Below are positions 1 to 64,000 of a DNA stretch of 64,000 nt, one piece after another. The notes below the pieces were generated by a model. It did no database searches. It saw only the letters and a list, made by a program, of their open reading frames with translations, and was not told the DNA's origin. The position numbers and the translations under genes were made by a program. Source of the DNA: a virus. The DNA lies in the IMG/VR virus record IMGVR_UViG_3300042514_001283, positions 1 through 64,000 of that record, one strand, 5' to 3'. Each line of letters opens with the position of its first letter. The stretch's first letter is position 1.

Positions 1-10
1 TTTTACTCAT
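1..10 (-). CDS. Start of a truncated gene running off the window
   Basis: An ATG at 10..8 overlaps the TGA stop of the MazG-like gene in an ATGA arrangement, the same coupling used at several other junctions here. Only the codons for M-S-K are visible, so nothing can be said about function. Confidence 0.5.
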
Positions 11-330
11 GCTAGCAGTCCATGCATGGTTGGTCTTTCTGAATTATATTCAGCCTTATCCAATAAGTTTTCTTGTAAAGACTCTTTTGTATATCCATCT
101 TCTACAAGACCTGCATATAAATCTAGAGTTCTAATAATAACATCTGCTAACTCTCTAACAACAGCACGATCACCCTGGCTCTTACGCATAGCTTCTGCCA
201 CTTCTGCTACCTCAGTTGTTACCATCATTAACTGCTTAAGATAAAATATAATTCCATTGTTATCATCCCAAAAGCCTTTTTCCTTTGCAGTATTATGCAA
301 ACTATTTGCTAAATTATCTATATTAATCAT
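7..330 (-). CDS. mazG: MazG-like nucleotide pyrophosphohydrolase
   Basis: A 107-residue protein with the all-alpha NTP pyrophosphohydrolase signature: E40-x2-E43 and, 17 residues on, E60-x2-D63, which bind the Mg ions that activate water for NTP to NMP plus PPi hydrolysis. The length fits a single MazG domain. Phage MazG proteins are thought to trim nucleotide pools or alter (p)ppGpp signalling; the substrate here is unknown. Its ATG overlaps the TAA of the polymerase gene (TAATG), so it is probably translationally coupled at the end of the replication operon. Family assignment is firm, physiological role is inferred. Confidence 0.85.
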   Translation of the reverse strand: MINIDNLANSLHNTAKEKGFWDDNNGIIFYLKQLMMVTTEVAEVAEAMRKSQGDRAVVRELADVIIRTLDLYAGLVEDGYTKESLQENLLDKAEYNSERPTMHGLLA

Positions 331-3300
331 TAATTTACTTCTTTCAATGTAATAGTTCCTTCTTTTGTTTCACCAAAATTAATTTTTGCTACTTTTCCAG
401 GCTGGCATTTCATATATCCAGTAGAGAACATTGTTGGAAAGACCATTGCTGCAGTCATTTCTCTTGAACTATCTGCAACGATCATGTTAGCCATTCTCTT
501 TCCAGCCTTAGTGACTCTAGGAGTAAATGATAGCACAAAGTATTCATCATTTGCAAATGGTATCTGCTTATAGTTTAAAAACTTTATAAGTGCATTATCT
601 TTATGCTCTTTTAATTCATCAATTGGGATAGCTTCAGAAATTCTATTTGCACCTGCAAGAATTAAATAAGTTCTTCCTGGCTCAATCTTAGTTTCTTCTT
701 CATCAAATATTCCAATTACTCCAGTAGAGTCCATAATTTCTACTCTTGACCAGCCTTTGCCACGCTTAATATTTTTTGCAATGCCAAGCAAAACAAAGAC
801 TCCTTGTTCATCAAAATCTTCTACAAGATCTATATATGCATAGTAGTGTTGTGGAACGCTAGTATTTAATTCTGGAAGATTTAGATACTCATAAAGATTA
901 TCTCTAACCTTTACCTCATCCCTAGGATTATCTTCAAATGTTAATGCACCAATAAGATCTAATGCTTCTACTGCTCTTGAATTAATTCCGCTACCCTTTT
1001 TTATTGCAAAACTTTTAAACTGCTCTTTAGATTCAAAAGGTCTACCTGCAATAATTTTACCTGCAACTCCTTCAGAAAGCCATTTGATTGCAGCAAGTCC
1101 AAATCTAATTCCCTTACCTTCAATCTTAAAATCTGAATCAGACTCATTGACATGTGGAAGTTTTAAAGACAGCCCCATACGCTTACATTCAATTAAGTAT
1201 TCAGTACGAGTGTCACTATCCTTTTCGCTCTTTAATAATGAAAACATAAATTCAATAGGGTAGTGATACTTTAGCCAAGCAGTCCAATAAGACAGGGTTG
1301 AGTATGCAACAGCATGAGACTTGTTAAAAGAATAACCTGCGTGTGCTTCAAAGTCATGCCACAAATCTTTTGCTCTAATTCCAATATGCTTCTCTGCATT
1401 GCTAACAAACTTATCTTTAAAGATGTCAAACTCTTTAGCATCTTTTTTCTTACCAATAATTTTTCTAACTTTATCAGCTTCAACCATTGTCATTCCACCA
1501 AGAACCACACATGCTTGCATAACTTGTTCTTGATACAAAACACAACCATAGGTATCTTTTAGATAATCATTCATAGAAGGATGAATATATTCAACCATTT
1601 CCCTGCCATGCTTACGGGCAATATATGACTTTCCAATTGTATTCATAGCACCTGGACGAACAAGGGCATTTGATGCAACAAGTTCATCAAAGTTACTCAC
1701 TCTCATTTTAACCAAAAGGTTTGTATACGGAGTTGCTTCACACTGAAAAACACCCTTTGTACGCCCCTCAGAGAGCATCTCAAAGACTTTCTTGTCATTT
1801 AGGGGTATCTGCTTAAGGTTTATATCTGTACCGTGACGTTCTTTAATTGTTTTAATAGTCTGATCAATTACAGTAAGAGTCTTTAGACCAAGTACGTCAA
1901 GTTTGATTAGACCAATCTCTGCAGCCTCTTCCATATCTACTGCAACTACTGGAATTCTTTCTTTACTTCCTGGTGCAATTCGTGTTTCAAGTGGTGCGTA
2001 TTTAAAGATTGAATCTTTTGCAGTAACTACACCTGCAGCATGAATACCAGTTCCACGGATTCTTCCACGAAGTTGCTCTCCATATTTAACAATTTCAGGA
2101 TACTTCATTCTAAACCATTGGGCATTAGCTGATCTTGTAAAATCATCCCAGCTATCTACACCCTTAAGAACTTTATTAACGTCATTAAGAGGAATGTTAA
2201 ATGCTCTAGCAACATCTCTTACGACACCCTTATCTTTAAATGCAAGGAACGTGGCAATAGATGCAACATTTTTATACTCACGTTCAAGATATGCCTTTAC
2301 TTCATCTCTTCTATCATCTGCTATATCAGAATCAATATCAGGGAAATCATCTCTATCTGGATTAATAAAACGGAAAAACAAAAGACCATATTCAATTGGA
2401 TCAATTTCTGTAATTCCTAATGCATAACAAACTAAAGAACCTGCTGCTGAACCACGACCTGGACCAACCATGATGCCTTGTTCTTTTGCCCAGTTAAGCA
2501 TATTATGAACAACCAAAAAATAGGGTGAGAAGTTTTTACTCTTAATAACATCAAGTTCTAAATTTAATCTATCTAAATATTCTTTGTTTTCAGAAAGACC
2601 TCTTAAAACCAAGCCTCTAGAAGTAAGTGCAAGCAATTCATTATCTGGATCCTCAACCTTTATTGGAAGAAGATCTAGATTACTTTTAATAGTATACTCT
2701 TCTACCTTGTTTGAAATCTCAACAGTATTTTCATAAATGTCTTCACGCTTAATTCCCTGCTGTTGCATTGCTGATTTAATTTCTTCATAAGAAAGCAAGT
2801 GAATGTCAAAACTTCTAAAAGACATCATTCTATCTTCACCATATAAATAGTCAAGTCTTTTCATAGGGTCTTCGATCTTTGAAGCCTTGTCGAAAGTAGA
2901 TTCTTTATTAAGTTTTGCGTGTGTATTTAAAAGTAACATCATTTCTTGGATTACCTTTTGACTCTTATCAGAGTGATGGCAGTCAGGAGTTACTACTGAC
3001 TTCACACCATAAGTGTCAGCCATTTCAAGCAATTCTTTGTTTAATTCTGAAGAGTTGTGTGGCATAACTTCTACATAAAAGTCGTCACCAAATGTTTCTT
3101 TAAACCATGTCATATGCTTTTTTGCAACAGCATATTCTTTATATTCAATTGCTTTTGCAAGAAGTCCACTCATACAAGCTGATAAAACTATTACACCTTC
3201 TTTATACTTTGATAATATTTCAAAGTCAATTCTTGGCTTTCTATAGTATCCTTCAGTCCAAGCGAGTTCATTAAGTTTATTTAAATTTTCTAAGCCCTTG

Positions 3301-3599
3301 TCATTTTTTGCAAGAAGAACAATATGGTTATATACCATATCCAACGGCTCTGTTCTTTCAGACTTATCTCTATTATCAAATCTGTCTGCTGTGATATATC
3401 CTTCAATTCCTAAAATTGGTTTAATACCGTTTGCCTTTGCAGCCCTATACATAGGTCTATGACCAGACAGAACGCCATGGTCAGTTATTGCAATTGCTGG
3501 TAGTCCAATTTCAGATGCTCGTTTTGCATACTCTTCTGGAGTTGCAACACCATCCATAAGTGAGTAGTGTGTATGAACGTGCAGTGGGACGTAAGTCAT
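330..3599 (-). CDS. dnaE: DNA polymerase III alpha subunit (DnaE type)
   Basis: A 1,089-residue C-family replicative polymerase, the catalytic subunit for phage DNA synthesis. It has an N-terminal PHP domain (HVH at 7-9, TDHG near 40), the conserved GPGRGS motif at 379-384, the catalytic aspartate motif PDIDSDI at 420-426 and the third palm aspartate in KLDVLGL (D568). A C-terminal OB-like segment precedes the end. No embedded DnaQ-type exonuclease motifs were seen, so it is DnaE-like and not PolC. All catalytic aspartates are present, which argues for an active enzyme. A GAAAGG ribosome site lies just upstream of the ATG. It follows the SSB candidate and primase genes in one replication block. 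Confidence 0.95.
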   Translation of the reverse strand: MTYVPLHVHTHYSLMDGVATPEEYAKRASEIGLPAIAITDHGVLSGHRPMYRAAKANGIKPILGIEGYITADRFDNRDKSERTEPLDMVYNHIVLLAKNDKGLENLNKLNELAWTEGYYRKPRIDFEILSKYKEGVIVLSACMSGLLAKAIEYKEYAVAKKHMTWFKETFGDDFYVEVMPHNSSELNKELLEMADTYGVKSVVTPDCHHSDKSQKVIQEMMLLLNTHAKLNKESTFDKASKIEDPMKRLDYLYGEDRMMSFRSFDIHLLSYEEIKSAMQQQGIKREDIYENTVEISNKVEEYTIKSNLDLLPIKVEDPDNELLALTSRGLVLRGLSENKEYLDRLNLELDVIKSKNFSPYFLVVHNMLNWAKEQGIMVGPGRGSAAGSLVCYALGITEIDPIEYGLLFFRFINPDRDDFPDIDSDIADDRRDEVKAYLEREYKNVASIATFLAFKDKGVVRDVARAFNIPLNDVNKVLKGVDSWDDFTRSANAQWFRMKYPEIVKYGEQLRGRIRGTGIHAAGVVTAKDSIFKYAPLETRIAPGSKERIPVVAVDMEEAAEIGLIKLDVLGLKTLTVIDQTIKTIKERHGTDINLKQIPLNDKKVFEMLSEGRTKGVFQCEATPYTNLLVKMRVSNFDELVASNALVRPGAMNTIGKSYIARKHGREMVEYIHPSMNDYLKDTYGCVLYQEQVMQACVVLGGMTMVEADKVRKIIGKKKDAKEFDIFKDKFVSNAEKHIGIRAKDLWHDFEAHAGYSFNKSHAVAYSTLSYWTAWLKYHYPIEFMFSLLKSEKDSDTRTEYLIECKRMGLSLKLPHVNESDSDFKIEGKGIRFGLAAIKWLSEGVAGKIIAGRPFESKEQFKSFAIKKGSGINSRAVEALDLIGALTFEDNPRDEVKVRDNLYEYLNLPELNTSVPQHYYAYIDLVEDFDEQGVFVLLGIAKNIKRGKGWSRVEIMDSTGVIGIFDEEETKIEPGRTYLILAGANRISEAIPIDELKEHKDNALIKFLNYKQIPFANDEYFVLSFTPRVTKAGKRMANMIVADSSREMTAAMVFPTMFSTGYMKCQPGKVAKINFGETKEGTITLKEVN

Positions 3600-3654
3600 T
3601 AAAAACCTTTCAAAGTTAATAGGAGTAGGGGACTAGTGCCCCCCACCCACTCAA

Positions 3655-4302
3655 TTACCAGTCTACTGATGTAGATACTGCTGGATTCTCAAAACCAAGA
3701 TAGAATGCTTCTTGTTCTGCATATGGTACTTTTCGTAGAGCATTTTCTAAATTGAACGCTTCATACTTTGACCAATCGAACTCAGTTTCATCTTGCTTAA
3801 GTGGAATAAAGGTATAGCTTGTCTCAGTACCCTTTCCATTACGCTTTAACTTCCAGGTCATGTTTGAGATGCTATTTGACTCTGAAGCGTATTCTCTAAT
3901 TGTATTAAATGTTGGGGACTTGGTTACACCCATACTCCAAACTGCTACAAATGGATCATTGACACCATCGTCAACTAGAACATTTATGTAAAAACGCAAA
4001 CGTCCACCCCATCCAGCCTTTGGATCTTTTCTATGCATTTCTTCGGCAAAGTCTTTGCCTTCAGTTTCCATTGTATCTACAGCCTTACGCTTGTAGTCCT
4101 TTGGATTGGTGTGTTCCTTAACAACGATTGCAAGACCACGAGCCTCATCATAGTGAGGAGAGTCTGCATCAAGTTCACTCACAAAACGAAGTTGAACACT
4201 TTGACCGTCTTCTAGCTTTAGCCAGTTGACCTTATTTGAATTATCGTACTTTGGCTTATCGAGTAGTGCTTCGATATTCTTTAGACCTTTTACAATTGAC
4301 AT
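3655..4302 (-). CDS. Probable single-stranded DNA-binding protein
   Basis: A 215-residue soluble protein between primase and DNA polymerase genes. It begins with a lysine-rich segment, carries a K-rich stretch around residues 64-76 and a motif with alternating basic and aromatic residues (MTWKLKRNGKGTETSYTF), and ends in an acidic, aromatic tail. This composition and position match proteins annotated as ssDNA-binding in actinophages, but I see no diagnostic OB-fold motif. The gene has its own candidate promoter, a 43-base leader with a hairpin and a strong AGGAGA site. An alternative is a recombination accessory protein. Function is inferred mainly from context. Confidence 0.5.
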   Translation of the reverse strand: MSIVKGLKNIEALLDKPKYDNSNKVNWLKLEDGQSVQLRFVSELDADSPHYDEARGLAIVVKEHTNPKDYKRKAVDTMETEGKDFAEEMHRKDPKAGWGGRLRFYINVLVDDGVNDPFVAVWSMGVTKSPTFNTIREYASESNSISNMTWKLKRNGKGTETSYTFIPLKQDETEFDWSKYEAFNLENALRKVPYAEQEAFYLGFENPAVSTSVDW

Positions 4303-4320
4303 ATTTTTTCTCCTAATATT

Positions 4321-4337
4321 TGTCCTATAAGTGGACA
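4321..4337 (-). promoter_or_regulatory. Hairpin in the leader of the SSB-like gene
   Basis: A perfect 5-bp inverted repeat, TGTCC and GGACA separated by 7 bases, sits between the candidate promoter and the ribosome site of the SSB-like gene. It could be an operator or an RNA site for autoregulation; no direct evidence supports either. Confidence 0.3.
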
Positions 4338-4343
4338 GTTGTA

Positions 4344-5297
4344 CTATTGTAACACATTTGCTACTAGATCGTCAAATTGTGACACAAACTTTTTTAAATC
4401 TTCATCTGATAAATCTGATACATCTTTTACTGATTCTGGCAAACTTGCGTTTATTGCACTTGAGCCAAGTATGTTAGATAGTTTCTTTGCCATTTCTTTT
4501 CCTGCATCATCATTGTCTCCTAAAATAATTACATTATTAAAATACTGTTTTAAAAGTTCCCTCTGTTTACCTGACACAGAAGCTCCTAAAGTGGCTACAG
4601 CGTGTGCTCCTGCCTGTTCTAGGCGTATTGCATCAAAGGATGACTCAACAACAAATACCTTATCAAATCTTTTTGCTCTAAACAAATTAAACATAGTCTT
4701 TGCCTTTGGAAGTCCTGAAGTATTTTTAAATTCTTTTCCTTCTATAGATCTCCCAACAAATCCTAAACATATTCCGTCAGGAGAATGTACTGGTATCGTA
4801 ACCATGTCTTGACTTTCAGAGTATCCAAGTAGATACCTTTCAACACTATCCTTCGTGATTCCTCTACCAATGTAGTACTGTGCAGCCCTTTGTGAATTCA
4901 ATGCAGCATCATTTAGTCTTTTAATTACTTCACTATCAAATTCAACAAAGTCTGGTTTTTTATCAAGCTTTGATTCAAGGGCTTCAATAAAGTTAGCCTT
5001 ATCTGATTTAGAGTCAACCATTCTTGCAGATTCAAAGTACGATCTTTTAGTTACATGCATTATTACTTCAATAAGTGAATGAGATTCTTGACAACCAAAA
5101 CAATAAAATAATCCGCTTTCTTTTGAAATTTCTGCAGCAGGAGACCTATAATTATTATGATAAGGACAAAAGATTATGAAGTCAGATTCTACTTCGTATA
5201 CTACATCAATACCTGCAGTTAGCAGACTTCTTCTGACTTGATCCTCTGAGTAGAAGGAGCCATTACTGGCTTGTTTCTGTCTATCCCTGCTATACAC
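4344..5297 (-). CDS. dnaG: DnaG-type DNA primase
   Basis: A 317-residue primase that makes RNA primers for the replication fork. It has a CHC2-type zinc-binding domain (C44, H47, C66, C69) followed by a TOPRIM domain with the catalytic glutamate in VVES (E218) and the metal-binding DNDDAG motif (D261, D263). It is much shorter than bacterial DnaG (about 600 residues): the C-terminal helicase-interaction domain is missing or reduced, as is common in phages. The start is a GTG at 5297, which makes the gene overlap the upstream gene by 79 bases. No internal ATG precedes the zinc domain, so either the overlap is real or a rare start codon further in is used. Confidence 0.9.
   Translation of the reverse strand: MYSRDRQKQASNGSFYSEDQVRRSLLTAGIDVVYEVESDFIIFCPYHNNYRSPAAEISKESGLFYCFGCQESHSLIEVIMHVTKRSYFESARMVDSKSDKANFIEALESKLDKKPDFVEFDSEVIKRLNDAALNSQRAAQYYIGRGITKDSVERYLLGYSESQDMVTIPVHSPDGICLGFVGRSIEGKEFKNTSGLPKAKTMFNLFRAKRFDKVFVVESSFDAIRLEQAGAHAVATLGASVSGKQRELLKQYFNNVIILGDNDDAGKEMAKKLSNILGSSAINASLPESVKDVSDLSDEDLKKFVSQFDDLVANVLQ
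4346..4354 (-). promoter_or_regulatory. Candidate extended -10 promoter (TGTTACAAT)
   Basis: TGTTACAAT on the coding strand, one mismatch from TGnTATAAT, overlaps the primase stop codon and lies 43 bases upstream of the SSB-like ATG. It would give a separate transcript for the SSB-like gene and polymerase. Confidence 0.4.
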
Positions 5298-5530
5298 TCT
5301 GCTGTTCTCTTTCCTACATATACACCGTATATTGATATTTCAAAATTAAATGTCTTACCATTATAGCTAATTGTAAAGTCTGTGTCAATATCATACCTTG
5401 GAACATAACCATCAGATCTCATTCCAGCAACAATCATGCTGTAGTACTGCTCTTTAAGTCTTATGATATGAGAATCATCATAAATTTCACCATCAAGGCT
5501 AAATCTTTTTATTGACTTATGAGCGTACAT
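5219..5530 (-). CDS. Hypothetical protein with leaderless start
   Basis: A 103-residue soluble protein I do not recognise. The middle shows alternating hydrophobic residues suggesting a small beta-rich fold (DFTISYNGKTFNFEISIYG); the N-terminus is basic. Its ATG lies exactly 7 bases after an extended -10 box and has no ribosome site, so its mRNA is probably leaderless. The 3' end overlaps the primase gene by 79 bases. Position between helicase and primase suggests a replication accessory role, which is inference only. Confidence 0.65.
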   Translation of the reverse strand: MYAHKSIKRFSLDGEIYDDSHIIRLKEQYYSMIVAGMRSDGYVPRYDIDTDFTISYNGKTFNFEISIYGVYVGKRTAECIAGIDRNKPVMAPSTQRIKSEEVC

Positions 5531-5537
5531 ACCATCA

Positions 5538-5546
5538 ATTATATCA
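5538..5546 (-). promoter_or_regulatory. Extended -10 promoter, leaderless gene at 5530
   Basis: Exact TGATATAAT on the coding strand, 7 bases upstream of the ATG at 5530. Transcription would begin at or next to the start codon. Confidence 0.6.
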
Positions 5547-5562
5547 ATGGAATTAACTAGTT

Positions 5563-6777
5563 TTATTCAAAATCCTTATAAATAAAGCGACCTGAGTCAA
5601 AATCAATATCTACCATAAATTCTCCACAAAAGCCATGACGGTTTTTTCTAAATACACATTCAAGAATTGTACTTCCAGTAGCACGACCAAGTGCTAAAAC
5701 CCAGTCAGCATCATAAGCTAATTGCTTTGACCATGCCACTTGACCAAGGGAGGGAACACTATTCATATCGGTTGCATTATCTGGAGTGGCAGATGCAATT
5801 GCAACAATTGGAACTTGTGAAGAAATTGCAAGAACTTTTAATTCTCTAGAGATATTTTTAATCTTTACAACTTCATTCTCGCCTCCTTGATTTGAATTCA
5901 TTAACTGAATATAATCAACAAATACAACATCTGGAGAATACTGGTCTATCTTTCCTCTAATAACAGAAGGGGATACATCTGCCATACCGTCATTAGAAAT
6001 AATATAAAATGGTGGCTTATCTTTTAAATGTTGTTTAGCCCAATTTTCAAAACCTTCAATATCAATTAGACCTGCACTTAATTTTCTGTGTGAAAAATAT
6101 CCTTCAGCCATAATTGTATAAACACGATTTCTTACTTCTTTCTCTGTCATTTCAAGAGAAACTATTAAAGGTTTCTTCCCAGCTTTCCACGCTTGTACAG
6201 CCATAAAAATAGCAAGCCAAGACTTACCAATGGCAGGGTAAGCAAGAAGAATACCAAATTGACCAGGAGAAATACCACCAGGTAGATAGTTATCAAAACC
6301 TGCCAAGTTTGTTCTAACACCGTGTATACCTTTTTCACTTAACTCCTTAATGTGTATAAAGTGTGCAGAGGCATCCTCTACATCTGTTGCATCAATATCT
6401 CTTACATCAGAACTAATTCTTTTAAGATCAGATGTTTTTGAAATTATTGAATTAAGAGCTTCAATTGGTTGATGTTCATTTAATTGTTTTGCACTAGTCA
6501 TTAGTGCATTTCTTAAATTATCTTCAAGGAATTGTATTCTTAACTCTTCTAGGTGATGCTTTGTTGTACCTATTTCACCTACTGGTTGAAAGTCTCTAAA
6601 CTTTTCTACCAAAAGCGACTTTGTTGGAACAGTTGAATTTTGCTCATAATAGTTTTTTACAAAATCCCAAACATCTTTATGAGTTCTAAACAAAGTATCT
6701 GGGTTTGCCTGAAATAGCACATGAATTTGCTTATCATTTAAAACCGCAGATAGTACCTTTGCTTCCAAATCAGACAT
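5563..6777 (-). CDS. dnaB: Replicative DNA helicase, DnaB family
   Basis: A 404-residue hexameric-type helicase that unwinds DNA at the fork. Residues 1-110 form the helical N-terminal domain; the RecA-like domain follows, with a P-loop at 179-186 (AYPAIGKS, fitting [AG]x4GK[ST]), the SLEM glutamate (E209) and Walker B VVFVDYIQL (D288). Length is slightly below bacterial DnaB (about 450-470). It overlaps the next upstream gene at its TAATG start and precedes primase in the same transcript, giving a compact phage primosome. A helicase loader was not identified; the 102-residue protein directly upstream is a positional candidate. Confidence 0.93.
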   Translation of the reverse strand: MSDLEAKVLSAVLNDKQIHVLFQANPDTLFRTHKDVWDFVKNYYEQNSTVPTKSLLVEKFRDFQPVGEIGTTKHHLEELRIQFLEDNLRNALMTSAKQLNEHQPIEALNSIISKTSDLKRISSDVRDIDATDVEDASAHFIHIKELSEKGIHGVRTNLAGFDNYLPGGISPGQFGILLAYPAIGKSWLAIFMAVQAWKAGKKPLIVSLEMTEKEVRNRVYTIMAEGYFSHRKLSAGLIDIEGFENWAKQHLKDKPPFYIISNDGMADVSPSVIRGKIDQYSPDVVFVDYIQLMNSNQGGENEVVKIKNISRELKVLAISSQVPIVAIASATPDNATDMNSVPSLGQVAWSKQLAYDADWVLALGRATGSTILECVFRKNRHGFCGEFMVDIDFDSGRFIYKDFE

Positions 6778-7085
6778 TATCTATTTAGCCATTCCTTTGC
6801 TTGTTCCTTTAGTAGCTTTCTAGCCACATCATCTTCTTCTTTTATTTTTTTTGCATCATAAACTTTGTGGGCATTGTCTACCAACCATTTCCAAGTTGGA
6901 GATGCAGATACACCCACATAATATTCAATTAGATCATAACTTTGCTCTACACCATACGACTCAATCAACGAGTCTGCAGCCCATTGCTGAATGTGTATGT
7001 TTATATTTTCTTCTGTTAAGTTTTTTTCTTTTGTTAATTTCTTATATCTAGATATTAGTGCAAAGCGATCTTTCTTCTCAGCCAC
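6777..7085 (-). CDS. Hypothetical protein next to helicase
   Basis: A 102-residue, highly charged, probably all-helical protein rich in lysine and tryptophan at its C-terminal half (TWKWLVDNAHK, ...EQAKEWLNR). I do not recognise the family. It starts with GTG at 7085, overlapping the upstream TAG stop (TAGTG), and its stop overlaps the helicase start, so the two are tightly coupled. Such placement is seen for helicase loaders or helicase partners, but the sequence gives no direct support. Confidence 0.7.
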   Translation of the reverse strand: MAEKKDRFALISRYKKLTKEKNLTEENINIHIQQWAADSLIESYGVEQSYDLIEYYVGVSASPTWKWLVDNAHKVYDAKKIKEEDDVARKLLKEQAKEWLNR

Positions 7086-7288
7086 TAATCCTCTAGTTCT
7101 TTCTTTGCTTCTTCTACCTTTTGAATAACTTTATTTTCTACAAATTCATAAACTCTGTCAAGAGCCTGATCTGTATTTTCTCCATTACGAACAAAGTCTG
7201 TAATTCCTAAATCAATTCTAAGACTTTGAAAATTTCCAAGGTTTAACGTATATCCTAGTGTTACTGAAACATTTGTTGTTTCTGACAT
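7085..7288 (-). CDS. Small hypothetical protein
   Basis: A 67-residue protein with a beta-rich N-terminal half and a charged helical C-terminus (VENKVIQKVEEAKKELED). No family recognised. A good ribosome site (GGAGACC) precedes the ATG. It is co-transcribed with the helicase block. Confidence 0.65.
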   Translation of the reverse strand: MSETTNVSVTLGYTLNLGNFQSLRIDLGITDFVRNGENTDQALDRVYEFVENKVIQKVEEAKKELED

Positions 7289-7297
7289 TTTGGTCTC

Positions 7298-7810
7298 CTA
7301 CCATGTCTCTTCTTGCCAAGTCGGAATGAAACGCCCATCCGATGTCTTCGTATAAAGCATTATAGCATCTCCCATTCTAGAACGCAAGTCTTGCTCTGTT
7401 AAAACGTTTCTAGGGGTAATCTTACCGTCTTTTCTCGGTCTACCACCATGTATAGTTGCCATAATGTCTCTAATCTCAAAAATGTGGTCTTCAGAATAAT
7501 AAGCATTAATTTGAAAACCTCTCTCTCCACCAATACTATCACCAATTGGCTCAGGAATCAAACCCTTTGCAATTATTCTTTGAAACTGTACTCTTGATCT
7601 ATTTAAAATTCTTGCAGTATTTGCAATTGAATAAGCTCTTTTCCTATGCTTTTTAAAATCTGAATACAGCATACTCTGTTCTTTACCCTGAGTTACATTA
7701 AAAAAATTAACAATATTGCTGCTTTTGTTAATATGAAAAACTTTTACAAGTTCTTTGTTTATAAAAAATATTTTTTTACAAGGATTTATTTTATCCTGTG
7801 GTTGAGACAT
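7298..7810 (-). CDS. Helix-turn-helix DNA-binding protein
   Basis: A 170-residue protein with a probable helix-turn-helix near residues 56-85: YSIANTARILNRSRVQFQR then a wing-like GLIPEP, resembling MerR/AlpA-type DNA-binding domains. The basic N-terminal 50 residues and the GRPRKDGKITPRNV segment could add DNA contacts. It is the first gene after the tail-fibre gene at 7820 and heads the replication genes, so it may regulate them or the late genes. It could instead be a replication-initiation or excision-type factor. The domain call is moderately sure, the target is unknown. Confidence 0.65.
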   Translation of the reverse strand: MSQPQDKINPCKKIFFINKELVKVFHINKSSNIVNFFNVTQGKEQSMLYSDFKKHRKRAYSIANTARILNRSRVQFQRIIAKGLIPEPIGDSIGGERGFQINAYYSEDHIFEIRDIMATIHGGRPRKDGKITPRNVLTEQDLRSRMGDAIMLYTKTSDGRFIPTWQEETW

Positions 7811-7819
7811 GTTCCCTGC

Positions 7820-8254
7820 CTAAGAACTAATTCTTTCACCAATTGCAATTATTGAAATGTCAGCTGAAAAAGCTCCAGAAGTTGCTGATGAAAATACGTT
7901 AACCTGACAAGAGTTTTGAGTAACTGCACTTAAAACTGGATATAAGTTTGATACACCAGTTATAGAGGTTACTGAGCATGTGACTACTGGAGTAGTTTTA
8001 AATATACCAGAGTAGTCAAATGAGGCTGGAGCATTTGGCTGAACAGACAAGTTTGCATCAACAATTTTTTGAGTCTCTGCATAGAATACTATGTTTGATG
8101 TTAATACTTGAGAAGGTGTAGCGGTATCTCTATATTTAATTTTTGAAAGCCTACTGGCAACTAGCTCTGAAACTCTGTTTATTTCTTGAGCTATTCTAAA
8201 TAAATAAGATATGTCAAGTGGTTGACCTCTATCTGGTAATTCAATTTGTGCCAT
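7820..8254 (-). CDS. Small virion protein, possible H-type lectin-like domain
   Basis: A 144-residue protein with a helical N-terminus (SYLFRIAQEINRVSELVASRLSKI), as used for trimerisation or attachment, followed by a beta-rich domain. The pattern F...TPVVTCSVTSI ... CQVNVFS ... ISIIAIGE resembles H-type lectin domains that end phage fibres, but the match is by eye. It sits at the end of the tail module, after the FG-GAP protein, with its own extended -10 promoter and a good AGGAGA ribosome site. It is probably a tip or fibre component that binds a host glycan. Confidence 0.5.
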   Translation of the reverse strand: MAQIELPDRGQPLDISYLFRIAQEINRVSELVASRLSKIKYRDTATPSQVLTSNIVFYAETQKIVDANLSVQPNAPASFDYSGIFKTTPVVTCSVTSITGVSNLYPVLSAVTQNSCQVNVFSSATSGAFSADISIIAIGERISS

Positions 8255-8271
8255 TTTTTCTCCTAAATTAC

Positions 8272-8280
8272 ATTATACCA
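8272..8280 (-). promoter_or_regulatory. Extended -10 promoter (TGGTATAAT)
   Basis: Exact TGnTATAAT in the gap after the FG-GAP gene, 17 bases upstream of the ATG at 8254. It could drive the lectin-like gene and the replication genes that follow. Confidence 0.55.
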
Positions 8281-8281
8281 T

Positions 8282-10081
8282 TTAAACATTAATAATTCCA
8301 GTATCAAATATTTTAAATAAATCATACACGCCTTGCACTGATCCAGAAATTCCTAAATAATCATCAAATCTTGCTTGATAGTCTGTAGCATCTTCAAAAT
8401 TTTCTATTCTAGGAACATCTTTTAATGCAACAGTTCCTATTGCTCTAAACTTATTTATATTTGATAAACTATAAATATTAGCATTACCATTAATGCTTAC
8501 TTCATCCGTTGTTGGAATTCCTAAAAGCAATGTTTTTCCATCTCCTGAAATAGAAACTGTGCGTCCAAAATTTTCACTATTTAATGAAGTATCTATGATT
8601 CTAAGTTTTTGAGTCCAATCTGAATTTAGTCTTGTAAATATATGACAACCTCCAGATTCTGTAGAAACTGGACCAGCTGTTGCACCTATTCCTAATGAAT
8701 AAAAACCTCCTCCAGAATTAGTTACAAAAGCTCCAACTGCAATAGTATTTCCATCATATGAAATAGAAAGATCACTTCCAAAATTATACTCTAAAAGATT
8801 TTCACTTGAGAACAACTTTGCTTGCTGTCTCCAAGTATCCCCAATTAGTGTATATACATAAGCAAAGTCTTTAGAGCTATAAGAGCTGGCTACAAAAGTT
8901 GATCCATCTCCAGAAATAGAAACTACTCCTCCAAAAAGATAACTTGATGTTGCATCTTCTGACACAATTTTTTGTCTTTCTGTCCAGGTTGTTCCAGAAC
9001 GAGTAAATAAATATACAGCACCGTTGTTTGTGTTTGGAGAAGTGCTTTCGTATGGAGCTCCAATTAAAGCTGTACTTCCATTTGATGAAATGTCAACTGA
9101 CAAACCAAAATTATCATTTGATGCTGCATCAGATGCTATAAGCTTTGCTTGCTGTGTCCAGGTTGTTCCAGAACGAGTAAATACATATGCAGCACCGTTG
9201 TTTGTGTTTGGAGAAGTATCTTCAAGGTAAGCTCCAATTAAAGCTGTACTTCCATCCGCTGAAATAGATGATGAGAATCCAAAAGTATCACTCGATGCTG
9301 CATCAGATGCTAGAAGCTTTGCTTGCTGTGTCCAGGTTGTTCCAGAACGAGTAAATACATATACAGCACCGTTGCTGCTATTTGGAGAAGTGTCTTCTCC
9401 AGTAGCACCAATAAGTACTGTATTTCCGTCTTCTGATATAGATACTGAGATACCAAAATTATCGGATGCTGCTCTATCTGATGGTGCAAGCTTTGCTTGC
9501 TGTGTCCAAGTTGTGCCAGAACGAGTAAATACATATGCAACACCTCCATAGGGAGTTGGACTTGCTGAGCCAAGATAGGCTCCAATAATTGCAGTATTTC
9601 CATCTGATGAGATAGATAACATTTGTCCGTATTGATCAAAAGTCTCTAAATCTAATGGAGTTAATTCTGAAATCTTGTTATAAGAACTTGTTGGAATTGA
9701 AACACTGCTAAAGTCTTCACTAACTCTTGCATGATATTCAAAATTTCCCATTACTGATCCTGATCCCCATTGAACAAATACGTCTGAGTTGTGTTGTTTA
9801 AAATTCTGAGAATGATTATGCGAAATTGATGCACTTGAAAGTGAAGCAGAATTGTTATAAATTATTGGAGTATCCCAAGTTAAACCAACCCCGTCTGAAG
9901 AAACTGTTGAAACAACGTTTGACTCTAAAGGTCTATATTGACCAATACTTTTAATTATATAAAGCTGCGACCATGCTGACCATTGGTTTTTGTCAACAGA
10001 TATAATTCTAAATTGAAAAGCATGATCTCCATTTTTATCTGGTGGGGATAATTTTTCTACAGGAATTCTTATCTCTGCCAT
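8282..10081 (-). CDS. FG-GAP repeat beta-propeller tail protein
   Basis: A 599-residue virion protein. The N-terminal 130 residues look fibronectin-like (FQFRIISVDKNQWSAWS). From about residue 139 come seven copies of the FG-GAP pattern [FY]G-x4-SIS-x-[DN]G-x-T-x4-G, each followed by a hydrophobic strand such as AVYVFTRSG, which together should fold into a seven-bladed beta-propeller like integrin alpha heads and some adhesins. Repeats 1-4 are nearly identical in protein and DNA (174-bp period). The C-terminus is a short separate domain. Start ATG overlaps the upstream TAA. It probably contacts the host surface at the tail tip. Confidence 0.8.
   Translation of the reverse strand: MAEIRIPVEKLSPPDKNGDHAFQFRIISVDKNQWSAWSQLYIIKSIGQYRPLESNVVSTVSSDGVGLTWDTPIIYNNSASLSSASISHNHSQNFKQHNSDVFVQWGSGSVMGNFEYHARVSEDFSSVSIPTSSYNKISELTPLDLETFDQYGQMLSISSDGNTAIIGAYLGSASPTPYGGVAYVFTRSGTTWTQQAKLAPSDRAASDNFGISVSISEDGNTVLIGATGEDTSPNSSNGAVYVFTRSGTTWTQQAKLLASDAASSDTFGFSSSISADGSTALIGAYLEDTSPNTNNGAAYVFTRSGTTWTQQAKLIASDAASNDNFGLSVDISSNGSTALIGAPYESTSPNTNNGAVYLFTRSGTTWTERQKIVSEDATSSYLFGGVVSISGDGSTFVASSYSSKDFAYVYTLIGDTWRQQAKLFSSENLLEYNFGSDLSISYDGNTIAVGAFVTNSGGGFYSLGIGATAGPVSTESGGCHIFTRLNSDWTQKLRIIDTSLNSENFGRTVSISGDGKTLLLGIPTTDEVSINGNANIYSLSNINKFRAIGTVALKDVPRIENFEDATDYQARFDDYLGISGSVQGVYDLFKIFDTGIINV
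8960..9570 (-). repeat. 174-bp direct repeats inside the propeller gene
   Basis: The motif gttccagaac and its surroundings recur at 8991, 9165, 9339 and (one mismatch) 9513, exactly 174 bp or 58 codons apart. They encode successive propeller blades and are much more alike than the other blades, which indicates recent duplication or homogenisation. Confidence 0.85.
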
Positions 10082-11286
10082 TAAATAACTCCTATGCCAA
10101 ACCTATATTCTACATAGCTTGTAGAATTTTCTCTCTTTAAAATTGGATTTTGATCTAATGTTTTTACATGTTCAGCAGCAACAAGAGAGTATAGAGGGTT
10201 ATAACTAGAAATATTCTCAAACCTTATTCCATCATAAAGTACAAAATGTTGTCCAGTATTAACATTAGAATCATTATGAATACATGTATAAATTCTTATG
10301 CCATTTATAGAGCTCCAAGAAAAGGTTGGATCTGTTGTAAAATCTGACAAACTTTTTGTAACAACTTGATACCTTGAATTATCTAGTGAAGCATCTGGAT
10401 TTAACACATCTACATCTTGAAGTGCAATGTTTACATAGGCTTTTGGTGTAGAGTTTGTTGAATTATTTAAAAACTCTAGTCTGATTTTAACATTGTCTGG
10501 TGCTGATGAATTTGCACCTAATCTAGCAGTACTAATTACTGAAAATGCTAATTTTATTTTATCTGTTGGTAAGTTCTTTCCTAAGTTTAAACTAATAGAA
10601 TTATTTTCAATATAATATGAAGCACTACTAGAAGTATCTATTAAAGACGAGCTTGCAGATACTCCAGAAACCACAGAAGTGCTTCCAGAAACAAGTAAAC
10701 TTTTATCTAAATATCTTGGAGGCTCTGCCCTATTTATTCTATCTGAATATTCAAATATTGGAGAGTTGCTATTTATAAACACAAAGTCTTCTAGTGTATA
10801 AAAATTACCTGGCGTAATTTCATGTAAGGTTTCAATGTCTCCAGCAACAACTTGGTCAATTCTAAGAGGACCAATATAAGAAACAGTTCCAGACTCATCA
10901 AAATTATTAGAGTATGCCCAAGGTTCTGAATTGCTAAATGTTGAAAGAATTCTGCTGTCAAAATTACCAGCTACTGCATTTACTGCTGCTGGATATATTC
11001 CAAGTTCAGTTATCTGATATCTTTGTTCAATAGGAAGCTCTGCTTTAAAAACAATTTTTTCAACGTACTCATTTGTTTCTGGATCTAATTCTTTTAAAAG
11101 ACCTTTTGATAAAACTGGAACCCTTGCTACCTCAAACTCTAAAGACTGCACACTTGCAGAAAATGTTGCAGAAGAAGATGTTGGGTAAGCTTTTCCACCA
11201 ACACCAATTGCAATATGACTTGCAAATTCTGGAGCCTGGTTTAAAAGATATTTTGCTACAATGTTTTTACCGTTTGTTGTAATCAT
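10081..11286 (-). CDS. Tail tip or baseplate-like structural protein
   Basis: A 401-residue beta-rich protein. The N-terminus (TTNGKNIVAKYLLNQAPEFASHIAIGVGG) resembles small tail or fibre-base proteins in which a helix precedes an SHIAIG-type strand; the rest is serine- and asparagine-rich beta structure with a jelly-roll-like segment around 200-370. No catalytic motif was seen. It overlaps the upstream gene by ATGA and the downstream propeller gene by TAATG, so it is part of the tail-tip set. Exact role is unknown. Confidence 0.6.
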   Translation of the reverse strand: MITTNGKNIVAKYLLNQAPEFASHIAIGVGGKAYPTSSSATFSASVQSLEFEVARVPVLSKGLLKELDPETNEYVEKIVFKAELPIEQRYQITELGIYPAAVNAVAGNFDSRILSTFSNSEPWAYSNNFDESGTVSYIGPLRIDQVVAGDIETLHEITPGNFYTLEDFVFINSNSPIFEYSDRINRAEPPRYLDKSLLVSGSTSVVSGVSASSSLIDTSSSASYYIENNSISLNLGKNLPTDKIKLAFSVISTARLGANSSAPDNVKIRLEFLNNSTNSTPKAYVNIALQDVDVLNPDASLDNSRYQVVTKSLSDFTTDPTFSWSSINGIRIYTCIHNDSNVNTGQHFVLYDGIRFENISSYNPLYSLVAAEHVKTLDQNPILKRENSTSYVEYRFGIGVI

Positions 11287-12155
11287 GATTCCACCTTATA
11301 TATTGTACCATTTGTGTCTATGAAGACCTCTACCTGCTGGTTTTTTTCCAAGTTAATAAGCTCTATAACCAAGTCACCATTTGTGTCAATATAACAATGC
11401 CCTTTTTCACGAGTAATTAATACATTATTTTCATCAAGATATTGATAAGTTGAATCTAAGTTTTGTAAAATTATATAATCTTCTTGAGGTATCTTATCTT
11501 CAATATTAATTGTATAAATGCTAGTAAGAGGCTTAAACTTGTCCATAGGACTTAATTGTTTTCCTGCGTCATACTTTTTTCTTACTTCAGATAGGTTTGA
11601 AATAATTGAGTATCTTTGATTAATTCCCTCAATAGTGTCATGTCTTTCAATTATTGATAATTCTATTGCAGAAATATTTTCAAAAAGTAGTTTTTGTATT
11701 TGTTCCGCATCAAACTGTGGCACTAAAGAAGATATGTCTGTAACATTTCTTGGTGCATTTCTAACAATATCAACAGGAATTGGATTCTGTCTAGGAATAT
11801 CTGGGGTTGGATCCATAGGTGTGGTATATAAATTATCATCATCAGGAAAGCCAGTATTTGTGGGTCCAGGAGTTTCTGCTACAACTGTTGGCGGAGGCGG
11901 AGGCGGAGGCGGTGGTGGAGGAGGGGGAGGAGGCGGTGGTGTAGAATCATGAGCATCCCTTACTGGAATTTTTTGTGCTGCTTTTAAAGCTGCGGCTTTT
12001 TCTGCTGCTTCTCTTGCTTTAGCTCTAGCTGCTTCATCTGCTCTTGCTTTTGCTGCTCTTGCTGCCTCTTTAGCCGCTGCCTCTCTTGCTGCTTCAACAG
12101 CTTCACTAGCTTTGGTACTATTTTTTTTCTTTAAAGAATCTGCATACTCTCCCAT
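11283..12155 (-). CDS. Tail protein with Ala-rich coil and Pro17 linker
   Basis: A 290-residue protein in three parts. Residues 15-68 are an Ala/Lys/Glu/Arg-rich helix likely to be a coiled coil. Then comes a run of 17 consecutive prolines, a rigid spacer whose translation normally needs EF-P. The C-terminal 150 residues form a mixed domain with beta hairpins (YIILQNLDSTYQYLDENNVLITREKGHCYIDTNG). It sits between two tail-tip genes with a strong GGAGGTGT ribosome site. A structural spacer or linker in the tail tip is likely; no enzyme motif was found. Confidence 0.6.
   Translation of the reverse strand: MGEYADSLKKKNSTKASEAVEAAREAAAKEAARAAKARADEAARAKAREAAEKAAALKAAQKIPVRDAHDSTPPPPPPPPPPPPPPPPPTVVAETPGPTNTGFPDDDNLYTTPMDPTPDIPRQNPIPVDIVRNAPRNVTDISSLVPQFDAEQIQKLLFENISAIELSIIERHDTIEGINQRYSIISNLSEVRKKYDAGKQLSPMDKFKPLTSIYTINIEDKIPQEDYIILQNLDSTYQYLDENNVLITREKGHCYIDTNGDLVIELINLEKNQQVEVFIDTNGTIYKVES
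11889..11939 (-). repeat. Proline homopolymer tract (17 codons)
   Basis: Seventeen consecutive CCN codons using all four synonyms, so the run is kept at protein level and is not a simple DNA slippage product of one codon. Confidence 0.9.
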
Positions 12156-12156
12156 A

Positions 12157-15100
12157 CTACACCTCCATTACTCTTAGCTGACTTTTAACATTTGAAGAAG
12201 ATCTTCCATATTGAGCAGATATAACAACAAATCTTTTATTCTCATCTACCAGCTTAACACCTTCTGGTAAATCAAAATTAATCTTAACAATATCTCCAAG
12301 TTGTACATGTGCTGTTGCAAAAGTGTCTATTTCAAATACTTTTCTGGGTTTAATAGTTTTATCAAGAATCCATTTCATAATATCTTTTGCAGAGTCTTCA
12401 TTTTGAATATACACAGAATCAATAGAAAACGATTTACTTCCATAAGTTGATCTACTATTTTTAATACTATCATATATCTTTTCAGATCTTCCTGGAGAAA
12501 CAATTAAATTATTGTTAGTGATAGCTGGATCAGAGAAGTTTGACAGTTCTCTAAAGTAGTCATCAACTGTTAAAACATTAGAGATATTTTGAGTAAATGT
12601 AATTCCTTGAATCATAATTCTATTTGAAGAACTTTCACTTAAATCTATTGCCTTGTCTGTTGTATTAAAGATTAAGAATTCAGCTCCATAAGATCCTGGC
12701 AAAAATCCTGAAACTTGATAAGATTTTTCTACAGTAAATGGAGGAACAATTTTTGCTATTAATGCTGGGTATGCTTGATCATATTTAATATTAAAATATG
12801 CACACTCTCTCATTATTGTGCCAAACTCTTCAAAATAAAAATCTACAGTTGGCTTTGTTTCTGCACTAATAGAGGATAGGTATGTATTTTGAATTGCTGA
12901 TGGAAGAGAATACTTTCTTAAAGATTCAGCAGATATTGTATTATTTACCTTTTCTCCTAAAGAAACATCTTCTTCTCTTATATTTTTTAAAGCAAAAATA
13001 TTTTCAAACATACACTTAGAAGATCCTCTTGTAAATAAACAAGTCTTTAAGCCACCACTTGGCATTTGTAGGGGGTTATTATCAGAAACTGTTCCAAGCA
13101 ATACATTATTTAAATATATATAAAAGTCAATTCTATAAATTCCATTTGCATTTCTTTTAATATCTGTATCTAAAGATATGTCGTACACTGCTGCCTCTTG
13201 AGAGGTTAGTCTATCAGATCCAATAAATTTTCCTTCATCAACAAGAATTCTTACAAGATGCCCCCAAAGTTTTTTAGGAACTGCAATATTTGTTTTTCCA
13301 GCTACTTGTGTAGAGTATGGAGTTCTTTCTACTTTATAAAAAATTATATTTTCAAGAACTTGGTCGTCTGGAATAAGTCCAGAGGTAGCAACTAGTTCGT
13401 TATTTTCATTTAGCCTAAAAGGTACTCCACTTTCACTTTTGTCTGAACCGTAGTACTTAAGAATGTCTTCAGTCATGGATGCTATTTCAAGATAATAGCC
13501 AGAGTTTGTATTTGGATCAACCATATATCCAATTCCACCAGCACCTCCAGAAAGGGTTGTAATGTTTCCCTCTGGAGTATTTTTACCAATTGTAAAAAGG
13601 TCTATTGAATTTAAAGCAGACTGTGTTTTATCATCTTTTATTTTTCCAATAATCCTCATTCTTGTTCCAACGTGCCTATAATCTGTATCTAAATCTTTAT
13701 AAACATAACTTATTAAGTCTTTACTATCTGTTTGACTTAGTTCTGTATTTTCTAAAGATGGAACTGGGTATGGTCCATTAAATATTAATGCAGACGATTG
13801 AATTCCTGCAACGTCTTGTTGACTATGACTGGAAAATCCCTCTGATCTTGTTGACTTCTTCATAAAGTTAGCAATCTTACTGGTTATTGAAGATTTTTCT
13901 TGTGAAGCTGTATCGTTGCCAAGGGGGGTTGCTGCAACTGAATTAGATACTGGATCATGAGTTAAAAATTCTGTTGGAACATTGCTAAATATGTTTTTAG
14001 AATCCATTCTAAAAGATTTTCTATTATTTGAATCTTCCCAATAAGAATTTAATCCAGCATTGTGGGCTGTAATAGCTGTTCCAAACTGACCTCTGCCATG
14101 AGACCTAACTTCTCCATTTTTATATTTAACATTTTCTTCTAAATCATCAAAGTTAGCCCCAGATGCATTTTCATAATATGGTTCTGTATATATTCTAAGA
14201 AGACCCGTTAAAACCATTTTTCCATTAAAGACTAGCTTGGAAAAATATTTCTGGTACTCGTTATTATTTGTTATCCAAACAAGACCATTTGTTGCAGAAG
14301 CAGATGGAGAATCTACCTGATATTGCTGTGCATCATATCTTATAATTTCTCCATTGGCAAATAAATACCCCTGAAATCTTGGCAACCAAAAAGCACTTTC
14401 TCCAACATCAATTGTATTATTTACTATTTGACTATTTACAACAGTTGGCACAGCACTTCCAAGACTAGTTCCTAGCGGGACTGCTCCAAGTGCATATCCA
14501 ACATTTGCTGTTGGCTGGTTTATTGTTCTTGCTTCTTGTTGATCTCCAAGTTCCCAAAGTATTGCACTTTTATACCCATATGTTCTTTCACTAAGACTTA
14601 AACTAGCTTGCTCTAACTTTGATACTTCTCTTTGTATATATCTAGTTGTATAGTTAATTTGACCATCATTTAAGATCTTTGTTTCAAAACCCGAAATAGT
14701 TTCAATGTTTGGAACAATACTATCTGTTTTTTGCCCATAAAGAGTTGTCAATCTTTCAGATATTGCAGAATTGTCATCTCTTACAGAAACATCTGGCATC
14801 AAATATTCTTTTGGCATAATTACAAAATTATTATACTCGTCAAAGAACATGGCGGTCTGAGTAGCCTGTGCAAGTCTTTGTAAAACTTCTGCAACAGAAG
14901 CATCTGGCTCAACAAAGAAAAATGGAATTACTGGATCATTTGCAGTATTAATATTTTTAAATACATAATTGCTAAAACCAATATTGTCTAGTAATAAGGC
15001 GACTGCTTTTGTAAGTGTTGAGTTCTGTAAAAATATTGAAGTAGCCTTACTAGATTCTAATATAAAATAAGCATCTCTTAAGTTTAATGAAACATCTTGC

Positions 15101-16647
15101 ATCCCACTAGTAGCAACTGGAGCATTTTCTGAATAAAATGTCTTTAATGGAATAAATTTGTCATATCCATATACATTTAAAATGGACTCATAAAAGTCAA
15201 ACTTAATTTGTGGCTTAAGAATATTAGCAATGAGACTTCCAGATCTAGTAGCAGTGTCAAAAACATTTAACTCTGTAAAAACCCCATCGTGGTTTGAAAG
15301 ATTAATTCCTCCAGTTGAGGCTACAAGTCCACCAACTGGTAAGCCAAAGTCTGTTGCCATGAGGTTTTTATTGATTTCATAATCTAAAACGTAGTCTGTT
15401 ATGTCAACTTTTAATCTTGGAGATATTTCAATTAATTCAAAAGGTTTGTTAGGAGCATACATTGTTTCTACAACAACTCTAATTCCTTTAATAAAAACAA
15501 AGTCTCTATATATATCATTACTTCCAACACTAAAATAGTCTGGGTTTAATATTTTTTTAATTAATCCAACTCTTTTTGTATCATCTTCTTCTAATAATGA
15601 AAATCCATATTCTACATTATAAGTTTTCCACTCTTCATCTTGTTGACTCCAAGAGTAGAGTGTTCCTGGCTGAGTAGTTGAGCTTCCAACTATATAAGAG
15701 TCTCCATCTTTAACTCCTAATCCTGAATTATAAACACTTGGATCTGGAAGTTGATCTATTGTATCGATGTATTGGTATAGATGAAAGTTTGTTTTAAATT
15801 GCTCTGGTATTTTTACTCCATAGTAAACCTCTACATGACCATCCCATGGAACGATTCTTGAACCATCTCTTCTTATAGAGCTTTCGTTAAAACTTACTGC
15901 ATCTATCCAGTTATTATCAATATTAAGATATTGAATCTTCCATCTTTTTGGAACTGATGACTTTGTAATATTTTGAAGTGGATCTGTTACTAAACTATTA
16001 TTAAATCTAGTTATTGTTGGAACTAAAGACTCTCCATTAACTCCGACTGCTGATGGATCTGCCAGATTAGTTTGCATTTTTACAACTATTCTGTTTGTAG
16101 CAACCTGATTTTTATAAGTAATAAAAGGAACACAATCATTTATTTTATATGAAGGGTCTTCAGTAGTAAAAAATGTAGCAACCTGACTTGATATACCAAA
16201 CTCTTGTCCGTTTTCTTTTCTATAAGAATTCCAATATTTAAATTTATCAAATCTTGAACAAAAATAATATCTTGGTCTTCTTCCAGATCTAATGCTATCT
16301 ACAAACTTTGTATTGTTTATATTTGATTCTCCAAAATAAAGAATCTTATTAATTCCTGACCTTGGTCTAAATGGTTTAATACAGTCCTTTAAGGAGTAAT
16401 AAAGTTCTCTACTTGTTTCTGCTGAGTAAAAAGTTAAAGGCTCATTTGGATCTTCTGTTTTATATTGAGAAATATAATTAGAATCTAAAGCATTGGTATA
16501 AACATCTGCGTTATCTTGAGAGTCATACTCTGGATATAAACTTCTATAAACAACGCTTGCACTATCTGGTCTAAATCTATAATTTCCATAATTTTCAAGG
16601 TTTAATAAATCATTTTGATTCATTAATACTATTGGTTGTCTCAACAT
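12157..16647 (-). CDS. Large minor tail protein (tail tip)
   Basis: A 1,496-residue virion protein encoded right after the distal-tail-like gene, the usual position of the tail-associated or hub protein of siphoviruses. It is beta-rich and low in cysteine, with a central part carrying hub-like elements (residues about 400-720, including SVAEVLQRLAQATQTAMFFDEYNNFVIMP) and a LamG/concanavalin-like region around 1000-1170 (KLWGHLVRILVDEGKF ... CLFTRGSSKCMFENIFALK). No peptidase or lysozyme motif was recognised. The start is uncertain: ATG at 16647 lacks a ribosome site, and ATG at 16623 is an alternative. Confidence 0.7.
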   Translation of the reverse strand: MLRQPIVLMNQNDLLNLENYGNYRFRPDSASVVYRSLYPEYDSQDNADVYTNALDSNYISQYKTEDPNEPLTFYSAETSRELYYSLKDCIKPFRPRSGINKILYFGESNINNTKFVDSIRSGRRPRYYFCSRFDKFKYWNSYRKENGQEFGISSQVATFFTTEDPSYKINDCVPFITYKNQVATNRIVVKMQTNLADPSAVGVNGESLVPTITRFNNSLVTDPLQNITKSSVPKRWKIQYLNIDNNWIDAVSFNESSIRRDGSRIVPWDGHVEVYYGVKIPEQFKTNFHLYQYIDTIDQLPDPSVYNSGLGVKDGDSYIVGSSTTQPGTLYSWSQQDEEWKTYNVEYGFSLLEEDDTKRVGLIKKILNPDYFSVGSNDIYRDFVFIKGIRVVVETMYAPNKPFELIEISPRLKVDITDYVLDYEINKNLMATDFGLPVGGLVASTGGINLSNHDGVFTELNVFDTATRSGSLIANILKPQIKFDFYESILNVYGYDKFIPLKTFYSENAPVATSGMQDVSLNLRDAYFILESSKATSIFLQNSTLTKAVALLLDNIGFSNYVFKNINTANDPVIPFFFVEPDASVAEVLQRLAQATQTAMFFDEYNNFVIMPKEYLMPDVSVRDDNSAISERLTTLYGQKTDSIVPNIETISGFETKILNDGQINYTTRYIQREVSKLEQASLSLSERTYGYKSAILWELGDQQEARTINQPTANVGYALGAVPLGTSLGSAVPTVVNSQIVNNTIDVGESAFWLPRFQGYLFANGEIIRYDAQQYQVDSPSASATNGLVWITNNNEYQKYFSKLVFNGKMVLTGLLRIYTEPYYENASGANFDDLEENVKYKNGEVRSHGRGQFGTAITAHNAGLNSYWEDSNNRKSFRMDSKNIFSNVPTEFLTHDPVSNSVAATPLGNDTASQEKSSITSKIANFMKKSTRSEGFSSHSQQDVAGIQSSALIFNGPYPVPSLENTELSQTDSKDLISYVYKDLDTDYRHVGTRMRIIGKIKDDKTQSALNSIDLFTIGKNTPEGNITTLSGGAGGIGYMVDPNTNSGYYLEIASMTEDILKYYGSDKSESGVPFRLNENNELVATSGLIPDDQVLENIIFYKVERTPYSTQVAGKTNIAVPKKLWGHLVRILVDEGKFIGSDRLTSQEAAVYDISLDTDIKRNANGIYRIDFYIYLNNVLLGTVSDNNPLQMPSGGLKTCLFTRGSSKCMFENIFALKNIREEDVSLGEKVNNTISAESLRKYSLPSAIQNTYLSSISAETKPTVDFYFEEFGTIMRECAYFNIKYDQAYPALIAKIVPPFTVEKSYQVSGFLPGSYGAEFLIFNTTDKAIDLSESSSNRIMIQGITFTQNISNVLTVDDYFRELSNFSDPAITNNNLIVSPGRSEKIYDSIKNSRSTYGSKSFSIDSVYIQNEDSAKDIMKWILDKTIKPRKVFEIDTFATAHVQLGDIVKINFDLPEGVKLVDENKRFVVISAQYGRSSSNVKSQLRVMEV

Positions 16648-16674
16648 AATCTACTAAGCTATCATCTAAAAACA

Positions 16675-17262
16675 TTATACTTCCTCAAGAGAAATAGAAA
16701 TATCCCAAAGGTCGTGGTTAGTTCCGCCTCTTTTAATAACATTATAGCTAAAGTCTGAAACAAATACTTCTAGGACATCTGAATACTTGCTAAGATTTTC
16801 GTAAGGGTTTGAATAAAAATTCTGGGGTTTGTCATAAGATAAAAACATATAAAAAGATCCAGGATTTGAGCTATACCAGTCTAGAAGTTCTGCACCACCT
16901 GCACCACCGTCTGCTGTATACTCTGTTAATGAAGAGTCTGTTGCAATTCCATTTTCGTTAAATTCCTGGTTTCCATCAAATGATCTGGAAGGAATTAGGT
17001 TATAAGAAAAAGATACATTCATTTTATCTGCAATATGATAAGAACGCATATGACCATTTACCATTCTTTTTCTATTTTCAAGTCTATTAGTTTTAAAACT
17101 AATGTCACTTCTATTATGATCAGAAAGGATTACAAAGTCTTCTTTTTCTACTCCAAAAATTTGTGGAACACCGTCTAAAATTCCATCAGAATTCTTAGAG
17201 AAAATAACTGCCTGTGGTCTTATCCACTTCTTTCTACCATTTAAATATGCACTACTAACCAT
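16675..17262 (-). CDS. Distal-tail-like minor tail protein
   Basis: A 195-residue protein directly after the tape measure gene, the standard position for a distal tail protein that caps the tube and carries the tip. It is beta-rich (DISFKTNRLENRKRMVNGHMRSYH, VSFSYNLIPSRSF, VLEVFVSDFSYNVIKRG), and the ending SFYMFLSYDKP...DLWDISISLEEV is typical of tail-ring proteins. The assignment rests on position, size and fold-like pattern. TAATG overlap couples it to the tape measure gene. Confidence 0.6.
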   Translation of the reverse strand: MVSSAYLNGRKKWIRPQAVIFSKNSDGILDGVPQIFGVEKEDFVILSDHNRSDISFKTNRLENRKRMVNGHMRSYHIADKMNVSFSYNLIPSRSFDGNQEFNENGIATDSSLTEYTADGGAGGAELLDWYSSNPGSFYMFLSYDKPQNFYSNPYENLSKYSDVLEVFVSDFSYNVIKRGGTNHDLWDISISLEEV

Positions 17263-20200
17263 TAGTATCTACTACTCCTTAAATTCCCTCTATTTTGTTG
17301 AGAAAGTTTTGCCATAACTACATTTGCAATATCATCTGGCGATGCATTTGTTCCAGATACGTTTACATTTACGTTATATGTACTATTATACATTGGTGAG
17401 GAGGTTGAAACAACACTTGTGTTAGCTACTGGAATATTAGATGCGCCATTTGATGGTACAGAGTATGTTGGAGAACCTATTCCATCTAAGAAATTATTTT
17501 TTGGAATTCCTTGCACCCCACCCATTCCAGGGAATACTTGACTATTTAAAGATTCTAAGAATCCTCTGTTTTTATCCGCTACTGGTTTTCTAACAACAAA
17601 TTCTCCAGGAGTTAGTAAGGCTCTAACCTTGTCTGTCATACCTTTTCCAGGAACGGTGCTTCCATAATTCATTCTTATTGCTGGAGGGGCTTCTGTTGAT
17701 CCTCTGTAAGCTATTCCACCATTTGCCATTTTTGCTATTGATCCACCATAATTTTTTAATTGTGGCATACCTATTGTTTTTGCAAAAGCGTTATAAGAAG
17801 CTTTGTAGTCTGCAAGTGCTGCTTGATCTTCTTTAGAAAGTGGATTCTTTTTAGTATTCGACTTAGTTAAATCTTGAATAGCTTGTTTCTGAGCCATTAA
17901 GAACATTCTTGTTTCTACTTTTTCACGTTCTTTTGCAACGTCTCGTTTTCTTTCTTCAAATCCTAGTAAAGTATCTTGTACACCTTGAAGGTCAATTCCC
18001 TTCTTATAAATTCTATCTTGAATTGTTTCTATTTCAGATTCAATGCCCTGTCTTGTCATTAATTTTCCATTTATAGAAACTGTTAATGCATCTAAATCTA
18101 CTTGTCTTTGTTTTTCAAGTGCTGCTCTAGCATCTTCAATTTGATATTGTGCAGATTGTTGTTGCATGTCGCCAGCTATACCTGCTGCTCCTGCAATGTC
18201 TCCAGAAGCAAGGGCAGAAGCTAAACTAATTCTAGACTTTTCTTGCTCATTAACTCTTGAATTTGATTCTGAAACTTTGTCTAACGCCTCTACCCTTAAG
18301 TCATAAGACTTATTGACAGCATCTTCTTTTTTAGAAAGTTCTTCTAGTCCCTTTTGTCTTAGGCTAACCTGTCTTTCTTCTAATTCAATTTCTCTATTTA
18401 ATTGCTTAGCTCTTTCATTAAATCCTTCTGCTTCTTTATCAATAAGCATTTCTTGAAGTCTAAATCTTTCCATAAGCATTTTTAATAGATCTGCAAGTTT
18501 TTCTTTATCTTTTCCATCGCCAGTAGTTGAGCTACCAGGCTGCAATGATTTAAATGAATCGCTAATTGCACCTTTAAAATCTGCCATTGCTTTTTCATTA
18601 TTTTTTTTATTAGCTGCTAAAGCAGCTTTATTCATAACTTCAGGGTCTCCACCAGTATACTGTTTAGCAGTTTTAATAACTTCCTGTGTCATTGTTATTT
18701 TAAAATTATAAACTAAATCTTTTTGAGTAACTGGATCAAGAGCCATAAATTGATTAACTTCATTTGCAGTTAATTCAAATCCAAGGGTTTTAAATAAAAC
18801 TTCTTTTGTAAGTGGGCTAGGAAAGTTTTCTATTTTCTGAGCAATATCATATAATGCAGATAGTTCCTGCTCTCCTAATGATTCAATTTGAACTCTCTTT
18901 GTTATATCTGGAATATTTTCAATAAAAGATATTTTATTTGCAACACGATCTAAAGCTGTTGTATCAGTTAAGTCTACTTCTCCAGAAGATACCATTTTTG
19001 ACAAGGCTTGACCACCCTGAATGCTTATTTGTCCTGCAATCATTTTTCCAAATATCTGTCCTGAGTTTAAAATCTCTTCAGAGCCAAATCCATCTTGAAT
19101 TCCACTAACAATCTGTGCTGCAAGAGTCTCATCCATACCTAAATCAATTATCTGTTGTTTAAATAGTTCTTTATTTTTAGACAATGCTGCAAAAGCATTT
19201 TTCCCTAAATTGTCTTGATCTCCTTCAGTAGTCATATCTGTATATTGTTTTTCTGTAAGTCTTTCTCCAGTTTTTGGATCATACCCAGTCTCTGTTGCAG
19301 TTTTTATATAAGAAAATCTTTCAGCTTTTTTAACTAAATCTTCGTTAGAACTGAATCCAAATGCTTTTGCATTTGCATTTGCAACATCTTGACTCATCTT
19401 TTTACTTGCATCACTAATTGCTAAAGTTTGTTTGTTATATTCTTCAAGAGTTATAGCTCCTTCTTGTACTGCAAGATTCAATAACGACCTTGCCTCTGCT
19501 TCTTTTTGTAAAGCCTGTGCATTTATATTTGCAATTGCAGATACAGTTTGCTCTTGCTTGTAAGCATTTTCTCCACCAAAGAAGAACTTTTGTGCCTTTT
19601 GTAAAGGATTTAAATCATCGTACATTTGTTGTGCATCAGACATCAACTTTCTACTATCTATTTGTGGAGTGATCTCTGCATTAATTCTTGCAGCATCAGT
19701 AAGCAAGTTTTCTCCATCTTTTCCAATTAAAGCAGTCATTTCTCCAACTATTCTAATTGAAATACCCTTATCATTTATTGCAGTTCCTAAATCACTTGCA
19801 ACAGCTGCAGCCTCTTCTGGAGTAAGTACTCCAGCCATAATTGCAGAAGTTAATTGATTTCTTATTGCAGTTGCTGCATCTCCTCCAGACTTTTTAATGG
19901 TTTCAATATCTAGCAACATCTGCTTTGCAGCATCTGTTTTCATAAATTCACTAGAAGCTTGTTCTGCTTCTGGAGATATTTGAGACTTTAAAGCTGCTTC
20001 TACAGATGACTTTTTAGACAGAATTGCATTTGTTTCTCTTCCAAACGCTTCTCCTATTGCTTTTGTTTTTTCTGCAGATCCATACATTGCATTTGTTAGC
20101 TCTATTGAAGCCTTTTTTGATTTTTCTACCGAATCCCCAAGAGACTTTAGAGCTAAACCTGCAGTAACAAGCCATCCTACTGGACCTGCAAATTTAGACA

Positions 20201-23200
20201 TTAGTGGAATAGCCTTTCCAAGAGATGGTGCAAATTTTGCTAGACCCTTTGAGACTAATCCAGTATTAGAAGATGCCTCAGCTGTAATTAATCCAAATTT
20301 TGATACAGACTTTGTTAAAACTTTTGACGCAGCACTTGATGCAGCCATACCTGCTACCATTTGTGCAAGTTCATTATCTACTCCAGCTTTAGAAGCACCT
20401 GACATTCCAGCAGAAAATCCTGCAAATCCTCCAATCATTGGAAGTGCTCCAGCAATTTTTCCAACTATTCCACCTTTTGAATATCCCTTAACTTGACCAC
20501 CATTCATCATTTCAAGAATTCCCTGATTTTGACTAGCTGCTTTCTTGTTTACAACAAACTCTCCAGGAGTGAGCATAGCTGGAACGGTATCAGCATTTCC
20601 ACTGCCTGAAACTGATCCGCCATTTGCATATTTTTTAATTGCTCCACCTTTATTTTTATTTTGAATAACTTGTGCAACTCTTTCTGTAAATGGTGTCGGA
20701 GTTGTCGTATGTGCAAAAAGACTATTTTCTTTTCTAGACCCAGAAAGTCTTCCAATTATAACGCTAACTCCGTCTTTATTTGTTAAAACTATTCTTCCAG
20801 CAGATGTGCTTCCTCCTGATCGTTTAGAAAGTCCAGCAGCCATCCTTGTCTCATTAGTATTTGCCCCAATCTGCCTAGAGAAATCATTCCAAAATTCTTT
20901 AGCATTTTTATTAGCAGACAATTCTTTTTTAATAATATCGTCAGAAATTTCCCATAGGGGGTTATTTTTATCTCCAAGCATTGGATTTTTTTCAATTTTG
21001 CTAAAATAAGTTGACTCCACTATGTCTGATATTCTTTTTGCTTCTCCCTTGGAAATTTGCCCAGAACTTTCTAATGCATTAAGAAATTGTCTAGTAGATG
21101 TAGAGTGTACTGCACCGCTTGCCATAGCCCCAGATCTCATTAAGTCTGATGGAAGTTTTCCTTGGGTAAGAAGACCATTCAATCTTTCTCTAGATATCTT
21201 TCCATTAGAAACAAGATCTGGATATTTCTTTAACATAGCTGGATCAACTATATCTCCCACATAAACTCCAGCGGTTCCTTTAGCTTGATATCTAGTACCC
21301 TTTCCTTTAAAAAATGGATTAAGCTTCATCATTTGATCTGCATTAAGTCGCACCTTTGATAAGTCAGCTGCAACTCCCAATTGAGACATGGTGCTTCTTG
21401 AGCTACTACCAGCCTTGCTTATACTTCCATATCTTGTTAATAGAGATACTAATTTAGGATCTTTAATATTTTTAATAAAATCATCAATACTTCCCATACC
21501 ACCTCTTCTTACTATGTCAAGAATTGATCTTGCTTGGGATACAAGTGCACCCCTGTTTAAATATTGAACTCCGCTAGCCACCCCACCTTTATTAAGTCCT
21601 TGAGTTTTTCCATCATTGATTGATTCAAGTAATTCAAGATTATTTTTAGTAGCTTCCTTGTTTATAACAAACTCTCCAGGTGTTAGCATAGCTGGTACGG
21701 TATCTGTGTTACCAGATCCTGGAACTCCACCACCAGAATTTCTTCTTATACCTCTTACTCTAACTGTACTAGTTTTTCCTTGTTTTGCAGCAGCACCTGC
21801 AGCACCAGCAACTCCAAAAGCTGGCAAGTTTGATGCTGCAGTCTGAGTAGCAGCCATTGCGGAATATGCTCTTGTTAGATTTGCAATAGCGGTAGTAGCT
21901 GCATTTGCTGTTCCAACTTGTTTAAGAAGTGTAGTATTTAAAATTTGACTTGCTCCAGAAAGTTGTTGAGCAGCCATTGCTGCATCCATTTCAGCAAGAC
22001 TTAAATATTTGGAACTTTGTGTAAGAGCTTTTACTGCTCCTACTGGACCACCTGTAATAAATCCTTTTCCAAATAAAGCCATTCCCTGACCTATTTTTGC
22101 AAGAGTTCCAACAAGGTTTAAGAATAAACCAGCCATCATTGTGACTGCTGGAATAACCACACCGACAATCACCGCAGCAATGGCAGCAAATCTTTTTTGA
22201 CCATCTGATAGTCCATTAAAAGATTCTGCAATCTTTGTTGCAAAGTTAACTAGTGGAATTGCTAGTCTAACAAATATTTCTCCAATAGGAGCAATTGCTA
22301 ATTTAAATCTTTCTACTGCCCCTGTTAATTGCACACCAAAAGATTCTTCAATTGCTTTTAATTCTTTGTCTGCAGTTGCACCAAGCTGTTCTGTGCTATA
22401 CCCCATTGTTGCAATTACCTGTTGAGCTTGGGATCCTTCTCTAGAAATATTTTCAAATAGTGCTCCAAGTTTTGCATATTGAAATTTTCCAAATACCTGT
22501 TCAAGTGCCTGTTGTCTTGAGAACTGATCAAGTCCCTGCAAAGCTTCTGCAAAAGATCTAACCGTACCCATAAGGTCTCCCTTATTTGCTTCAATAATAG
22601 ATTGAAGATTTATGCCCATACTACCCAACATCTCATTTGCTTGTTTTGTTGGGTTAATCAGAGAGGCAAGACCAGACTTTAAAGCGTTAGCACCTTCAGC
22701 AGCATCTACACCACCTTCTTGCATTGCTGCAAGGAATACTGTAAGATCTTTTACGTCTCCACCAAGACCTTGAATAACTGGTGCAACACGAGGAATAGCA
22801 GTAGCAATATCTTGCAAGGAAACAACTGTTTGGTTTTCAACCATATTTAAAAAGTTGATAGTATCTCCAAGTTCTTTTCCTGATAATCTAAATGCAGATT
22901 GTAAAGAGATTGTTGTTTCAAGTGCTGCATTTTGATCCATTTGACCAAGTGTTGCAAGTCTTGTTGCCTGAGTTACTGCATCAGTAAGTTCTGCATCTTG
23001 TCTACCAGCAGCAGCAGCTTGGGCAGCAAGACCAATAGTATCTTTTACTGCAACTCCATATTTTGTATATTCTGCTGCAAGACCTTTTACTGCTTCTAGA
23101 TTTTTATTTAATTCTGCTGGAGTTGTAAAAATATCTCCATATACCTTTTTAAATGCAACCGCTTGTTTTTCAAGTTCCATAAATGTTTTACCAGCCATCG

Positions 23201-23786
23201 CTCCAAATATTGTAAGAGGGACTGTGAAACCAACCATAAGCTGACGACCAGCCCATTGGACATTTTTACCAAAGTTAATTAGCTGGGTAGTACCCTGCTT
23301 AAACATGTTAGAAAGTATTTGAGTTTTTTGAGCAGCTACCGCTGCTTGTGAAGAAAATGCAGCAAGTGGTCTAACTGCTAAAGCATCTTGAAATCCATTT
23401 GCAGCACCAGAGGTTGCGATAAATTGTGTCTGAAGTCTCTTTGCTCTTTCTGCAGCAAGTGCCATAGTCTCTGCTGCAACGGCACTATTCTTATTAAACT
23501 TTGCACTAAAAAATTGCCCAAGGGAAGTTTTTCCTTTGGACAAAGTTTTATCTAATGTGGCAGCAGCAGTTTGAAGTCTTATGGTTTCAGCAGTGAATAG
23601 TCCAGTCTTATTTATTGCACTTTGCAATTCTCTAGAGTATTCTGATGCAAAAGTGCCCTGTGCCTTATTACTCTTGTTAAGAGCTAAATTAAAAGCATTA
23701 ATCTGGGTTTGCAAAGCTTGAAGTTGAGACGCAGCACCACCTGTATTAATCTCAATATCAATAATGCCTTTTGCAATTTCAGCCAT
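17262..23786 (-). CDS. Tape measure protein
   Basis: A 2,174-residue protein that sets tail length and is injected with the DNA. Residues about 200-450 match the PhageMin_Tail/TP901 tape measure domain (IPRVAPVIQGLGGDVKDLT ... QQALEQVFGKF). Hydrophobic segments near 187-205 and 529-566 could insert into the host membrane. Three copies of a GSGNxDTVPAMLTPGEFVxNK motif occur at about 686-725, 1055-1092 and 2044-2085. A separate roughly 330-residue domain lies between copies 1 and 2. Residues 1760-1970 form a long coiled coil. At about 1.5 angstrom per residue the tail would be roughly 300 nm, an estimate from general tape-measure scaling. Confidence 0.95.
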   Translation of the reverse strand: MAEIAKGIIDIEINTGGAASQLQALQTQINAFNLALNKSNKAQGTFASEYSRELQSAINKTGLFTAETIRLQTAAATLDKTLSKGKTSLGQFFSAKFNKNSAVAAETMALAAERAKRLQTQFIATSGAANGFQDALAVRPLAAFSSQAAVAAQKTQILSNMFKQGTTQLINFGKNVQWAGRQLMVGFTVPLTIFGAMAGKTFMELEKQAVAFKKVYGDIFTTPAELNKNLEAVKGLAAEYTKYGVAVKDTIGLAAQAAAAGRQDAELTDAVTQATRLATLGQMDQNAALETTISLQSAFRLSGKELGDTINFLNMVENQTVVSLQDIATAIPRVAPVIQGLGGDVKDLTVFLAAMQEGGVDAAEGANALKSGLASLINPTKQANEMLGSMGINLQSIIEANKGDLMGTVRSFAEALQGLDQFSRQQALEQVFGKFQYAKLGALFENISREGSQAQQVIATMGYSTEQLGATADKELKAIEESFGVQLTGAVERFKLAIAPIGEIFVRLAIPLVNFATKIAESFNGLSDGQKRFAAIAAVIVGVVIPAVTMMAGLFLNLVGTLAKIGQGMALFGKGFITGGPVGAVKALTQSSKYLSLAEMDAAMAAQQLSGASQILNTTLLKQVGTANAATTAIANLTRAYSAMAATQTAASNLPAFGVAGAAGAAAKQGKTSTVRVRGIRRNSGGGVPGSGNTDTVPAMLTPGEFVINKEATKNNLELLESINDGKTQGLNKGGVASGVQYLNRGALVSQARSILDIVRRGGMGSIDDFIKNIKDPKLVSLLTRYGSISKAGSSSRSTMSQLGVAADLSKVRLNADQMMKLNPFFKGKGTRYQAKGTAGVYVGDIVDPAMLKKYPDLVSNGKISRERLNGLLTQGKLPSDLMRSGAMASGAVHSTSTRQFLNALESSGQISKGEAKRISDIVESTYFSKIEKNPMLGDKNNPLWEISDDIIKKELSANKNAKEFWNDFSRQIGANTNETRMAAGLSKRSGGSTSAGRIVLTNKDGVSVIIGRLSGSRKENSLFAHTTTPTPFTERVAQVIQNKNKGGAIKKYANGGSVSGSGNADTVPAMLTPGEFVVNKKAASQNQGILEMMNGGQVKGYSKGGIVGKIAGALPMIGGFAGFSAGMSGASKAGVDNELAQMVAGMAASSAASKVLTKSVSKFGLITAEASSNTGLVSKGLAKFAPSLGKAIPLMSKFAGPVGWLVTAGLALKSLGDSVEKSKKASIELTNAMYGSAEKTKAIGEAFGRETNAILSKKSSVEAALKSQISPEAEQASSEFMKTDAAKQMLLDIETIKKSGGDAATAIRNQLTSAIMAGVLTPEEAAAVASDLGTAINDKGISIRIVGEMTALIGKDGENLLTDAARINAEITPQIDSRKLMSDAQQMYDDLNPLQKAQKFFFGGENAYKQEQTVSAIANINAQALQKEAEARSLLNLAVQEGAITLEEYNKQTLAISDASKKMSQDVANANAKAFGFSSNEDLVKKAERFSYIKTATETGYDPKTGERLTEKQYTDMTTEGDQDNLGKNAFAALSKNKELFKQQIIDLGMDETLAAQIVSGIQDGFGSEEILNSGQIFGKMIAGQISIQGGQALSKMVSSGEVDLTDTTALDRVANKISFIENIPDITKRVQIESLGEQELSALYDIAQKIENFPSPLTKEVLFKTLGFELTANEVNQFMALDPVTQKDLVYNFKITMTQEVIKTAKQYTGGDPEVMNKAALAANKKNNEKAMADFKGAISDSFKSLQPGSSTTGDGKDKEKLADLLKMLMERFRLQEMLIDKEAEGFNERAKQLNREIELEERQVSLRQKGLEELSKKEDAVNKSYDLRVEALDKVSESNSRVNEQEKSRISLASALASGDIAGAAGIAGDMQQQSAQYQIEDARAALEKQRQVDLDALTVSINGKLMTRQGIESEIETIQDRIYKKGIDLQGVQDTLLGFEERKRDVAKEREKVETRMFLMAQKQAIQDLTKSNTKKNPLSKEDQAALADYKASYNAFAKTIGMPQLKNYGGSIAKMANGGIAYRGSTEAPPAIRMNYGSTVPGKGMTDKVRALLTPGEFVVRKPVADKNRGFLESLNSQVFPGMGGVQGIPKNNFLDGIGSPTYSVPSNGASNIPVANTSVVSTSSPMYNSTYNVNVNVSGTNASPDDIANVVMAKLSQQNRGNLRSSRY

Positions 23787-24148
23787 TATGTAACCACCTC
23801 ATATTCCAAGCCTTCTCCAATACCAAAACCAGCTTTTCTGGCTGCAGCACCTTGTAATGCAAGAATATCATTAGGATTTGATGTAGCACCGTTGCTATAA
23901 ACTCTAGCCTTCATCTCTTCCCATTTATTTTCAGACGAAGAAGAATCTATATTAACACCTTGTAATGCTGCTAAAAATTTCTTTTCTTCATAGTCTTGAC
24001 TACTTTTAGCTTCTAGTATTGCTACTAGTTCAGGCATTGATATACTTTCTTCCATTTCAGAATAATTCTTCCAGAACCCCAGAAGAAATACTCTTGATTC
24101 TAACTCAGCAAGATCTAGTTCGTCCCAACTAGAGCCGCTGCCAGTGCG
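23786..24148 (-). CDS. Tail assembly chaperone, gpT-like part made by -1 frameshift
   Basis: The second half of the lambda G/GT-type tail chaperone. Reading in the -1 frame from the slippery site, 31 codons (RTGSGSSWDELDLAELES... VFLLGFWKNYSE) lead without a stop into the 89 residues that begin at an ATG at 24055. The full fusion would be 101 residues of the first gene plus 120 here, 221 in total. The GT form binds the tape measure during tail assembly and is absent from the virion. The internal ATG at 24055 has no clear ribosome site. The stop overlaps the tape measure start (TAATG). Confidence 0.8.
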   Translation of the reverse strand, partial: RTGSGSSWDELDLAELESRVFLLGFWKNYSEMEESISMPELVAILEAKSSQDYEEKKFLAALQGVNIDSSSSENKWEEMKARVYSNGATSNPNDILALQGAAARKAGFGIGEGLEYEVVT

Positions 24149-24154
24149 TTTGGG
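24114..24154 (-). promoter_or_regulatory. Programmed -1 ribosomal frameshift signal
   Basis: The heptamer CCCAAAC at 24154..24148 is read C CCA AAC in the gpG-like frame, a correct X XXY YYZ slippery site. A perfect 7-bp hairpin, TCTAGTT and AACTAGA around a 6-base loop, lies 14 bases downstream at 24133..24114 and spans the zero-frame TAG stop. Slippage produces a gpG-gpT fusion, as known for tail chaperones of many siphoviruses. Confidence 0.8.
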
Positions 24155-24450
24155 TCATTCAACTTGATCCCTGCAGCCACTTCGATTACCTTATACACAG
24201 TTGGGAGATCCATGATTTCCTCTAACTGCTCCTTAGTTGCCAGCTCTGGGCTGTATTGCTTCATTGCAATAGTTGCACAGCTTAACAAAAGATCCATTGA
24301 TTTGATATTATCTTCTGCAATTTTTGGATCACTAATCTTTTGAAACTCTTTCATAAAATCTCTCAATAAAGAAATTTTAAGGGGTTTCATAGAAATAGTA
24401 GAACCATCTAATAGTTCTACTTCTACAACTTCATATACGCTAGTTGCCAT
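24115..24450 (-). CDS. Tail assembly chaperone, gpG-like
   Basis: A 111-residue protein just upstream of the tape measure gene. It has an N-terminal beta hairpin (VYEVVEVELLDGSTISMKPLKISLLRDFMKEF) and a helical body, the usual plan of lambda gpG analogues. It is made in excess over the frameshifted GT form and helps the tail tube polymerise around the tape measure. The ATG has a strong AGGAGG site and its own extended -10 promoter downstream of a terminator. Confidence 0.85.
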   Translation of the reverse strand: MATSVYEVVEVELLDGSTISMKPLKISLLRDFMKEFQKISDPKIAEDNIKSMDLLLSCATIAMKQYSPELATKEQLEEIMDLPTVYKVIEVAAGIKLNDPNALAAALVGTN

Positions 24451-24475
24451 TTATTCCTCCTATAGAATATATTCA

Positions 24476-24484
24476 ATTATAGCA
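24476..24484 (-). promoter_or_regulatory. Extended -10 promoter (TGCTATAAT)
   Basis: Exact TGnTATAAT, 25 bases upstream of the ATG at 24450, directly after the terminator hairpin of the major tail gene. No convincing -35 box. It would restart transcription for the chaperone and tape measure genes. Confidence 0.6.
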
Positions 24485-24508
24485 TAAAAGCCTTATTAAA
24501 TAAACAAT

Positions 24509-24532
24509 GCCCACCCTTTTTAGGAGGTGGGC
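24509..24532 (-). terminator. Terminator-like hairpin after the major tail gene
   Basis: A 7-bp GC-rich stem (GCCCACC / GGTGGGC) with a 10-base loop, followed on the minus strand by T-rich ATTGTTTATTT. It lies 26 bases past the major tail gene and probably limits read-through from this highly expressed gene. It explains most of the 108-base gap at 24451-24558. Confidence 0.6.
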
Positions 24533-24558
24533 AAAGTTTCTATATTTAATTTTATTGA

Positions 24559-25227
24559 TTAGCCAACGACACGATCAACGATCTTGCCATAGGAACCATT
24601 GGATGTTGGAAGTAAACGGAATGTAACTTCATACATAGAAGGTTCGTCACGCTTTGCAGAAACAGTTACATTCTCAATTGAGAGAACACGATGTCCTACA
24701 TAAACACGCTCTACCTTAGCTGCACCAGTTGCTGCAGGATCACCAGAACCTGGACCAACAGCAATAATAGCACGTTCCACAGGAACGTCACCTAGTTCAC
24801 CAGCTGTTACATTAAGATTCTTAATGCCAGACGATGTGGTGTAGTTGCTATCTGAAGTTGCAATTGCAACAACAAGGTTTTCAAGTGTGGCTTCAGCAAA
24901 TGCTGTAACCATGCTAACCTGCATACCTTGCTTGTAAAGCTTTGCAACGTCAAGAAGCTGATCTACCTGTACTTCACCGAAGTCTGGTTGGAACTGTACT
25001 TCTAAACCGTTCATTGTGTAGCCTACATTTCTCCAGTTTGCCGATGCTGATTGAACAGTATCTGCATAATCATCACCAGATACAAACGCAGGGATACCAG
25101 CAGTTGCACTAGCAGTACTAAATACATAATTGCTAATTCCTGAGTTGTATTCCAGCGGACCGTTCTCCGAAACGAAGAGTTGGGCTGCTCCAACAATAAT
25201 TTGATTGGAATTTCCACGAGTTGCCAT
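24559..25227 (-). CDS. Major tail protein
   Basis: A 222-residue protein that should form the tail tube. It has the alternating beta pattern of tail tube proteins (GAAQLFVSENGPLEY; NGLEVQFQPDFGEVQVDQLLDVAKLYKQG; VSMVTAFAEATLENLVVAIA) and ends with a strand-rich segment (VERVYVGHRVLSIENVTVSAKRDEP ... VTFRLLPTSNGS). It sits between connector genes and tail chaperones, has a strong AAAGAGGTGA site and is followed by a terminator hairpin, as expected for a highly made protein. More GC-rich codons than its neighbours also fit high expression. Confidence 0.85.
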   Translation of the reverse strand: MATRGNSNQIIVGAAQLFVSENGPLEYNSGISNYVFSTASATAGIPAFVSGDDYADTVQSASANWRNVGYTMNGLEVQFQPDFGEVQVDQLLDVAKLYKQGMQVSMVTAFAEATLENLVVAIATSDSNYTTSSGIKNLNVTAGELGDVPVERAIIAVGPGSGDPAATGAAKVERVYVGHRVLSIENVTVSAKRDEPSMYEVTFRLLPTSNGSYGKIVDRVVG

Positions 25228-25305
25228 ATTTTTTTCACCTCTTTGTAGTCTTAAAATTTATGGGGAGATTGGCGTTTCCTAAGTTAAGTATACATCTAGT
25301 TTTTA

Positions 25306-25887
25306 TCATTCATTAAACTGTTTGGCATGATAGTCATATTTGATAATAAGGTCTCTTGTGGGGTTATATTCCATAAAATTAGCGACATCTTGTTGTGTAT
25401 CTGTAAATCCTGACTGATATACATTGACACAATGGAAGGAATATCTGTTTAATTCTGGATAGTTGGCATCATTATAATCTGGCAAAGTTTTGGTAAATTC
25501 GTTAATATCCTTTGCTGCATCATCTTCTCTATCTAGGATATTTTGAATAAGACTTGTAAGGTTTATTGTTGTTGCATACCTATCCTGCTGGTTCCTGTTA
25601 ATGTCGTACAGAGAGCCACCAACGATTGTATATCTCATTTGGTCAGTCTTGATAGGGTAAAAATATTTATAGCCTGAGCGTACTCTACTAAACTTATCAA
25701 ACATAATATAAGGTAGATCATTGTCAAGAACTGCAGTTGGAAGATTATTTGCTGGTGCAGGGAAAAATGGAACTATGTCTGATCCCCCAGATGTTGGACC
25801 ATACAAGTTATAGAATGATGGGGCATGGGTTTTAAACTGTTCCCAAACATATAAGTTAATAATATTTTCTGGTCTATAAATTACCAT
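25306..25887 (-). CDS. Tail terminator-like protein
   Basis: A 193-residue protein in the place of the tail terminator, between the gp10-like connector gene and the major tail gene. It contains a helical start (IYRPENIINLYVWEQFKTH) and a beta-rich middle (RSGYKYFYPIKTDQMRYTIVGGSLYDINRNQ), compatible with the gpU/TrP fold. I chose the ATG at 25887 (MVIYRP...) and not the upstream ATG at 25905, because a perfect AGGAGG lies 5 bases before it. It overlaps the upstream gene by 14 bases. Confidence 0.65.
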   Translation of the reverse strand: MVIYRPENIINLYVWEQFKTHAPSFYNLYGPTSGGSDIVPFFPAPANNLPTAVLDNDLPYIMFDKFSRVRSGYKYFYPIKTDQMRYTIVGGSLYDINRNQQDRYATTINLTSLIQNILDREDDAAKDINEFTKTLPDYNDANYPELNRYSFHCVNVYQSGFTDTQQDVANFMEYNPTRDLIIKYDYHAKQFNE

Positions 25888-26566
25888 TGTTTCCTCCTGG
25901 AGCATTCATAATCCATGATAAAGCAGCTTTTCTACCTTTTGAAGAAGCCCCACCTTTTGTGGCAGAAGCAAAGTATTTTTCAAAAACTTTTGGATTTGCA
26001 AAGTATTGATAAAATCTAATTGCTTTTAAATGAACTTCTGTAAAGTAAGATCCATAGAATTCATCAAAAGCTTGTATAAATGACCCTCTTGTTGCTTCTC
26101 CTCCAGGATTTGCAATAACAATCGGTCCACTTCTAAAAAATTCTTCACCGTCTATTTCAAAGAATAATACATCTGCTTCAACTTGATTAATTGTCACAGT
26201 TCTTCCTTCTTCCATAATTTCTGCTTTATCATAAAAGGGTTCTGTTGATGTTGGGGAAGGAACCATTGACTGTAAAAATTCAGCATTAATTACTGCAGAA
26301 GTTTTGTTTACAGACATTGTTAATTCAAATAGTCTTTCTGCAGGATTTCCAACATTGCCCCACTCGTAAACGTGATGAAGCATTCCTGGATGAGATCTTG
26401 CAAGACCATCAAGATACAGGTAAAAAACATCAATTGACTCTTCGCCAACTTTTCTATTTAAAATATCTTGGTTTCTTTTTAGTTCTGAAGCAAAAGCACC
26501 TGTATATTCTACAGAGTTTTTAAGCATCTTGATAACTTTATCCCCTTTAATTCTAGCTGTTATCAT
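25874..26566 (-). CDS. Head-tail connector protein, HK97 gp10-like
   Basis: A 230-residue protein in the head-tail joining set. It shows the HK97 gp10-type layout: N-terminal helix (ITARIKGDKVIKMLKNSVEYTG), a central hairpin-rich part and a basic C-terminus. The ATG at 26566 is chosen because it overlaps the upstream TGA (ATGA) like other junctions in this phage; the GTG 15 bases earlier is less likely. Family call is by layout and order and not by a unique motif. Confidence 0.6.
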   Translation of the reverse strand: MITARIKGDKVIKMLKNSVEYTGAFASELKRNQDILNRKVGEESIDVFYLYLDGLARSHPGMLHHVYEWGNVGNPAERLFELTMSVNKTSAVINAEFLQSMVPSPTSTEPFYDKAEIMEEGRTVTINQVEADVLFFEIDGEEFFRSGPIVIANPGGEATRGSFIQAFDEFYGSYFTEVHLKAIRFYQYFANPKVFEKYFASATKGGASSKGRKAALSWIMNAPGGNNGNL

Positions 26567-27036
26567 TCTGGTATATCCCACTTTTGATTTGCTGAACGGG
26601 TTAAGAATACTCTATACATTCCAATGTTATGGAACATGTCAAAGCTTGGAATAATTGTTTTAACTTCATACTTTGTTTTTACTGTTTCAGCTTTTGTTTT
26701 AAGATTTTCAGTATTAATCCAAACTGGATCACCATTTGGATCTCTCATATTTGTTACTGCTGTAGCAGTTATTGGATAATATTTTTCAGAGGAGCTTTTT
26801 CTTATATCTTCATTTGTTCTAAAGAATAGGGAAGAGTTGTAATCAAAAAATTTATCTTTTACTTTAAGTTCTGCATCTAATACTCCAGAGGTTGCAGTGA
26901 CTGCAGAACAATTAACAGTTCTATCAAACTGCCAAGTTCTTGTCATGTTTCCATACTCCGATTGAGTTTCTACTGCATAATATATATCTGCAGTCATTGG
27001 GTAAAGAATGTTATCAAGTGAGGAATTGAAAAGCAT
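26563..27036 (-). CDS. Head closure or head-tail adaptor protein
   Basis: A 157-residue, beta-rich protein between the gp6-like connector and gp10-like genes, where head closure proteins (SPP1 gp16, HK97 stopper) are encoded. Features such as MTADIYYAVETQSEYGNMTRTW and KTKYEVKTIIPSFDMFHNIGMYRVFLTRSANQ fit such small barrels. Role is inferred from order and size. TAAATG junction with the upstream gene. Confidence 0.6.
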   Translation of the reverse strand: MLFNSSLDNILYPMTADIYYAVETQSEYGNMTRTWQFDRTVNCSAVTATSGVLDAELKVKDKFFDYNSSLFFRTNEDIRKSSSEKYYPITATAVTNMRDPNGDPVWINTENLKTKAETVKTKYEVKTIIPSFDMFHNIGMYRVFLTRSANQKWDIPE

Positions 27037-27909
27037 TTATAACACCCCAATACGGATATTATTCTTATACTTTGTTAGGATTCTGTCAACCACAAGGTTT
27101 CCAGTTGATGCATTAAAGTTCTTTGCAAATTTAATTTTAAAGTCATCATTGTCAAATGATTCAATATACTTATTTAGATACTTCATATTATCACTTGAAA
27201 TGTCAGAAACTAAAAGCTCTGTTGCTTCCTTGATGTCTTGAGGAATTACTTTCCATCCAAAATCTGCATCAACAAGGTATTCAAATCCATCTGCAAAATC
27301 AACATCTAGGTATCTATCTCTCCATACTCTATTGTAATTAACTCTATTAGTTTCAGTTTGTGTTAGCACAACAGATGTTTTATCTTTTGAAATTTCAAAC
27401 TCTTGATCATTTACTGCTGCTGTTGCATCATAAACAAGTTCTAGATTTTCATATAACTTATGAAGCTTATGAATCTTTTCATCAATAACAAGATAGTCAG
27501 ATCCCATTCCAACTACTTCTTTTTCTTTTCTTACAAATTTAAATCCACCAAATGTTTCAGAGTCTATAATATATCTTGCAATTCTTTCCATCTCTTTTAC
27601 CTGTGTAACGGTCTTTCCTAAGGCAGTTGCAACAGAAGAAATATCACAGTATGGTCTTAAAACATCTATATTAGTAACAATTACTTCGTCATCATATATG
27701 TCATATACTGTTGCTTCTAAGTTACCATCATAAGAGATATACTTGCTATTTAATACAAAGGAAATCCCTCCAGTAGCATTTGCTGTTGCACTTGCTGAAA
27801 ACACTTCATCTGTCAAAAGGTCTGAATAGTCAATCGTATATTGACCATTTGGAACAAGGTCTGTAAATGAAGCTACTGGAACACTTCCATTAATTCTTAA
27901 AATTTCCAT
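27037..27909 (-). CDS. Head-tail connector (gp6-like) with N-terminal beta domain
   Basis: A 290-residue protein. Residues about 85-290 look like the helical HK97 gp6/SPP1 gp15 connector that binds under the portal (PYCDISSVATALGKTVTQVKEMERIARYIIDSETFGGF ... IKEATELLVSDI). The N-terminal 85 residues are an added beta domain (VASFTDLVPNGQYTIDYSDLLTDEVF) with an Ig-like look. It begins in a TAATG overlap with the small gene upstream. Confidence 0.65.
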   Translation of the reverse strand: MEILRINGSVPVASFTDLVPNGQYTIDYSDLLTDEVFSASATANATGGISFVLNSKYISYDGNLEATVYDIYDDEVIVTNIDVLRPYCDISSVATALGKTVTQVKEMERIARYIIDSETFGGFKFVRKEKEVVGMGSDYLVIDEKIHKLHKLYENLELVYDATAAVNDQEFEISKDKTSVVLTQTETNRVNYNRVWRDRYLDVDFADGFEYLVDADFGWKVIPQDIKEATELLVSDISSDNMKYLNKYIESFDNDDFKIKFAKNFNASTGNLVVDRILTKYKNNIRIGVL

Positions 27910-28100
27910 TATTTAGCACCGAAAACTTCGGCTACCTCCTCTGGAGATGCGACTCTAATTCTTGGGAACTTACTAACCCATATGTCAGCATCTTTTTTAC
28001 TTACAACATTATAGCCTTTATTAAGTCTGCCAAGACTTGTTTCATAAACGCTTGCATTTTCTACAAACAAACAGATTAAATCTTTTTTAACTTTTTCCAT
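27909..28100 (-). CDS. Small hypothetical protein after major capsid gene
   Basis: A 63-residue basic protein with a motif LNKGYNVVSKKDADIWVSKFPRIRVASPEEVAEVFG; such short proteins are common between capsid and connector genes of siphoviruses, where they may act in the head-tail interface. I do not recognise a named family. It lacks a ribosome site and its ATG is 14 bases after an extended -10 box, implying a very short leader. A six-codon ORF starting 7 bases after that box overlaps its start. Confidence 0.6.
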   Translation of the reverse strand: MEKVKKDLICLFVENASVYETSLGRLNKGYNVVSKKDADIWVSKFPRIRVASPEEVAEVFGAK

Positions 28101-28114
28101 AATGCATCTATCTT

Positions 28115-28123
28115 ATTATATCA
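28115..28123 (-). promoter_or_regulatory. Extended -10 promoter (TGATATAAT)
   Basis: Exact TGnTATAAT directly after the terminator hairpin of the major capsid gene, 14 bases before the ATG at 28100. It would give the connector genes transcription independent of capsid read-through. Confidence 0.6.
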
Positions 28124-28136
28124 TTCATAAAAAGTA

Positions 28137-28164
28137 GAGGGGAGACAAATTAATGCCTCCCCTC
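28137..28164 (-). terminator. Intrinsic terminator after major capsid gene
   Basis: A perfect 8-bp GC-rich stem (GGAGGGGAG side pairing with CTCCCCTC) around a 12-base loop, followed on the minus strand by TACTTTTTATG with a run of five T. Located 15 bases after the major capsid stop codon. Confidence 0.75.
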
Positions 28165-28179
28165 CAAATTTGACTATAA

Positions 28180-29175
28180 TTAGTCTTGCATGAATGCTAC
28201 TGCATCAGTTTCTTCAACTGCTACACCAAAGCGTAGGAATACGGTATATTCTACTGTATCCTTCTTTGGCTTGAACTCACGATGTACTGTTACGTCTCTC
28301 TGGAAGCCCCAGATGCGGTTTTCTGGGAATGTAAGTGATACATAACCAGCTGGCATCAAAGGAACTTCAACCAATGGAAGACCTAGAACACGGTATGCGA
28401 TTGGGCTACCAAGGGTCTGCGGAGCAGAGCCATCAATAACACGCTCAACGATACGCTCAGAATTCAAGTTACCAGAAGAACCAAGACCGTTTACAATTGC
28501 TGCAACGGTTTCAGTGTCTGCATAGAACTTCATGTTTGAACGGGAACCACGGTACTTACGAGGCATTGCAAGAACAAGTCCCTGCAAGCTTTCGACAGTT
28601 GTACCATAAGTTGCTGAATTACCATCGGCTTCGATTGATACGAAACCTTCAAGGATGTTCAGGAAGTTGTTTGTACCAGCTCCTGTACCATTGATGGCTA
28701 GATCTTCAAGATCGTTAGCAAACGCACGGGTCATTGTACGGACCAAGTGATCCTCCAGACCAGCACCTTCGATATTATCTTCAAGAGCTTCACTCGAAAC
28801 TTCCCAATCAAGACGAATCTTCTTGGTTGTAAGAGTAACCTTTGTGAACTGAACATCAGCATTAGTGTAGGTTGCATCAGCCTGGGCTGCTGCACGAATT
28901 ACACGCTCTCCAACATTCATTTTTTCAAGTTCAGTTGTGTTAGCTCTCATTGTGACTCTACGACCATCTTGGGCTAGAACCTGCTGTTCAAAGATATACT
29001 CAATAAACTGACGTGACTGTTCAGGCTGCAAAATACCGCCATCAGACACTAGATCACCAACTGGGTTAGTATTGTCAAGAATTCCAGCTGCTGGAGTGCT
29101 TACTCCACCAATACCACCAGATGCGATAGTACCAGCTGCAGCCGCTTTTTCTAAAATTTCATTATTTTCTGTCAT
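28180..29175 (-). CDS. Major capsid protein, HK97 fold
   Basis: A 331-residue shell protein. An N-terminal Ala/Gly-rich stretch precedes the E-loop-like and P-domain sequences (WEVSSEALEDN ... LEDHLVRTMTRAFANDLEDLAINGTG) and the A-domain end (LGLPLVEVPLMPAGYVSLTFPENRIWGFQRDVTVHREFKPKKDTVEYTVFLRFG), all typical of HK97-type capsids. It follows the protease-scaffold gene, has a strong GGAGGTGA ribosome site and is closed by an intrinsic terminator. Codons are noticeably more GC-rich than in neighbours, fitting high expression. Confidence 0.93.
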   Translation of the reverse strand: MTENNEILEKAAAAGTIASGGIGGVSTPAAGILDNTNPVGDLVSDGGILQPEQSRQFIEYIFEQQVLAQDGRRVTMRANTTELEKMNVGERVIRAAAQADATYTNADVQFTKVTLTTKKIRLDWEVSSEALEDNIEGAGLEDHLVRTMTRAFANDLEDLAINGTGAGTNNFLNILEGFVSIEADGNSATYGTTVESLQGLVLAMPRKYRGSRSNMKFYADTETVAAIVNGLGSSGNLNSERIVERVIDGSAPQTLGSPIAYRVLGLPLVEVPLMPAGYVSLTFPENRIWGFQRDVTVHREFKPKKDTVEYTVFLRFGVAVEETDAVAFMQD

Positions 29176-29199
29176 TTTTTATTTCACCTCCAGTTTCTC

Positions 29200-30591
29200 T
29201 TAATGATATAGGTCAGCGGAATTTAGGAAACGTCCACCCCACATAGACCCTTTTCTTATTGTATTGCCCTGAACGATCCCGCCGAGATCGCCAGACTTAC
29301 GGACAGCGGTATCGTCTTCTAGACCATCCACACGCTTTCCAAACTCTTCAAGACTGCCTCTTACTCCAGCAACTTCTTCTGCTACTGTAGCTTGACCCTT
29401 TTTAAGGTCTACAATCTCTTCATTTAGTGACTTAATTGTTGAAACAAGTTCACTCACTGCCTCTGTTACTGAAACCTTAATTTCGTCAACAGCTTTTACA
29501 AGCTCAGCATCAGCTGAATCTGTTTCAGCAACAGACTTCTCAACTTCAACGTCATCGGAAGCTTCTTCTGCATCTTCTGCAGGTGCTTCTTCTGGATCAG
29601 CAGACTTAACTACTGTTTCCTCAACAGCGTCAACTGCGTCAACTGACTTTTCTACGGTTTCTTCGGCAGGAGCTTCAGCAACAACTTCTTCAGTTGCAAC
29701 TTCTTCAACGGTCTCTTCTACTACTGTATTATCTTCTGACACGTTGTTCTCCTCCTCTATATTGTTTTCTACAATTGACGCATTATTGTCAATCGCTGTT
29801 TCAGACGTTTCGCCTGAAGTTTTTGGGGTTTCGGAAACATCTTCAGATTTAGCAAGGTCTGTAGAACCAATAAACTTGTTTAAAATTGATTTAACTGTCA
29901 TAGCTTTTTCTGTATCCTTTGTCTCAACAAAACCAATATTTTTCATACTGACTTCACATGATGGGCAACTTGAATCATCAACTTCTGAAAGTCTGACGAT
30001 ACCGTCATTCTCACACCAGTAGACATTTTCAAGATCTGCTTTTGCAATTATACCATCTATTTGTGCATCCTTGTTAACTTTCTGAATTGACACGACATTT
30101 GCAAATTGATTTGCTGGATTGTCTACCAAAGATAATTCATTAAGTTCATAATCTTTAACTACTCTAATTGTTTTAGCAACATTCTCATCGTAGGCATTTT
30201 CTGAATCTTTAATTATTCCGCCAATTGAAAAACCTGAAAGAGTGCCATCAAGAACTTTTTCCCAAGTATCCTGAGCACCCTTAGAAATATATGCATCTAC
30301 ATAAACACCGTTATAAAGTTTGTCTGTAGACTTGTCAAAAAACTTTTCTTGTCTAAAATTAACAACTTTACCAACTGCAATAGCTTGATGCATTTCTCTT
30401 AAATTACCACGGAATGTTTCAAAAGCCTTTATACTTACATCAGTAGGAACAATGTCTGCTTGCTTGTCAATGTTATCAAGCGTAGCAAATCCAGAAACGA
30501 TTCTACGCTCTACATCTACTTTAGCGATTGGCATAGATAACTTGATATCATCGTTATCTGAAGTCCAATAAGCCTTGCTTAAATTAGTCAT
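29200..30591 (-). CDS. Prohead protease fused to scaffold-like acidic tail
   Basis: A 463-residue protein. Residues 20-165 match the XkdF-type prohead protease (IVSGFATLDN, catalytic H68 in MHQ, S122 in GFSIGG). Residues 190-215 hold a putative zinc knuckle (C193, C209, C212). Residues 245-385 are extremely rich in Glu, Val, Ala and Asp, and 385-440 look like a coiled coil; together they resemble a scaffolding domain. The protein likely assembles the procapsid and then cleaves capsid and scaffold. The basic C-terminal end might contact the capsid. Candidate promoter TATAAT at 30606..30601, 9 bases before the ATG, is weak. Confidence 0.85.
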   Translation of the reverse strand: MTNLSKAYWTSDNDDIKLSMPIAKVDVERRIVSGFATLDNIDKQADIVPTDVSIKAFETFRGNLREMHQAIAVGKVVNFRQEKFFDKSTDKLYNGVYVDAYISKGAQDTWEKVLDGTLSGFSIGGIIKDSENAYDENVAKTIRVVKDYELNELSLVDNPANQFANVVSIQKVNKDAQIDGIIAKADLENVYWCENDGIVRLSEVDDSSCPSCEVSMKNIGFVETKDTEKAMTVKSILNKFIGSTDLAKSEDVSETPKTSGETSETAIDNNASIVENNIEEENNVSEDNTVVEETVEEVATEEVVAEAPAEETVEKSVDAVDAVEETVVKSADPEEAPAEDAEEASDDVEVEKSVAETDSADAELVKAVDEIKVSVTEAVSELVSTIKSLNEEIVDLKKGQATVAEEVAGVRGSLEEFGKRVDGLEDDTAVRKSGDLGGIVQGNTIRKGSMWGGRFLNSADLYH

Positions 30592-30640
30592 GTTAATCCT
30601 ATTATATATGTATTTTTTATATGTTTATAATATTGTTATA

Positions 30641-32200
30641 TTATACTACAGATCTTCCTTCGCCACCAGGATTTCTTCCTGTTGTGGTTGCAGTTGAGTC
30701 TGAAGCTTGATCAGTTCTTTGTTGATCTCTTTGTCTTGTACCAGCCATTTGAGCATTTTGCTCTGCACGTTGTTGAGGGGTCATAACTACTGGAGTATCT
30801 CCTTGTGGAACTACTGGGAGTCCAAGTCTAGGTCTGATATCATTTGGAACAACAACTTGTGCTCTTAGATATCTTTCATCAATTTGACTTTGAGTATTCT
30901 CATCAGTCAAAGTTAATTCATTAAACTTTAATAAAAGAATGTCTGTCTTTTCTTTAATAAGTTTGTTAATTGTTTTTTCTAAATTCTTTTGTGCTGGTCT
31001 TGCTACCTGTTCTTTGAACGTTCTATCTGAAACAAGTGCTGATGCAATTGAGCTACCAGGATCTGAACCAACTTTAGAAATTGGAACTTGATGTGCCATA
31101 AGGATGTCGTGAACATTTGAAGTTCTATATTTATCAAAGGATCCTTCTTGAATACCATTTTCAACTGGCTCCATTTTAAATTCAACCTTGTTGTCTGGAC
31201 CATCTCCAGGAAGTGGGATGTAAAGGGTTCTATGATTCTGTCCACGAAGACCAGACTGTAGGAATCTAAATAACTTATCTTCTGCTTCTGAACTTAGCTT
31301 TGCACCCTTTAGTGTAACAATGTATCTTGGTACTGCTTTGTTTTCAAAATAATCAATATTGTATCTTGCAGCAAGCTGGTCTCCAACTACTGAAGTTGCA
31401 GCAGACACAACATCTGGAACTCCGTAGTAAGTATTCTTTGGGCTATATTTTTTAATATGAATAAGTTCATTTGGTCGTGAGTCTGTGGTTACAGGATTTA
31501 CTGTTTTTTTATCTTGGAAGTTTTTAAAGAAAACAACTCTTTGATTTACAATCTGGACATAGCCATCACGCATACGTCTTACACGAACTGTTGTTGCAGG
31601 GATGTGACCAATATAGCCAATCTCTCCAGTATTCTTTCTTCCAATTTCAATGTATCCATTTCCAGTTGCTTCGTAGTCTGTCATTGCTTTTTCAAGGACA
31701 TGGGTAAAAGTATCTTCATCATTTAATTCTTCAAGCCAATTTGAAAGTTCAGACTTTGCTCTTTCAACTTTTCTTTGTGCTCTGACTCTTTGATCAACAT
31801 TTTCAATTTCTTCAATCCTAGCTTTAACAATGTCAGACATTATAAAACCGTATCCAAGACCAACTGTGTTTGCAACTTTTGCATTAATTGCAGCATGGTT
31901 TGCAAAAGAATTGTCAAAGAAGAATGCTAATTCGTCAAGATTATATGGCGGTAAAACAACATCGAAAAGACCATAGGCTGTTGTAATATCTTGCTCTGGA
32001 AATAACTGCTTAGACTTTGCACCATCCTGACCAGTGTACGCCTTATTCATTCTTGTAATTCTGCGTTTAAAGTTTGCATCTATGCCATCAAAACCTTTTA
32101 CAAGGTCTGCTTCAGTCATAAAGTCATCTGTTTTATTTGCAGTTGGTTTATTTTTATCTAGATTATCAATTCTAGCAATAACTTCATTAGTCATTTCCAT
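30641..32200 (-). CDS. Portal protein
   Basis: A 519-residue portal that forms the DNA entry ring. It matches SPP1/PBSX-type portals: N-terminal wing (DVVLPPYNLDELAFFFDNSFANHAAINAKVANTVG), the stem and clip region (ARYNIDYFENKAVPRYIVTLKGAKLSSEAEDKLFRFL) and a Gln-rich disordered C-terminus. It overlaps the upstream 32187 gene by 14 bases and precedes the protease gene as usual. The large terminase subunit, normally next to it, is not in the window. Confidence 0.9.
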   Translation of the reverse strand: MEMTNEVIARIDNLDKNKPTANKTDDFMTEADLVKGFDGIDANFKRRITRMNKAYTGQDGAKSKQLFPEQDITTAYGLFDVVLPPYNLDELAFFFDNSFANHAAINAKVANTVGLGYGFIMSDIVKARIEEIENVDQRVRAQRKVERAKSELSNWLEELNDEDTFTHVLEKAMTDYEATGNGYIEIGRKNTGEIGYIGHIPATTVRVRRMRDGYVQIVNQRVVFFKNFQDKKTVNPVTTDSRPNELIHIKKYSPKNTYYGVPDVVSAATSVVGDQLAARYNIDYFENKAVPRYIVTLKGAKLSSEAEDKLFRFLQSGLRGQNHRTLYIPLPGDGPDNKVEFKMEPVENGIQEGSFDKYRTSNVHDILMAHQVPISKVGSDPGSSIASALVSDRTFKEQVARPAQKNLEKTINKLIKEKTDILLLKFNELTLTDENTQSQIDERYLRAQVVVPNDIRPRLGLPVVPQGDTPVVMTPQQRAEQNAQMAGTRQRDQQRTDQASDSTATTTGRNPGGEGRSVV

Positions 32201-32558
32201 GTTTTTTTAGCCCCTTTGCAGCATCAGCAAAAGCACCAGTATCAAACTCACTTGGGATATAGCCTTGCTTCATTCTGTCAATCTGAACAGAATGTTCCTC
32301 TTCAGTAATTCTTGTAACTCCTGGCATAAAGACTGCCTTTCCTGGACCAGCACCATAGTGTGCTGCAGCCTGTGTAATTCTATTAATAGCAGCTAGGTCA
32401 TATTTTCTAGCTGGAATGTTCATAAAACTTCCATTGCCGTCTCCAAATACTCTTCCTGTTTCTGTTTTCCAAACATAAAGACCGTATTCAGCATCGTTTT
32501 CAACATAGCTTACTTTTGGCTTGTTTGGCAGTTTTTGTAATCCTTCTAGATAATCCAT
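32187..32558 (-). CDS. Hypothetical protein upstream of portal
   Basis: A 123-residue soluble protein with no family I recognise; it has a Gly/Ala loop (AAAHYGAGPGKAVFMPGVTRITEEEH) and a Lys-rich end. I place the start at the ATG at 32558 because it follows a TGGTACAAT box by exactly 6 bases; the longer reading from 32606 would overlap the upstream gene. Being next to the portal it might be a head or packaging factor, which is inference. Confidence 0.65.
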   Translation of the reverse strand: MDYLEGLQKLPNKPKVSYVENDAEYGLYVWKTETGRVFGDGNGSFMNIPARKYDLAAINRITQAAAHYGAGPGKAVFMPGVTRITEEEHSVQIDRMKQGYIPSEFDTGAFADAAKGLKKHGND

Positions 32559-32564
32559 GACAAC

Positions 32565-32573
32565 ATTGTACCA
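32565..32573 (-). promoter_or_regulatory. Extended -10 promoter (TGGTACAAT), leaderless
   Basis: TGGTACAAT ends 6 bases before the ATG at 32558, so the transcript should start at the ATG. It would be the promoter of the portal-protease-capsid genes. Confidence 0.5.
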
Positions 32574-32584
32574 TAAATTATTGC

Positions 32585-35500
32585 TTAAACCAAATATTGA
32601 TCCCAAGCTACGTCATTTATTATTATAACAGAGTCGTTGCTAACACTAAGAACACTACTATCACTAACAATTCCAGAAGAAAGACCAGAATAGGTATTAA
32701 AGAGCTCTTTTGCATCTAAAGAAAGTAGAGACACTTCTAAGGATTGTTGATTTAAAATTTCTAGCCATGTTCCAGATGTAGCCCAATCATTCCATGTGAC
32801 AGGGGTTGTAGATGGGAAAATTGCATCATCAACTACACCCCATTCATCAAAAATAACTAAGTTTTGATTAATAGGATCTAGCTCCATAAAGCTTGCAACA
32901 TTGTCTATTTTTACTCCAGAGTAAACCTCTATTTCTCCAATGGCTGAATTTAGATAGATTGGATAGTGCTCTGCTCCAGGCTCTTTTTCAAAAGATACGC
33001 CAATATAATTCCAAACTAGAGGTTCAATTACTATATTGTTTACAGCATTTCCATTTAAAAAGAATCTAGTATTAGTAAATTGTGCACCAGTACTAGAATT
33101 AAAGATGTTCAAGAAAGCTCTTTTTCCATCATCTTCAGGAGTTAGAATAATATCGTATGAATCATCAGAACTAAATATTTTACCAATCTTTCTTCTTTCA
33201 GTAAATAGATTAGATTCGTCATACATTAAAAACATTTGTAGTCCAACAACTTCTTGATTGCTTTTTAGTGTTTGATTTATTGGAATAGCAATTCCTTTTA
33301 CTAAATTTTCATCTACATCTGGCAACACTTCTATCCCAGAGTCTCCAGCTAAATATAAATATGGAGAGGAGTCAGTGTCTATAACTACTGGGATATTTCT
33401 TTTATAAACGTACTGGTCTTCATTTTTAACTATTGGGTAGAACTTTCCTGTAGCAGGAGTATTAATTGAATAGAATTGCCCCTCATCAAAAGACAGTGAA
33501 ACAAGTCCCATATTTTTAATATTTACATTCTCTGTATTTACTCCCTTAGAAGAAATTTCAATATGAATGGTTATATAGTAGTTAGTAAAACCAGATACGT
33601 CTTTTGGTGGATAAATGATAGTTCCATTATCAATCTTATACTTTGTATTTTCTGAGGAAGTAATTTCTCCTAAATCTAAAATTCTATTCATTCCAATATT
33701 TTCTACATTTGTGAATTGAGTATATACCACATTGCCTAATTCAACTATGTTTTGTAATGTTACATAAACTTTTGTTGATAGAGAATCTTGATAATTTGAA
33801 GATGTTTCGTTATACTTTGAAAATATTGAACTTGGTGCATCAATGTTAAATTGTAATAAATCTAAGTCATACTTTAATGTACCGTCAGCCTTGGTTATGT
33901 ACTTTCCAAAATAAGATAGAGGTATTGAATTTTCCCAATATCCTGAAACTCCTACATCTAAAATTATTGAAGTATTTGTTGTTTTTGGCAACAGGGTGTA
34001 AGATCCAATGTAATCATATAAATCTGTGTCAAACTCTTTAATTGCTATTCCAGATAAATTAAATATCTGAGACCCATCTTTATCTGTAAAGAAATCATTA
34101 TTCATTGTTAAAGAAAATATTTTTCCAAGAAATATTTCTTCTTGATTTCCTGCAAAGTTTAAAGAAAGAGATTCTGGTCTTGAGAAAAAGGATCCAACAG
34201 TTGAGTAATAGGTTTGCTCAATTTTATCAAAGTCAATACCTACTGCAAAATATGAGCTTGCACCAATAGCTTGTGAATTTAAAATAGTTTCATTATAAAT
34301 ATACTGAAGGCTTCCAGAGTTTATTGCTACTTCAAAAATATTACCATCAAAATTATTTGAAATATAAATTAAGGACTGCCTTGTTGAAACATTGTTTGAA
34401 GACTTTAGTATTGAGTGTATTGATCTTGTTTGAGATCCTGCTTGATTTAATTTTGAGAAATAAATAGTTCCATAAGAATTATTTGCTGCATATAAATTAT
34501 TAGGATCCATTGAAATATATGGGTGCTCTTCATTTTGTATTGCATAATTCTCTTCATAAAAACCTGAAGTAATTGAAGATTTTTGAAAAACTGTTGATGC
34601 TGAGTTATTGTTGAATATAACTTCAGGCAACTGGTACTCTGGTAGACTGATGCCTTTATCACTAGCTACAATGTTATTATAGAATCCATCGTTCCATTTA
34701 CTCCTATCTGGATATTTAATTGTAGAACTATATCCAGAAAATGGAAAATCTACATAAGAAAGATCTCCATTTTTTGATGCAACAATATTTTCTTGTTCTT
34801 GAACACCTTGTGCAAAGACATATCTTTTCTTTGCAACCTGCTCTGCAACAACGTATGGGAATATGGAAAATGAATCAATTTCAAAAAGATATATAGACTC
34901 ATTTGTGAAAAATCCCAAGTAGTCCTCGTCTTCTGCTGGGAAAGTTGAAATCTGTAATGATTCAATTGGAATTGATATAACTTTTTCTCCATTTATCATT
35001 AAGAAAATTTCATTTGGGCTTTGACAAAAATTAACTAACATAGGTCTATACCATTTTCCAATAAAGTAAGACTTTGTATATTTTCCAACATTTACAGTTA
35101 TAAAATCTCTATCAACGTAGATTCCATCCTCTGATGCAAGTGGTCCAAAGATTCTTTTTCTTGTAGTTGTTTCAGGATTTATTCTTAGCCAAAATTCTGT
35201 TGTAAGAGTTTTATTGTAACCGTATTGATTTAAAAATCCTTTTCCAGGAAAGATTAGCGATGGAAAATTATAATACTGATCTTCTGTTAAATATAAAAAC
35301 TGAAGAGCTCCTCCTCCATCAATATACTCTAAATATGCTGCAGAAGAAGATCCCCCGTCAATAATTAAAGGGTCTAAGGAAGAGCCATCAACTAGCTCTG
35401 TTAAGAATATTGCATCCTTATTTATTTTAATATTCCCAGAGGACCCGTAAACCATTGGGATACTAGAAAGTTTTGCAGAGAGAGAATTGTTTAAGCATGT

Positions 35501-36226
35501 AACGTATCCGTTGTCTGAAATATCATTTAAACCATATGGATCTAGGATAGTGCATTTTATTGATTCAGGGTAATCTATCAAAGATGCGATATTACTTGGT
35601 AGCGTAATCAAAGATGCACTGGGGATTCCAGTACTTATTGAGCTATATGGTTCTGACCATTGTGCAACAGATACTCCATTAAAATAAATAGAAGAGTTTT
35701 CTTCAGTAGCATCAACATCTGGGTCATATACCACTCTTATAAAAGGGGAAAAGCTTTCTCCAACTACTTGCTCTGTATGAGAAATTTTTTCCCAGATATT
35801 TGCTCTTAGGAATGAGTATCTTGTATATGACTCTTCCCCATCTACAACAAATCCTACGTCTGTATACAAGATAGAAGTTTGTTCAGGAATGTAAATATAA
35901 TTAGAAATACATACACTACCCTTGTTGGGATCAAACTCTAAGTAAGATAATGAAGCTGACAGGGACACTGTAAACTCTACTGTTGCTGCTGAAGCTGTGG
36001 CAAGATACACTTTATTTACATCTAGGTCTTCAAAAGGGTATCCAGACAATGTGAATACGGAAGCAGAGCTGATAACGTTATCAAAATCCCAACTAGATTC
36101 TGTTATTTCTTTTTCTTCTTGTGAAATTAAAGAAACAAAATAATTTGGTTCATCCATAGCCCACAAAGCTACTGGGTGCTCTGCATAAACTCTTGAAGCA
36201 TAAAGATTTGAACTTGTGTAGGACAT
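32585..36226 (-). CDS. Large LamG/concanavalin-like virion protein
   Basis: A 1,213-residue, almost entirely beta-sheet protein encoded between ribonucleotide reductase and the head genes. Its start, LYASRVYAEHPVALWAMDEPNYF, is typical of actinophage proteins with concanavalin-like jelly rolls, and several such segments recur (TTEFWLRINPETTTRKRIFGPLASEDGIYVD; FFLNGNAVNNIVIEPLVWNYIGVSFEKEPG). No catalytic residues or trimerisation motif were recognised. It probably binds carbohydrate on the virion surface, either as a head decoration or a tail fibre; the position beside head genes leaves both open. Confidence 0.7.
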   Translation of the reverse strand: MSYTSSNLYASRVYAEHPVALWAMDEPNYFVSLISQEEKEITESSWDFDNVISSASVFTLSGYPFEDLDVNKVYLATASAATVEFTVSLSASLSYLEFDPNKGSVCISNYIYIPEQTSILYTDVGFVVDGEESYTRYSFLRANIWEKISHTEQVVGESFSPFIRVVYDPDVDATEENSSIYFNGVSVAQWSEPYSSISTGIPSASLITLPSNIASLIDYPESIKCTILDPYGLNDISDNGYVTCLNNSLSAKLSSIPMVYGSSGNIKINKDAIFLTELVDGSSLDPLIIDGGSSSAAYLEYIDGGGALQFLYLTEDQYYNFPSLIFPGKGFLNQYGYNKTLTTEFWLRINPETTTRKRIFGPLASEDGIYVDRDFITVNVGKYTKSYFIGKWYRPMLVNFCQSPNEIFLMINGEKVISIPIESLQISTFPAEDEDYLGFFTNESIYLFEIDSFSIFPYVVAEQVAKKRYVFAQGVQEQENIVASKNGDLSYVDFPFSGYSSTIKYPDRSKWNDGFYNNIVASDKGISLPEYQLPEVIFNNNSASTVFQKSSITSGFYEENYAIQNEEHPYISMDPNNLYAANNSYGTIYFSKLNQAGSQTRSIHSILKSSNNVSTRQSLIYISNNFDGNIFEVAINSGSLQYIYNETILNSQAIGASSYFAVGIDFDKIEQTYYSTVGSFFSRPESLSLNFAGNQEEIFLGKIFSLTMNNDFFTDKDGSQIFNLSGIAIKEFDTDLYDYIGSYTLLPKTTNTSIILDVGVSGYWENSIPLSYFGKYITKADGTLKYDLDLLQFNIDAPSSIFSKYNETSSNYQDSLSTKVYVTLQNIVELGNVVYTQFTNVENIGMNRILDLGEITSSENTKYKIDNGTIIYPPKDVSGFTNYYITIHIEISSKGVNTENVNIKNMGLVSLSFDEGQFYSINTPATGKFYPIVKNEDQYVYKRNIPVVIDTDSSPYLYLAGDSGIEVLPDVDENLVKGIAIPINQTLKSNQEVVGLQMFLMYDESNLFTERRKIGKIFSSDDSYDIILTPEDDGKRAFLNIFNSSTGAQFTNTRFFLNGNAVNNIVIEPLVWNYIGVSFEKEPGAEHYPIYLNSAIGEIEVYSGVKIDNVASFMELDPINQNLVIFDEWGVVDDAIFPSTTPVTWNDWATSGTWLEILNQQSLEVSLLSLDAKELFNTYSGLSSGIVSDSSVLSVSNDSVIIINDVAWDQYLV

Positions 36227-36242
36227 AGATTACCTCTAGTCT

Positions 36243-36251
36243 ATTTTATCA
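36243..36251 (-). promoter_or_regulatory. Candidate extended -10 promoter (TGATAAAAT)
   Basis: TGATAAAAT, one mismatch from TGnTATAAT, in the 31-base gap upstream of the LamG-like gene, 16 bases before its ATG. Confidence 0.4.
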
Positions 36252-36257
36252 CAGAGA

Positions 36258-38198
36258 CTACCTTGTAATATCTACAATTTCACAGGCTCCAGCTACACAA
36301 GATAGCTCTTGACTTCCAGTTGTTCCATCAGTTGTCTCATACAAAGAAAGCATGTCCCAGCGAATTGAATCAGGCATTTTGCTAACCCATGACTCGTATT
36401 CTTCTTTAGAAATTTCCTGATAAGGGGCTTGCTTGTAAGAGTGCTCTACCGCTGGTAAGAAGGATACTCCACCAATTGAATCAAAGTTATCAAAGACCCA
36501 GGCTCCAACACGCATCCATTCATCTTCTTCAACATTTACAGTTACACTTGGATTGTGCTCTGTCCAGTGAGTTCTGTATGTCTTCCACATTTCAAGGTGA
36601 TCAATTGCAGTGAGATCTTTTGTAAGAACTGCATTCTTTGGAGCCTTAATTGGGAAGTAAAATACAGTTGTTGCTTCAGGCTTCATAACATCTGGTTCAA
36701 ATGGAATTCCAGAATCTTTTAAGAATTGTGTTAAAGGATCTTTGTTGTCTGCTCTAACACTTCTTACATAGTATTCTGAATACCACGGGTGGATACCAGA
36801 AGATACTCCTGTAAGCTGTGAGACAGTTCCTGAAGGCTTTACACAGGTAATTGATACTGAAGGGTTAATGTTTAAAGACTTAGCCTCTTTATCATTTACT
36901 GAAACAGATAGATCTCTCATTTCATCAAGAAGGGACTCAAGAGCCTTTCCATTTGTAGCAGTAATTTTATTTCCATAAATTCCTGTTAAAGATACTCCAA
37001 GAAGTCTTTCTTCTTCACAATTATCTTTCCAAGTCTTTCTAATATATTTAAAGTTTGTCAAAGTTGATTGCCATGTACCAAGAATAGTAGCAAGACGAAC
37101 TTTTTCAAGAAGAGTTTCTTTTGTATCAGTTGCATCAATTACAACCTCTGTTAGATTACAAAATTCATTTGGACGAAGAAGAATTTCTCCACAAGGATTT
37201 GTTCCACCAACTAGACTTGAGTCTCTACGACCAAACTTGTCAATATGCTTACGAACAGAATCCATATTGTAGATACCACGCTCGCCAGACTTTGACTCAT
37301 AAAGGTTTCTCCATTCACGAAGGAACTGTGCAGTATTTGGCTTTGAATTATAAACAGCAGAGTTATTTGCTAAAGCTCTTTGTCCATTTCCTTCCCACCA
37401 TTGTCCACTTTTTGCCTTTGCCATCTCAAAGTCATCAAGATTGGAGAGTGAAATCAAAGCACTTCTGCGAACTCCACCAACCACAACAACTTCTCCAACC
37501 TTACACATTAGGTCGTGTGCTTCAATTGACTTTAGCTTTCTTCCTGCAGCAAGTCTAAATGTTTCAATAGTAAATTTAAACAAGTCAACAAGTGGGTCTG
37601 GTCCAGAAGCTCTTCCACCAAATACCTTTAGTCTTGCTCCTGATGGACGAACCTTAGAAACATCCCAATTTGGAATCTGACCTTGATAAAGAAGTGCAAT
37701 TAGTTCTTTAAAGGCTTTTGCCCATCCAAGCTTAGAATCGTCAACAACAATAGTTGTATCTGTTTGAAAAAATGACTCAGCAATTACTGGAAGCTGGTTT
37801 ATATATTTTTGCTCAACACTAAATCCAACACCAGTTCCATTCATTAAGATATACATTGCCTCATCAAAGGCTCTAGGGCTATCTACAGAGATAAAGGAGC
37901 AATTGTAGGCTGCTATGTGGTCTCTTTCTAAAGCTGGTCCAGCGGTCATCAGTGCCCTCATAGAAGGCATTATGTGATGATTTAAAATTGCTTCTCTAAC
38001 TTCATTAAAAACTTTTGCATTTGGGCTATATCCATGATTAAGAACAAGATGATCTCTCATAAAGTTACAATATCTGTCAACAGTCTCCTGCCACGTTTCT
38101 CTACGGTTTTCGCTTTCAATCCAGCGAGCGTACCTTGAGATATGAATAAAGTTGCGGTATGGATCTGCTATGGATCCGTTGGAGTCAATAAATGACAT
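36258..38198 (-). CDS. nrdJ: Class II (B12-dependent) ribonucleoside-triphosphate reductase
   Basis: A 646-residue monomeric reductase that converts ribonucleotides to deoxyribonucleotides with adenosylcobalamin. Starting at ATG 38198, all five functional cysteines of the Lactobacillus-type enzyme are present: C100 (NCSF), the radical cysteine C336 in NPCGE, its partner C347 eleven residues on, and the C-terminal shuttle pair C634/C639 (CVAGAC). The upstream in-frame codons to 38264 are unlikely: they are hydrophobic, unlike the family, and overlap the divergent promoter. It depends on host B12. It supplies dNTPs for replication although it lies among structural genes. Confidence 0.93.
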   Translation of the reverse strand: MSFIDSNGSIADPYRNFIHISRYARWIESENRRETWQETVDRYCNFMRDHLVLNHGYSPNAKVFNEVREAILNHHIMPSMRALMTAGPALERDHIAAYNCSFISVDSPRAFDEAMYILMNGTGVGFSVEQKYINQLPVIAESFFQTDTTIVVDDSKLGWAKAFKELIALLYQGQIPNWDVSKVRPSGARLKVFGGRASGPDPLVDLFKFTIETFRLAAGRKLKSIEAHDLMCKVGEVVVVGGVRRSALISLSNLDDFEMAKAKSGQWWEGNGQRALANNSAVYNSKPNTAQFLREWRNLYESKSGERGIYNMDSVRKHIDKFGRRDSSLVGGTNPCGEILLRPNEFCNLTEVVIDATDTKETLLEKVRLATILGTWQSTLTNFKYIRKTWKDNCEEERLLGVSLTGIYGNKITATNGKALESLLDEMRDLSVSVNDKEAKSLNINPSVSITCVKPSGTVSQLTGVSSGIHPWYSEYYVRSVRADNKDPLTQFLKDSGIPFEPDVMKPEATTVFYFPIKAPKNAVLTKDLTAIDHLEMWKTYRTHWTEHNPSVTVNVEEDEWMRVGAWVFDNFDSIGGVSFLPAVEHSYKQAPYQEISKEEYESWVSKMPDSIRWDMLSLYETTDGTTGSQELSCVAGACEIVDITR

Positions 38199-38215
38199 TT
38201 TGTAACACGTCCTTC

Positions 38216-38224
38216 TGATAAAAT
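38216..38224 (+). promoter_or_regulatory. Candidate promoter of plus-strand gene (TGATAAAAT)
   Basis: TGATAAAAT on the plus strand, 40 bases upstream of the ATG at 38265, which also has an AAGGAG ribosome site. Confidence 0.4.
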
Positions 38225-38264
38225 GTAATAGATACATTCTACACGAATATTCAAGGAGAAGCAA

Positions 38265-38486
38265 ATGGATTTAACAATTCAAGAGGTTAATTACTATAAC
38301 GATCTTGTAAAAAATAATAAGGCATTAAAAATAGAATGTCAATTTGATGCTGGTGATACTGTTGTTTCTAAAGTAGACAGTAGTGACAAAGTATTTTTCT
38401 ATTGTCTTGGATGCCAAACATCTTTTTATCCAGGAATTAATTTGATAGAAAGAATTAAAGGATATATTTCTCTATCTATTTCTTAA
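38265..38486 (+). CDS. Small zinc-ribbon-like protein
   Basis: A 73-residue protein on the opposite strand to nearly everything else, divergent from ribonucleotide reductase. It contains YCLGCQTSFYPG with a CxxC pair plus an earlier cysteine (ECQFD), suggesting a partial zinc site. AAGGAG precedes its ATG. Its stop overlaps the end of the convergent gene by 11 bases. Function unknown; being singly and oppositely transcribed it may be an early or host-directed gene. Confidence 0.65.
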   Translation: MDLTIQEVNYYNDLVKNNKALKIECQFDAGDTVVSKVDSSDKVFFYCLGCQTSFYPGINLIERIKGYISLSIS

Positions 38487-39006
38487 ATAATATTTTATAG
38501 TTGTTTGTTGACTCTTGAATATATTTTCTATTGGTAAAACCTTTATCCCCTGGTTTTTTAATCTTGTCTTTTACTGAAAATGTATTAAAGACAGTTCCTG
38601 GGGAAAAGTAAGAAACAATTCCTTGACCAATTACTAATGCATAGACTTCTTCATCTATTTCTTTTGAATCATTTGTTAGATTAATACCAAGCGTTGGGCA
38701 CTTAAAATTCATTTCATACTCCTCTCTTGGCATAGATCTTTTTGCAACTTGCATAGTTTTAACTTCAGCCTTTGAACATTGATAGTAAATTCTATCTGCA
38801 AGCTCTTCCATATTTTTATCATTATTATACAAGTAAGCATTGAATAGTTCTTCTGCTGGATATTCTGGAATAAAAAGACTAATGCATATGTCAGCATTTT
38901 GTTCGTGGACTGCTAAGTTATGGGGAGTACTTTGTCTAATATATTTCTTTAAAAAAGTTTTAACTGGTTCTGAGTATTCATCACTTTTTATATATATTTT
39001 AGCCAT
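38476..39006 (-). CDS. Hypothetical protein with leaderless start
   Basis: A 176-residue soluble protein I do not recognise (MAKIYIKSDEYSEPVKTFLKKYIR ... QGIVSYFSPGTVFNTF). I place the start at ATG 39006 because TATAAT ends 6 bases before it and the first 16 codons of the longer reading lie inside the glycosyltransferase gene. No ribosome site is present. It converges on the plus-strand gene at 38265 and has no clear context for function. Confidence 0.65.
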   Translation of the reverse strand: MAKIYIKSDEYSEPVKTFLKKYIRQSTPHNLAVHEQNADICISLFIPEYPAEELFNAYLYNNDKNMEELADRIYYQCSKAEVKTMQVAKRSMPREEYEMNFKCPTLGINLTNDSKEIDEEVYALVIGQGIVSYFSPGTVFNTFSVKDKIKKPGDKGFTNRKYIQESTNNYKILFKK

Positions 39007-39012
39007 ACATAT

Positions 39013-39018
39013 ATTATA
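39013..39018 (-). promoter_or_regulatory. -10 box of a leaderless promoter
   Basis: TATAAT on the coding strand, spanning the stop codon region of the glycosyltransferase gene and ending 6 bases before ATG 39006. Confidence 0.5.
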
Positions 39019-40108
39019 ACGCAAGAATTTTTTTACAAACTTCGTCCCAATCATGCCCTCTTTGTTTCATTGAAAACTTTTCAGATATGATTTCAAAGTT
39101 TTTAGTTCTTTCTTCAAGTCTAACTTTTGGATCTAATAATTCTTCCATATGACCAATCCATTCATCAGGAGTGTTTGCAATTCTTCCAACTCCAGAGTCT
39201 GCAAAAAGTTGATATTCTGGAAGTCCTCCAGATGCAATGAAAGGAATTCCTGCTGCTGCATTTTCTAAACCTTTTAGGTATGACTTTGCATGATTGAATT
39301 CAACATTTCTTAATGGAACAATTCCAACATCCATTCTTCTATATAATTCTGGAACATTTAACATTGTCTTCATTGGCTCAAATGAGCAAATCTTTTTATC
39401 AATTCCAATTTGACTAGCTGCTGATGGAGCATTAATAACATTTCCTGCATGATGAAATTTTAAATGTTTCTTTTTTAAAAATTCTCCAAAGAATGGTTTT
39501 AATGTTTCTAGGTCTCCAGATCTCCAGGGAGTAGCACCAACCCAGCCAAACGTTGGAAGACGACCAGCATGGTCTTTTCTTTTTATTCCCCATCGTTCAA
39601 TATCAATGCCATTTCTTACTATAAATATTGGCTTGTCTGGATATTTTTTTTGATAGTAATCTTTTAAAAATGGGGTGGAAGTTATTAAAGCATCTGCCTG
39701 TTCAATAATTGCAACATAGTGATCTCTATTATTATCTGGATTTGAATCTGGATGAGTTGTCTTGTATGCAAGATTTGTTTCTTCAAGACCTTCCATATGA
39801 TCATCAATATCAACAACAATTTTTTGACCAAGCTCTCTTGCTTTTGCAACATGATCAACAAACCTTTTAAGCATAATTAGTTTTAAAACAATTATGTCCC
39901 ATCCGTGGATAGCTCTTTCATCTGGGATTAAAATACCAAAAGCATGTTCTTCGCTAAATCCTGGCATTCCAATTCCACTTTCCCAGCCATGCTCCTTCAA
40001 TTGCTTCATTGGAAGGTATGCTCTATACCAACCACATCCATTTGGCTGCAATGGCTTTATACCAAAAGACCAGTCATAGGTTAGAAAAGCAATTGTCGGA
40101 GTTGGCAT
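39014..40108 (-). CDS. Glycosyltransferase, GT-B (family 4-like)
   Basis: A 364-residue enzyme of GT-B fold. The N-terminal Rossmann-like half has GCGWYRAYLPMKQLKEHGW and VVDIDDHMEGL; the linker FIVRNGIDIERWG and the C-terminal half TFGWVGATPWRSGDLETLKPFF, GIVPLRNVEFNHAKSYLKGLENAAAGIPFIAS and the late conserved glutamate region match GT4-type retaining transferases. It would move a sugar from a nucleotide donor to an acceptor. Phages use such enzymes to decorate virion proteins or DNA, or to alter host surface glycans; the acceptor here is unknown. It follows the holin-like gene by 8 bases. Confidence 0.85.
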   Translation of the reverse strand: MPTPTIAFLTYDWSFGIKPLQPNGCGWYRAYLPMKQLKEHGWESGIGMPGFSEEHAFGILIPDERAIHGWDIIVLKLIMLKRFVDHVAKARELGQKIVVDIDDHMEGLEETNLAYKTTHPDSNPDNNRDHYVAIIEQADALITSTPFLKDYYQKKYPDKPIFIVRNGIDIERWGIKRKDHAGRLPTFGWVGATPWRSGDLETLKPFFGEFLKKKHLKFHHAGNVINAPSAASQIGIDKKICSFEPMKTMLNVPELYRRMDVGIVPLRNVEFNHAKSYLKGLENAAAGIPFIASGGLPEYQLFADSGVGRIANTPDEWIGHMEELLDPKVRLEERTKNFEIISEKFSMKQRGHDWDEVCKKILAL

Positions 40109-40116
40109 AGGTTTTG

Positions 40117-40395
40117 TTACTTACTCTGTGTCTTTTTTGTAGCAGCTTTTTTTACTGCCTTAACAACTTCTGTAGCAACTTCTTCTGAAGTTAAATTACC
40201 AGAAATTTTTCCAAATGCAATATCATTCTTATTAAAGAATCGGATAGCAACTGGAGCAAATGCAGCAACTAATGCGTAGACATATGTGTATACATCTGTA
40301 TTACCTGCCATGTACAGTGCAAGTGCTGCACCTAAAAATGAGCGACCATAAGATTGCACCATTTCTTTTTGTGATTTTGTTAACTTGAGTACCAT
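40117..40395 (-). CDS. Small membrane protein, holin-like
   Basis: A 92-residue protein with two hydrophobic segments (about 17-31, SFLGAALALYMAG, and 37-53, YTYVYALVAAFAPVAIRFF) and a lysine-rich C-terminus (KKAATKKTQSK). Size, two membrane segments and charged tail fit class II phage holins, which form lesions that release endolysin. It has the best promoter in the window and a good AGGAGA site. No endolysin gene is adjacent, so the holin role stays provisional. Confidence 0.55.
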   Translation of the reverse strand: MVLKLTKSQKEMVQSYGRSFLGAALALYMAGNTDVYTYVYALVAAFAPVAIRFFNKNDIAFGKISGNLTSEEVATEVVKAVKKAATKKTQSK

Positions 40396-40426
40396 TTTAT
40401 TTCTCCTGTCTATAGTACTTAATAAA

Positions 40427-40455
40427 ATTATATACTAAAAGCATAAAATTGTCAA
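40427..40455 (-). promoter_or_regulatory. Perfect consensus sigma-70 promoter
   Basis: TTGACA at 40455..40450, a 17-base spacer and TATAAT at 40432..40427: the full bacterial housekeeping consensus. It lies 31 bases upstream of the holin-like ATG at 40395 and is the only perfect -35/-10 pair noticed in the gaps. Confidence 0.8.
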
Positions 40456-40459
40456 TACT

Positions 40460-41299
40460 TTAAATTCCATACTTCCATTCAGATCCATCCCAAATTCTTG
40501 CTTGAGCATTTACCCAAGATGTTCCATTCCAGACTTTAGGTAAGGCTACAACCCAAGCAGAACCATTCCATACTTTACAAATTCCACCCATTGTTTTAGC
40601 GGTTAAAGATGCAGCAGAACCCTCACCAGCTGAGTTGGCAGCAGTTACTGTATAGGAATAGTCTGTATATGGGGATAGACCTGTGTGTGTGTAGGAAGTT
40701 CCTGCAGTATTTTGAAGCACTGTTGCACCATTACGAAGGACATAGCTGGTTACGGAAGATCCACCATTGCTAGATGGTGCTGCCCAAGATAAACCAATCT
40801 GTCCAAATGTTGAAGTATTTGCAGCAAAAGACTGAGGTGCAGATGGTGCATATATTGGAGGTGGAGGTGGTTCGACATAGGGAGGTGGTTCGACATAGGG
40901 AGGTGGTGGTGCAGCTGGTCTAGTTGGAGTAGTGCTAGAAACTGAAACAGTTGGACTTCCACCATTATACAATCCAGAAACCGTTGCACCAAATGTTATA
41001 GTTGCTGGATTAGAACCATAGGTGTGAACATAGTATCTAGTAGATCTCTGAGTTGAAGAACCACTACTTCCAGTATTTGTGTAAGATGTTGCTGCTAGTG
41101 AACTCATAGCAGTAGAGGTATAGAGATTTGTATAACTAATTGATTGAGCATCATTATAGTTATAAGTATTTTGTGTCCAAACTTTTACTGTAGCAGTTGT
41201 ACTACTTGAATTATGGTCAACAGCTGACCAAGATATGTCCAAACCAACACGCATACCATTGCTGTTGTTGTTTGTATAGGATCCCCAAACAATTGCCAT
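40460..41299 (-). CDS. Fibronectin type III tail-fibre protein
   Basis: A 279-residue virion protein. Residues about 1-120 form a beta domain rich in Ser, Thr and Tyr. A proline linker (PPPPYVEPPPYVEPPPPP) then joins a clear FN3 domain (SAPQSFAANTSTFGQIGLSWAAPSSNGG ... YSYTVTAANSAGEGS). The end has three KVWNGSxW-type repeats (KVWNGSAWV, KVWNGTSWV, RIWDGSEWK), common at phage fibre ends. It likely acts in surface adhesion. It is the last gene of the second fibre set and precedes the consensus promoter. Confidence 0.75.
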   Translation of the reverse strand: MAIVWGSYTNNNSNGMRVGLDISWSAVDHNSSSTTATVKVWTQNTYNYNDAQSISYTNLYTSTAMSSLAATSYTNTGSSGSSTQRSTRYYVHTYGSNPATITFGATVSGLYNGGSPTVSVSSTTPTRPAAPPPPYVEPPPYVEPPPPPIYAPSAPQSFAANTSTFGQIGLSWAAPSSNGGSSVTSYVLRNGATVLQNTAGTSYTHTGLSPYTDYSYTVTAANSAGEGSAASLTAKTMGGICKVWNGSAWVVALPKVWNGTSWVNAQARIWDGSEWKYGI

Positions 41300-41307
41300 A
41301 TTAGCTC

Positions 41308-41805
41308 CTAGAAATCAAACCAAATGTCGCCAACATTTATTGCTGTAGGCTGTGCTGCTTGAACAAAAATATTTCTATTTACGGTTGAACCTTCATAAGT
41401 AAGAGTTGGTTTTAATCCAAGTGCGGCTTCTGTTGCAAAGTTATTATCTGATAGTGCAGCATTAAACTGTGCGGTAGTACCACTTAAAACATTATCAGTT
41501 AAATTAACTGTTTTATTAGTCAATGTTTGAGTATTTGTTGTACCAACAATAGCACCAGTTGCACCATGTACAGTACTAGACCCCTCATGACCAGAAAGTC
41601 CTGTTGTTGCTGAAGTAATTCTGGTATCAAAATTTACAAGATTTTTATGAAGACTTACATCCCCTTCTGTATTTCCAATATCTGAATTTCCATAATAAAA
41701 TAATTCGAATGCATTTTGAATATCTGCATTGTCTGTTAAATCTGGAACATATGTGTCAAATGTATTATTAGTAAAATCTTTAGTAACACTGATTCTTGTT
41801 GCCAT
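41308..41805 (-). CDS. Tail-fibre-like protein
   Basis: A 165-residue protein with phage fibre motifs: an N-terminal TRISVTKDFTNNTFDTYVPDL segment, HLNKNL-like coil and the repeat TNTQTLTNKTVNLTDN..., and an ending PTAINVGDIWFDF that resembles the ends of other fibre proteins in this window (SNGDIWLVY). Function is structural; its partner proteins are probably those at 41810 and 42405. Confidence 0.65.
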   Translation of the reverse strand: MATRISVTKDFTNNTFDTYVPDLTDNADIQNAFELFYYGNSDIGNTEGDVSLHKNLVNFDTRITSATTGLSGHEGSSTVHGATGAIVGTTNTQTLTNKTVNLTDNVLSGTTAQFNAALSDNNFATEAALGLKPTLTYEGSTVNRNIFVQAAQPTAINVGDIWFDF

Positions 41806-41809
41806 TTTA

Positions 41810-42403
41810 TTATCCTACCCCTGCAGTTATGTAAAAATTTATAGGTACTGCAGATGATGAAATTAAAGACACAGATCCTGAAGATAATTGTGCACCCTTT
41901 AATTCTGCAATAAAAGTTTTAACAGCAGGACTTCCAACATTTACAATACTTTTATTAGAAATAGATACAAATGCTGGATTGTTTAATTCTGATGTTGCTT
42001 GAACAAGGATTGTTTCTGGATCTAAGTTTTCTGGTGCAGTAGAATAAAAATCTGCCAAAGGTATTGAAATAGATCCAGTACCAGATGTGAAATTAACTAT
42101 TTTTTGAATGCTATGAGATATTGGTTGAAAATTTAATATAGACTGCCAAATAGTTCCGCCAGGAGTCGCATTTAATTTATAAACAACCCCATAATTTCCA
42201 CCAAGGAGTCTATTTATATAAAGGTCATTTACTTTTGCATCTACAAGACTTGCTACATTTGCTGCTTCTGTAGGAAGACCAATACCAGAATAGAACTGGG
42301 ATCCTCGTTCTCCTTGTGGACCAATATCAACACTTACAGATACTGAGGCAGGTGGTCCAACTACAACTAATTCATCATTAGATATAATAGTATCTATTGC
42401 CAT
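41810..42403 (-). CDS. Small virion protein with GPQGERG segment
   Basis: A 197-residue protein. Residues 14-40 (PASVSVSVDIGPQGERGSQFYSG) include a short collagen-like piece followed by a beta-rich domain. It has the same design and order as the 57485 gene and follows an Ig-like gene in both places, suggesting a duplicated gene pair. Confidence 0.6.
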   Translation of the reverse strand: MAIDTIISNDELVVVGPPASVSVSVDIGPQGERGSQFYSGIGLPTEAANVASLVDAKVNDLYINRLLGGNYGVVYKLNATPGGTIWQSILNFQPISHSIQKIVNFTSGTGSISIPLADFYSTAPENLDPETILVQATSELNNPAFVSISNKSIVNVGSPAVKTFIAELKGAQLSSGSVSLISSSAVPINFYITAGVG

Positions 42404-42404
42404 G

Positions 42405-42791
42405 CTAAGTTACCGCCACATCTTGTGTAACACTTATTGTTCCAGTTAAAAGAGTAAATACTTTTCCGAAAGAGGATGAAGATGCACTTGTATTTATAAT
42501 TTGAAGATCATAAAGATATGATGGGGCTGTTAGTTTTCTACCTCCAGCTGGTTTGATGGTACAGGAAACATGATCTCCATCTAAAACGGTTGCTGAAGCG
42601 TCTGTTGAAGCAGTAACAGAGTTTATAGCAGCTGCAGATGCCGATAAACCTCTAGATGTAGCAACTAAGAAAAGTGCAGAATAACTAGAAAGATCGTCAA
42701 ATACTCCACCAGTAGAATTTTTTGGGTATACAAAAAACTCAAAAGTGTCACCAGCATAGTAGTTAAAGTTATAAGTTCCTGGAAATGCCAT
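42405..42791 (-). CDS. Ig-like small tail protein
   Basis: A 128-residue beta-rich protein (YNFNYYAGDTFEFFVYPKNSTGG ... YLYDLQIINTSASS ... LLTGTISVTQDV). The end pattern YDLxI ... TGTxxVTxxV is shared with the 57931 protein. Such proteins occur near the base of phage fibres. It has its own extended -10 promoter and GAAGGTGA ribosome site. Confidence 0.6.
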   Translation of the reverse strand: MAFPGTYNFNYYAGDTFEFFVYPKNSTGGVFDDLSSYSALFLVATSRGLSASAAAINSVTASTDASATVLDGDHVSCTIKPAGGRKLTAPSYLYDLQIINTSASSSSFGKVFTLLTGTISVTQDVAVT

Positions 42792-42809
42792 AGTTAATCA
42801 CCTTCAATT

Positions 42810-42818
42810 ATTATACCA
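42810..42818 (-). promoter_or_regulatory. Extended -10 promoter (TGGTATAAT)
   Basis: Exact TGnTATAAT, 18 bases before the ATG at 42791, in the 63-base gap after the methyltransferase island. Confidence 0.6.
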
Positions 42819-42854
42819 TGTTTAGCAGCAATTTCATTATAGCCAATATGGTAA

Positions 42855-43562
42855 TTATTCAAATTCTGACAAAATTGTAGTTCTTTGATGGTTAATAATG
42901 TCAAACTTTTTATCCCCTAGAAATCCACGAGAATAAGTTCCTTTAACATTGTCCTTATTTCCAGAAGATTGCATATCTCTTAAATCATTGTATTCCTTGT
43001 AGTCTTTCAGTAATTCTTCATTATCTTTTATGTTTGATACAACAGTGTCAAAAGATTCAATAAATCCTCTTTCTACTGGAAAGAATGTAAAAAGCGGTTG
43101 ATCTTTTTTAATTGATAATTTTCCAGGAGCTGTGAACTTAAAGTTAAAAGTAAATGTAAATGGAAGCCAATCAGTTTCAACAACAGCATCAAATGGCTGT
43201 AAATTTTTTGATATCTGATTTGGAACGCCACGGACATATGTTGAAAATCCAGGTGGGGTCTTTATAATAAAATCTGGAACTATTGAAAGTATCCCATGAC
43301 CAAATTCTGACGATACAAGTTTCCTATCATAATTTGGAGCAAGATCTACACGAATACTATCTTTACTATTATTTCCATCCCATTCTGCTGAAAAATCAAT
43401 TGGAGACAAAACCATCCATCCATAAGTATTTGCAACATTTAATGGAATGCATCTATAGGCATTGTCATCAGTTTTATCCATCCAAACTCTATTTTTTTTA
43501 AGAGGAACTACCTTAAACATTAGATCATCATAAAGTTTTATAATCTCTATTGACTTACTCAT
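42855..43562 (-). CDS. DUF6065-like protein
   Basis: A 235-residue protein with the pattern of a phage family I recall as DUF6065: LNVANTYGWMVLSP, then KTPPGFSTYVRGVPNQ and a late KKDQPLFTFFPVERGFIE segment. The proteins at 45573 and 46551 share the same overall order of motifs (KTPxGYS, HPxNRxDLPF, PxGTPxxQIxPxKR). The ATG at 43562 is chosen because AAGGA lies 6 bases upstream. It overlaps the methyltransferase end. Function unknown; the family name is from memory. Confidence 0.6.
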   Translation of the reverse strand: MSKSIEIIKLYDDLMFKVVPLKKNRVWMDKTDDNAYRCIPLNVANTYGWMVLSPIDFSAEWDGNNSKDSIRVDLAPNYDRKLVSSEFGHGILSIVPDFIIKTPPGFSTYVRGVPNQISKNLQPFDAVVETDWLPFTFTFNFKFTAPGKLSIKKDQPLFTFFPVERGFIESFDTVVSNIKDNEELLKDYKEYNDLRDMQSSGNKDNVKGTYSRGFLGDKKFDIINHQRTTILSEFE

Positions 43563-44298
43563 TACCAATCCTTTTTGTTATCTCTAATCTTTTTTCCGCA
43601 AGATCTTTTTGATCTTTTGATATATCTACTCCAATACTATTTCTTCCAAGCATGTAGGCTGTTACTGGAATTATTGCACTTCCACTAAAAACATCTAAAA
43701 CTATTTCTCCTTTTTTAGAGAACATCTCTATTAATCTTTCTGGCAGTTCTTTTGGAGTAGTGTCATTTATATTCCACTTATGTTTATTTTTTAATTCTAA
43801 ATCCACTTCAGAATTTTGATTATTTTCTTCTAGCTCCCATATAGGATTATTATATTTTTTAACTTTAAATGGATTAAAATAAAATCCTTGTTCAATTTTT
43901 GTAAACTGGAACCATATCCAAAAGTCTTGATCCATTCCTTCAACATTTTTATAAAGCTCTTTAGCATCTTTATTTCTATGAATTATAGTTGAAGAATGGT
44001 GTAGATTGGTTTTTCCTAATACTTCAACCAAATACTTGTATGGCATTGCATCTAAAGGACCTATGTTTATCCAAATACTTCCGTCTTTCTTTAAAACCCG
44101 TTCCATTTCTTTTGTTGCTTTGACCAGAAGTTTTAAAAATTTATTATGATTATAATTTATTTGCTTATTTGACAAATCTCCATATCGTTCTGAATCTACC
44201 CCTGGATATGGTGGATGAGTTATAATTAAATCAATAGATGAATTTTTAATAAAAGAAATATTTGTTGCATCACCTTCTATAAATTCTATGGTTGGCAA
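43555..44298 (-). CDS. DNA methyltransferase, class beta (N4/N6)
   Basis: A 247-residue AdoMet-dependent DNA methyltransferase. The catalytic motif IV is HPPY at 28-31 (ITHPPYPG, a DPPY/SPPY variant), and the AdoMet motif DVFSGSA lies near the end at 202-208, followed by GVDIS. This order, catalytic motif before FxGxG-like motif, is that of class beta enzymes such as N4-cytosine or N6-adenine methylases. No cognate nuclease is seen, so it is probably an orphan used for protection or regulation. The start is a TTG at 44298 directly after the upstream TAG; GGAG precedes it. Confidence 0.85.
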   Translation of the reverse strand: MPTIEFIEGDATNISFIKNSSIDLIITHPPYPGVDSERYGDLSNKQINYNHNKFLKLLVKATKEMERVLKKDGSIWINIGPLDAMPYKYLVEVLGKTNLHHSSTIIHRNKDAKELYKNVEGMDQDFWIWFQFTKIEQGFYFNPFKVKKYNNPIWELEENNQNSEVDLELKNKHKWNINDTTPKELPERLIEMFSKKGEIVLDVFSGSAIIPVTAYMLGRNSIGVDISKDQKDLAEKRLEITKRIGNE

Positions 44299-44610
44299 CT
44301 ATATCTCCTCTTTATAGGCTATTGGATTGTCTTCAAGTTGTACTTTGCCCCATTTTTGCAAAGGGCACTCTGCATGTGGTAATTTTGTTTTTAGTTCCAT
44401 AATACATCCGCACTTTTTACATTGCTTTGTTGCTTTAATTAATTCTGGGCATCCAAGACAAATAGACATTCTTTCTTCTTGAATCTTAGAAGAAACCTTT
44501 TCAATATTTTTATTAAAAATGTCCCAAGGTCTAGCTTTTTTCCCATCACCAACTGTATCACTTTGTGGTATAGGAAATACTAAATCTGGAACTTTTGGTA
44601 ACTCTGACAT
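44299..44610 (-). CDS. Zinc-ribbon protein (CxxC...CxxCxC...C)
   Basis: A 103-residue protein whose C-terminal half holds CLGCPE ... CKKCGC ... CPLQKW, a compact zinc-binding ribbon common in phages. The 45-residue protein at 59775 has the same plan. The N-terminal half is charged and probably flexible. It sits between a glycosyltransferase and a methyltransferase with abutting stop/start codons, so it may work with one of them; the role is not known. Confidence 0.75.
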   Translation of the reverse strand: MSELPKVPDLVFPIPQSDTVGDGKKARPWDIFNKNIEKVSSKIQEERMSICLGCPELIKATKQCKKCGCIMELKTKLPHAECPLQKWGKVQLEDNPIAYKEEI

Positions 44611-45573
44611 TTAATCCTCCACGATATATTTCTTTGGAGCGTAGTTTTGTGATACAGCTCCTCTTTTAATATTAATTTTAGCATATTTTTCATATTTTTT
44701 CACTTTAACAGAATTTTCAACATCATTAATAAAATCAAGATAATTTTTAATGCATTTTTGAGTAACTTCACTTTCTTGTTTTTTACTAAGATAGTCATTA
44801 AAATACATTCTTTTTCCACCAAATTCATTTATTTCATCACTATACAAATGTGTTAATGGAAATCTTTTAACATTTGGAAAAACCATTGCAAAATCATTTC
44901 CAATTAAATTAATAGATTGTATCATTTCTTCATCATAGAAAATACTATCTTTATAAACTCCAGAATTATTAATAAACTCTTTATCGCCAAAAGCAAAGTT
45001 TCCATTAAATTTTACGCATGGAACAAACTTGTTTACTTTATCAACAAGACACTCTTTGCTTTTCCAAAATGGTATGTAATTTAAAAAGAAGGTGTCTGGA
45101 ATCATATATGGATAAGATATTTCACCCACCACTCCACTTACTCTTTTTCTATCTGGAGAATAAGAGTATCTTCCTAAATATGCAGTAAGTACAATTTTGT
45201 CTATTTTTAAACTTTCTTTTGCTTCTTTAAAAAGTGAAATTAAATAGTCGTCCCAACCATTTTCAAAGTTAGTATGAGAATCTATTTGTAAAAAATAATC
45301 TTGACCTGAATAAAGTGATGCACACCTTGTTCTTCCAGATCCAGTTCCTATTTGAGATATATTCTTTGTTTTTAATAAATTAAAATCTATAGACACGTTG
45401 CTGTTGTTTTTAAAAACTTTTTCAATTTCTTCATAAGTTTTTTTATTAGTATCTAATACGGATACTCCAAAAAATACCCTATCTTTATAATTTGCAGTAT
45501 CTAGAGCATTCTTAATTGTAATAACAGACTCGGTATCCATCATTGATGGCATTGAAACAAAAATTGTTTCCAC
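44611..45573 (-). CDS. Glycosyltransferase, GT-A, GlcNAc-transferase-like
   Basis: A 320-residue enzyme with the signature of the Skp1-type GlcNAc-transferase family: IFVSMPSMMDTES at the start, GxGRTRCASLYSGQDY near 78-93 and the DXD-equivalent LQIDSHTNFENGWDD (D98, H100). It would transfer a sugar from a UDP-sugar to a protein or other acceptor. It starts with GTG at 45573, overlapping the upstream TAG. With the GT-B enzyme at 39014 it suggests the phage glycosylates its own virion or the host surface. Confidence 0.8.
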   Translation of the reverse strand: METIFVSMPSMMDTESVITIKNALDTANYKDRVFFGVSVLDTNKKTYEEIEKVFKNNSNVSIDFNLLKTKNISQIGTGSGRTRCASLYSGQDYFLQIDSHTNFENGWDDYLISLFKEAKESLKIDKIVLTAYLGRYSYSPDRKRVSGVVGEISYPYMIPDTFFLNYIPFWKSKECLVDKVNKFVPCVKFNGNFAFGDKEFINNSGVYKDSIFYDEEMIQSINLIGNDFAMVFPNVKRFPLTHLYSDEINEFGGKRMYFNDYLSKKQESEVTQKCIKNYLDFINDVENSVKVKKYEKYAKINIKRGAVSQNYAPKKYIVED

Positions 45574-46259
45574 TAGCTATATACCTTTCTGGTCCACCAT
45601 CTTCTTTTATACCAGTTAAACGGTGGGTTTTCTACCTCGTGAGCTTCTGGATGATCTATAAATTCCCTATCATCAATTACGCTAGAATTCCAGTTATCTC
45701 TTTTAAATGGAAGTATTTGAATAATTGGAGTACCTGCTGGAATTACTCCAGAAAAACCTTTTTTCATAAAAAATGGAAAGTTAATTACTAAAGGATGCCT
45801 GTCTGTATCAACAATTCCAGTTATTGATCTAAATGGCAAGTCTGATCTATTTATTGGGTGAGTAAACATGCAGCTATATCCTTTTGGAGTTTTTATTTGC
45901 CAACTGTTTATCCACTTATGTGGCTGTTCGTCAAATTCTTCACCTGGATCAATACCCTGAGTTTGAGATGGCATGTGGTCTGAATTTAATTCATAAGGGC
46001 TGTCGTACCAAAATCTACCAGTATCTCCATTAAAATGAACGTCTACTGGTAAAGTTATTACATATCCTGTAGTAAATCCATCTAGTACTGGAATACATTT
46101 TTTCATAGTTTCTATCTTTTCAACTACGCCAGGAAGATTTTTATACCACTCTGGAATAAGTTTACTTGATGGAATTGGTCTCGGTAGATCAAATTCAGGT
46201 TTGTTAGAAATAAATTTTATCTCTTTATTACTTGCCCTGTTCAAAAACTTCATCTTCAT
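45573..46259 (-). CDS. DUF6065-like protein, copy B of duplicated module
   Basis: A 228-residue protein that aligns along its length with the 46551 protein: IPEWYKNLP, KKCIPVLDGFTTGYVI, WINSWQIKTPKGYSCMFTHP, NRSDLPFRSITGIVDTD, FPFFMKKGFSGVIPAGTPI and QILPFKRDNW. Cysteine and tryptophan positions are conserved. It overlaps the small gene before it by 32 bases. No enzymatic motif is obvious; members occur in phages and some metagenomic cassettes. Function unknown. Confidence 0.7.
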   Translation of the reverse strand: MKMKFLNRASNKEIKFISNKPEFDLPRPIPSSKLIPEWYKNLPGVVEKIETMKKCIPVLDGFTTGYVITLPVDVHFNGDTGRFWYDSPYELNSDHMPSQTQGIDPGEEFDEQPHKWINSWQIKTPKGYSCMFTHPINRSDLPFRSITGIVDTDRHPLVINFPFFMKKGFSGVIPAGTPIIQILPFKRDNWNSSVIDDREFIDHPEAHEVENPPFNWYKRRWWTRKVYS

Positions 46260-46554
46260 ACTTCCATCCTATATCTACTTGAATTTCATTTGGATCAAAC
46301 TCAACAAATTCTGGACCACTTAGAAATAGAGCAGCCAATCTGTTTTCTGCTCTAAGTACCTCTTGGACTTCTCCATCAAGAATTACTGCTAAGTGATTAA
46401 TTACTGAATTTGGTGGAGGTGGTGAATTTCTATTAGATGAAATACTTTTTTTATTCTTAAACCTATCTTCTTTTTTAAAAACTTTTTTAAGTAAGTCAAA
46501 AGTACTCATATATACAAGACCGTTAGAGTGCTTGCGATTTTTTTTAAACATCAT
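46228..46554 (-). CDS. Small protein, copy B of duplicated module
   Basis: A 108-residue protein with a basic N-terminal half (FKKEDRFKNKKSISSNRNSPPPPNS) and a C-terminal domain aligning with the 47277 protein: AVILDGEVQEVL ... LFLSGPEFVEFDP ... IGWKYEDEVFE. It overlaps the previous gene by ATGA. The conserved LSxPxFV and GWxYxDxxF motifs suggest one shared fold of about 55 residues. Role unknown, probably a partner of the DUF6065-like protein that follows. Confidence 0.7.
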   Translation of the reverse strand: MMFKKNRKHSNGLVYMSTFDLLKKVFKKEDRFKNKKSISSNRNSPPPPNSVINHLAVILDGEVQEVLRAENRLAALFLSGPEFVEFDPNEIQVDIGWKYEDEVFEQGK

Positions 46555-47261
46555 TCAAAAACCTTCTTTACCCAATCTTTTTTCTTATAAGTTGTTTCTT
46601 TTTGTCTTGCAAGATTGCCTTGTTTATTATAAATATCTTTATAACCTTGAGTTTTTATCATTTTCCATTTCTTTCTTTTTATTGGAATTATTTGAGCAAC
46701 TGGAGTTCCTTTTGGAATTATTCCTTCAAAATCTTCTTTAATAAAAAACGGAAGGTTTCCATTAGCCCAAAAATTATCACTATCTATTAGTCCTGACAAA
46801 GTTGTAAATGGAAGATCGTGTCTATTTAATGGATGTGTAATAAGTACGCTGTATCCTCTTGGAGCTCTGAACCCCCACCTATTTGACCAAACTAAATGAT
46901 TTGGATGATGACCCGTTGGTCTTGGTATTGTTGATCCAGACTCTTTTGGTCTTTCATTTATATAATCATTCCAAGAATCTGGACCATTCCACTTTATTGC
47001 AAGAGTTCCGTCATCATTTTTTCCAATAAATATATCAAAAGGTGTTACTATCGCATATCCAGAAATCATACAATCTAAAAATGGTACACAGGTTTTTAAT
47101 CCTGCCATTTTTTCTTGGGTTCCATCTTCTACTGAAACATTGTCTGATTCAGAAACATAGTACGTCTCAGCTTTTTTATACCAATCTGGAATAAATTTTT
47201 TAATAGGTTCTGGTGCTCCAATTCCATCATCTAACATAGAAGTAAACTTTATAAGCTTCAT
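46551..47261 (-). CDS. DUF6065-like protein, copy A of duplicated module
   Basis: A 236-residue protein homologous to the 45573 protein: IPDWYKKAE, KTCVPFLDCMISGYAI, WSNRWGFRAPRGYSVLITHP, NRHDLPFTTLSGLIDSD, LPFFIKEDFEGIIPKGTPV and QIIPIKRKKW. The two copies are clearly diverged, so the duplication is old. It precedes copy B of the module with ATGA overlap. Function unknown. Confidence 0.7.
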   Translation of the reverse strand: MKLIKFTSMLDDGIGAPEPIKKFIPDWYKKAETYYVSESDNVSVEDGTQEKMAGLKTCVPFLDCMISGYAIVTPFDIFIGKNDDGTLAIKWNGPDSWNDYINERPKESGSTIPRPTGHHPNHLVWSNRWGFRAPRGYSVLITHPLNRHDLPFTTLSGLIDSDNFWANGNLPFFIKEDFEGIIPKGTPVAQIIPIKRKKWKMIKTQGYKDIYNKQGNLARQKETTYKKKDWVKKVFE

Positions 47262-47276
47262 AAAAATTCTCTTTTC

Positions 47277-47528
47277 TTATAATCCTGGTAGCCTTGATGG
47301 TGGTGAAAATGTTCCATCTTGATAAGTCCATCCAATTTTTGCTTGACCAGGTGCGACTTGAACAAAAGTAGGGTTTGACAAGTATTGTGCTGCGGCATTG
47401 CCGTCCATATTAATTACTTGAAAAACAATACCGTTTATAATCATAGCAACATCAAACTCGTGATTTGGCGTATGCTCAGCTGCTGGGTAGCTTAAGCTTG
47501 GAATTTCTGGTAAAATTTTATCAGTCAT
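47277..47528 (-). CDS. Small protein, copy A of duplicated module
   Basis: An 83-residue protein whose core VAMIINGIVFQVINMD ... YLSNPTFVQVAPGQAKIGWTYQDGTFS matches the C-terminal half of the 46228 protein. An AGAGGT ribosome site precedes the ATG. It is followed by its DUF6065-like partner, forming the first of two tandem two-gene units. Function unknown. Confidence 0.7.
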   Translation of the reverse strand: MTDKILPEIPSLSYPAAEHTPNHEFDVAMIINGIVFQVINMDGNAAAQYLSNPTFVQVAPGQAKIGWTYQDGTFSPPSRLPGL

Positions 47529-47537
47529 ATTAACCTC

Positions 47538-48665
47538 TTATAAACTTTCTATCGTTATTTCTTCTATTGAATTTCCTTGGTTGTAACTTGAAGGTTTTAC
47601 CATTATACCATATCTAGCATTAATTGCAATTCCAGTTGCTGTGTGTGTTAGGTTTGATCCTATCTGTGTAGCCAAAGATGTATCTGAATAAGGAGTTATA
47701 GTAACAGAAGTTCCAGAAGTCACTACTTTAAATGATTGAATAACACTTGCTACCATCCATGATGCTAATTGAGTTACAGTATTCGATGCAGACTGAATAA
47801 ATCTAACATATTGTGGGTAACAAGTTTGACAGCTGCACTCATAAAAAGTGCTTGCGTTATTTCCTCCACAGGCGTAGTAGTATACTCCTCCGTCACATTG
47901 ATAGAAGTAGCTGTTGCCATTTGGACCACAGCTATAGTAGTATCCATTAGTACAGGAGCAAATGTTGTATCCACCAGTACAGTTATAAGTGCTAGAATTA
48001 TTACAGTTTCCAGCATTGTAAGCATTGCAGTTATATGCATATGCAGCACACCTATACCAACCAGATTTACAATTTCCTGTTTTATTGTAAGCGTTACAGT
48101 TAAATGCCCAGTTGCCACACCTATACCAGTCAGCTTTACAATATCTATTTCCTGTAACATTGCAAGTATAGGTCCAATTAGCACAGTTACAGGTTAGTGC
48201 TGTGTTGCACGGATAGGATGGGGAACTACACGGATAAGATGGTGAACTACACGGATAAGATGGTGAAGCACAGTTTCCTGGTGTTTCGCAAGTACCACAA
48301 TTACAACTTATTAACGCTCTTTCTCCTGCACTTAAAGTAGCTGCAGATACCATTGTTTGATCAATTCCAACTCCAAACCAGTTTCCACTGTCAGTAACCC
48401 ATAGTGCTGCAGTACTTCCTTGAGTAGAGCCTTTAATAGATATTGAAACGTTTTGGGTATTCATATCAACTGTAGCAGCTGGATATGAGCTAGCTGCATC
48501 TACAGACACTGCTTTATTAGTGGAAACTGTAAATGTTCCCCTTATTGCACTCCACAAACTTCCATCAGAAGATGCTCCAAGTGATCCAGCCGTATTAGCT
48601 CTATCAAATGTGTCTTTAAAAGTCTTTCTTCTAGAAACTGATGGAATAATATTAACAAACTTCAT
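47538..48665 (-). CDS. Jelly-roll fibre protein with 26-cysteine insertion
   Basis: A 375-residue virion protein. Residues 16-120 (TFDRANTAGSLGASSDGSLW ... SISIKGS ... ALWVTDSGNWFGVG) and 283-375 (YVRFIQSASNTVTQLASW ... VTSGTSVTITPYSD ... ARYGIMVKPSSY) look like the two halves of one concanavalin-like jelly roll. Between them residues 121-282 hold 26 cysteines in short repeats such as SSPSYPC (three copies), WYRC, AYNC and NGYYYSC. The block is also rich in Tyr, Asn and Gly. It is probably a disulfide-bonded or metal-binding receptor-binding insertion. One base separates its ATG from the upstream stop. Confidence 0.8.
   Translation of the reverse strand: MKFVNIIPSVSRRKTFKDTFDRANTAGSLGASSDGSLWSAIRGTFTVSTNKAVSVDAASSYPAATVDMNTQNVSISIKGSTQGSTAALWVTDSGNWFGVGIDQTMVSAATLSAGERALISCNCGTCETPGNCASPSYPCSSPSYPCSSPSYPCNTALTCNCANWTYTCNVTGNRYCKADWYRCGNWAFNCNAYNKTGNCKSGWYRCAAYAYNCNAYNAGNCNNSSTYNCTGGYNICSCTNGYYYSCGPNGNSYFYQCDGGVYYYACGGNNASTFYECSCQTCYPQYVRFIQSASNTVTQLASWMVASVIQSFKVVTSGTSVTITPYSDTSLATQIGSNLTHTATGIAINARYGIMVKPSSYNQGNSIEEITIESL
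47820..48305 (-). repeat. Cysteine-rich repeat-coding segment
   Basis: This segment encodes the 26-cysteine block. Near 48208-48275 a 21-bp unit (PSYPCSS, ending in GTGTAGTTC-like sequence) occurs three times almost unchanged; the rest consists of degenerate 5-9 residue repeats ending in cysteine. Confidence 0.8.
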
Positions 48666-48666
48666 G

Positions 48667-49746
48667 TTAAGCTACTAAATCTCCCATCAATACCCATGTA
48701 TTTGCTGCGGTTTTAACTAAAGTAGCACAAGACCATTGTGCTCTTAATTTTTTACCAGGTGTTGCATTTATTGTAGTTGTTGCAGGAGTAGTTGCAGTAA
48801 CAGTTATTTGTCCAGCAATAGCTCCTTTTTGAACTATGGTTATTTGAGTTCCAATAGCAAAATTACATGTTGCATCTGTTCCAACATACAAAGTTGCGGC
48901 AGTAGTTGAATTATCTAACATCAATAATTTTCCATCGTCTGCTTCTACTAAATAATAAGCATTTGATGTAAATGTAGGTGTTGAAATATCAACATGGCTT
49001 ATAACATTTCCAGTTGTATTTAAAGAAGTTCCAGTTGCTACTCCAATATTTGAAGATGATGGAGATGATATTGTAATTACTCCAAGCATTCCGCTATGAA
49101 TTTGACATTGATATGCATATTCCCCACTTATGCTAGAAGGAATTTGCCAATATAAGGTTCCTGATACTTTACCTTGGGCAGCAGAGCCTGTAGTAACTGT
49201 TCCATCTGTAGCAACGTGAATTAATCCTGTATCATAGTTTGCTGAACCTGAGGCAGTTTTAATTAAAAATGGATGCCCTTCTACATCTAAGTTAAAAGCA
49301 ATTGTAGTTCCAGCGGTTGCATATATTGTTGGATTATTTCCTGAGTATTGATTATTAATTAAGTAAGCCATACTTGCTTGAGTTACTTCTAGTCTAGTAG
49401 TTGCAGGATAAGCAATTTCATTAATAGTTATACCAGAAAGTATTGCATCCGTTGTTGCGTTAAAAGATAGATCTAAAACTCCCCAAGAGGCTGCTGAGCC
49501 ATCTGTTGTTAAATACTTTCCAGAATTTCCAGATTGAGATGGCAGGGCATCAAGTGTAGCCCATTCTATTCCATCTCCAGCAGAATTAACCTTAAGAACT
49601 TGATTTGAAGATCCTAATAATCCATCAAGAAGTGTCTCTCCAAAAATACTAAGGTCATCAATAATTGTAATATCGTTGTTGGCTAGTAAAGAATCTACTG
49701 TTAATGGCTCAGTAGAGTAAAGGTGGTTTAGTTTATTAAGTCCCAC
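48667..49746 (-). CDS. Virion protein with cupredoxin-like domain
   Basis: A 359-residue fibre-set protein. An N-terminal fibre segment (LLDGLLGSSNQVLKVNSAGDGIEWATL) leads to a domain at about 125-228 with the plan of a blue copper protein: GTTIAFNLDVEGHPFLIKT, then SGEYAYQCQIHSGMLGVITI. H158 with C214-x2-H217-x2-M220 supplies all four type 1 copper ligands, with the same C-x2-H-x2-M spacing as amicyanin. A C-terminal beta domain follows. Similar domains occur in marine phage tail proteins by my recollection. Copper binding is inferred. Start is GTG at 49746 after AGGAGA. Confidence 0.75.
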   Translation of the reverse strand: MGLNKLNHLYSTEPLTVDSLLANNDITIIDDLSIFGETLLDGLLGSSNQVLKVNSAGDGIEWATLDALPSQSGNSGKYLTTDGSAASWGVLDLSFNATTDAILSGITINEIAYPATTRLEVTQASMAYLINNQYSGNNPTIYATAGTTIAFNLDVEGHPFLIKTASGSANYDTGLIHVATDGTVTTGSAAQGKVSGTLYWQIPSSISGEYAYQCQIHSGMLGVITISSPSSSNIGVATGTSLNTTGNVISHVDISTPTFTSNAYYLVEADDGKLLMLDNSTTAATLYVGTDATCNFAIGTQITIVQKGAIAGQITVTATTPATTTINATPGKKLRAQWSCATLVKTAANTWVLMGDLVA

Positions 49747-49758
49747 TTTTTTCTCCTA

Positions 49759-52695
49759 TTATGCCTGGGCTTCAGTCCAAGAAAGCCTTCCGTTAACCGT
49801 AGCACTTGTTACACCAGAACCAGAAAGGTTTCTGATTGCTATTGTTACGATGTCTGGTCCATCTGGATAAATATTAAATTCATTTGTTGAGGTAGCATTT
49901 GTTGTTCCTCCGCCTAGAATTGAATTTCCTAAATCTCTAACCAAACTAAGATCTTGCTGAACAACGTTTGCTTCACCAGACTGAGACGATACAAAGAAGG
50001 AGAAGATTGGTTCTCCACCAACCAAAGTTGTGTTTGCTGCGTGATAACAAACTTGAGCCAAGCTTGATCCACCAACATTTGTCCAAGTGTTTCCAGATGC
50101 AGTATTAAGTTTTGGATTTAATATAAGTTCTACAAGGAAGGCTCCTGGATTTCCAGCAGTTCCTGCAACCAGACTTAAAACATCCATTTGTCTTAAAGTC
50201 AGCTGCATTCTATTAATAAGCTCTCTTTCTCCAAGAACTCCAACCACTCCATTATCTACAGATGGAGCAAGTCTTAAGCTAATAAGAGCAGACCTTGTTG
50301 TTGTACTTCTTGGTACAACTACACCAGTTTTCATACCTGCCTGGAATACAAAAGACTTATCATCATCGTATCCACCATCCATAATTACAGATGATCCCCA
50401 GTGACTTGTTCCAGTTGCATATTGTCTAGAATACAGGTCTACTCTTACTGGAGCAGTTGCTGAATAAGTAAATGATTGTGCAGTTCCATTACCTCCACCA
50501 GTATCACCAGAAACTGGATTAATGACTACGTTGCTTAGGGCTCTTGTTAGACCTGTAAAGGTTGTTGCTGTTTTTCCTGTGTAAGAAATATATTCAATTT
50601 CTTGTCCAGTATTTCCAGCCTTTGTAACAGAAAGGGTTCCAGATGTTGGGAATCCTGAAGTACTGCTAACAGACATAGTGGTAGCAACGTTTGAAAGTGA
50701 TGCTGAAAGTTTTGTAACTGGTGCATCCGCTGCTGCCTCATAACGTGATGGAAGGTTTCCAGAACGCATGTAAGCTTCTGTTTTAACATTTGCATGTGTC
50801 ATTCTGTGGCAATATACAACTTCTCCACGCTCGTCTTTAAATCCAAATCTAATTGCACCTGCACCATACCATGCGTAATCAATGTAGAACATTTGCATTT
50901 TAGATAGGTCTATGGTTACTCCAGATGGACCAGTTCCATCCATTTGATCAATATTCCAATCAGACTGAGGAACCTTAGTATCGACAACTTTACTTACAAT
51001 TCCACCAGAGGTTACTGTCTGACCACGATATTCTGGGAATACATACATTTCTGTATTGCTTGTAATTGATTGAACGGTGTAAGTTAGACCTCTAATGGCA
51101 ACCTTGTCTCCTGGATTTAATTGCTCTGAGAATCTAGTATCTGTACCAGTGATTGTTGGAGAACCTTGAGTTGTTGCAACAATTCCAGAAATTTGATCCG
51201 TGCTGGAGCGTCTTACTGCCCACATCGTTTGTCCGTCAAATTCAAAGAAGAATCCATTTTGGTCATCAAACATTCCAACTCTTGTCTGACCACCAAACCA
51301 GGAAACTGGTGCTACTGTGATAGGGAAACCAGTTGCTGGAGTTGCTGAAGGAACTGAAGATGCGGTGTATTGAAATTCTTTAGGTCCAGTAATTGCTGTA
51401 ACTGTAAAAGTTCCATTATATGCTGTTTGAGTTGCACCTGCTACTGTAACCTGTGCACCAATTCCAAGGAAATGTTCATATCTAGTTTTTACAGTAACTG
51501 TTGTGCTAGATGAAGAAATTAAATCTACTGAAAATACTGGTTTTAGCATAGATCCAGTAGAGAACTGAATGCCCTTGCCTGATTGGTATCGGAAGTATCT
51601 ACGAGTCTGACGAATAATTTTTGATCCAGGAGCGGAAGACCCAGTTGAGAATTTAACTCCACCATCAAATGGTCTATGGACAGAAACGGATCCTGGTCTT
51701 CCAGTTAAAGATTTTGCAATTGCCGTGATTGCACCAGATGGGGCATCAATAACATCAAAAGTAAAGGTATTTGTTGTTGGAGTTGTTTTTACTTCCCATG
51801 CACCATTTGGTGGATTAGAGGAAGCAGCTGTAGTTCCAGAAACATAAATTAGATCTCCAATGCTAATACCGTGAGCATTTGTTGTTGTGGCTGTTACTGT
51901 ACTACCAGATGCTACAAATGCAGAACCAGAGCTAGTTGAAAGAGGAATCTCAGATCCCGTGTAGTTATAAGCTTTGTAAGCAAAAGTTTTTGTTGCGTCA
52001 AGAATTGATCCGTTAGTAGCGTTTGCTCTTGCATAGTATGTAAAAGTATCATTAGAAACTGTTGTTGTTGAAACAGCTTTAACTAAATACCATCCATCTG
52101 CATTAACATCCAATGTGTCTTGGATAAAGAATTTATCTCCAGCAACAAGACCGTGAGCCGCTGTAGTTACTACTGTTACAAGCCTAGAAGATCCAGTTCC
52201 TGCAATTGAAACAAATGTATTTGTTCCTCCAGAAGGCTGTGCAATTGGAGATTGAATATCGTAGTAGCAAGATGGCTTGTTATTTGTAAGGCTTAACACT
52301 TCCCATTTAGTTGGCTGAGTTCCATATTCAAAATCAGTATCAATTAAAGAAGTAGGTGTAGAAACTCTCAATTTTCCAACAGGATCCATATAGGACTCAT
52401 CTGGCTGGAAACTTTCTGCATACTCGTCTACTGTTATTTGGAGCTTATCAGTAGAGGTCATAGCTGCTGTATTAAAGTTTAGTACAACTGTTGTAGTTGG
52501 AGCATTGTTTGTGTCAATTGCTGCTGTGTAGCTTGTTGCCTTAAGACTTGGATCTGAAAAATTATAAATTACCTGATTAGTAGTAACATTTGTAATAAGA
52601 ATCAATCTTTCCCTTGGAATATGATCTGGAATTACAACTGTTCGTGTAGCTGGGTCAAATGTGTACCCTGTTTCAAATAATATCTTTCTTGCCAT
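49759..52695 (-). CDS. Large virion structural protein
   Basis: A 978-residue protein. Its start, ARKILFETGYTFDPATRTVVIPDHIPRERLILITNVTTNQVIYNFSDP, closely resembles virion proteins I recall from T4-like cyanophages. Three copies of a small beta unit follow: VTTAAHGLVAGDKFFIQD, TTTNAHGISIGDLIYVSG and KTRYEHFLGIGAQVTVAG. The middle has FFEFDGQTMWAVRRSS and a long beta segment resembling fibre adhesins. The protein is likely part of a tail-surface assembly. It starts after TTAGGAGC that includes the previous stop codon. Confidence 0.75.
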   Translation of the reverse strand: MARKILFETGYTFDPATRTVVIPDHIPRERLILITNVTTNQVIYNFSDPSLKATSYTAAIDTNNAPTTTVVLNFNTAAMTSTDKLQITVDEYAESFQPDESYMDPVGKLRVSTPTSLIDTDFEYGTQPTKWEVLSLTNNKPSCYYDIQSPIAQPSGGTNTFVSIAGTGSSRLVTVVTTAAHGLVAGDKFFIQDTLDVNADGWYLVKAVSTTTVSNDTFTYYARANATNGSILDATKTFAYKAYNYTGSEIPLSTSSGSAFVASGSTVTATTTNAHGISIGDLIYVSGTTAASSNPPNGAWEVKTTPTTNTFTFDVIDAPSGAITAIAKSLTGRPGSVSVHRPFDGGVKFSTGSSAPGSKIIRQTRRYFRYQSGKGIQFSTGSMLKPVFSVDLISSSSTTVTVKTRYEHFLGIGAQVTVAGATQTAYNGTFTVTAITGPKEFQYTASSVPSATPATGFPITVAPVSWFGGQTRVGMFDDQNGFFFEFDGQTMWAVRRSSTDQISGIVATTQGSPTITGTDTRFSEQLNPGDKVAIRGLTYTVQSITSNTEMYVFPEYRGQTVTSGGIVSKVVDTKVPQSDWNIDQMDGTGPSGVTIDLSKMQMFYIDYAWYGAGAIRFGFKDERGEVVYCHRMTHANVKTEAYMRSGNLPSRYEAAADAPVTKLSASLSNVATTMSVSSTSGFPTSGTLSVTKAGNTGQEIEYISYTGKTATTFTGLTRALSNVVINPVSGDTGGGNGTAQSFTYSATAPVRVDLYSRQYATGTSHWGSSVIMDGGYDDDKSFVFQAGMKTGVVVPRSTTTRSALISLRLAPSVDNGVVGVLGERELINRMQLTLRQMDVLSLVAGTAGNPGAFLVELILNPKLNTASGNTWTNVGGSSLAQVCYHAANTTLVGGEPIFSFFVSSQSGEANVVQQDLSLVRDLGNSILGGGTTNATSTNEFNIYPDGPDIVTIAIRNLSGSGVTSATVNGRLSWTEAQA

Positions 52696-52698
52696 TTT

Positions 52699-55600
52699 TT
52701 ATGCTCCTAATAAAATATCCACTGCTTTGAATGGATATCCTTTCTTTATTGAATTTACATTTGGTCCAAGCATTAATCTTGCATCAAAAGTTGATCCTAG
52801 TGGTGGAACTTCAGAGTACGCTATGTATCCATCTGAGTCAACCATAAAGCCTTCTCTTGGTAACATAGATTGCCAAACATATTCTGGAAAATCCACTACT
52901 TGTATTATACCATTAATTGTTAAGAGAAGTCTTAAAGGATTGTTTATAGCAACTTGTTCCCCTGCAAATTTTGGAAGGAATCTACTAGTAATTCCATCAA
53001 ACTCATATCTCATATCATCTATTGGAATAATGTCTGGTAAATATGGAAGACTTGCAAAAATTAAATCATCAACATATTCTTTGTTTGCTGCGTCTGTATC
53101 GTCTGTAGGCGATGGAACTGTAACATGTCCAGTAAGTGTCGGATTATTTGTTCTTGCTATTTCAGAATCTATATAATCTTTATCAATTGGGGTTGCTGCC
53201 CAAGTTCCAACAGTTACATATCCTAATGTACTAATATTTGAAGGAACTCCAGAATATTGTGCAAATATTATATTATCAGTTCCAACTTTTATTGCACCAG
53301 CTGGATTAATAGAAGTTCCACCTTGTGATACTACATACGAATCGTTTGCAGAAACACTTCCAGATGTTACGAATACATAATCTCCTGATTTAATTAAACC
53401 ACTAGTTACACTTGCTCCATTAAAGTTTACTGCTCTTGTAAGAATAAATGGGTCATCACCATCTCCAGGGAATGATACTACATAAATACCATTTTGTTTT
53501 TGATCTGCTTGATTTCTAATAAGAACTCTTTGAGATGATTGAACTTCATCTCCATCTAGAATTAAAGCTCCGTCAACATTTCCAGTTAGAGTTGCACCAA
53601 CTCCAAGACCTCCAGATGAATCCGATGTTCCATTTACATAAGTTGCATTTAAAGCTTGTTGGGAAACATAAACAACTTCAGGCTTTATGTTAATTCCTGA
53701 TGCAAGTGAATCAACATAAGATTTATTTGCTGCATGTGTTGAAGTTGTTGGGGTAGGAACTGATATAGATCCATTAAAAACTGTAGAAGGATAAACTGAA
53801 ACTGTTCCAGTTGCCCCAGCTGTTGAAGATCCAATATTTATATTTGTTTCTGATCCTGAAACTCCACCAGTTCCAATGTTAATTGTTTTTGTAGCAGTTG
53901 TTGCGTTTCCAAATAGTGTTGCAGTAATAGATCCAGTTGGAGTTCCACCAATTGTAAGAGATGTTGCAGCTCCTGCAAAATTAACCGTAGCTGCAGTTGT
54001 ATTAAACAAATCTAGAGTTGAACTTGTTGTTGATATAGTTGGAGCTCTAAGAGATGTTACTGCTCCTGCATCTGTTGATCCTATTGTTAATGTTGTTGCT
54101 GCTCCTGCAAAATTTACTGTTGTTGCAGTACTATTTACTAAATTAAAGCTACTAGTTCCAGATATTAAAGATGTGCTAATTGTTGGAGAAGACCCAGTTA
54201 TATAAGAATTAGTGTCAATCGTCCATGTATCTGGTCCAGTTCTTTTTAATAGACCAACTCCTGAAGTAATTGCAGAAATTGCTGTAAGATCTCCGTCAAC
54301 TGGTTGATATCCAGATAAAGCTGATGACAAGGCGTATGTACTTGTGTCATAAGACCATGTTCCTGCTGTATTTTTTAGTAACCCAGTTCCAGAACCAAGG
54401 GTATTAATTCCTGAAAGATGTGAGCTATAAGCCTGAACATCTGTTCCAATTACAAGACCTAAAGAAGTTCTTCCAGTAGATGCAGTAAGACCTGTGGATC
54501 CTCCATCCCACTTGTTTCTATCCGTGTAGGCAGTATCCCAGTTAGAAGAGTTGTTGGCTGTTGTAGTGTATGTTGAATCTGATCCACGAATAAGGATTCC
54601 AGCTGTTGATAATGCAGAAATATTAGTAAGGTTTAAATCTTTTGATTGATATAAAGTTGTCGCATTAGTCTGAGTTAAATATGTTGAAGAAGCAGAACTT
54701 TGTGTTAAGTAAGTGTCTACAGCTACAGAGGCACTTAAATATTCAAATAATGTTGGCGAAAGTGCATCTATTGCTCTTTGATTTGTAAAATATAAATTAC
54801 CTGTTTCAGAAATCTGTGAAGTGTTATATGAATTTATTCCTAAAAATGCAGTATTTTGAATTGATGTATCTGGAAATACAAGTTGTCCAGAATTATTAAA
54901 TGCAAAGTTTGCAGATCCTGAACCAGTTGCAATAATAACACCCATGCTATCATTTAACACTATTGAATTAGAAGCACTTTGAAGACTTATTATGCCATTT
55001 GAATACCCATCATACGATCTAATGACAATTGAATCAATATATTCCCAACCACTTTTTGTAGCAATATTTATTTCATTTGGATCTCTATTGGTCCAAACAG
55101 ATCCTGAAGAACTATATGCTAATATCTGATTATTTACAGGACCTGTAAAGTCAACATCTTCAAGAAGAAAAAGACTAGTTCCTACCGATGCTGATGCCCC
55201 TATTTCTAACCAATAAACTCCATCATATACAAAAAATTGAGCAGTGTCATCTTTATACCAAAGATCCCCTTGTGCTGCAGGATATGGTTCTGTTGCACTA
55301 ATTAGAGCTGCTTCTAAAAGTACTTCTTGATTAATCCATGCAGAAGATGCGGAGCTCCACATAAGAGCGTCTCCATCAGTTAAAGAATTTATATAAACAT
55401 TTGAAAGACTGTCTAAACTATGATTATGAGAGCTTGTTGCTAATCCTGCTTCATCTGCTGTTTGATTAATCCAAAGACTTGATGCTGTATCATATGCAAG
55501 AACTTCATTGTTTGCTATGACTCCACTAATTGTTACATCTGTAAGACTTGTGATATCACTAACTGCAGAGACTGTTTCATTTATCCATTTTGAAGTTGTG

Positions 55601-55959
55601 GTATCCCAAACAAGTGCTTGTCCATCAGTGGGGCTGGTAATTACAATATCTGTAAGATCATCAAGTGCTGTTGGTGGCTGAACTACACCATTTACTTCTA
55701 CCCAGTAGGTTCCATCATATACATAAAATTCACCAGTATCATTTTTATACCAAGAATCCCCAGTTTCTGGAGAAGCTGGCTCTGTTGTGCTAACGGTTGT
55801 TCCACCGCCAGCACCTGCACCAAGGACTGACCAAACTCCTGCTTGGTAAATCTTTGCAACAGATGCTGAAGAATTAAAGTATAGCTCCCCCTCGGATCCA
55901 CTTATAGGATCTGAAGGTAATACTACTAAATTTAACCCTGTTAAAAATTTCTTTGCCAT
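52699..55959 (-). CDS. Modular tail fibre protein
   Basis: A 1,086-residue fibre. Three modules near the start repeat TEPxxPxxGDxWYKxDTxxFxVYDGxYWxE (two clear copies) and LTDVxIxxxxNNEVLAYDTASSxWINQ (several). The middle has trimeric-shaft repeats ([45 protein letters not shown]). PTPTSTHAANKSYVDSL and SPTDDTDAANKEYVDDL are typical of phage tail-fibre folding regions. The C-terminal 130 residues form a separate globular part. A long trimeric receptor-binding fibre is likely. Confidence 0.85.
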   Translation of the reverse strand: MAKKFLTGLNLVVLPSDPISGSEGELYFNSSASVAKIYQAGVWSVLGAGAGGGTTVSTTEPASPETGDSWYKNDTGEFYVYDGTYWVEVNGVVQPPTALDDLTDIVITSPTDGQALVWDTTTSKWINETVSAVSDITSLTDVTISGVIANNEVLAYDTASSLWINQTADEAGLATSSHNHSLDSLSNVYINSLTDGDALMWSSASSAWINQEVLLEAALISATEPYPAAQGDLWYKDDTAQFFVYDGVYWLEIGASASVGTSLFLLEDVDFTGPVNNQILAYSSSGSVWTNRDPNEINIATKSGWEYIDSIVIRSYDGYSNGIISLQSASNSIVLNDSMGVIIATGSGSANFAFNNSGQLVFPDTSIQNTAFLGINSYNTSQISETGNLYFTNQRAIDALSPTLFEYLSASVAVDTYLTQSSASSTYLTQTNATTLYQSKDLNLTNISALSTAGILIRGSDSTYTTTANNSSNWDTAYTDRNKWDGGSTGLTASTGRTSLGLVIGTDVQAYSSHLSGINTLGSGTGLLKNTAGTWSYDTSTYALSSALSGYQPVDGDLTAISAITSGVGLLKRTGPDTWTIDTNSYITGSSPTISTSLISGTSSFNLVNSTATTVNFAGAATTLTIGSTDAGAVTSLRAPTISTTSSTLDLFNTTAATVNFAGAATSLTIGGTPTGSITATLFGNATTATKTINIGTGGVSGSETNINIGSSTAGATGTVSVYPSTVFNGSISVPTPTTSTHAANKSYVDSLASGINIKPEVVYVSQQALNATYVNGTSDSSGGLGVGATLTGNVDGALILDGDEVQSSQRVLIRNQADQKQNGIYVVSFPGDGDDPFILTRAVNFNGASVTSGLIKSGDYVFVTSGSVSANDSYVVSQGGTSINPAGAIKVGTDNIIFAQYSGVPSNISTLGYVTVGTWAATPIDKDYIDSEIARTNNPTLTGHVTVPSPTDDTDAANKEYVDDLIFASLPYLPDIIPIDDMRYEFDGITSRFLPKFAGEQVAINNPLRLLLTINGIIQVVDFPEYVWQSMLPREGFMVDSDGYIAYSEVPPLGSTFDARLMLGPNVNSIKKGYPFKAVDILLGA

Positions 55960-55977
55960 TTTTTCCTTCTAATATGA

Positions 55978-56001
55978 GGGGCTAGGGTTTAATCTAGCCC
56001 C
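55978..56001 (-). terminator. Strong hairpin between two fibre genes
   Basis: A perfect 8-bp stem (GGGGCTAG / CTAGCCCC) with an 8-base loop, 20 bases after the 56021 gene stop and 19 bases before the next ATG. On the minus strand no T-run follows, so it may be an RNA-stability or attenuation element and not a classic terminator. Confidence 0.45.
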
Positions 56002-56020
56002 CCACATACTATATTATACT

Positions 56021-57466
56021 TTATCCAATTACTACAACACGATATGTGTCAGCAGCAATTGTTGTTGCACTATTAATTTTAATAGTTATAGCAGATGTTG
56101 ATGTATGTTGTACATCTACTTCTACCTGATTATAATCAGCAGCAACTTCATATACTTGAACTGTTACATCCTTAGTTGCAAGGTTGTGTGTTACAGTCCA
56201 GGTACATACTCCACTAGTTGATGTTAGCGATGTGTTATTAACTGCATATTTCTTTGGGAATCCATCAGTTATTAACTTTGACTCTACAGAAGAAATATCA
56301 ACAGCAAGACCACTACCAGTTGTCAAATAGCTTGTTGAAGCTGTAATGATACCAGCAGTGAATGTTCCAGCACTTCCAGAATTATCTGAATATGTGAAAT
56401 CAACTGTTGAAGAGTCTGTTAGCATTGTGCCAACTGTATCTTCAACATACTCCTGTAATCCAGTTATATCAGATGTTGCATGGACGTGACCTTCAAGAGA
56501 TATAGCAGTTTCGCTACCAAGAAGTCCAGCTGACCATTTATCAGATGATTCATTCCAAATTAAAGAAGCATTGGTTGAATCACCACGCTCAACTTCAATA
56601 CCTGCATTTGCTGCAGGAACTCCAGTTACATTGCTATTAAGGGTAATTTGATTATCCTCAACTAGCAAAGTTTCTGTATTTAGAGTTGTTACGCTTCCGC
56701 TTACAGTTAGATTTCCAGTTACACCAAGATTTCCTCCGATTGTTACATCATCTGGAAGACCAATTGTAATTGCTCCAGCAGATGCTGAAACAGTTACTTC
56801 ATTAGCTGTTCCTGAAAGAGATGTAACACCAGTGTTAGAAATAGTTAGAGTTGAACCTTCACCACCTGAACCAGTTACACTGATACCTGCACCAGATGCA
56901 CTTGCACCTGCTACATAATCACCAGTTGTATCTGCACCAAGAGCGACTGAATCTGCTACAATATCTGCTGTAATTGTTACGTTCTGACTTCCATCAAAAC
57001 TAACACTACCACTTAAAGAACCACCAAGAGCAATAGATCTAGGTGTCTGCAAAGTGCTAGCAGTACTTGCATTACCAGTTAAAGCACCAGTTACATCTAC
57101 TGTAATAGAGTTTGGAAGACTTACCGTTACTGCACCAGCAGATCCGCTTATAGATACTTCGTTAGCTGTACCAGTAATGCTAGTTACGCCAGTGTTTGCA
57201 ATTGTAAGAGAATTTCCAGCATCATTATAGTTTAATGAAATTCCAGTTCCACTATCAAGTAAATCATTTACTGCATCACCAATAAATTCAGTAGACCCAA
57301 CGGCTTCCCAAGATGATCCAGTATATACTTTTAACGTGTTGTCAACAGTGTTAAAGTAAACTTGACCAGCAACTCCACTACCTGGATCTGTAGCCAAATT
57401 ATGGATAACACCGTTTTGCAATTCATTACGATTTAAATCAATACTTGTTAAAAATTTTCTAGACAT
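56021..57466 (-). CDS. Tail fibre protein
   Basis: A 481-residue fibre protein. The start SRKFLTSIDLNRNELQNGVIHNLATDPGSGVAGQVYFNTVDNTLKVYTGSSWEAVG is a common phage fibre N-terminal module. Glycine- and serine-rich shaft repeats follow (VTGALTGNASTASTLQTPRSI; LGVTGNLTVSGSVTTLNTETLLVEDNQITLNSNVTG), and the end VNNTSLTSTSGVCTWTVTHNLATKDVTVQVYE forms a small globular beta domain. AGGAGGTGA before the ATG is one of the strongest ribosome sites in the window. Confidence 0.8.
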   Translation of the reverse strand: MSRKFLTSIDLNRNELQNGVIHNLATDPGSGVAGQVYFNTVDNTLKVYTGSSWEAVGSTEFIGDAVNDLLDSGTGISLNYNDAGNSLTIANTGVTSITGTANEVSISGSAGAVTVSLPNSITVDVTGALTGNASTASTLQTPRSIALGGSLSGSVSFDGSQNVTITADIVADSVALGADTTGDYVAGASASGAGISVTGSGGEGSTLTISNTGVTSLSGTANEVTVSASAGAITIGLPDDVTIGGNLGVTGNLTVSGSVTTLNTETLLVEDNQITLNSNVTGVPAANAGIEVERGDSTNASLIWNESSDKWSAGLLGSETAISLEGHVHATSDITGLQEYVEDTVGTMLTDSSTVDFTYSDNSGSAGTFTAGIITASTSYLTTGSGLAVDISSVESKLITDGFPKKYAVNNTSLTSTSGVCTWTVTHNLATKDVTVQVYEVAADYNQVEVDVQHTSTSAITIKINSATTIAADTYRVVVIG

Positions 57467-57484
57467 ATATTTTCACCTCCTTCA

Positions 57485-57931
57485 TTACGATAAATAAGCC
57501 CTTCCCGAAAATGCTCCGATAAAGGTTAAAACTACAGTACTTGAATTTGGATAGTTATATGACCCCTCAACAACTGTTCCTGCTGTATCAACTACTGTAA
57601 TATTAGGGGTAAACCCTAATCCATGTGTTACGTTCCATACCGCAGAGGGTACTGATTGAATGTGAACATAACCAAGCTCTTGACTTCCAACTAAATCTGT
57701 TGGAGTTCCCCAACCTGAATCTGTTTTTGGACCATACAAATTCATGTTTGTTGTATTTAAGAAAAAATCTCCAACAATACCAATAGTATTATCTGGAGCA
57801 GATGTACCATTAAGTATTCCAGTTCCTCTTCCACCTTGTGGACCAGAGGTTCCTAATTGAACTACTACATTTTCTTCATCAATTGTTATATTATTTACAA
57901 TTTGATCAATTTCTACCTTTAATTCTGCCAT
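57485..57931 (-). CDS. Small virion protein with GPQG segment
   Basis: A 148-residue protein: beta start (LKVEIDQIVNNITIDEENVVVQLG), short collagen-like SGPQGGRGTG, a FFLNTTNMNLYGPKTDSGW segment found in fibre proteins, and a C-terminal beta domain (NVTHGLGFTPNITVVDTAG) that also resembles the end of the 56021 fibre. Same design and gene order as 41810. Confidence 0.65.
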   Translation of the reverse strand: MAELKVEIDQIVNNITIDEENVVVQLGTSGPQGGRGTGILNGTSAPDNTIGIVGDFFLNTTNMNLYGPKTDSGWGTPTDLVGSQELGYVHIQSVPSAVWNVTHGLGFTPNITVVDTAGTVVEGSYNYPNSSTVVLTFIGAFSGRAYLS

Positions 57932-58284
57932 TACCTTGTTACCTCTGGAGTTACATTAAATGTACCTTCGATTAATCTATCAACAATGTTTGATGGACTT
58001 ACTATTTCTAAATCATAAACGTGATTTCCTGCAGGGAAAGCAGATGTAGCACTTGCTGCAATAAATATATCAATAGTTCCTGCAGATCCTCCAATAGTAA
58101 TTCCACTTCCAGAAACTAGAGAAATAATTGGATTATCAGAATAATATGCTTGCCTTACTTGTAATCTTGAAGAATATCCAGATAAATCAATAGGAAGATT
58201 ATCTAGGGAGTATGTTAGAGTCCTTCTAAAGGTACTACCTTGAGGACAAACAAAGTTTACAAGCCCTGGGGTCATGTTGGGCAC
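57931..58284 (-). CDS. Ig-like small tail protein
   Basis: A 117-residue beta protein (VCPQGSTFRRTLTYSLDNLPIDLSGYSSRLQVRQ ... NHVYDLEIVSPSN ... LIEGTFNVTPEVTR). This plan is common for proteins at the base of phage fibres. It shares its ending pattern with 42405. The start is GTG at 58284 with TAGGA upstream, under an extended -10 promoter. Confidence 0.65.
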   Translation of the reverse strand: MPNMTPGLVNFVCPQGSTFRRTLTYSLDNLPIDLSGYSSRLQVRQAYYSDNPIISLVSGSGITIGGSAGTIDIFIAASATSAFPAGNHVYDLEIVSPSNIVDRLIEGTFNVTPEVTR

Positions 58285-58310
58285 TCCTATTTAAATTTTC
58301 TTACTCTTTT

Positions 58311-58319
58311 ATTATACCA
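58311..58319 (-). promoter_or_regulatory. Extended -10 promoter (TGGTATAAT)
   Basis: Exact TGnTATAAT, 26 bases upstream of the GTG start at 58284. Confidence 0.6.
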
Positions 58320-58326
58320 AACTATT

Positions 58327-58641
58327 TTATTTCTTATCTGCAATATATGCTACTAGAACGTCTTTAATTACTTTAACTTCACCAGTTAATTGCTTAAGAT
58401 CTGATTTAATTTCACTTTGATTGGATTCAAGATTATTTACCTTGTCTGCCATGCTAGATCCGCCATTGGGAAATATTTGATGCTCTACACGATCAAGGCG
58501 ATCTGCTATTGTTCTACCTTTTTCATCTTTACCAAGAATTCTTTCAAATTTTCTTACCGTTGCATATCCAACACCTAATATGGCGGTAAGAGATAAAAAC
58601 ATTTGCCAGTTTTCGACAAACATCGCTATTGAATTATTCAT
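58327..58641 (-). CDS. Membrane-anchored coiled-coil protein
   Basis: A 104-residue protein with one N-terminal membrane segment (about 12-28, WQMFLSLTAILGVGYATV) and a charged helical C-terminus with heptads (IADRLDRVEHQ ... ADKVNNLESNQSEIKSDLKQLTGEVKVIKDVL). Similar small proteins in actinophages are placed among lysis genes as holin-like or accessory membrane proteins. No lytic enzyme is adjacent here, so a role in lysis or superinfection exclusion is open. Confidence 0.6.
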   Translation of the reverse strand: MNNSIAMFVENWQMFLSLTAILGVGYATVRKFERILGKDEKGRTIADRLDRVEHQIFPNGGSSMADKVNNLESNQSEIKSDLKQLTGEVKVIKDVLVAYIADKK

Positions 58642-58648
58642 TGTTTTA

Positions 58649-58657
58649 TGGTATACT
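58649..58657 (+). promoter_or_regulatory. Extended -10 promoter of plus-strand gene (TGGTATACT)
   Basis: TGGTATACT on the plus strand, 53 bases upstream of the ATG at 58711. It faces the minus-strand promoter at 58679-58687, making a divergent promoter pair in a 69-base gap. Confidence 0.5.
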
Positions 58658-58678
58658 CCAAAGTAAGACTTAAAAACA

Positions 58679-58687
58679 ATTATAACA
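58679..58687 (-). promoter_or_regulatory. Extended -10 promoter (TGTTATAAT)
   Basis: Exact TGnTATAAT, 37 bases upstream of the minus-strand ATG at 58641. Confidence 0.55.
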
Positions 58688-58710
58688 TATAAATAACATA
58701 GGAGTAATAA

Positions 58711-58932
58711 ATGCCTGATACTAAAGAAGAAGTTAAAAAAGTATTGAAAATTTCAGATCGTTGTGATAGATGTGGTGCTCAAGCTTTTGTACTTGCTACT
58801 GGAGTTTCGGGGGATTTATATTTCTGTGGTCATCATTATAATAAATATGAATATTCAATTACTCAATGGGCTTATAAAATTGTTAATGAATTAGACACTA
58901 TTAATGAAAAGTCTGCAAGTAGTAATATTTAA
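58711..58932 (+). CDS. Zinc-ribbon protein, actinobacterial-type
   Basis: A 73-residue protein with DRCDRCGAQAFVLATGVSGDLYFCGHHYNKYE: CxxC and CxxH pairs flanking a short beta segment. This closely matches small proteins (the DUF7455 type, from memory) conserved in Actinobacteria and their phages, with DRCDRCGA...FC.HH as hallmark. It is one of two plus-strand genes and has AGGAG before the ATG. Function unknown; zinc binding is likely. It is the best sequence hint to the host group. Its stop overlaps the convergent glycine-rich gene by 4 bases. Confidence 0.8.
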   Translation: MPDTKEEVKKVLKISDRCDRCGAQAFVLATGVSGDLYFCGHHYNKYEYSITQWAYKIVNELDTINEKSASSNI

Positions 58933-59774
58933 ACTGCATATCTAATAACAACAATACCAGATCCACCATTTTTTCCAGAAGTGAAATCTCCAGCACTTCC
59001 TCCACCACCATTTCCAGAATTTGCTGGTCCATTTACACCACTGCCTGTTGATGGTCCACCACCTACACCACCTGCTGCGTATACTACTGATGCACCAGTT
59101 GAATATGTGTTTGCCAAACCTGCTCCAGCAGCACCACCACTATTTAAGTTTGCTGCATTTCCACCAGAGCCACCAGCACCGCCACCACCACCGCCAGCAC
59201 AGTTAGTTTGAGTATATGTTCCAGCACCAGAGCCACCACTATTTCCTTGACCAGCAGTACCAGCAGAACCACCATTAGATCCATTACCACCACCACCACC
59301 AGAACCACCAGTGGTAGATGAACTTCCATTAGTTGTAGTTCCACGACCACCACCAGTAGCTACAACTGAATTAAAACTACTATTTGAACCTGGATTGGAT
59401 GCACCATTTAATACTCCTGTTCCACCATCACCAACTACAATTGAGTAGGCTGTAGCAGTTACTGAAGATGTTCCAGTTAACATACCTCCAGCCCCACCTC
59501 CACCACCACCAACGCTGGATACGCCTCCGCCACCGCCTCCGCCACCTGCAACAATTAAATATTGAACAGATAAAGATTTTGATGGTGTAAAAGTTCCTGG
59601 AGATAAAAAAGTATGTGAGTAATATGTTACTCCACCTTCAGTATAAGTGTTTATAACTCCTCCAGAAGCTTGCGGTGAAGAGCGAGAAGAAGTTATAATT
59701 TTTCCAGTATCATTCTGTCCAAACCATTCACTTACTTGAGTAGATGCAAGCATTCTATATAAAGGATTAGCCAT
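58929..59774 (-). CDS. Glycine-rich adhesin
   Basis: A 281-residue protein. Residues 1-22 (LYRMLASTQVSEWFGQ) are shared with the 59909 protein. From about 70 on, glycine makes up nearly half of the chain, in long GG and GGGG runs broken by hydrophobic strands (MLTGTSSVTATAYSIVVGDGG, GSGIVVIRYAV). This resembles the polyglycine-II sandwich tips of phage adhesins such as S16 gp38, where loops between glycine strands bind receptors. Two cysteine-poor blocks and one isolated Cys are present. Likely a variable host-recognition tip. Confidence 0.75.
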   Translation of the reverse strand: MANPLYRMLASTQVSEWFGQNDTGKIITSSRSSPQASGGVINTYTEGGVTYYSHTFLSPGTFTPSKSLSVQYLIVAGGGGGGGGVSSVGGGGGGAGGMLTGTSSVTATAYSIVVGDGGTGVLNGASNPGSNSSFNSVVATGGGRGTTTNGSSSTTGGSGGGGGNGSNGGSAGTAGQGNSGGSGAGTYTQTNCAGGGGGGAGGSGGNAANLNSGGAAGAGLANTYSTGASVVYAAGGVGGGPSTGSGVNGPANSGNGGGGSAGDFTSGKNGGSGIVVIRYAV

Positions 59775-59912
59775 TTACCAGTTTCCTTCTGGACAAACTG
59801 CTTCTTCATTATTGTGTAACCATTCAGATGGACAAGCACATTTTTCACAAGTACTATATTCAACTAAAAAGAAGGGACATTCTTTACAAATATTAACTCT
59901 TTCTTCAATCAT
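59775..59912 (-). CDS. 45-residue zinc-ribbon protein
   Basis: A 45-residue ORF between two adhesin genes: MIEERVNICKECPFF, then STCEKCACP and VCPEGNW. The CxxC, CxxCxC and final C match the zinc ribbon of the 44299 protein in miniature. The ATG overlaps the upstream TGA (ATGA) and its TAA abuts the next ATG, so translation is clearly coupled. Function unknown; the repeated pairing with adhesin or glycosylation genes may hint at virion-protein maturation, which is speculation. Confidence 0.8.
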   Translation of the reverse strand: MIEERVNICKECPFFLVEYSTCEKCACPSEWLHNNEEAVCPEGNW

Positions 59913-60685
59913 AATCCAACCTTTGATTTAAATGTATTAGTTACTGAAGTCATTTCAGTATCACTTAAAGATCTATTGTAAACTGCAAACTGTCCTATTC
60001 TAGCATTCCAGTTTGTGCCATATTCATCACTATAACCAATATTTGCTGCGGTTGCTGACAAATCTATGTTTGCAATTCCAGAAGTATTAGTTGTAAGAAT
60101 AGTTCCATTGTCCCAGATTGTTCTATTAGTTCCAGAATAATTACATCTTAATCCTATAACGTGCCAATTGCCAGTTGAATTTGGTAATCCAACGTTTGTT
60201 CTAGTATCTGCACCACAGCATCCACCCTGATCCCAGTATATAGTTCCATCAACCCAAGTAGCGTGACTAAAAATACTACGACCATAACCAGCAGTACCAT
60301 ACCACTTAAAAGAACCAGTAGTATTTAATGCATTTTGATACATTGTAAAAATAAAGGTATACCCAGAAGTATTATTTATTCCAAAAGAATTAGAAGCTGG
60401 TCCATTTGCTCCATATCCATTCGTATTAAAATATTTTATACCAGATGAGTTGTAGGATGGTGAGCTAGTCCAAGTAAAATTTTTACTATTTCCACTTATG
60501 TCATTCCAAGTAGTTCCAGTACCAGAATATGAAGAAGGATTATTTGCATCTAAATATAGCTGTAGTCCAGTATTTGTAATATCTAGAGTTTTACCAATGC
60601 GAGATGGGACAGATAAATCTCCGTCTTGATTAAACCAGTCAGATACTTGGCTAGAAGAAACCATTCTATGCAAGGCACTAGACAT
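59909..60685 (-). CDS. LamG-like adhesin
   Basis: A 258-residue protein. Residues 1-22 (LHRMVSSSQVSDWFNQ) match the start of the 58929 protein. The rest is one concanavalin/LamG domain: GLQLYLDANNPSSYSGTGTTWNDISGNSKNFTW, SGYTFIFTMYQN, WHVIGLRCNYSGTNRTIWDNG and ARIGQFAVYNRSLSDTEMTSV. Such domains bind glycans. It is likely an interchangeable tip on the same attachment site as the glycine-rich adhesin. Confidence 0.8.
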   Translation of the reverse strand: MSSALHRMVSSSQVSDWFNQDGDLSVPSRIGKTLDITNTGLQLYLDANNPSSYSGTGTTWNDISGNSKNFTWTSSPSYNSSGIKYFNTNGYGANGPASNSFGINNTSGYTFIFTMYQNALNTTGSFKWYGTAGYGRSIFSHATWVDGTIYWDQGGCCGADTRTNVGLPNSTGNWHVIGLRCNYSGTNRTIWDNGTILTTNTSGIANIDLSATAANIGYSDEYGTNWNARIGQFAVYNRSLSDTEMTSVTNTFKSKVGL

Positions 60686-61047
60686 TAGGTAATCCTATTT
60701 ACATAACCTGAAATCGTAATGACATTTGTAGTTGCAGCATAAGCAGCAACTGTATTAGCAGCACTGCCAGTTCCAGTTAAAATTAAACCAGGAACAACTA
60801 AAGTTAATCCAGAAGTAGCAGGAATAGATAATTTAATATCATTATCAACTGCTGTTGTTCCACCAAATTGAATTGTTAATACTACTGCTGCTGCTGAAGA
60901 ATTATATGCATATAGCCAAATTTCATCTTGTATTGTTGCTGATGTTCCAGTTGCGTGAATAGTTGTACCAACTGAGGCAGTAGCAGCAACCTTAATTGCT
61001 TTACCTTGTGTTGATCCTGAAAGTTTTTCTTTTGAAAAAGTTGCCAT
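60685..61047 (-). CDS. Small virion structural protein
   Basis: A 120-residue beta-rich protein (ATFSKEKLSGSTQGKAIKVAATASVGTTIHATG ... DEIWLYAYNSSAAAVVLTIQFGG ... LTLVVPGLILTGTG ... NVITISGYVNRI). I recall close relatives among T4-like cyanophage virion proteins. Role is structural, perhaps a fibre-base or knob protein. Its ATG follows a TATAAT box by 6 bases, suggesting a leaderless start. Confidence 0.7.
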   Translation of the reverse strand: MATFSKEKLSGSTQGKAIKVAATASVGTTIHATGTSATIQDEIWLYAYNSSAAAVVLTIQFGGTTAVDNDIKLSIPATSGLTLVVPGLILTGTGSAANTVAAYAATTNVITISGYVNRIT

Positions 61048-61053
61048 ATTTAT

Positions 61054-61059
61054 ATTATA
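61054..61059 (-). promoter_or_regulatory. -10 box of a leaderless promoter
   Basis: TATAAT ending 6 bases before the ATG at 61047 and 3 bases after the upstream stop. The preceding bases are AGG, so it is not an extended -10. Confidence 0.45.
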
Positions 61060-61061
61060 CC

Positions 61062-62771
61062 TTATCCAAATACCTGTATTGCTATTATGAGCTGAGCGTC
61101 ATCTGATGTTGGTGTTGGACCAGGATCTCCTTGTGGTCCCTGTGGTCCTTCTGCTCCATTTACTCCAGGTACTCCTTCTACTCCATTTAATCCAGGATCT
61201 CCTTGTGGTCCTTGTGGTCCTTGTGGTCCTTCTGGTCCCTGTGGTCCTTCTGCTCCAGCTGCTCCATTCATTCCACTTAATCCAACTTCTCCATTTAATC
61301 CAGTTAGGCTAACATCACAAGTATTTGATTCCCACATAGCTGTAGGTTGTTGAATAATATCTACAGTATAGCTATTAGATCCAACACTTGATATATTTCC
61401 AATAATATTTCTAGATGCATTATAATATGTAGGTAATGGTGAATTAATAGTATCTCTTTCAAAAATCCAACTAGAAGTAACTGTTGGTGAGGCTGGAGCA
61501 GTTAGTGTCTGAGGGTATCCAGTAATTACTGTTCCAGAGACAGTGTCTACAAAAAGTTGAATTACCCATCCAGATCCATTTGCAGCACTTGCTGTTATAT
61601 ATTGATTAGGATATATGTCCATAGGGGAAGAAGTATTAAATGTTACGGGTTGGTATTCTAAAGATGCTGAATTTAATGCACTAGCTGATGTTGCTGAAGC
61701 AGAAAGGACTGGATTAAGTTCTCCAACATCATAAATATTTTTAAGTTTTACATTATCTCCTACTGAATATGCATAATCATTAACATCTACATAAACTAAT
61801 ACATCTGAACCAAAATATCCAGGTATAGTTCCAAGAGCTACATCCGTTGTAGCATTTAATAGATTAAATCCTTTTGCTGCAGACTGTGCCTCTAACTTTG
61901 TTGCATATATTGTAGAAGCATTTATTTGTGTTAAATATGTAGAAGAGGCATTTACCTGTGTTAGATAAGTTGAGGATGCTGTAGAAATATCTAATTTATT
62001 TCCAAGAGCTGTTGTAATTGTGGAAGCATAGTTTGCATCGTCTCCAAGGGCTGCTGCAAGTTCGTTTAGAGTATTTAATGTAGATGGAGCTGAATCAACA
62101 ATTGCTGCAACTGCTGCTGCTGATGCACTTGATAAATCAATATTATTCAATTCCGTTTTTGTTGCATATGTTGTTGAGGCAGAAGAAGCAGAAAGTTTAG
62201 AATCAATTTGGGTCTGAATGGCACTTGTAACTCCATTAAGATATCCAATTTCTGTATCAGAGACATCTACTACCCTAAGTTGAACTGTTCCAGTTTGATC
62301 TGGAAGAGTAATTGTTCTATCAGCAGTTGGCTCACCTGGCTCTAAAGTTGTTTCAAATTCATTTGCTGTTGTACCTTCAAAAATAATATTATGTGGTGCT
62401 GGAAGATATATGCCGTGAATAGTTGGTGTTTGCCCAATAGCAGTAATTGCTGGTCCATTAATTGTTGGAGTAGTTAAAGTTTTATTTGTAAGTGTTTCTG
62501 TTTTTGAGGCAGTTGATTTATTATCTAATTGTGTTTGAATGGCAGAAGTTACACCATCTAGGTATCCTATTTCAGTATTAGAAACATTTGCAACTATTGT
62601 TTGATATGTATTTGAAGCACTTACTTTATTAAGATATATAGCACTTGCTGCGGAAGTTTCTAAATAATCAGCAGTTAAATCAATACCAACAATATCCCAA
62701 GCGGTTCCATTAAATTCATATCCATCAAAAATTTGACCAACAGAAGCGGATCCAGGAAATATTGTAGCCAT
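61062..62771 (-). CDS. Tail fibre with collagen-like C-terminal stalk
   Basis: A 569-residue fibre. It has repeated shaft units ([21 protein letters not shown] twice; [18 protein letters not shown]), a [23 protein letters not shown] helix-like unit shared with the 63359 protein, and a beta region. Residues 491-553 are 21 uninterrupted Gly-X-Y triplets ([19 protein letters not shown]...), a collagen-like triple helix, followed by a 16-residue end. A trimeric fibre is therefore likely. It has its own extended -10 promoter. Confidence 0.85.
61113..61301 (-). repeat. Collagen-like GXY repeat, 21 triplets
   Basis: Codes for 21 consecutive Gly-X-Y triplets at residues 491-553 of the fibre protein, with the DNA repeating ggtccttgtggtcc-type units on the plus strand. 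Confidence 0.85.
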
Positions 62772-62780
62772 AGTAATCTA

Positions 62781-62789
62781 ATTATATCA
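62781..62789 (-). promoter_or_regulatory. Extended -10 promoter (TGATATAAT), near-leaderless
   Basis: Exact TGnTATAAT, 9 bases before the ATG at 62771; the RNA would have a leader of about two bases and there is no ribosome site. Confidence 0.55.
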
Positions 62790-62813
62790 TTATATAATTA
62801 TATGGTATATAGA

Positions 62814-63359
62814 TTATCCAACTTTCCAAACTGCAGTTTCTAATTCATTTAGGGTTGAATTTGCTCCACCGTTACTTGCTACAAAACCTATATTTGCTCC
62901 AGGGGCAGGAGGAGCAGACAAAGTTGTTTGAACTCCAGTAGTTAGCGTATGAGTTGTATTGCCAGCGTAATGATAATGACCCGAATAAGGATAGGTAACA
63001 GCTTGTCCATCAAAAGTACAAATATCTTGCGAACCATTGTAATACCATGAAGCCCAATTATTATTAGCTGGTCCAAGAGTCACTGTTGTTCTAAGTACAT
63101 GAGATCCTGGAGCACAATAGTATCCAGCACCATTTATGATTCCGTAACCAAGCCCATAAGTAAACGTTCCAGTTACAACATAATTTCCAGAAGGTAAATT
63201 TGGTTTTAATAAATAATCAACAGCCCAAGGATAAGAATTGCCGTAAATAGTAACAGGGTTAGTTTTTGTTAAAGCAGCTGTATTTCTTGTCCAAGTTCCA
63301 GAAACTTTAGACCAAATTTGAGAGACCCTGTTTATTGTTCCACTAACTTTTACATGCAT
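62814..63359 (-). CDS. Virion-associated beta protein, unknown
   Basis: A 181-residue protein: MHVKVSGTINRVSQIWSKVSGTWTR at the start resembles repeated WSKVSGTW units of phage fibre ends, then a domain rich in Tyr, Gly, His and two widely spaced cysteines (YYCAPGSH, DICTFDG) with an aromatic GHYHYAGNTTHTL stretch. I do not recognise the family. It lies between two fibre genes, with a stop that overlaps nothing and a start shared in TAATG with the gene upstream. Confidence 0.6.
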   Translation of the reverse strand: MHVKVSGTINRVSQIWSKVSGTWTRNTAALTKTNPVTIYGNSYPWAVDYLLKPNLPSGNYVVTGTFTYGLGYGIINGAGYYCAPGSHVLRTTVTLGPANNNWASWYYNGSQDICTFDGQAVTYPYSGHYHYAGNTTHTLTTGVQTTLSAPPAPGANIGFVASNGGANSTLNELETAVWKVG

Positions 63360-63916
63360 TAGTAGACCAGCCAGATGTCTCCGTTAGAACCGCCACTAGG
63401 GGCAGAAGAAGAGACTGTAATTAAAGATCCACCAGAAATTCTGGCTACTCCTACACCACCTTGTTGAAGTGTTGTTGCATTTACAGTTCCACCAGAAATT
63501 GTTTTATTAGTTAGAGTTTCTGTTCCAGATAGTGATGCTTTTGATGCTAAAGCATTAGTAACCGTTGTTGCATAGCTTGAATCATCATTTATTGCTGCTG
63601 CTAATTCGTTTAAAGTATCTAGTGCTCCAGGAGCTGAGTCAACAAGGTATGCTACTGCTGCCGCTGATGCAGAAACAATTCCAGAATTTAAAGATCCTAT
63701 TGTTGCATAGGTTGAAGAAGCGGATGAGGTAGTTAAATATCCTGAAAGATCAATATTAGCTTCAAAATAATCTAAAGCAGACCAAGCACTTGATCCATTT
63801 CCAATTTTAAATTTTCCAGTATTTGTTTCAAATCCAATTTCACCTGAAAAAAGGGTAGGATTGGCACTAGTCCAGTTTGCTGAAGTATCTCTTCTTAATT
63901 GAATCTTAGTTGTCAT
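63359..63916 (-). CDS. Tail-fibre protein
   Basis: A 185-residue protein. The N-terminus (KIQLRRDTSANWTSANPTLFSGEIGFETNTGKFKIGNGSSAWSALDYF) is a widespread phage fibre or tropism-determinant head domain. The [23 protein letters not shown] unit and TNKTISGGTVNATTLQ follow, and it ends GSNGDIWLVY. It has no separate receptor-binding domain, so it may be a connector for other adhesins. Its extended -10 box lies 9 bases before the ATG. Confidence 0.75.
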   Translation of the reverse strand: MTTKIQLRRDTSANWTSANPTLFSGEIGFETNTGKFKIGNGSSAWSALDYFEANIDLSGYLTTSSASSTYATIGSLNSGIVSASAAAVAYLVDSAPGALDTLNELAAAINDDSSYATTVTNALASKASLSGTETLTNKTISGGTVNATTLQQGGVGVARISGGSLITVSSSAPSGGSNGDIWLVY

Positions 63917-63925
63917 AATATTATA

Positions 63926-63934
63926 ATTATATCA
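63926..63934 (-). promoter_or_regulatory. Extended -10 promoter (TGATATAAT)
   Basis: Exact TGnTATAAT, 9 bases before the ATG at 63916. Upstream, at -40 to -70, lies a 14-bp tandem repeat. Confidence 0.55.
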
Positions 63935-63963
63935 TTTAAATAATCTTTATATAATTAAAAAAT

Positions 63964-63991
63964 TCGCAAAAATCCGCTCGCAAAAATCGGC
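63964..63991. repeat. 14-bp tandem repeat upstream of first fibre gene
   Basis: Two copies, 14 bp apart, of TCGCAAAAATCsGC (13 of 14 bases identical), with a partial third copy at the window end. It is upstream of the -10 box, suited to be a binding site for a regulator. The rest of the 63917-64000 gap is plain AT-rich sequence. Confidence 0.5.
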
Positions 63992-64000
63992 AAAATAGTA

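Follow-up and report, generated by a model that had tools for sequence, protein, structure and literature searches.

A predicted FG-GAP propeller in a hairpin loop of a phage minor tail protein: apparent gain, loss and exchange of the whole domain at a blade number that looks fixed

A phage gene that encodes a propeller from tandem blade repeats raises the question of which of its features differ between related phages: the number of blades, the sequence of individual blades, or the presence of the propeller as a whole. The gene considered here lies in a window of 64,000 nucleotides (the whole stretch of DNA that was analysed), taken from a virus record of 67,981 bases, a metagenome-derived contig. 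Its features and those of its neighbours are listed in Table 1.

Table 1. Features of the tail region of the window and of the propeller gene. Positions are those of the window; L002 is the second contig that carries the propeller.
Feature	Position	Strand	Basis
Tape measure	17262-23786	-	ORF and family match
Minor tail protein	12157-16647	-	ORF and family match
401-aa tail protein, upstream of the propeller gene	10081-11286	-	phrog_9983 tail protein match
599-aa minor tail protein with inserted FG-GAP propeller	8282-10081	-	ORF; PF14312 match
N-terminal scaffold, residues 1-134, putative fibronectin-III-like strand pattern	9680-10081	-	Orthologue identity; beta strands in models
Propeller, seven-bladed FG-GAP, residues 136-540	8462-9676	-	PF14312, blade HMM, orthologue alignment, model
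Blade 1, diverged (57-62% DNA identity to blades 2-4)	9503-9676	-	Blade alignment
Blade 2 (78% to blades 3 and 4)	9329-9502	-	Blade alignment
Blade 3 (85% to blade 4)	9155-9328	-	Blade alignment
Blade 4, with 6 of the 10 internal differences from L002	8981-9154	-	Blade alignment
Blades 5-7, diverged	8447-8980	-	Blade alignment and comparison to L002
C-terminal scaffold, residues 541-599, common to propeller-less orthologues	8285-8461	-	Orthologue alignment

The structural genes of the window are on the minus strand and, according to the ORF list and profile matches, encode a portal, a protease and a head protein, followed by the tail proteins. The propeller gene is found near the end of the tail module, after the tape measure and minor tail genes and before the replication genes. 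It is followed by a gene for a 144-aa protein with no family match, then by smaller genes and one for a DnaB-like helicase. Elsewhere in the window, a 290-aa protein (11283-12155, minus strand) includes a run of 17 prolines behind an alanine-rich charged stretch, and a 569-aa protein (61062-62771, minus strand) with a C-terminal collagen-like stretch is a possible further fibre or adhesin. At the protein level, Streptomyces phages are the closest of the named phages, with identities of approximately 51% for the DNA polymerase, 53% over about half the length of the head protease, and approximately 30-32% over 44% for the tail protein (in the 15 of 42 records that were listed). NootNoot, a Streptomyces phage of the nearest group, is classed in the Stanwilliamsviridae. 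The host may be an actinobacterium, a guess that follows from these protein matches. Searches for a close isolate returned a single 49-base match (megablast with 24.9 kb) or no match (tblastn with a 1213-aa protein). The gene was also considered as the target of a diversity-generating retroelement and this was rejected, as an RVT_1 search of the 67,981-base record, which may be incomplete, found no reverse transcriptase.

A 29-bp block is present at positions 8981, 9155, 9329 and 9503, 174 bp apart and with 0, 0, 0 and 2 mismatches, respectively (mean count in 100 shuffles 0.00), and a 48-nt motif occurs in seven copies in the gene, in an array with a 174 bp period. The initial annotation had described four blades that match almost base for base at this spacing. 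The spacing and the block were as described, but the likeness of whole blades was not: blades 3 and 4 share 85% DNA identity and blade 2 shares 78% with each of them, while blade 1 is only 61, 62 and 57% identical to blades 2, 3 and 4, respectively. Hence three blades (2-4), not four, are close over their full length, and the fourth copy, in blade 1, is mainly the common block at the blade junction. The comparison of blade DNA bore out the description of blades 5-7 as diverged. The repeat array is genuine but less extreme than first described.

The protein matches the Pfam FG-GAP_2 family (PF14312) with 251.3 bits against a cut-off of 23, in six stretches. A blade HMM, built from the window's own blades and iterated on the same fetched proteins, found seven blades, which together with the seven copies of the 48-nt motif upheld the earlier identification of a seven-bladed propeller. 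An AlphaFold2 model of the 599-aa protein (34-row alignment, mean pLDDT 71.3) contains the propeller at residues ~132-545, where ten-residue blocks mostly have pLDDT values of 70-97 and some loops fall below 60. The best Foldseek matches of the model were integrin-alpha chains, and VIA-align superposed it on integrin alphaM over 358 residues (Z 38.1, 3.1 A). A sequence search of solved structures using the propeller returned nothing at E 0.01. Giant-virus FG-GAP and collagen-repeat proteins were among the top viral matches in a structural search of BFVD with the model. Animal integrins have calcium-binding loops of the form Dx[DN]xDG. The window protein contains no Dx[DN]xDG motif, and as 4 of 42 viral FG-GAP ORFs include one, the motif is not defining for the phage group.

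The remainder of the protein corresponds to a much smaller one. Its N-terminal part is 61-85% identical to orthologues that lack the propeller, except for two distant ones of 149 aa (27.5% over this part). A typical propeller-less chain reads SIVIP-NGSASV-RVIGTVAL, and at the position of its 6-residue NGSASV loop the carriers have a linker, the propeller and a second linker. In a model of a 193-aa orthologue (mean pLDDT 64) the flanks of the insertion are neighbouring strands, 125-129 and 136-144, and in that of the 599-aa protein strands 124-127 and 544-553 flank the propeller. The alignment and the two models thus place the propeller as an insert in a predicted beta-hairpin loop of a tail protein of ~192 aa. 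The small scaffold may be fibronectin-III-like: FnIII chains were among the weak Foldseek hits of the orthologue model (best E 3e-3, TM ~0.3), and a Pfam search of the 193-aa orthologue gave no fn3 match.

Relatives were collected from IMG/VR with scans that each used six peptide patterns, and 53 loci were recovered with the 599-aa protein and 42 with the 401-aa neighbour. Among the 22 distinct complete proteins that share the N-terminal part, 20 (149-207 aa) lack the propeller and two carry it, a ratio that is the outcome of a pattern-based sample and not a population frequency. ORFs cut by contig ends were excluded from this count (L017, which has the loop and no propeller, and L051, which stops at residue 84). 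The two carriers are the window and a contig recovered as both L002 and L071. Exact-pattern scans of viral contigs for more carriers, in which near-copies of the window's own record were possibly left out, found only the L002 contig.

Identity between the two carriers jumps at the edges of the domain, at nt 392-408 and nt 1605-1625 of the gene. The N-terminal part is diverged (dN 0.109, dS 0.671), though residues 76-90 within it are encoded by a stretch that is 98% identical, and so is the C-terminal part (dN 0.141, dS 0.148). Over propeller residues 136-534, dN is 0.007 and dS 0.017, and residues 369-534 include no synonymous or nonsynonymous difference, with a synonymous change at residue 535 just outside. 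Between 18516 and 9695, most 250-column blocks of the two contigs have 68-90% identity, and values are lower at 12135-11695 and around the tape measure. From ~7800 down to 5453 identity is again ~99-100%. A different relative, L074, which has no propeller, is 99-100% identical to the window in DNA at ~7735-4336 apart from two 100-base blocks at 96-97%. Sharp recombination edges, with diverged sequence outside, are found near ~7800 (L002) and ~4340 (L074).

The phylogenies of the flanking regions disagree. In the tree of the 401-aa neighbour the two carriers are apart, with L071 flagged as a long branch, and an AU test on this tree rejected holding them together (p-AU 0.006), whereas a tree of the N-part DNA grouped them with support of 99/97. 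Given this conflict, the history may have been a single insertion with later exchange, insertion more than once at the same site, or replacement of the surroundings. A search of bacterial and archaeal genomes for a donor confirmed 86 loci, of which 80 were kept, and the best segments were 29-55% identical, with no direct donor among them. Judged from these comparisons, the feature that varies among relatives is the presence or absence of the whole propeller and, apparently, its exchange, and the propeller is most likely a cassette, presumably receptor-binding, that is exchanged between phages.

A second kind of variation was found within the propeller. Five edge sites (gene nt 408, 1605, 1613, 1624 and 1625) were excluded, and the 10 differences between the window and L002 in gene nt 409-1604 all fall at 744-1102 (clustering P 2e-4). 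For seven of the nine differences in blades 2-4, both states are found in sibling blades. The null means were 1.57 and 1.61 for the two starting sequences (P 5e-5 and 1e-4) in a simulation that assumes uniform substitutions. With siblings limited to blades 2-4, this applies to five of the nine (P 3.5e-4 and 5e-4). Blades 3 and 4 have also changed in parallel at offsets 79 and 161 (means of 0.022 and 0.023 under the null, P no higher than 1e-4), but four of the seven sibling-state sites are these two parallel pairs, so that the two tests are not independent. The differences seem to reflect sequence exchange between blades, with conversion as the putative source, and they rest on two metagenomic carriers, in which short-read assembly of repeats could blur them. 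Alternatively, blades 2-4 may have recombined with a related, unsampled propeller of a third phage. No single sibling blade supplies all of the changed states of blade 4, and the phages compared here are highly mosaic, both of which would fit an outside source. However, the differences are confined to blades that resemble one another, mostly involve states already present in siblings and include the two parallel changes, and we regard recombination with a third phage as the less probable of the two origins.

The propeller most likely binds a ligand on the host surface, to judge from its position, its patchy presence and the proteins at the corresponding place in other phages. Adhesins are often among the last tail genes. 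In NootNoot, the homologous tail protein is directly followed by a minor tail protein of 2000 aa that matches fn3, Phage_Tail_Tip and CBM_4_9. The distant relative L092 has at the corresponding place (8393-10621) a 742-aa protein with no propeller, a purple-acid-phosphatase N-terminal match just over the cut-off and sub-threshold matches to fn3 and S74, an intramolecular chaperone. These two proteins are related to each other, but neither has significant similarity to the 193-aa scaffold, so the parallel rests on position. The propeller could instead serve the tail as a structural part or an enzyme, in keeping with the finding that the scaffold alone is enough in 20 of the 22 distinct relatives. 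The location among the last tail genes, a patchiness that fits host recognition, and the carbohydrate-binding and S74-like matches of the proteins found at this place elsewhere all make a structural or enzymatic role unlikely, and host recognition may be under selection.

Mis-joined repeats or mixed strain variants could in principle generate such an array, as both records are metagenome-derived contigs. Two contigs with different flanks nevertheless contain the same seven-bladed gene with the same insertion edges, and any two of blades 1-4 differ at 15-43% of DNA positions, which makes an assembly artefact very unlikely.

It had also been proposed that recombination between near-identical blades alters blade number and thereby switches binding in the manner of a phase-variable locus. 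Exact stretches shared between blades reach 49 bases, and tandem near-identical stretches of this kind could recombine unequally. In the comparison of close relatives, which is limited to two alleles, both carriers have seven blades and the behaviour of a phase-variable locus was not seen. The count was extended to arrays in which five or more blades were strong and whose ORF did not run off the contig; open-ended FG-GAP ORFs were excluded. Of 96 such well-supported viral, bacterial and archaeal arrays, 68 have seven blades, 13 have 14 (two times seven), 14 have six and one has five; the 15 arrays with five or six may miss a weak blade. Among the 28 viral arrays, 22 have seven blades (counting both carriers, and with near-copies among the records), one has 14, four have six and one has five, while of the 68 bacterial and archaeal arrays 46 have seven blades, 12 have 14 and ten have six. 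Of the viral FG-GAP proteins, 37 were examined, counting the window, L071 and some near-copies, and 14 of them contain a blade pair with at least 75% DNA identity. Even the highly repetitive viral arrays have either seven blades (L003, L006, L010 and L011) or 14 (L014). With 81 of 96 arrays at seven or 14 and no number other than five or six in the rest, switching of blade number is highly improbable, and blade number looks fixed at seven. Two or more tandem FG-GAP genes are present in each of seven contigs (L003, L012, L013, L022, L036, L039 and L042), and in L014 a single gene (7512-10307) encodes two propellers' worth of blades.

How blades 2-4 came to resemble each other was examined by resampling codons from four genes of the window 1000 times with the protein sequence held fixed. 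For each of the pairs 2-3, 2-4 and 3-4, DNA identity exceeds what the protein requires (0/1000 resamplings reached the observed value), and matching residues use the same codon in 79-95% of cases against 48-49% expected. For the pairs that include blade 1, DNA identity was not significant (P 0.07-0.48), although the share of identical codons between blades 1 and 3 was (P 0.007). Constraint on protein structure as the sole cause of blade likeness, for which the FG-GAP motif residues common to all seven blades might speak, is thus barely tenable: it is rejected for blades 2-4, though it suffices for the overall DNA identity of blade 1. The excess of shared codons instead supports recent copying of blades 2-4, by amplification or conversion. 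The earlier suggestion of recent expansion or gene conversion therefore holds for these three blades.

Taken together, the gene probably encodes a minor tail protein with a propeller in a scaffold hairpin loop, subject to gain, loss or exchange of the whole propeller and to copying among blades 2-4. A seven-bladed FG-GAP propeller plugged into the beta-hairpin loop of the small scaffold would bind the host surface ligand. Among related phages it would be gained, lost or exchanged as a unit, with the recombination edges at the domain boundaries. Blades 2-4 would be the product of recent copying and may still swap short stretches, which would alter blade sequence while the seven-blade ring is kept. 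A two-tier form of diversification is possible but more tentative. Here the hairpin would act as a fixed socket in which the whole binding domain is swapped between phages near-identical in their replication genes, and conversion tracts in blades 2-4 would reshuffle residues within an unchanged seven-blade geometry.

The locus corrects the expectation that tandem blade repeats mean a variable blade number. It also brings together in one gene the amplification of propeller blades and the shuffling of domains in phage adhesins, both of them known processes. The relatives with and without the propeller, among them L074 with its nearly identical ~3.4 kb downstream, form a natural control. They would make it possible to study the effect, if any, of one inserted domain on host recognition, and to see if conversion between blades can diversify a ring of constant size.

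The propeller resembles the FG-GAP_2/integrin-alpha propellers (PF14312) in repeat motif, number of blades and fold, and differs in being inside a phage tail protein and in lacking the Dx[DN]xDG calcium motif. Proteins with an FG-GAP propeller region up to 36% identical are encoded by further phages, Vibrio phage nt-1 among them; one is annotated as an FG-GAP repeat protein, and the annotation of others is virion structural protein. None of them has the scaffold in common with the window protein, and no record covers 80% of the query. NootNoot gp194 (Stanwilliamsviridae) is comparable in its place directly after the homologous tail protein and in its combination of fn3 and binding domains. It differs in having carbohydrate-binding and tail-tip domains and no propeller, with no significant similarity to the scaffold. 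A literature search by title or start of abstract, mostly outside subscription journals, found no description of an FG-GAP propeller in a phage tail, and a second one, for domains inserted into receptor-binding proteins, found nothing. FG-GAP is mentioned 23 times in a prasinovirus paper (PMC11467894).

Both of the processes proposed here have precedents. According to Pereira and Lupas 2022 (PMC9218822), near-identical propeller blades are widespread, with viral members in the dataset, propellers have been amplified from single blades and local repetition of a few blades occurs. The recently copied blades of those highly repetitive propellers are the counterpart of blades 2-4, and the point of difference is an orthologous pair that suggests exchange of sibling states at a fixed blade number; the strings 'phage' and 'conversion' do not occur in the main text of that paper, even inside words. 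A further study (PMC10684548) describes recent fragment shuffling in phage host-interaction proteins, including tail fibres and spikes, and its main text does not contain 'propeller', 'FG-GAP', 'fibronectin' or 'FN3'. Ongoing mosaicism within a protein is common to that system and to this one, but the unit here is a propeller in a hairpin loop.
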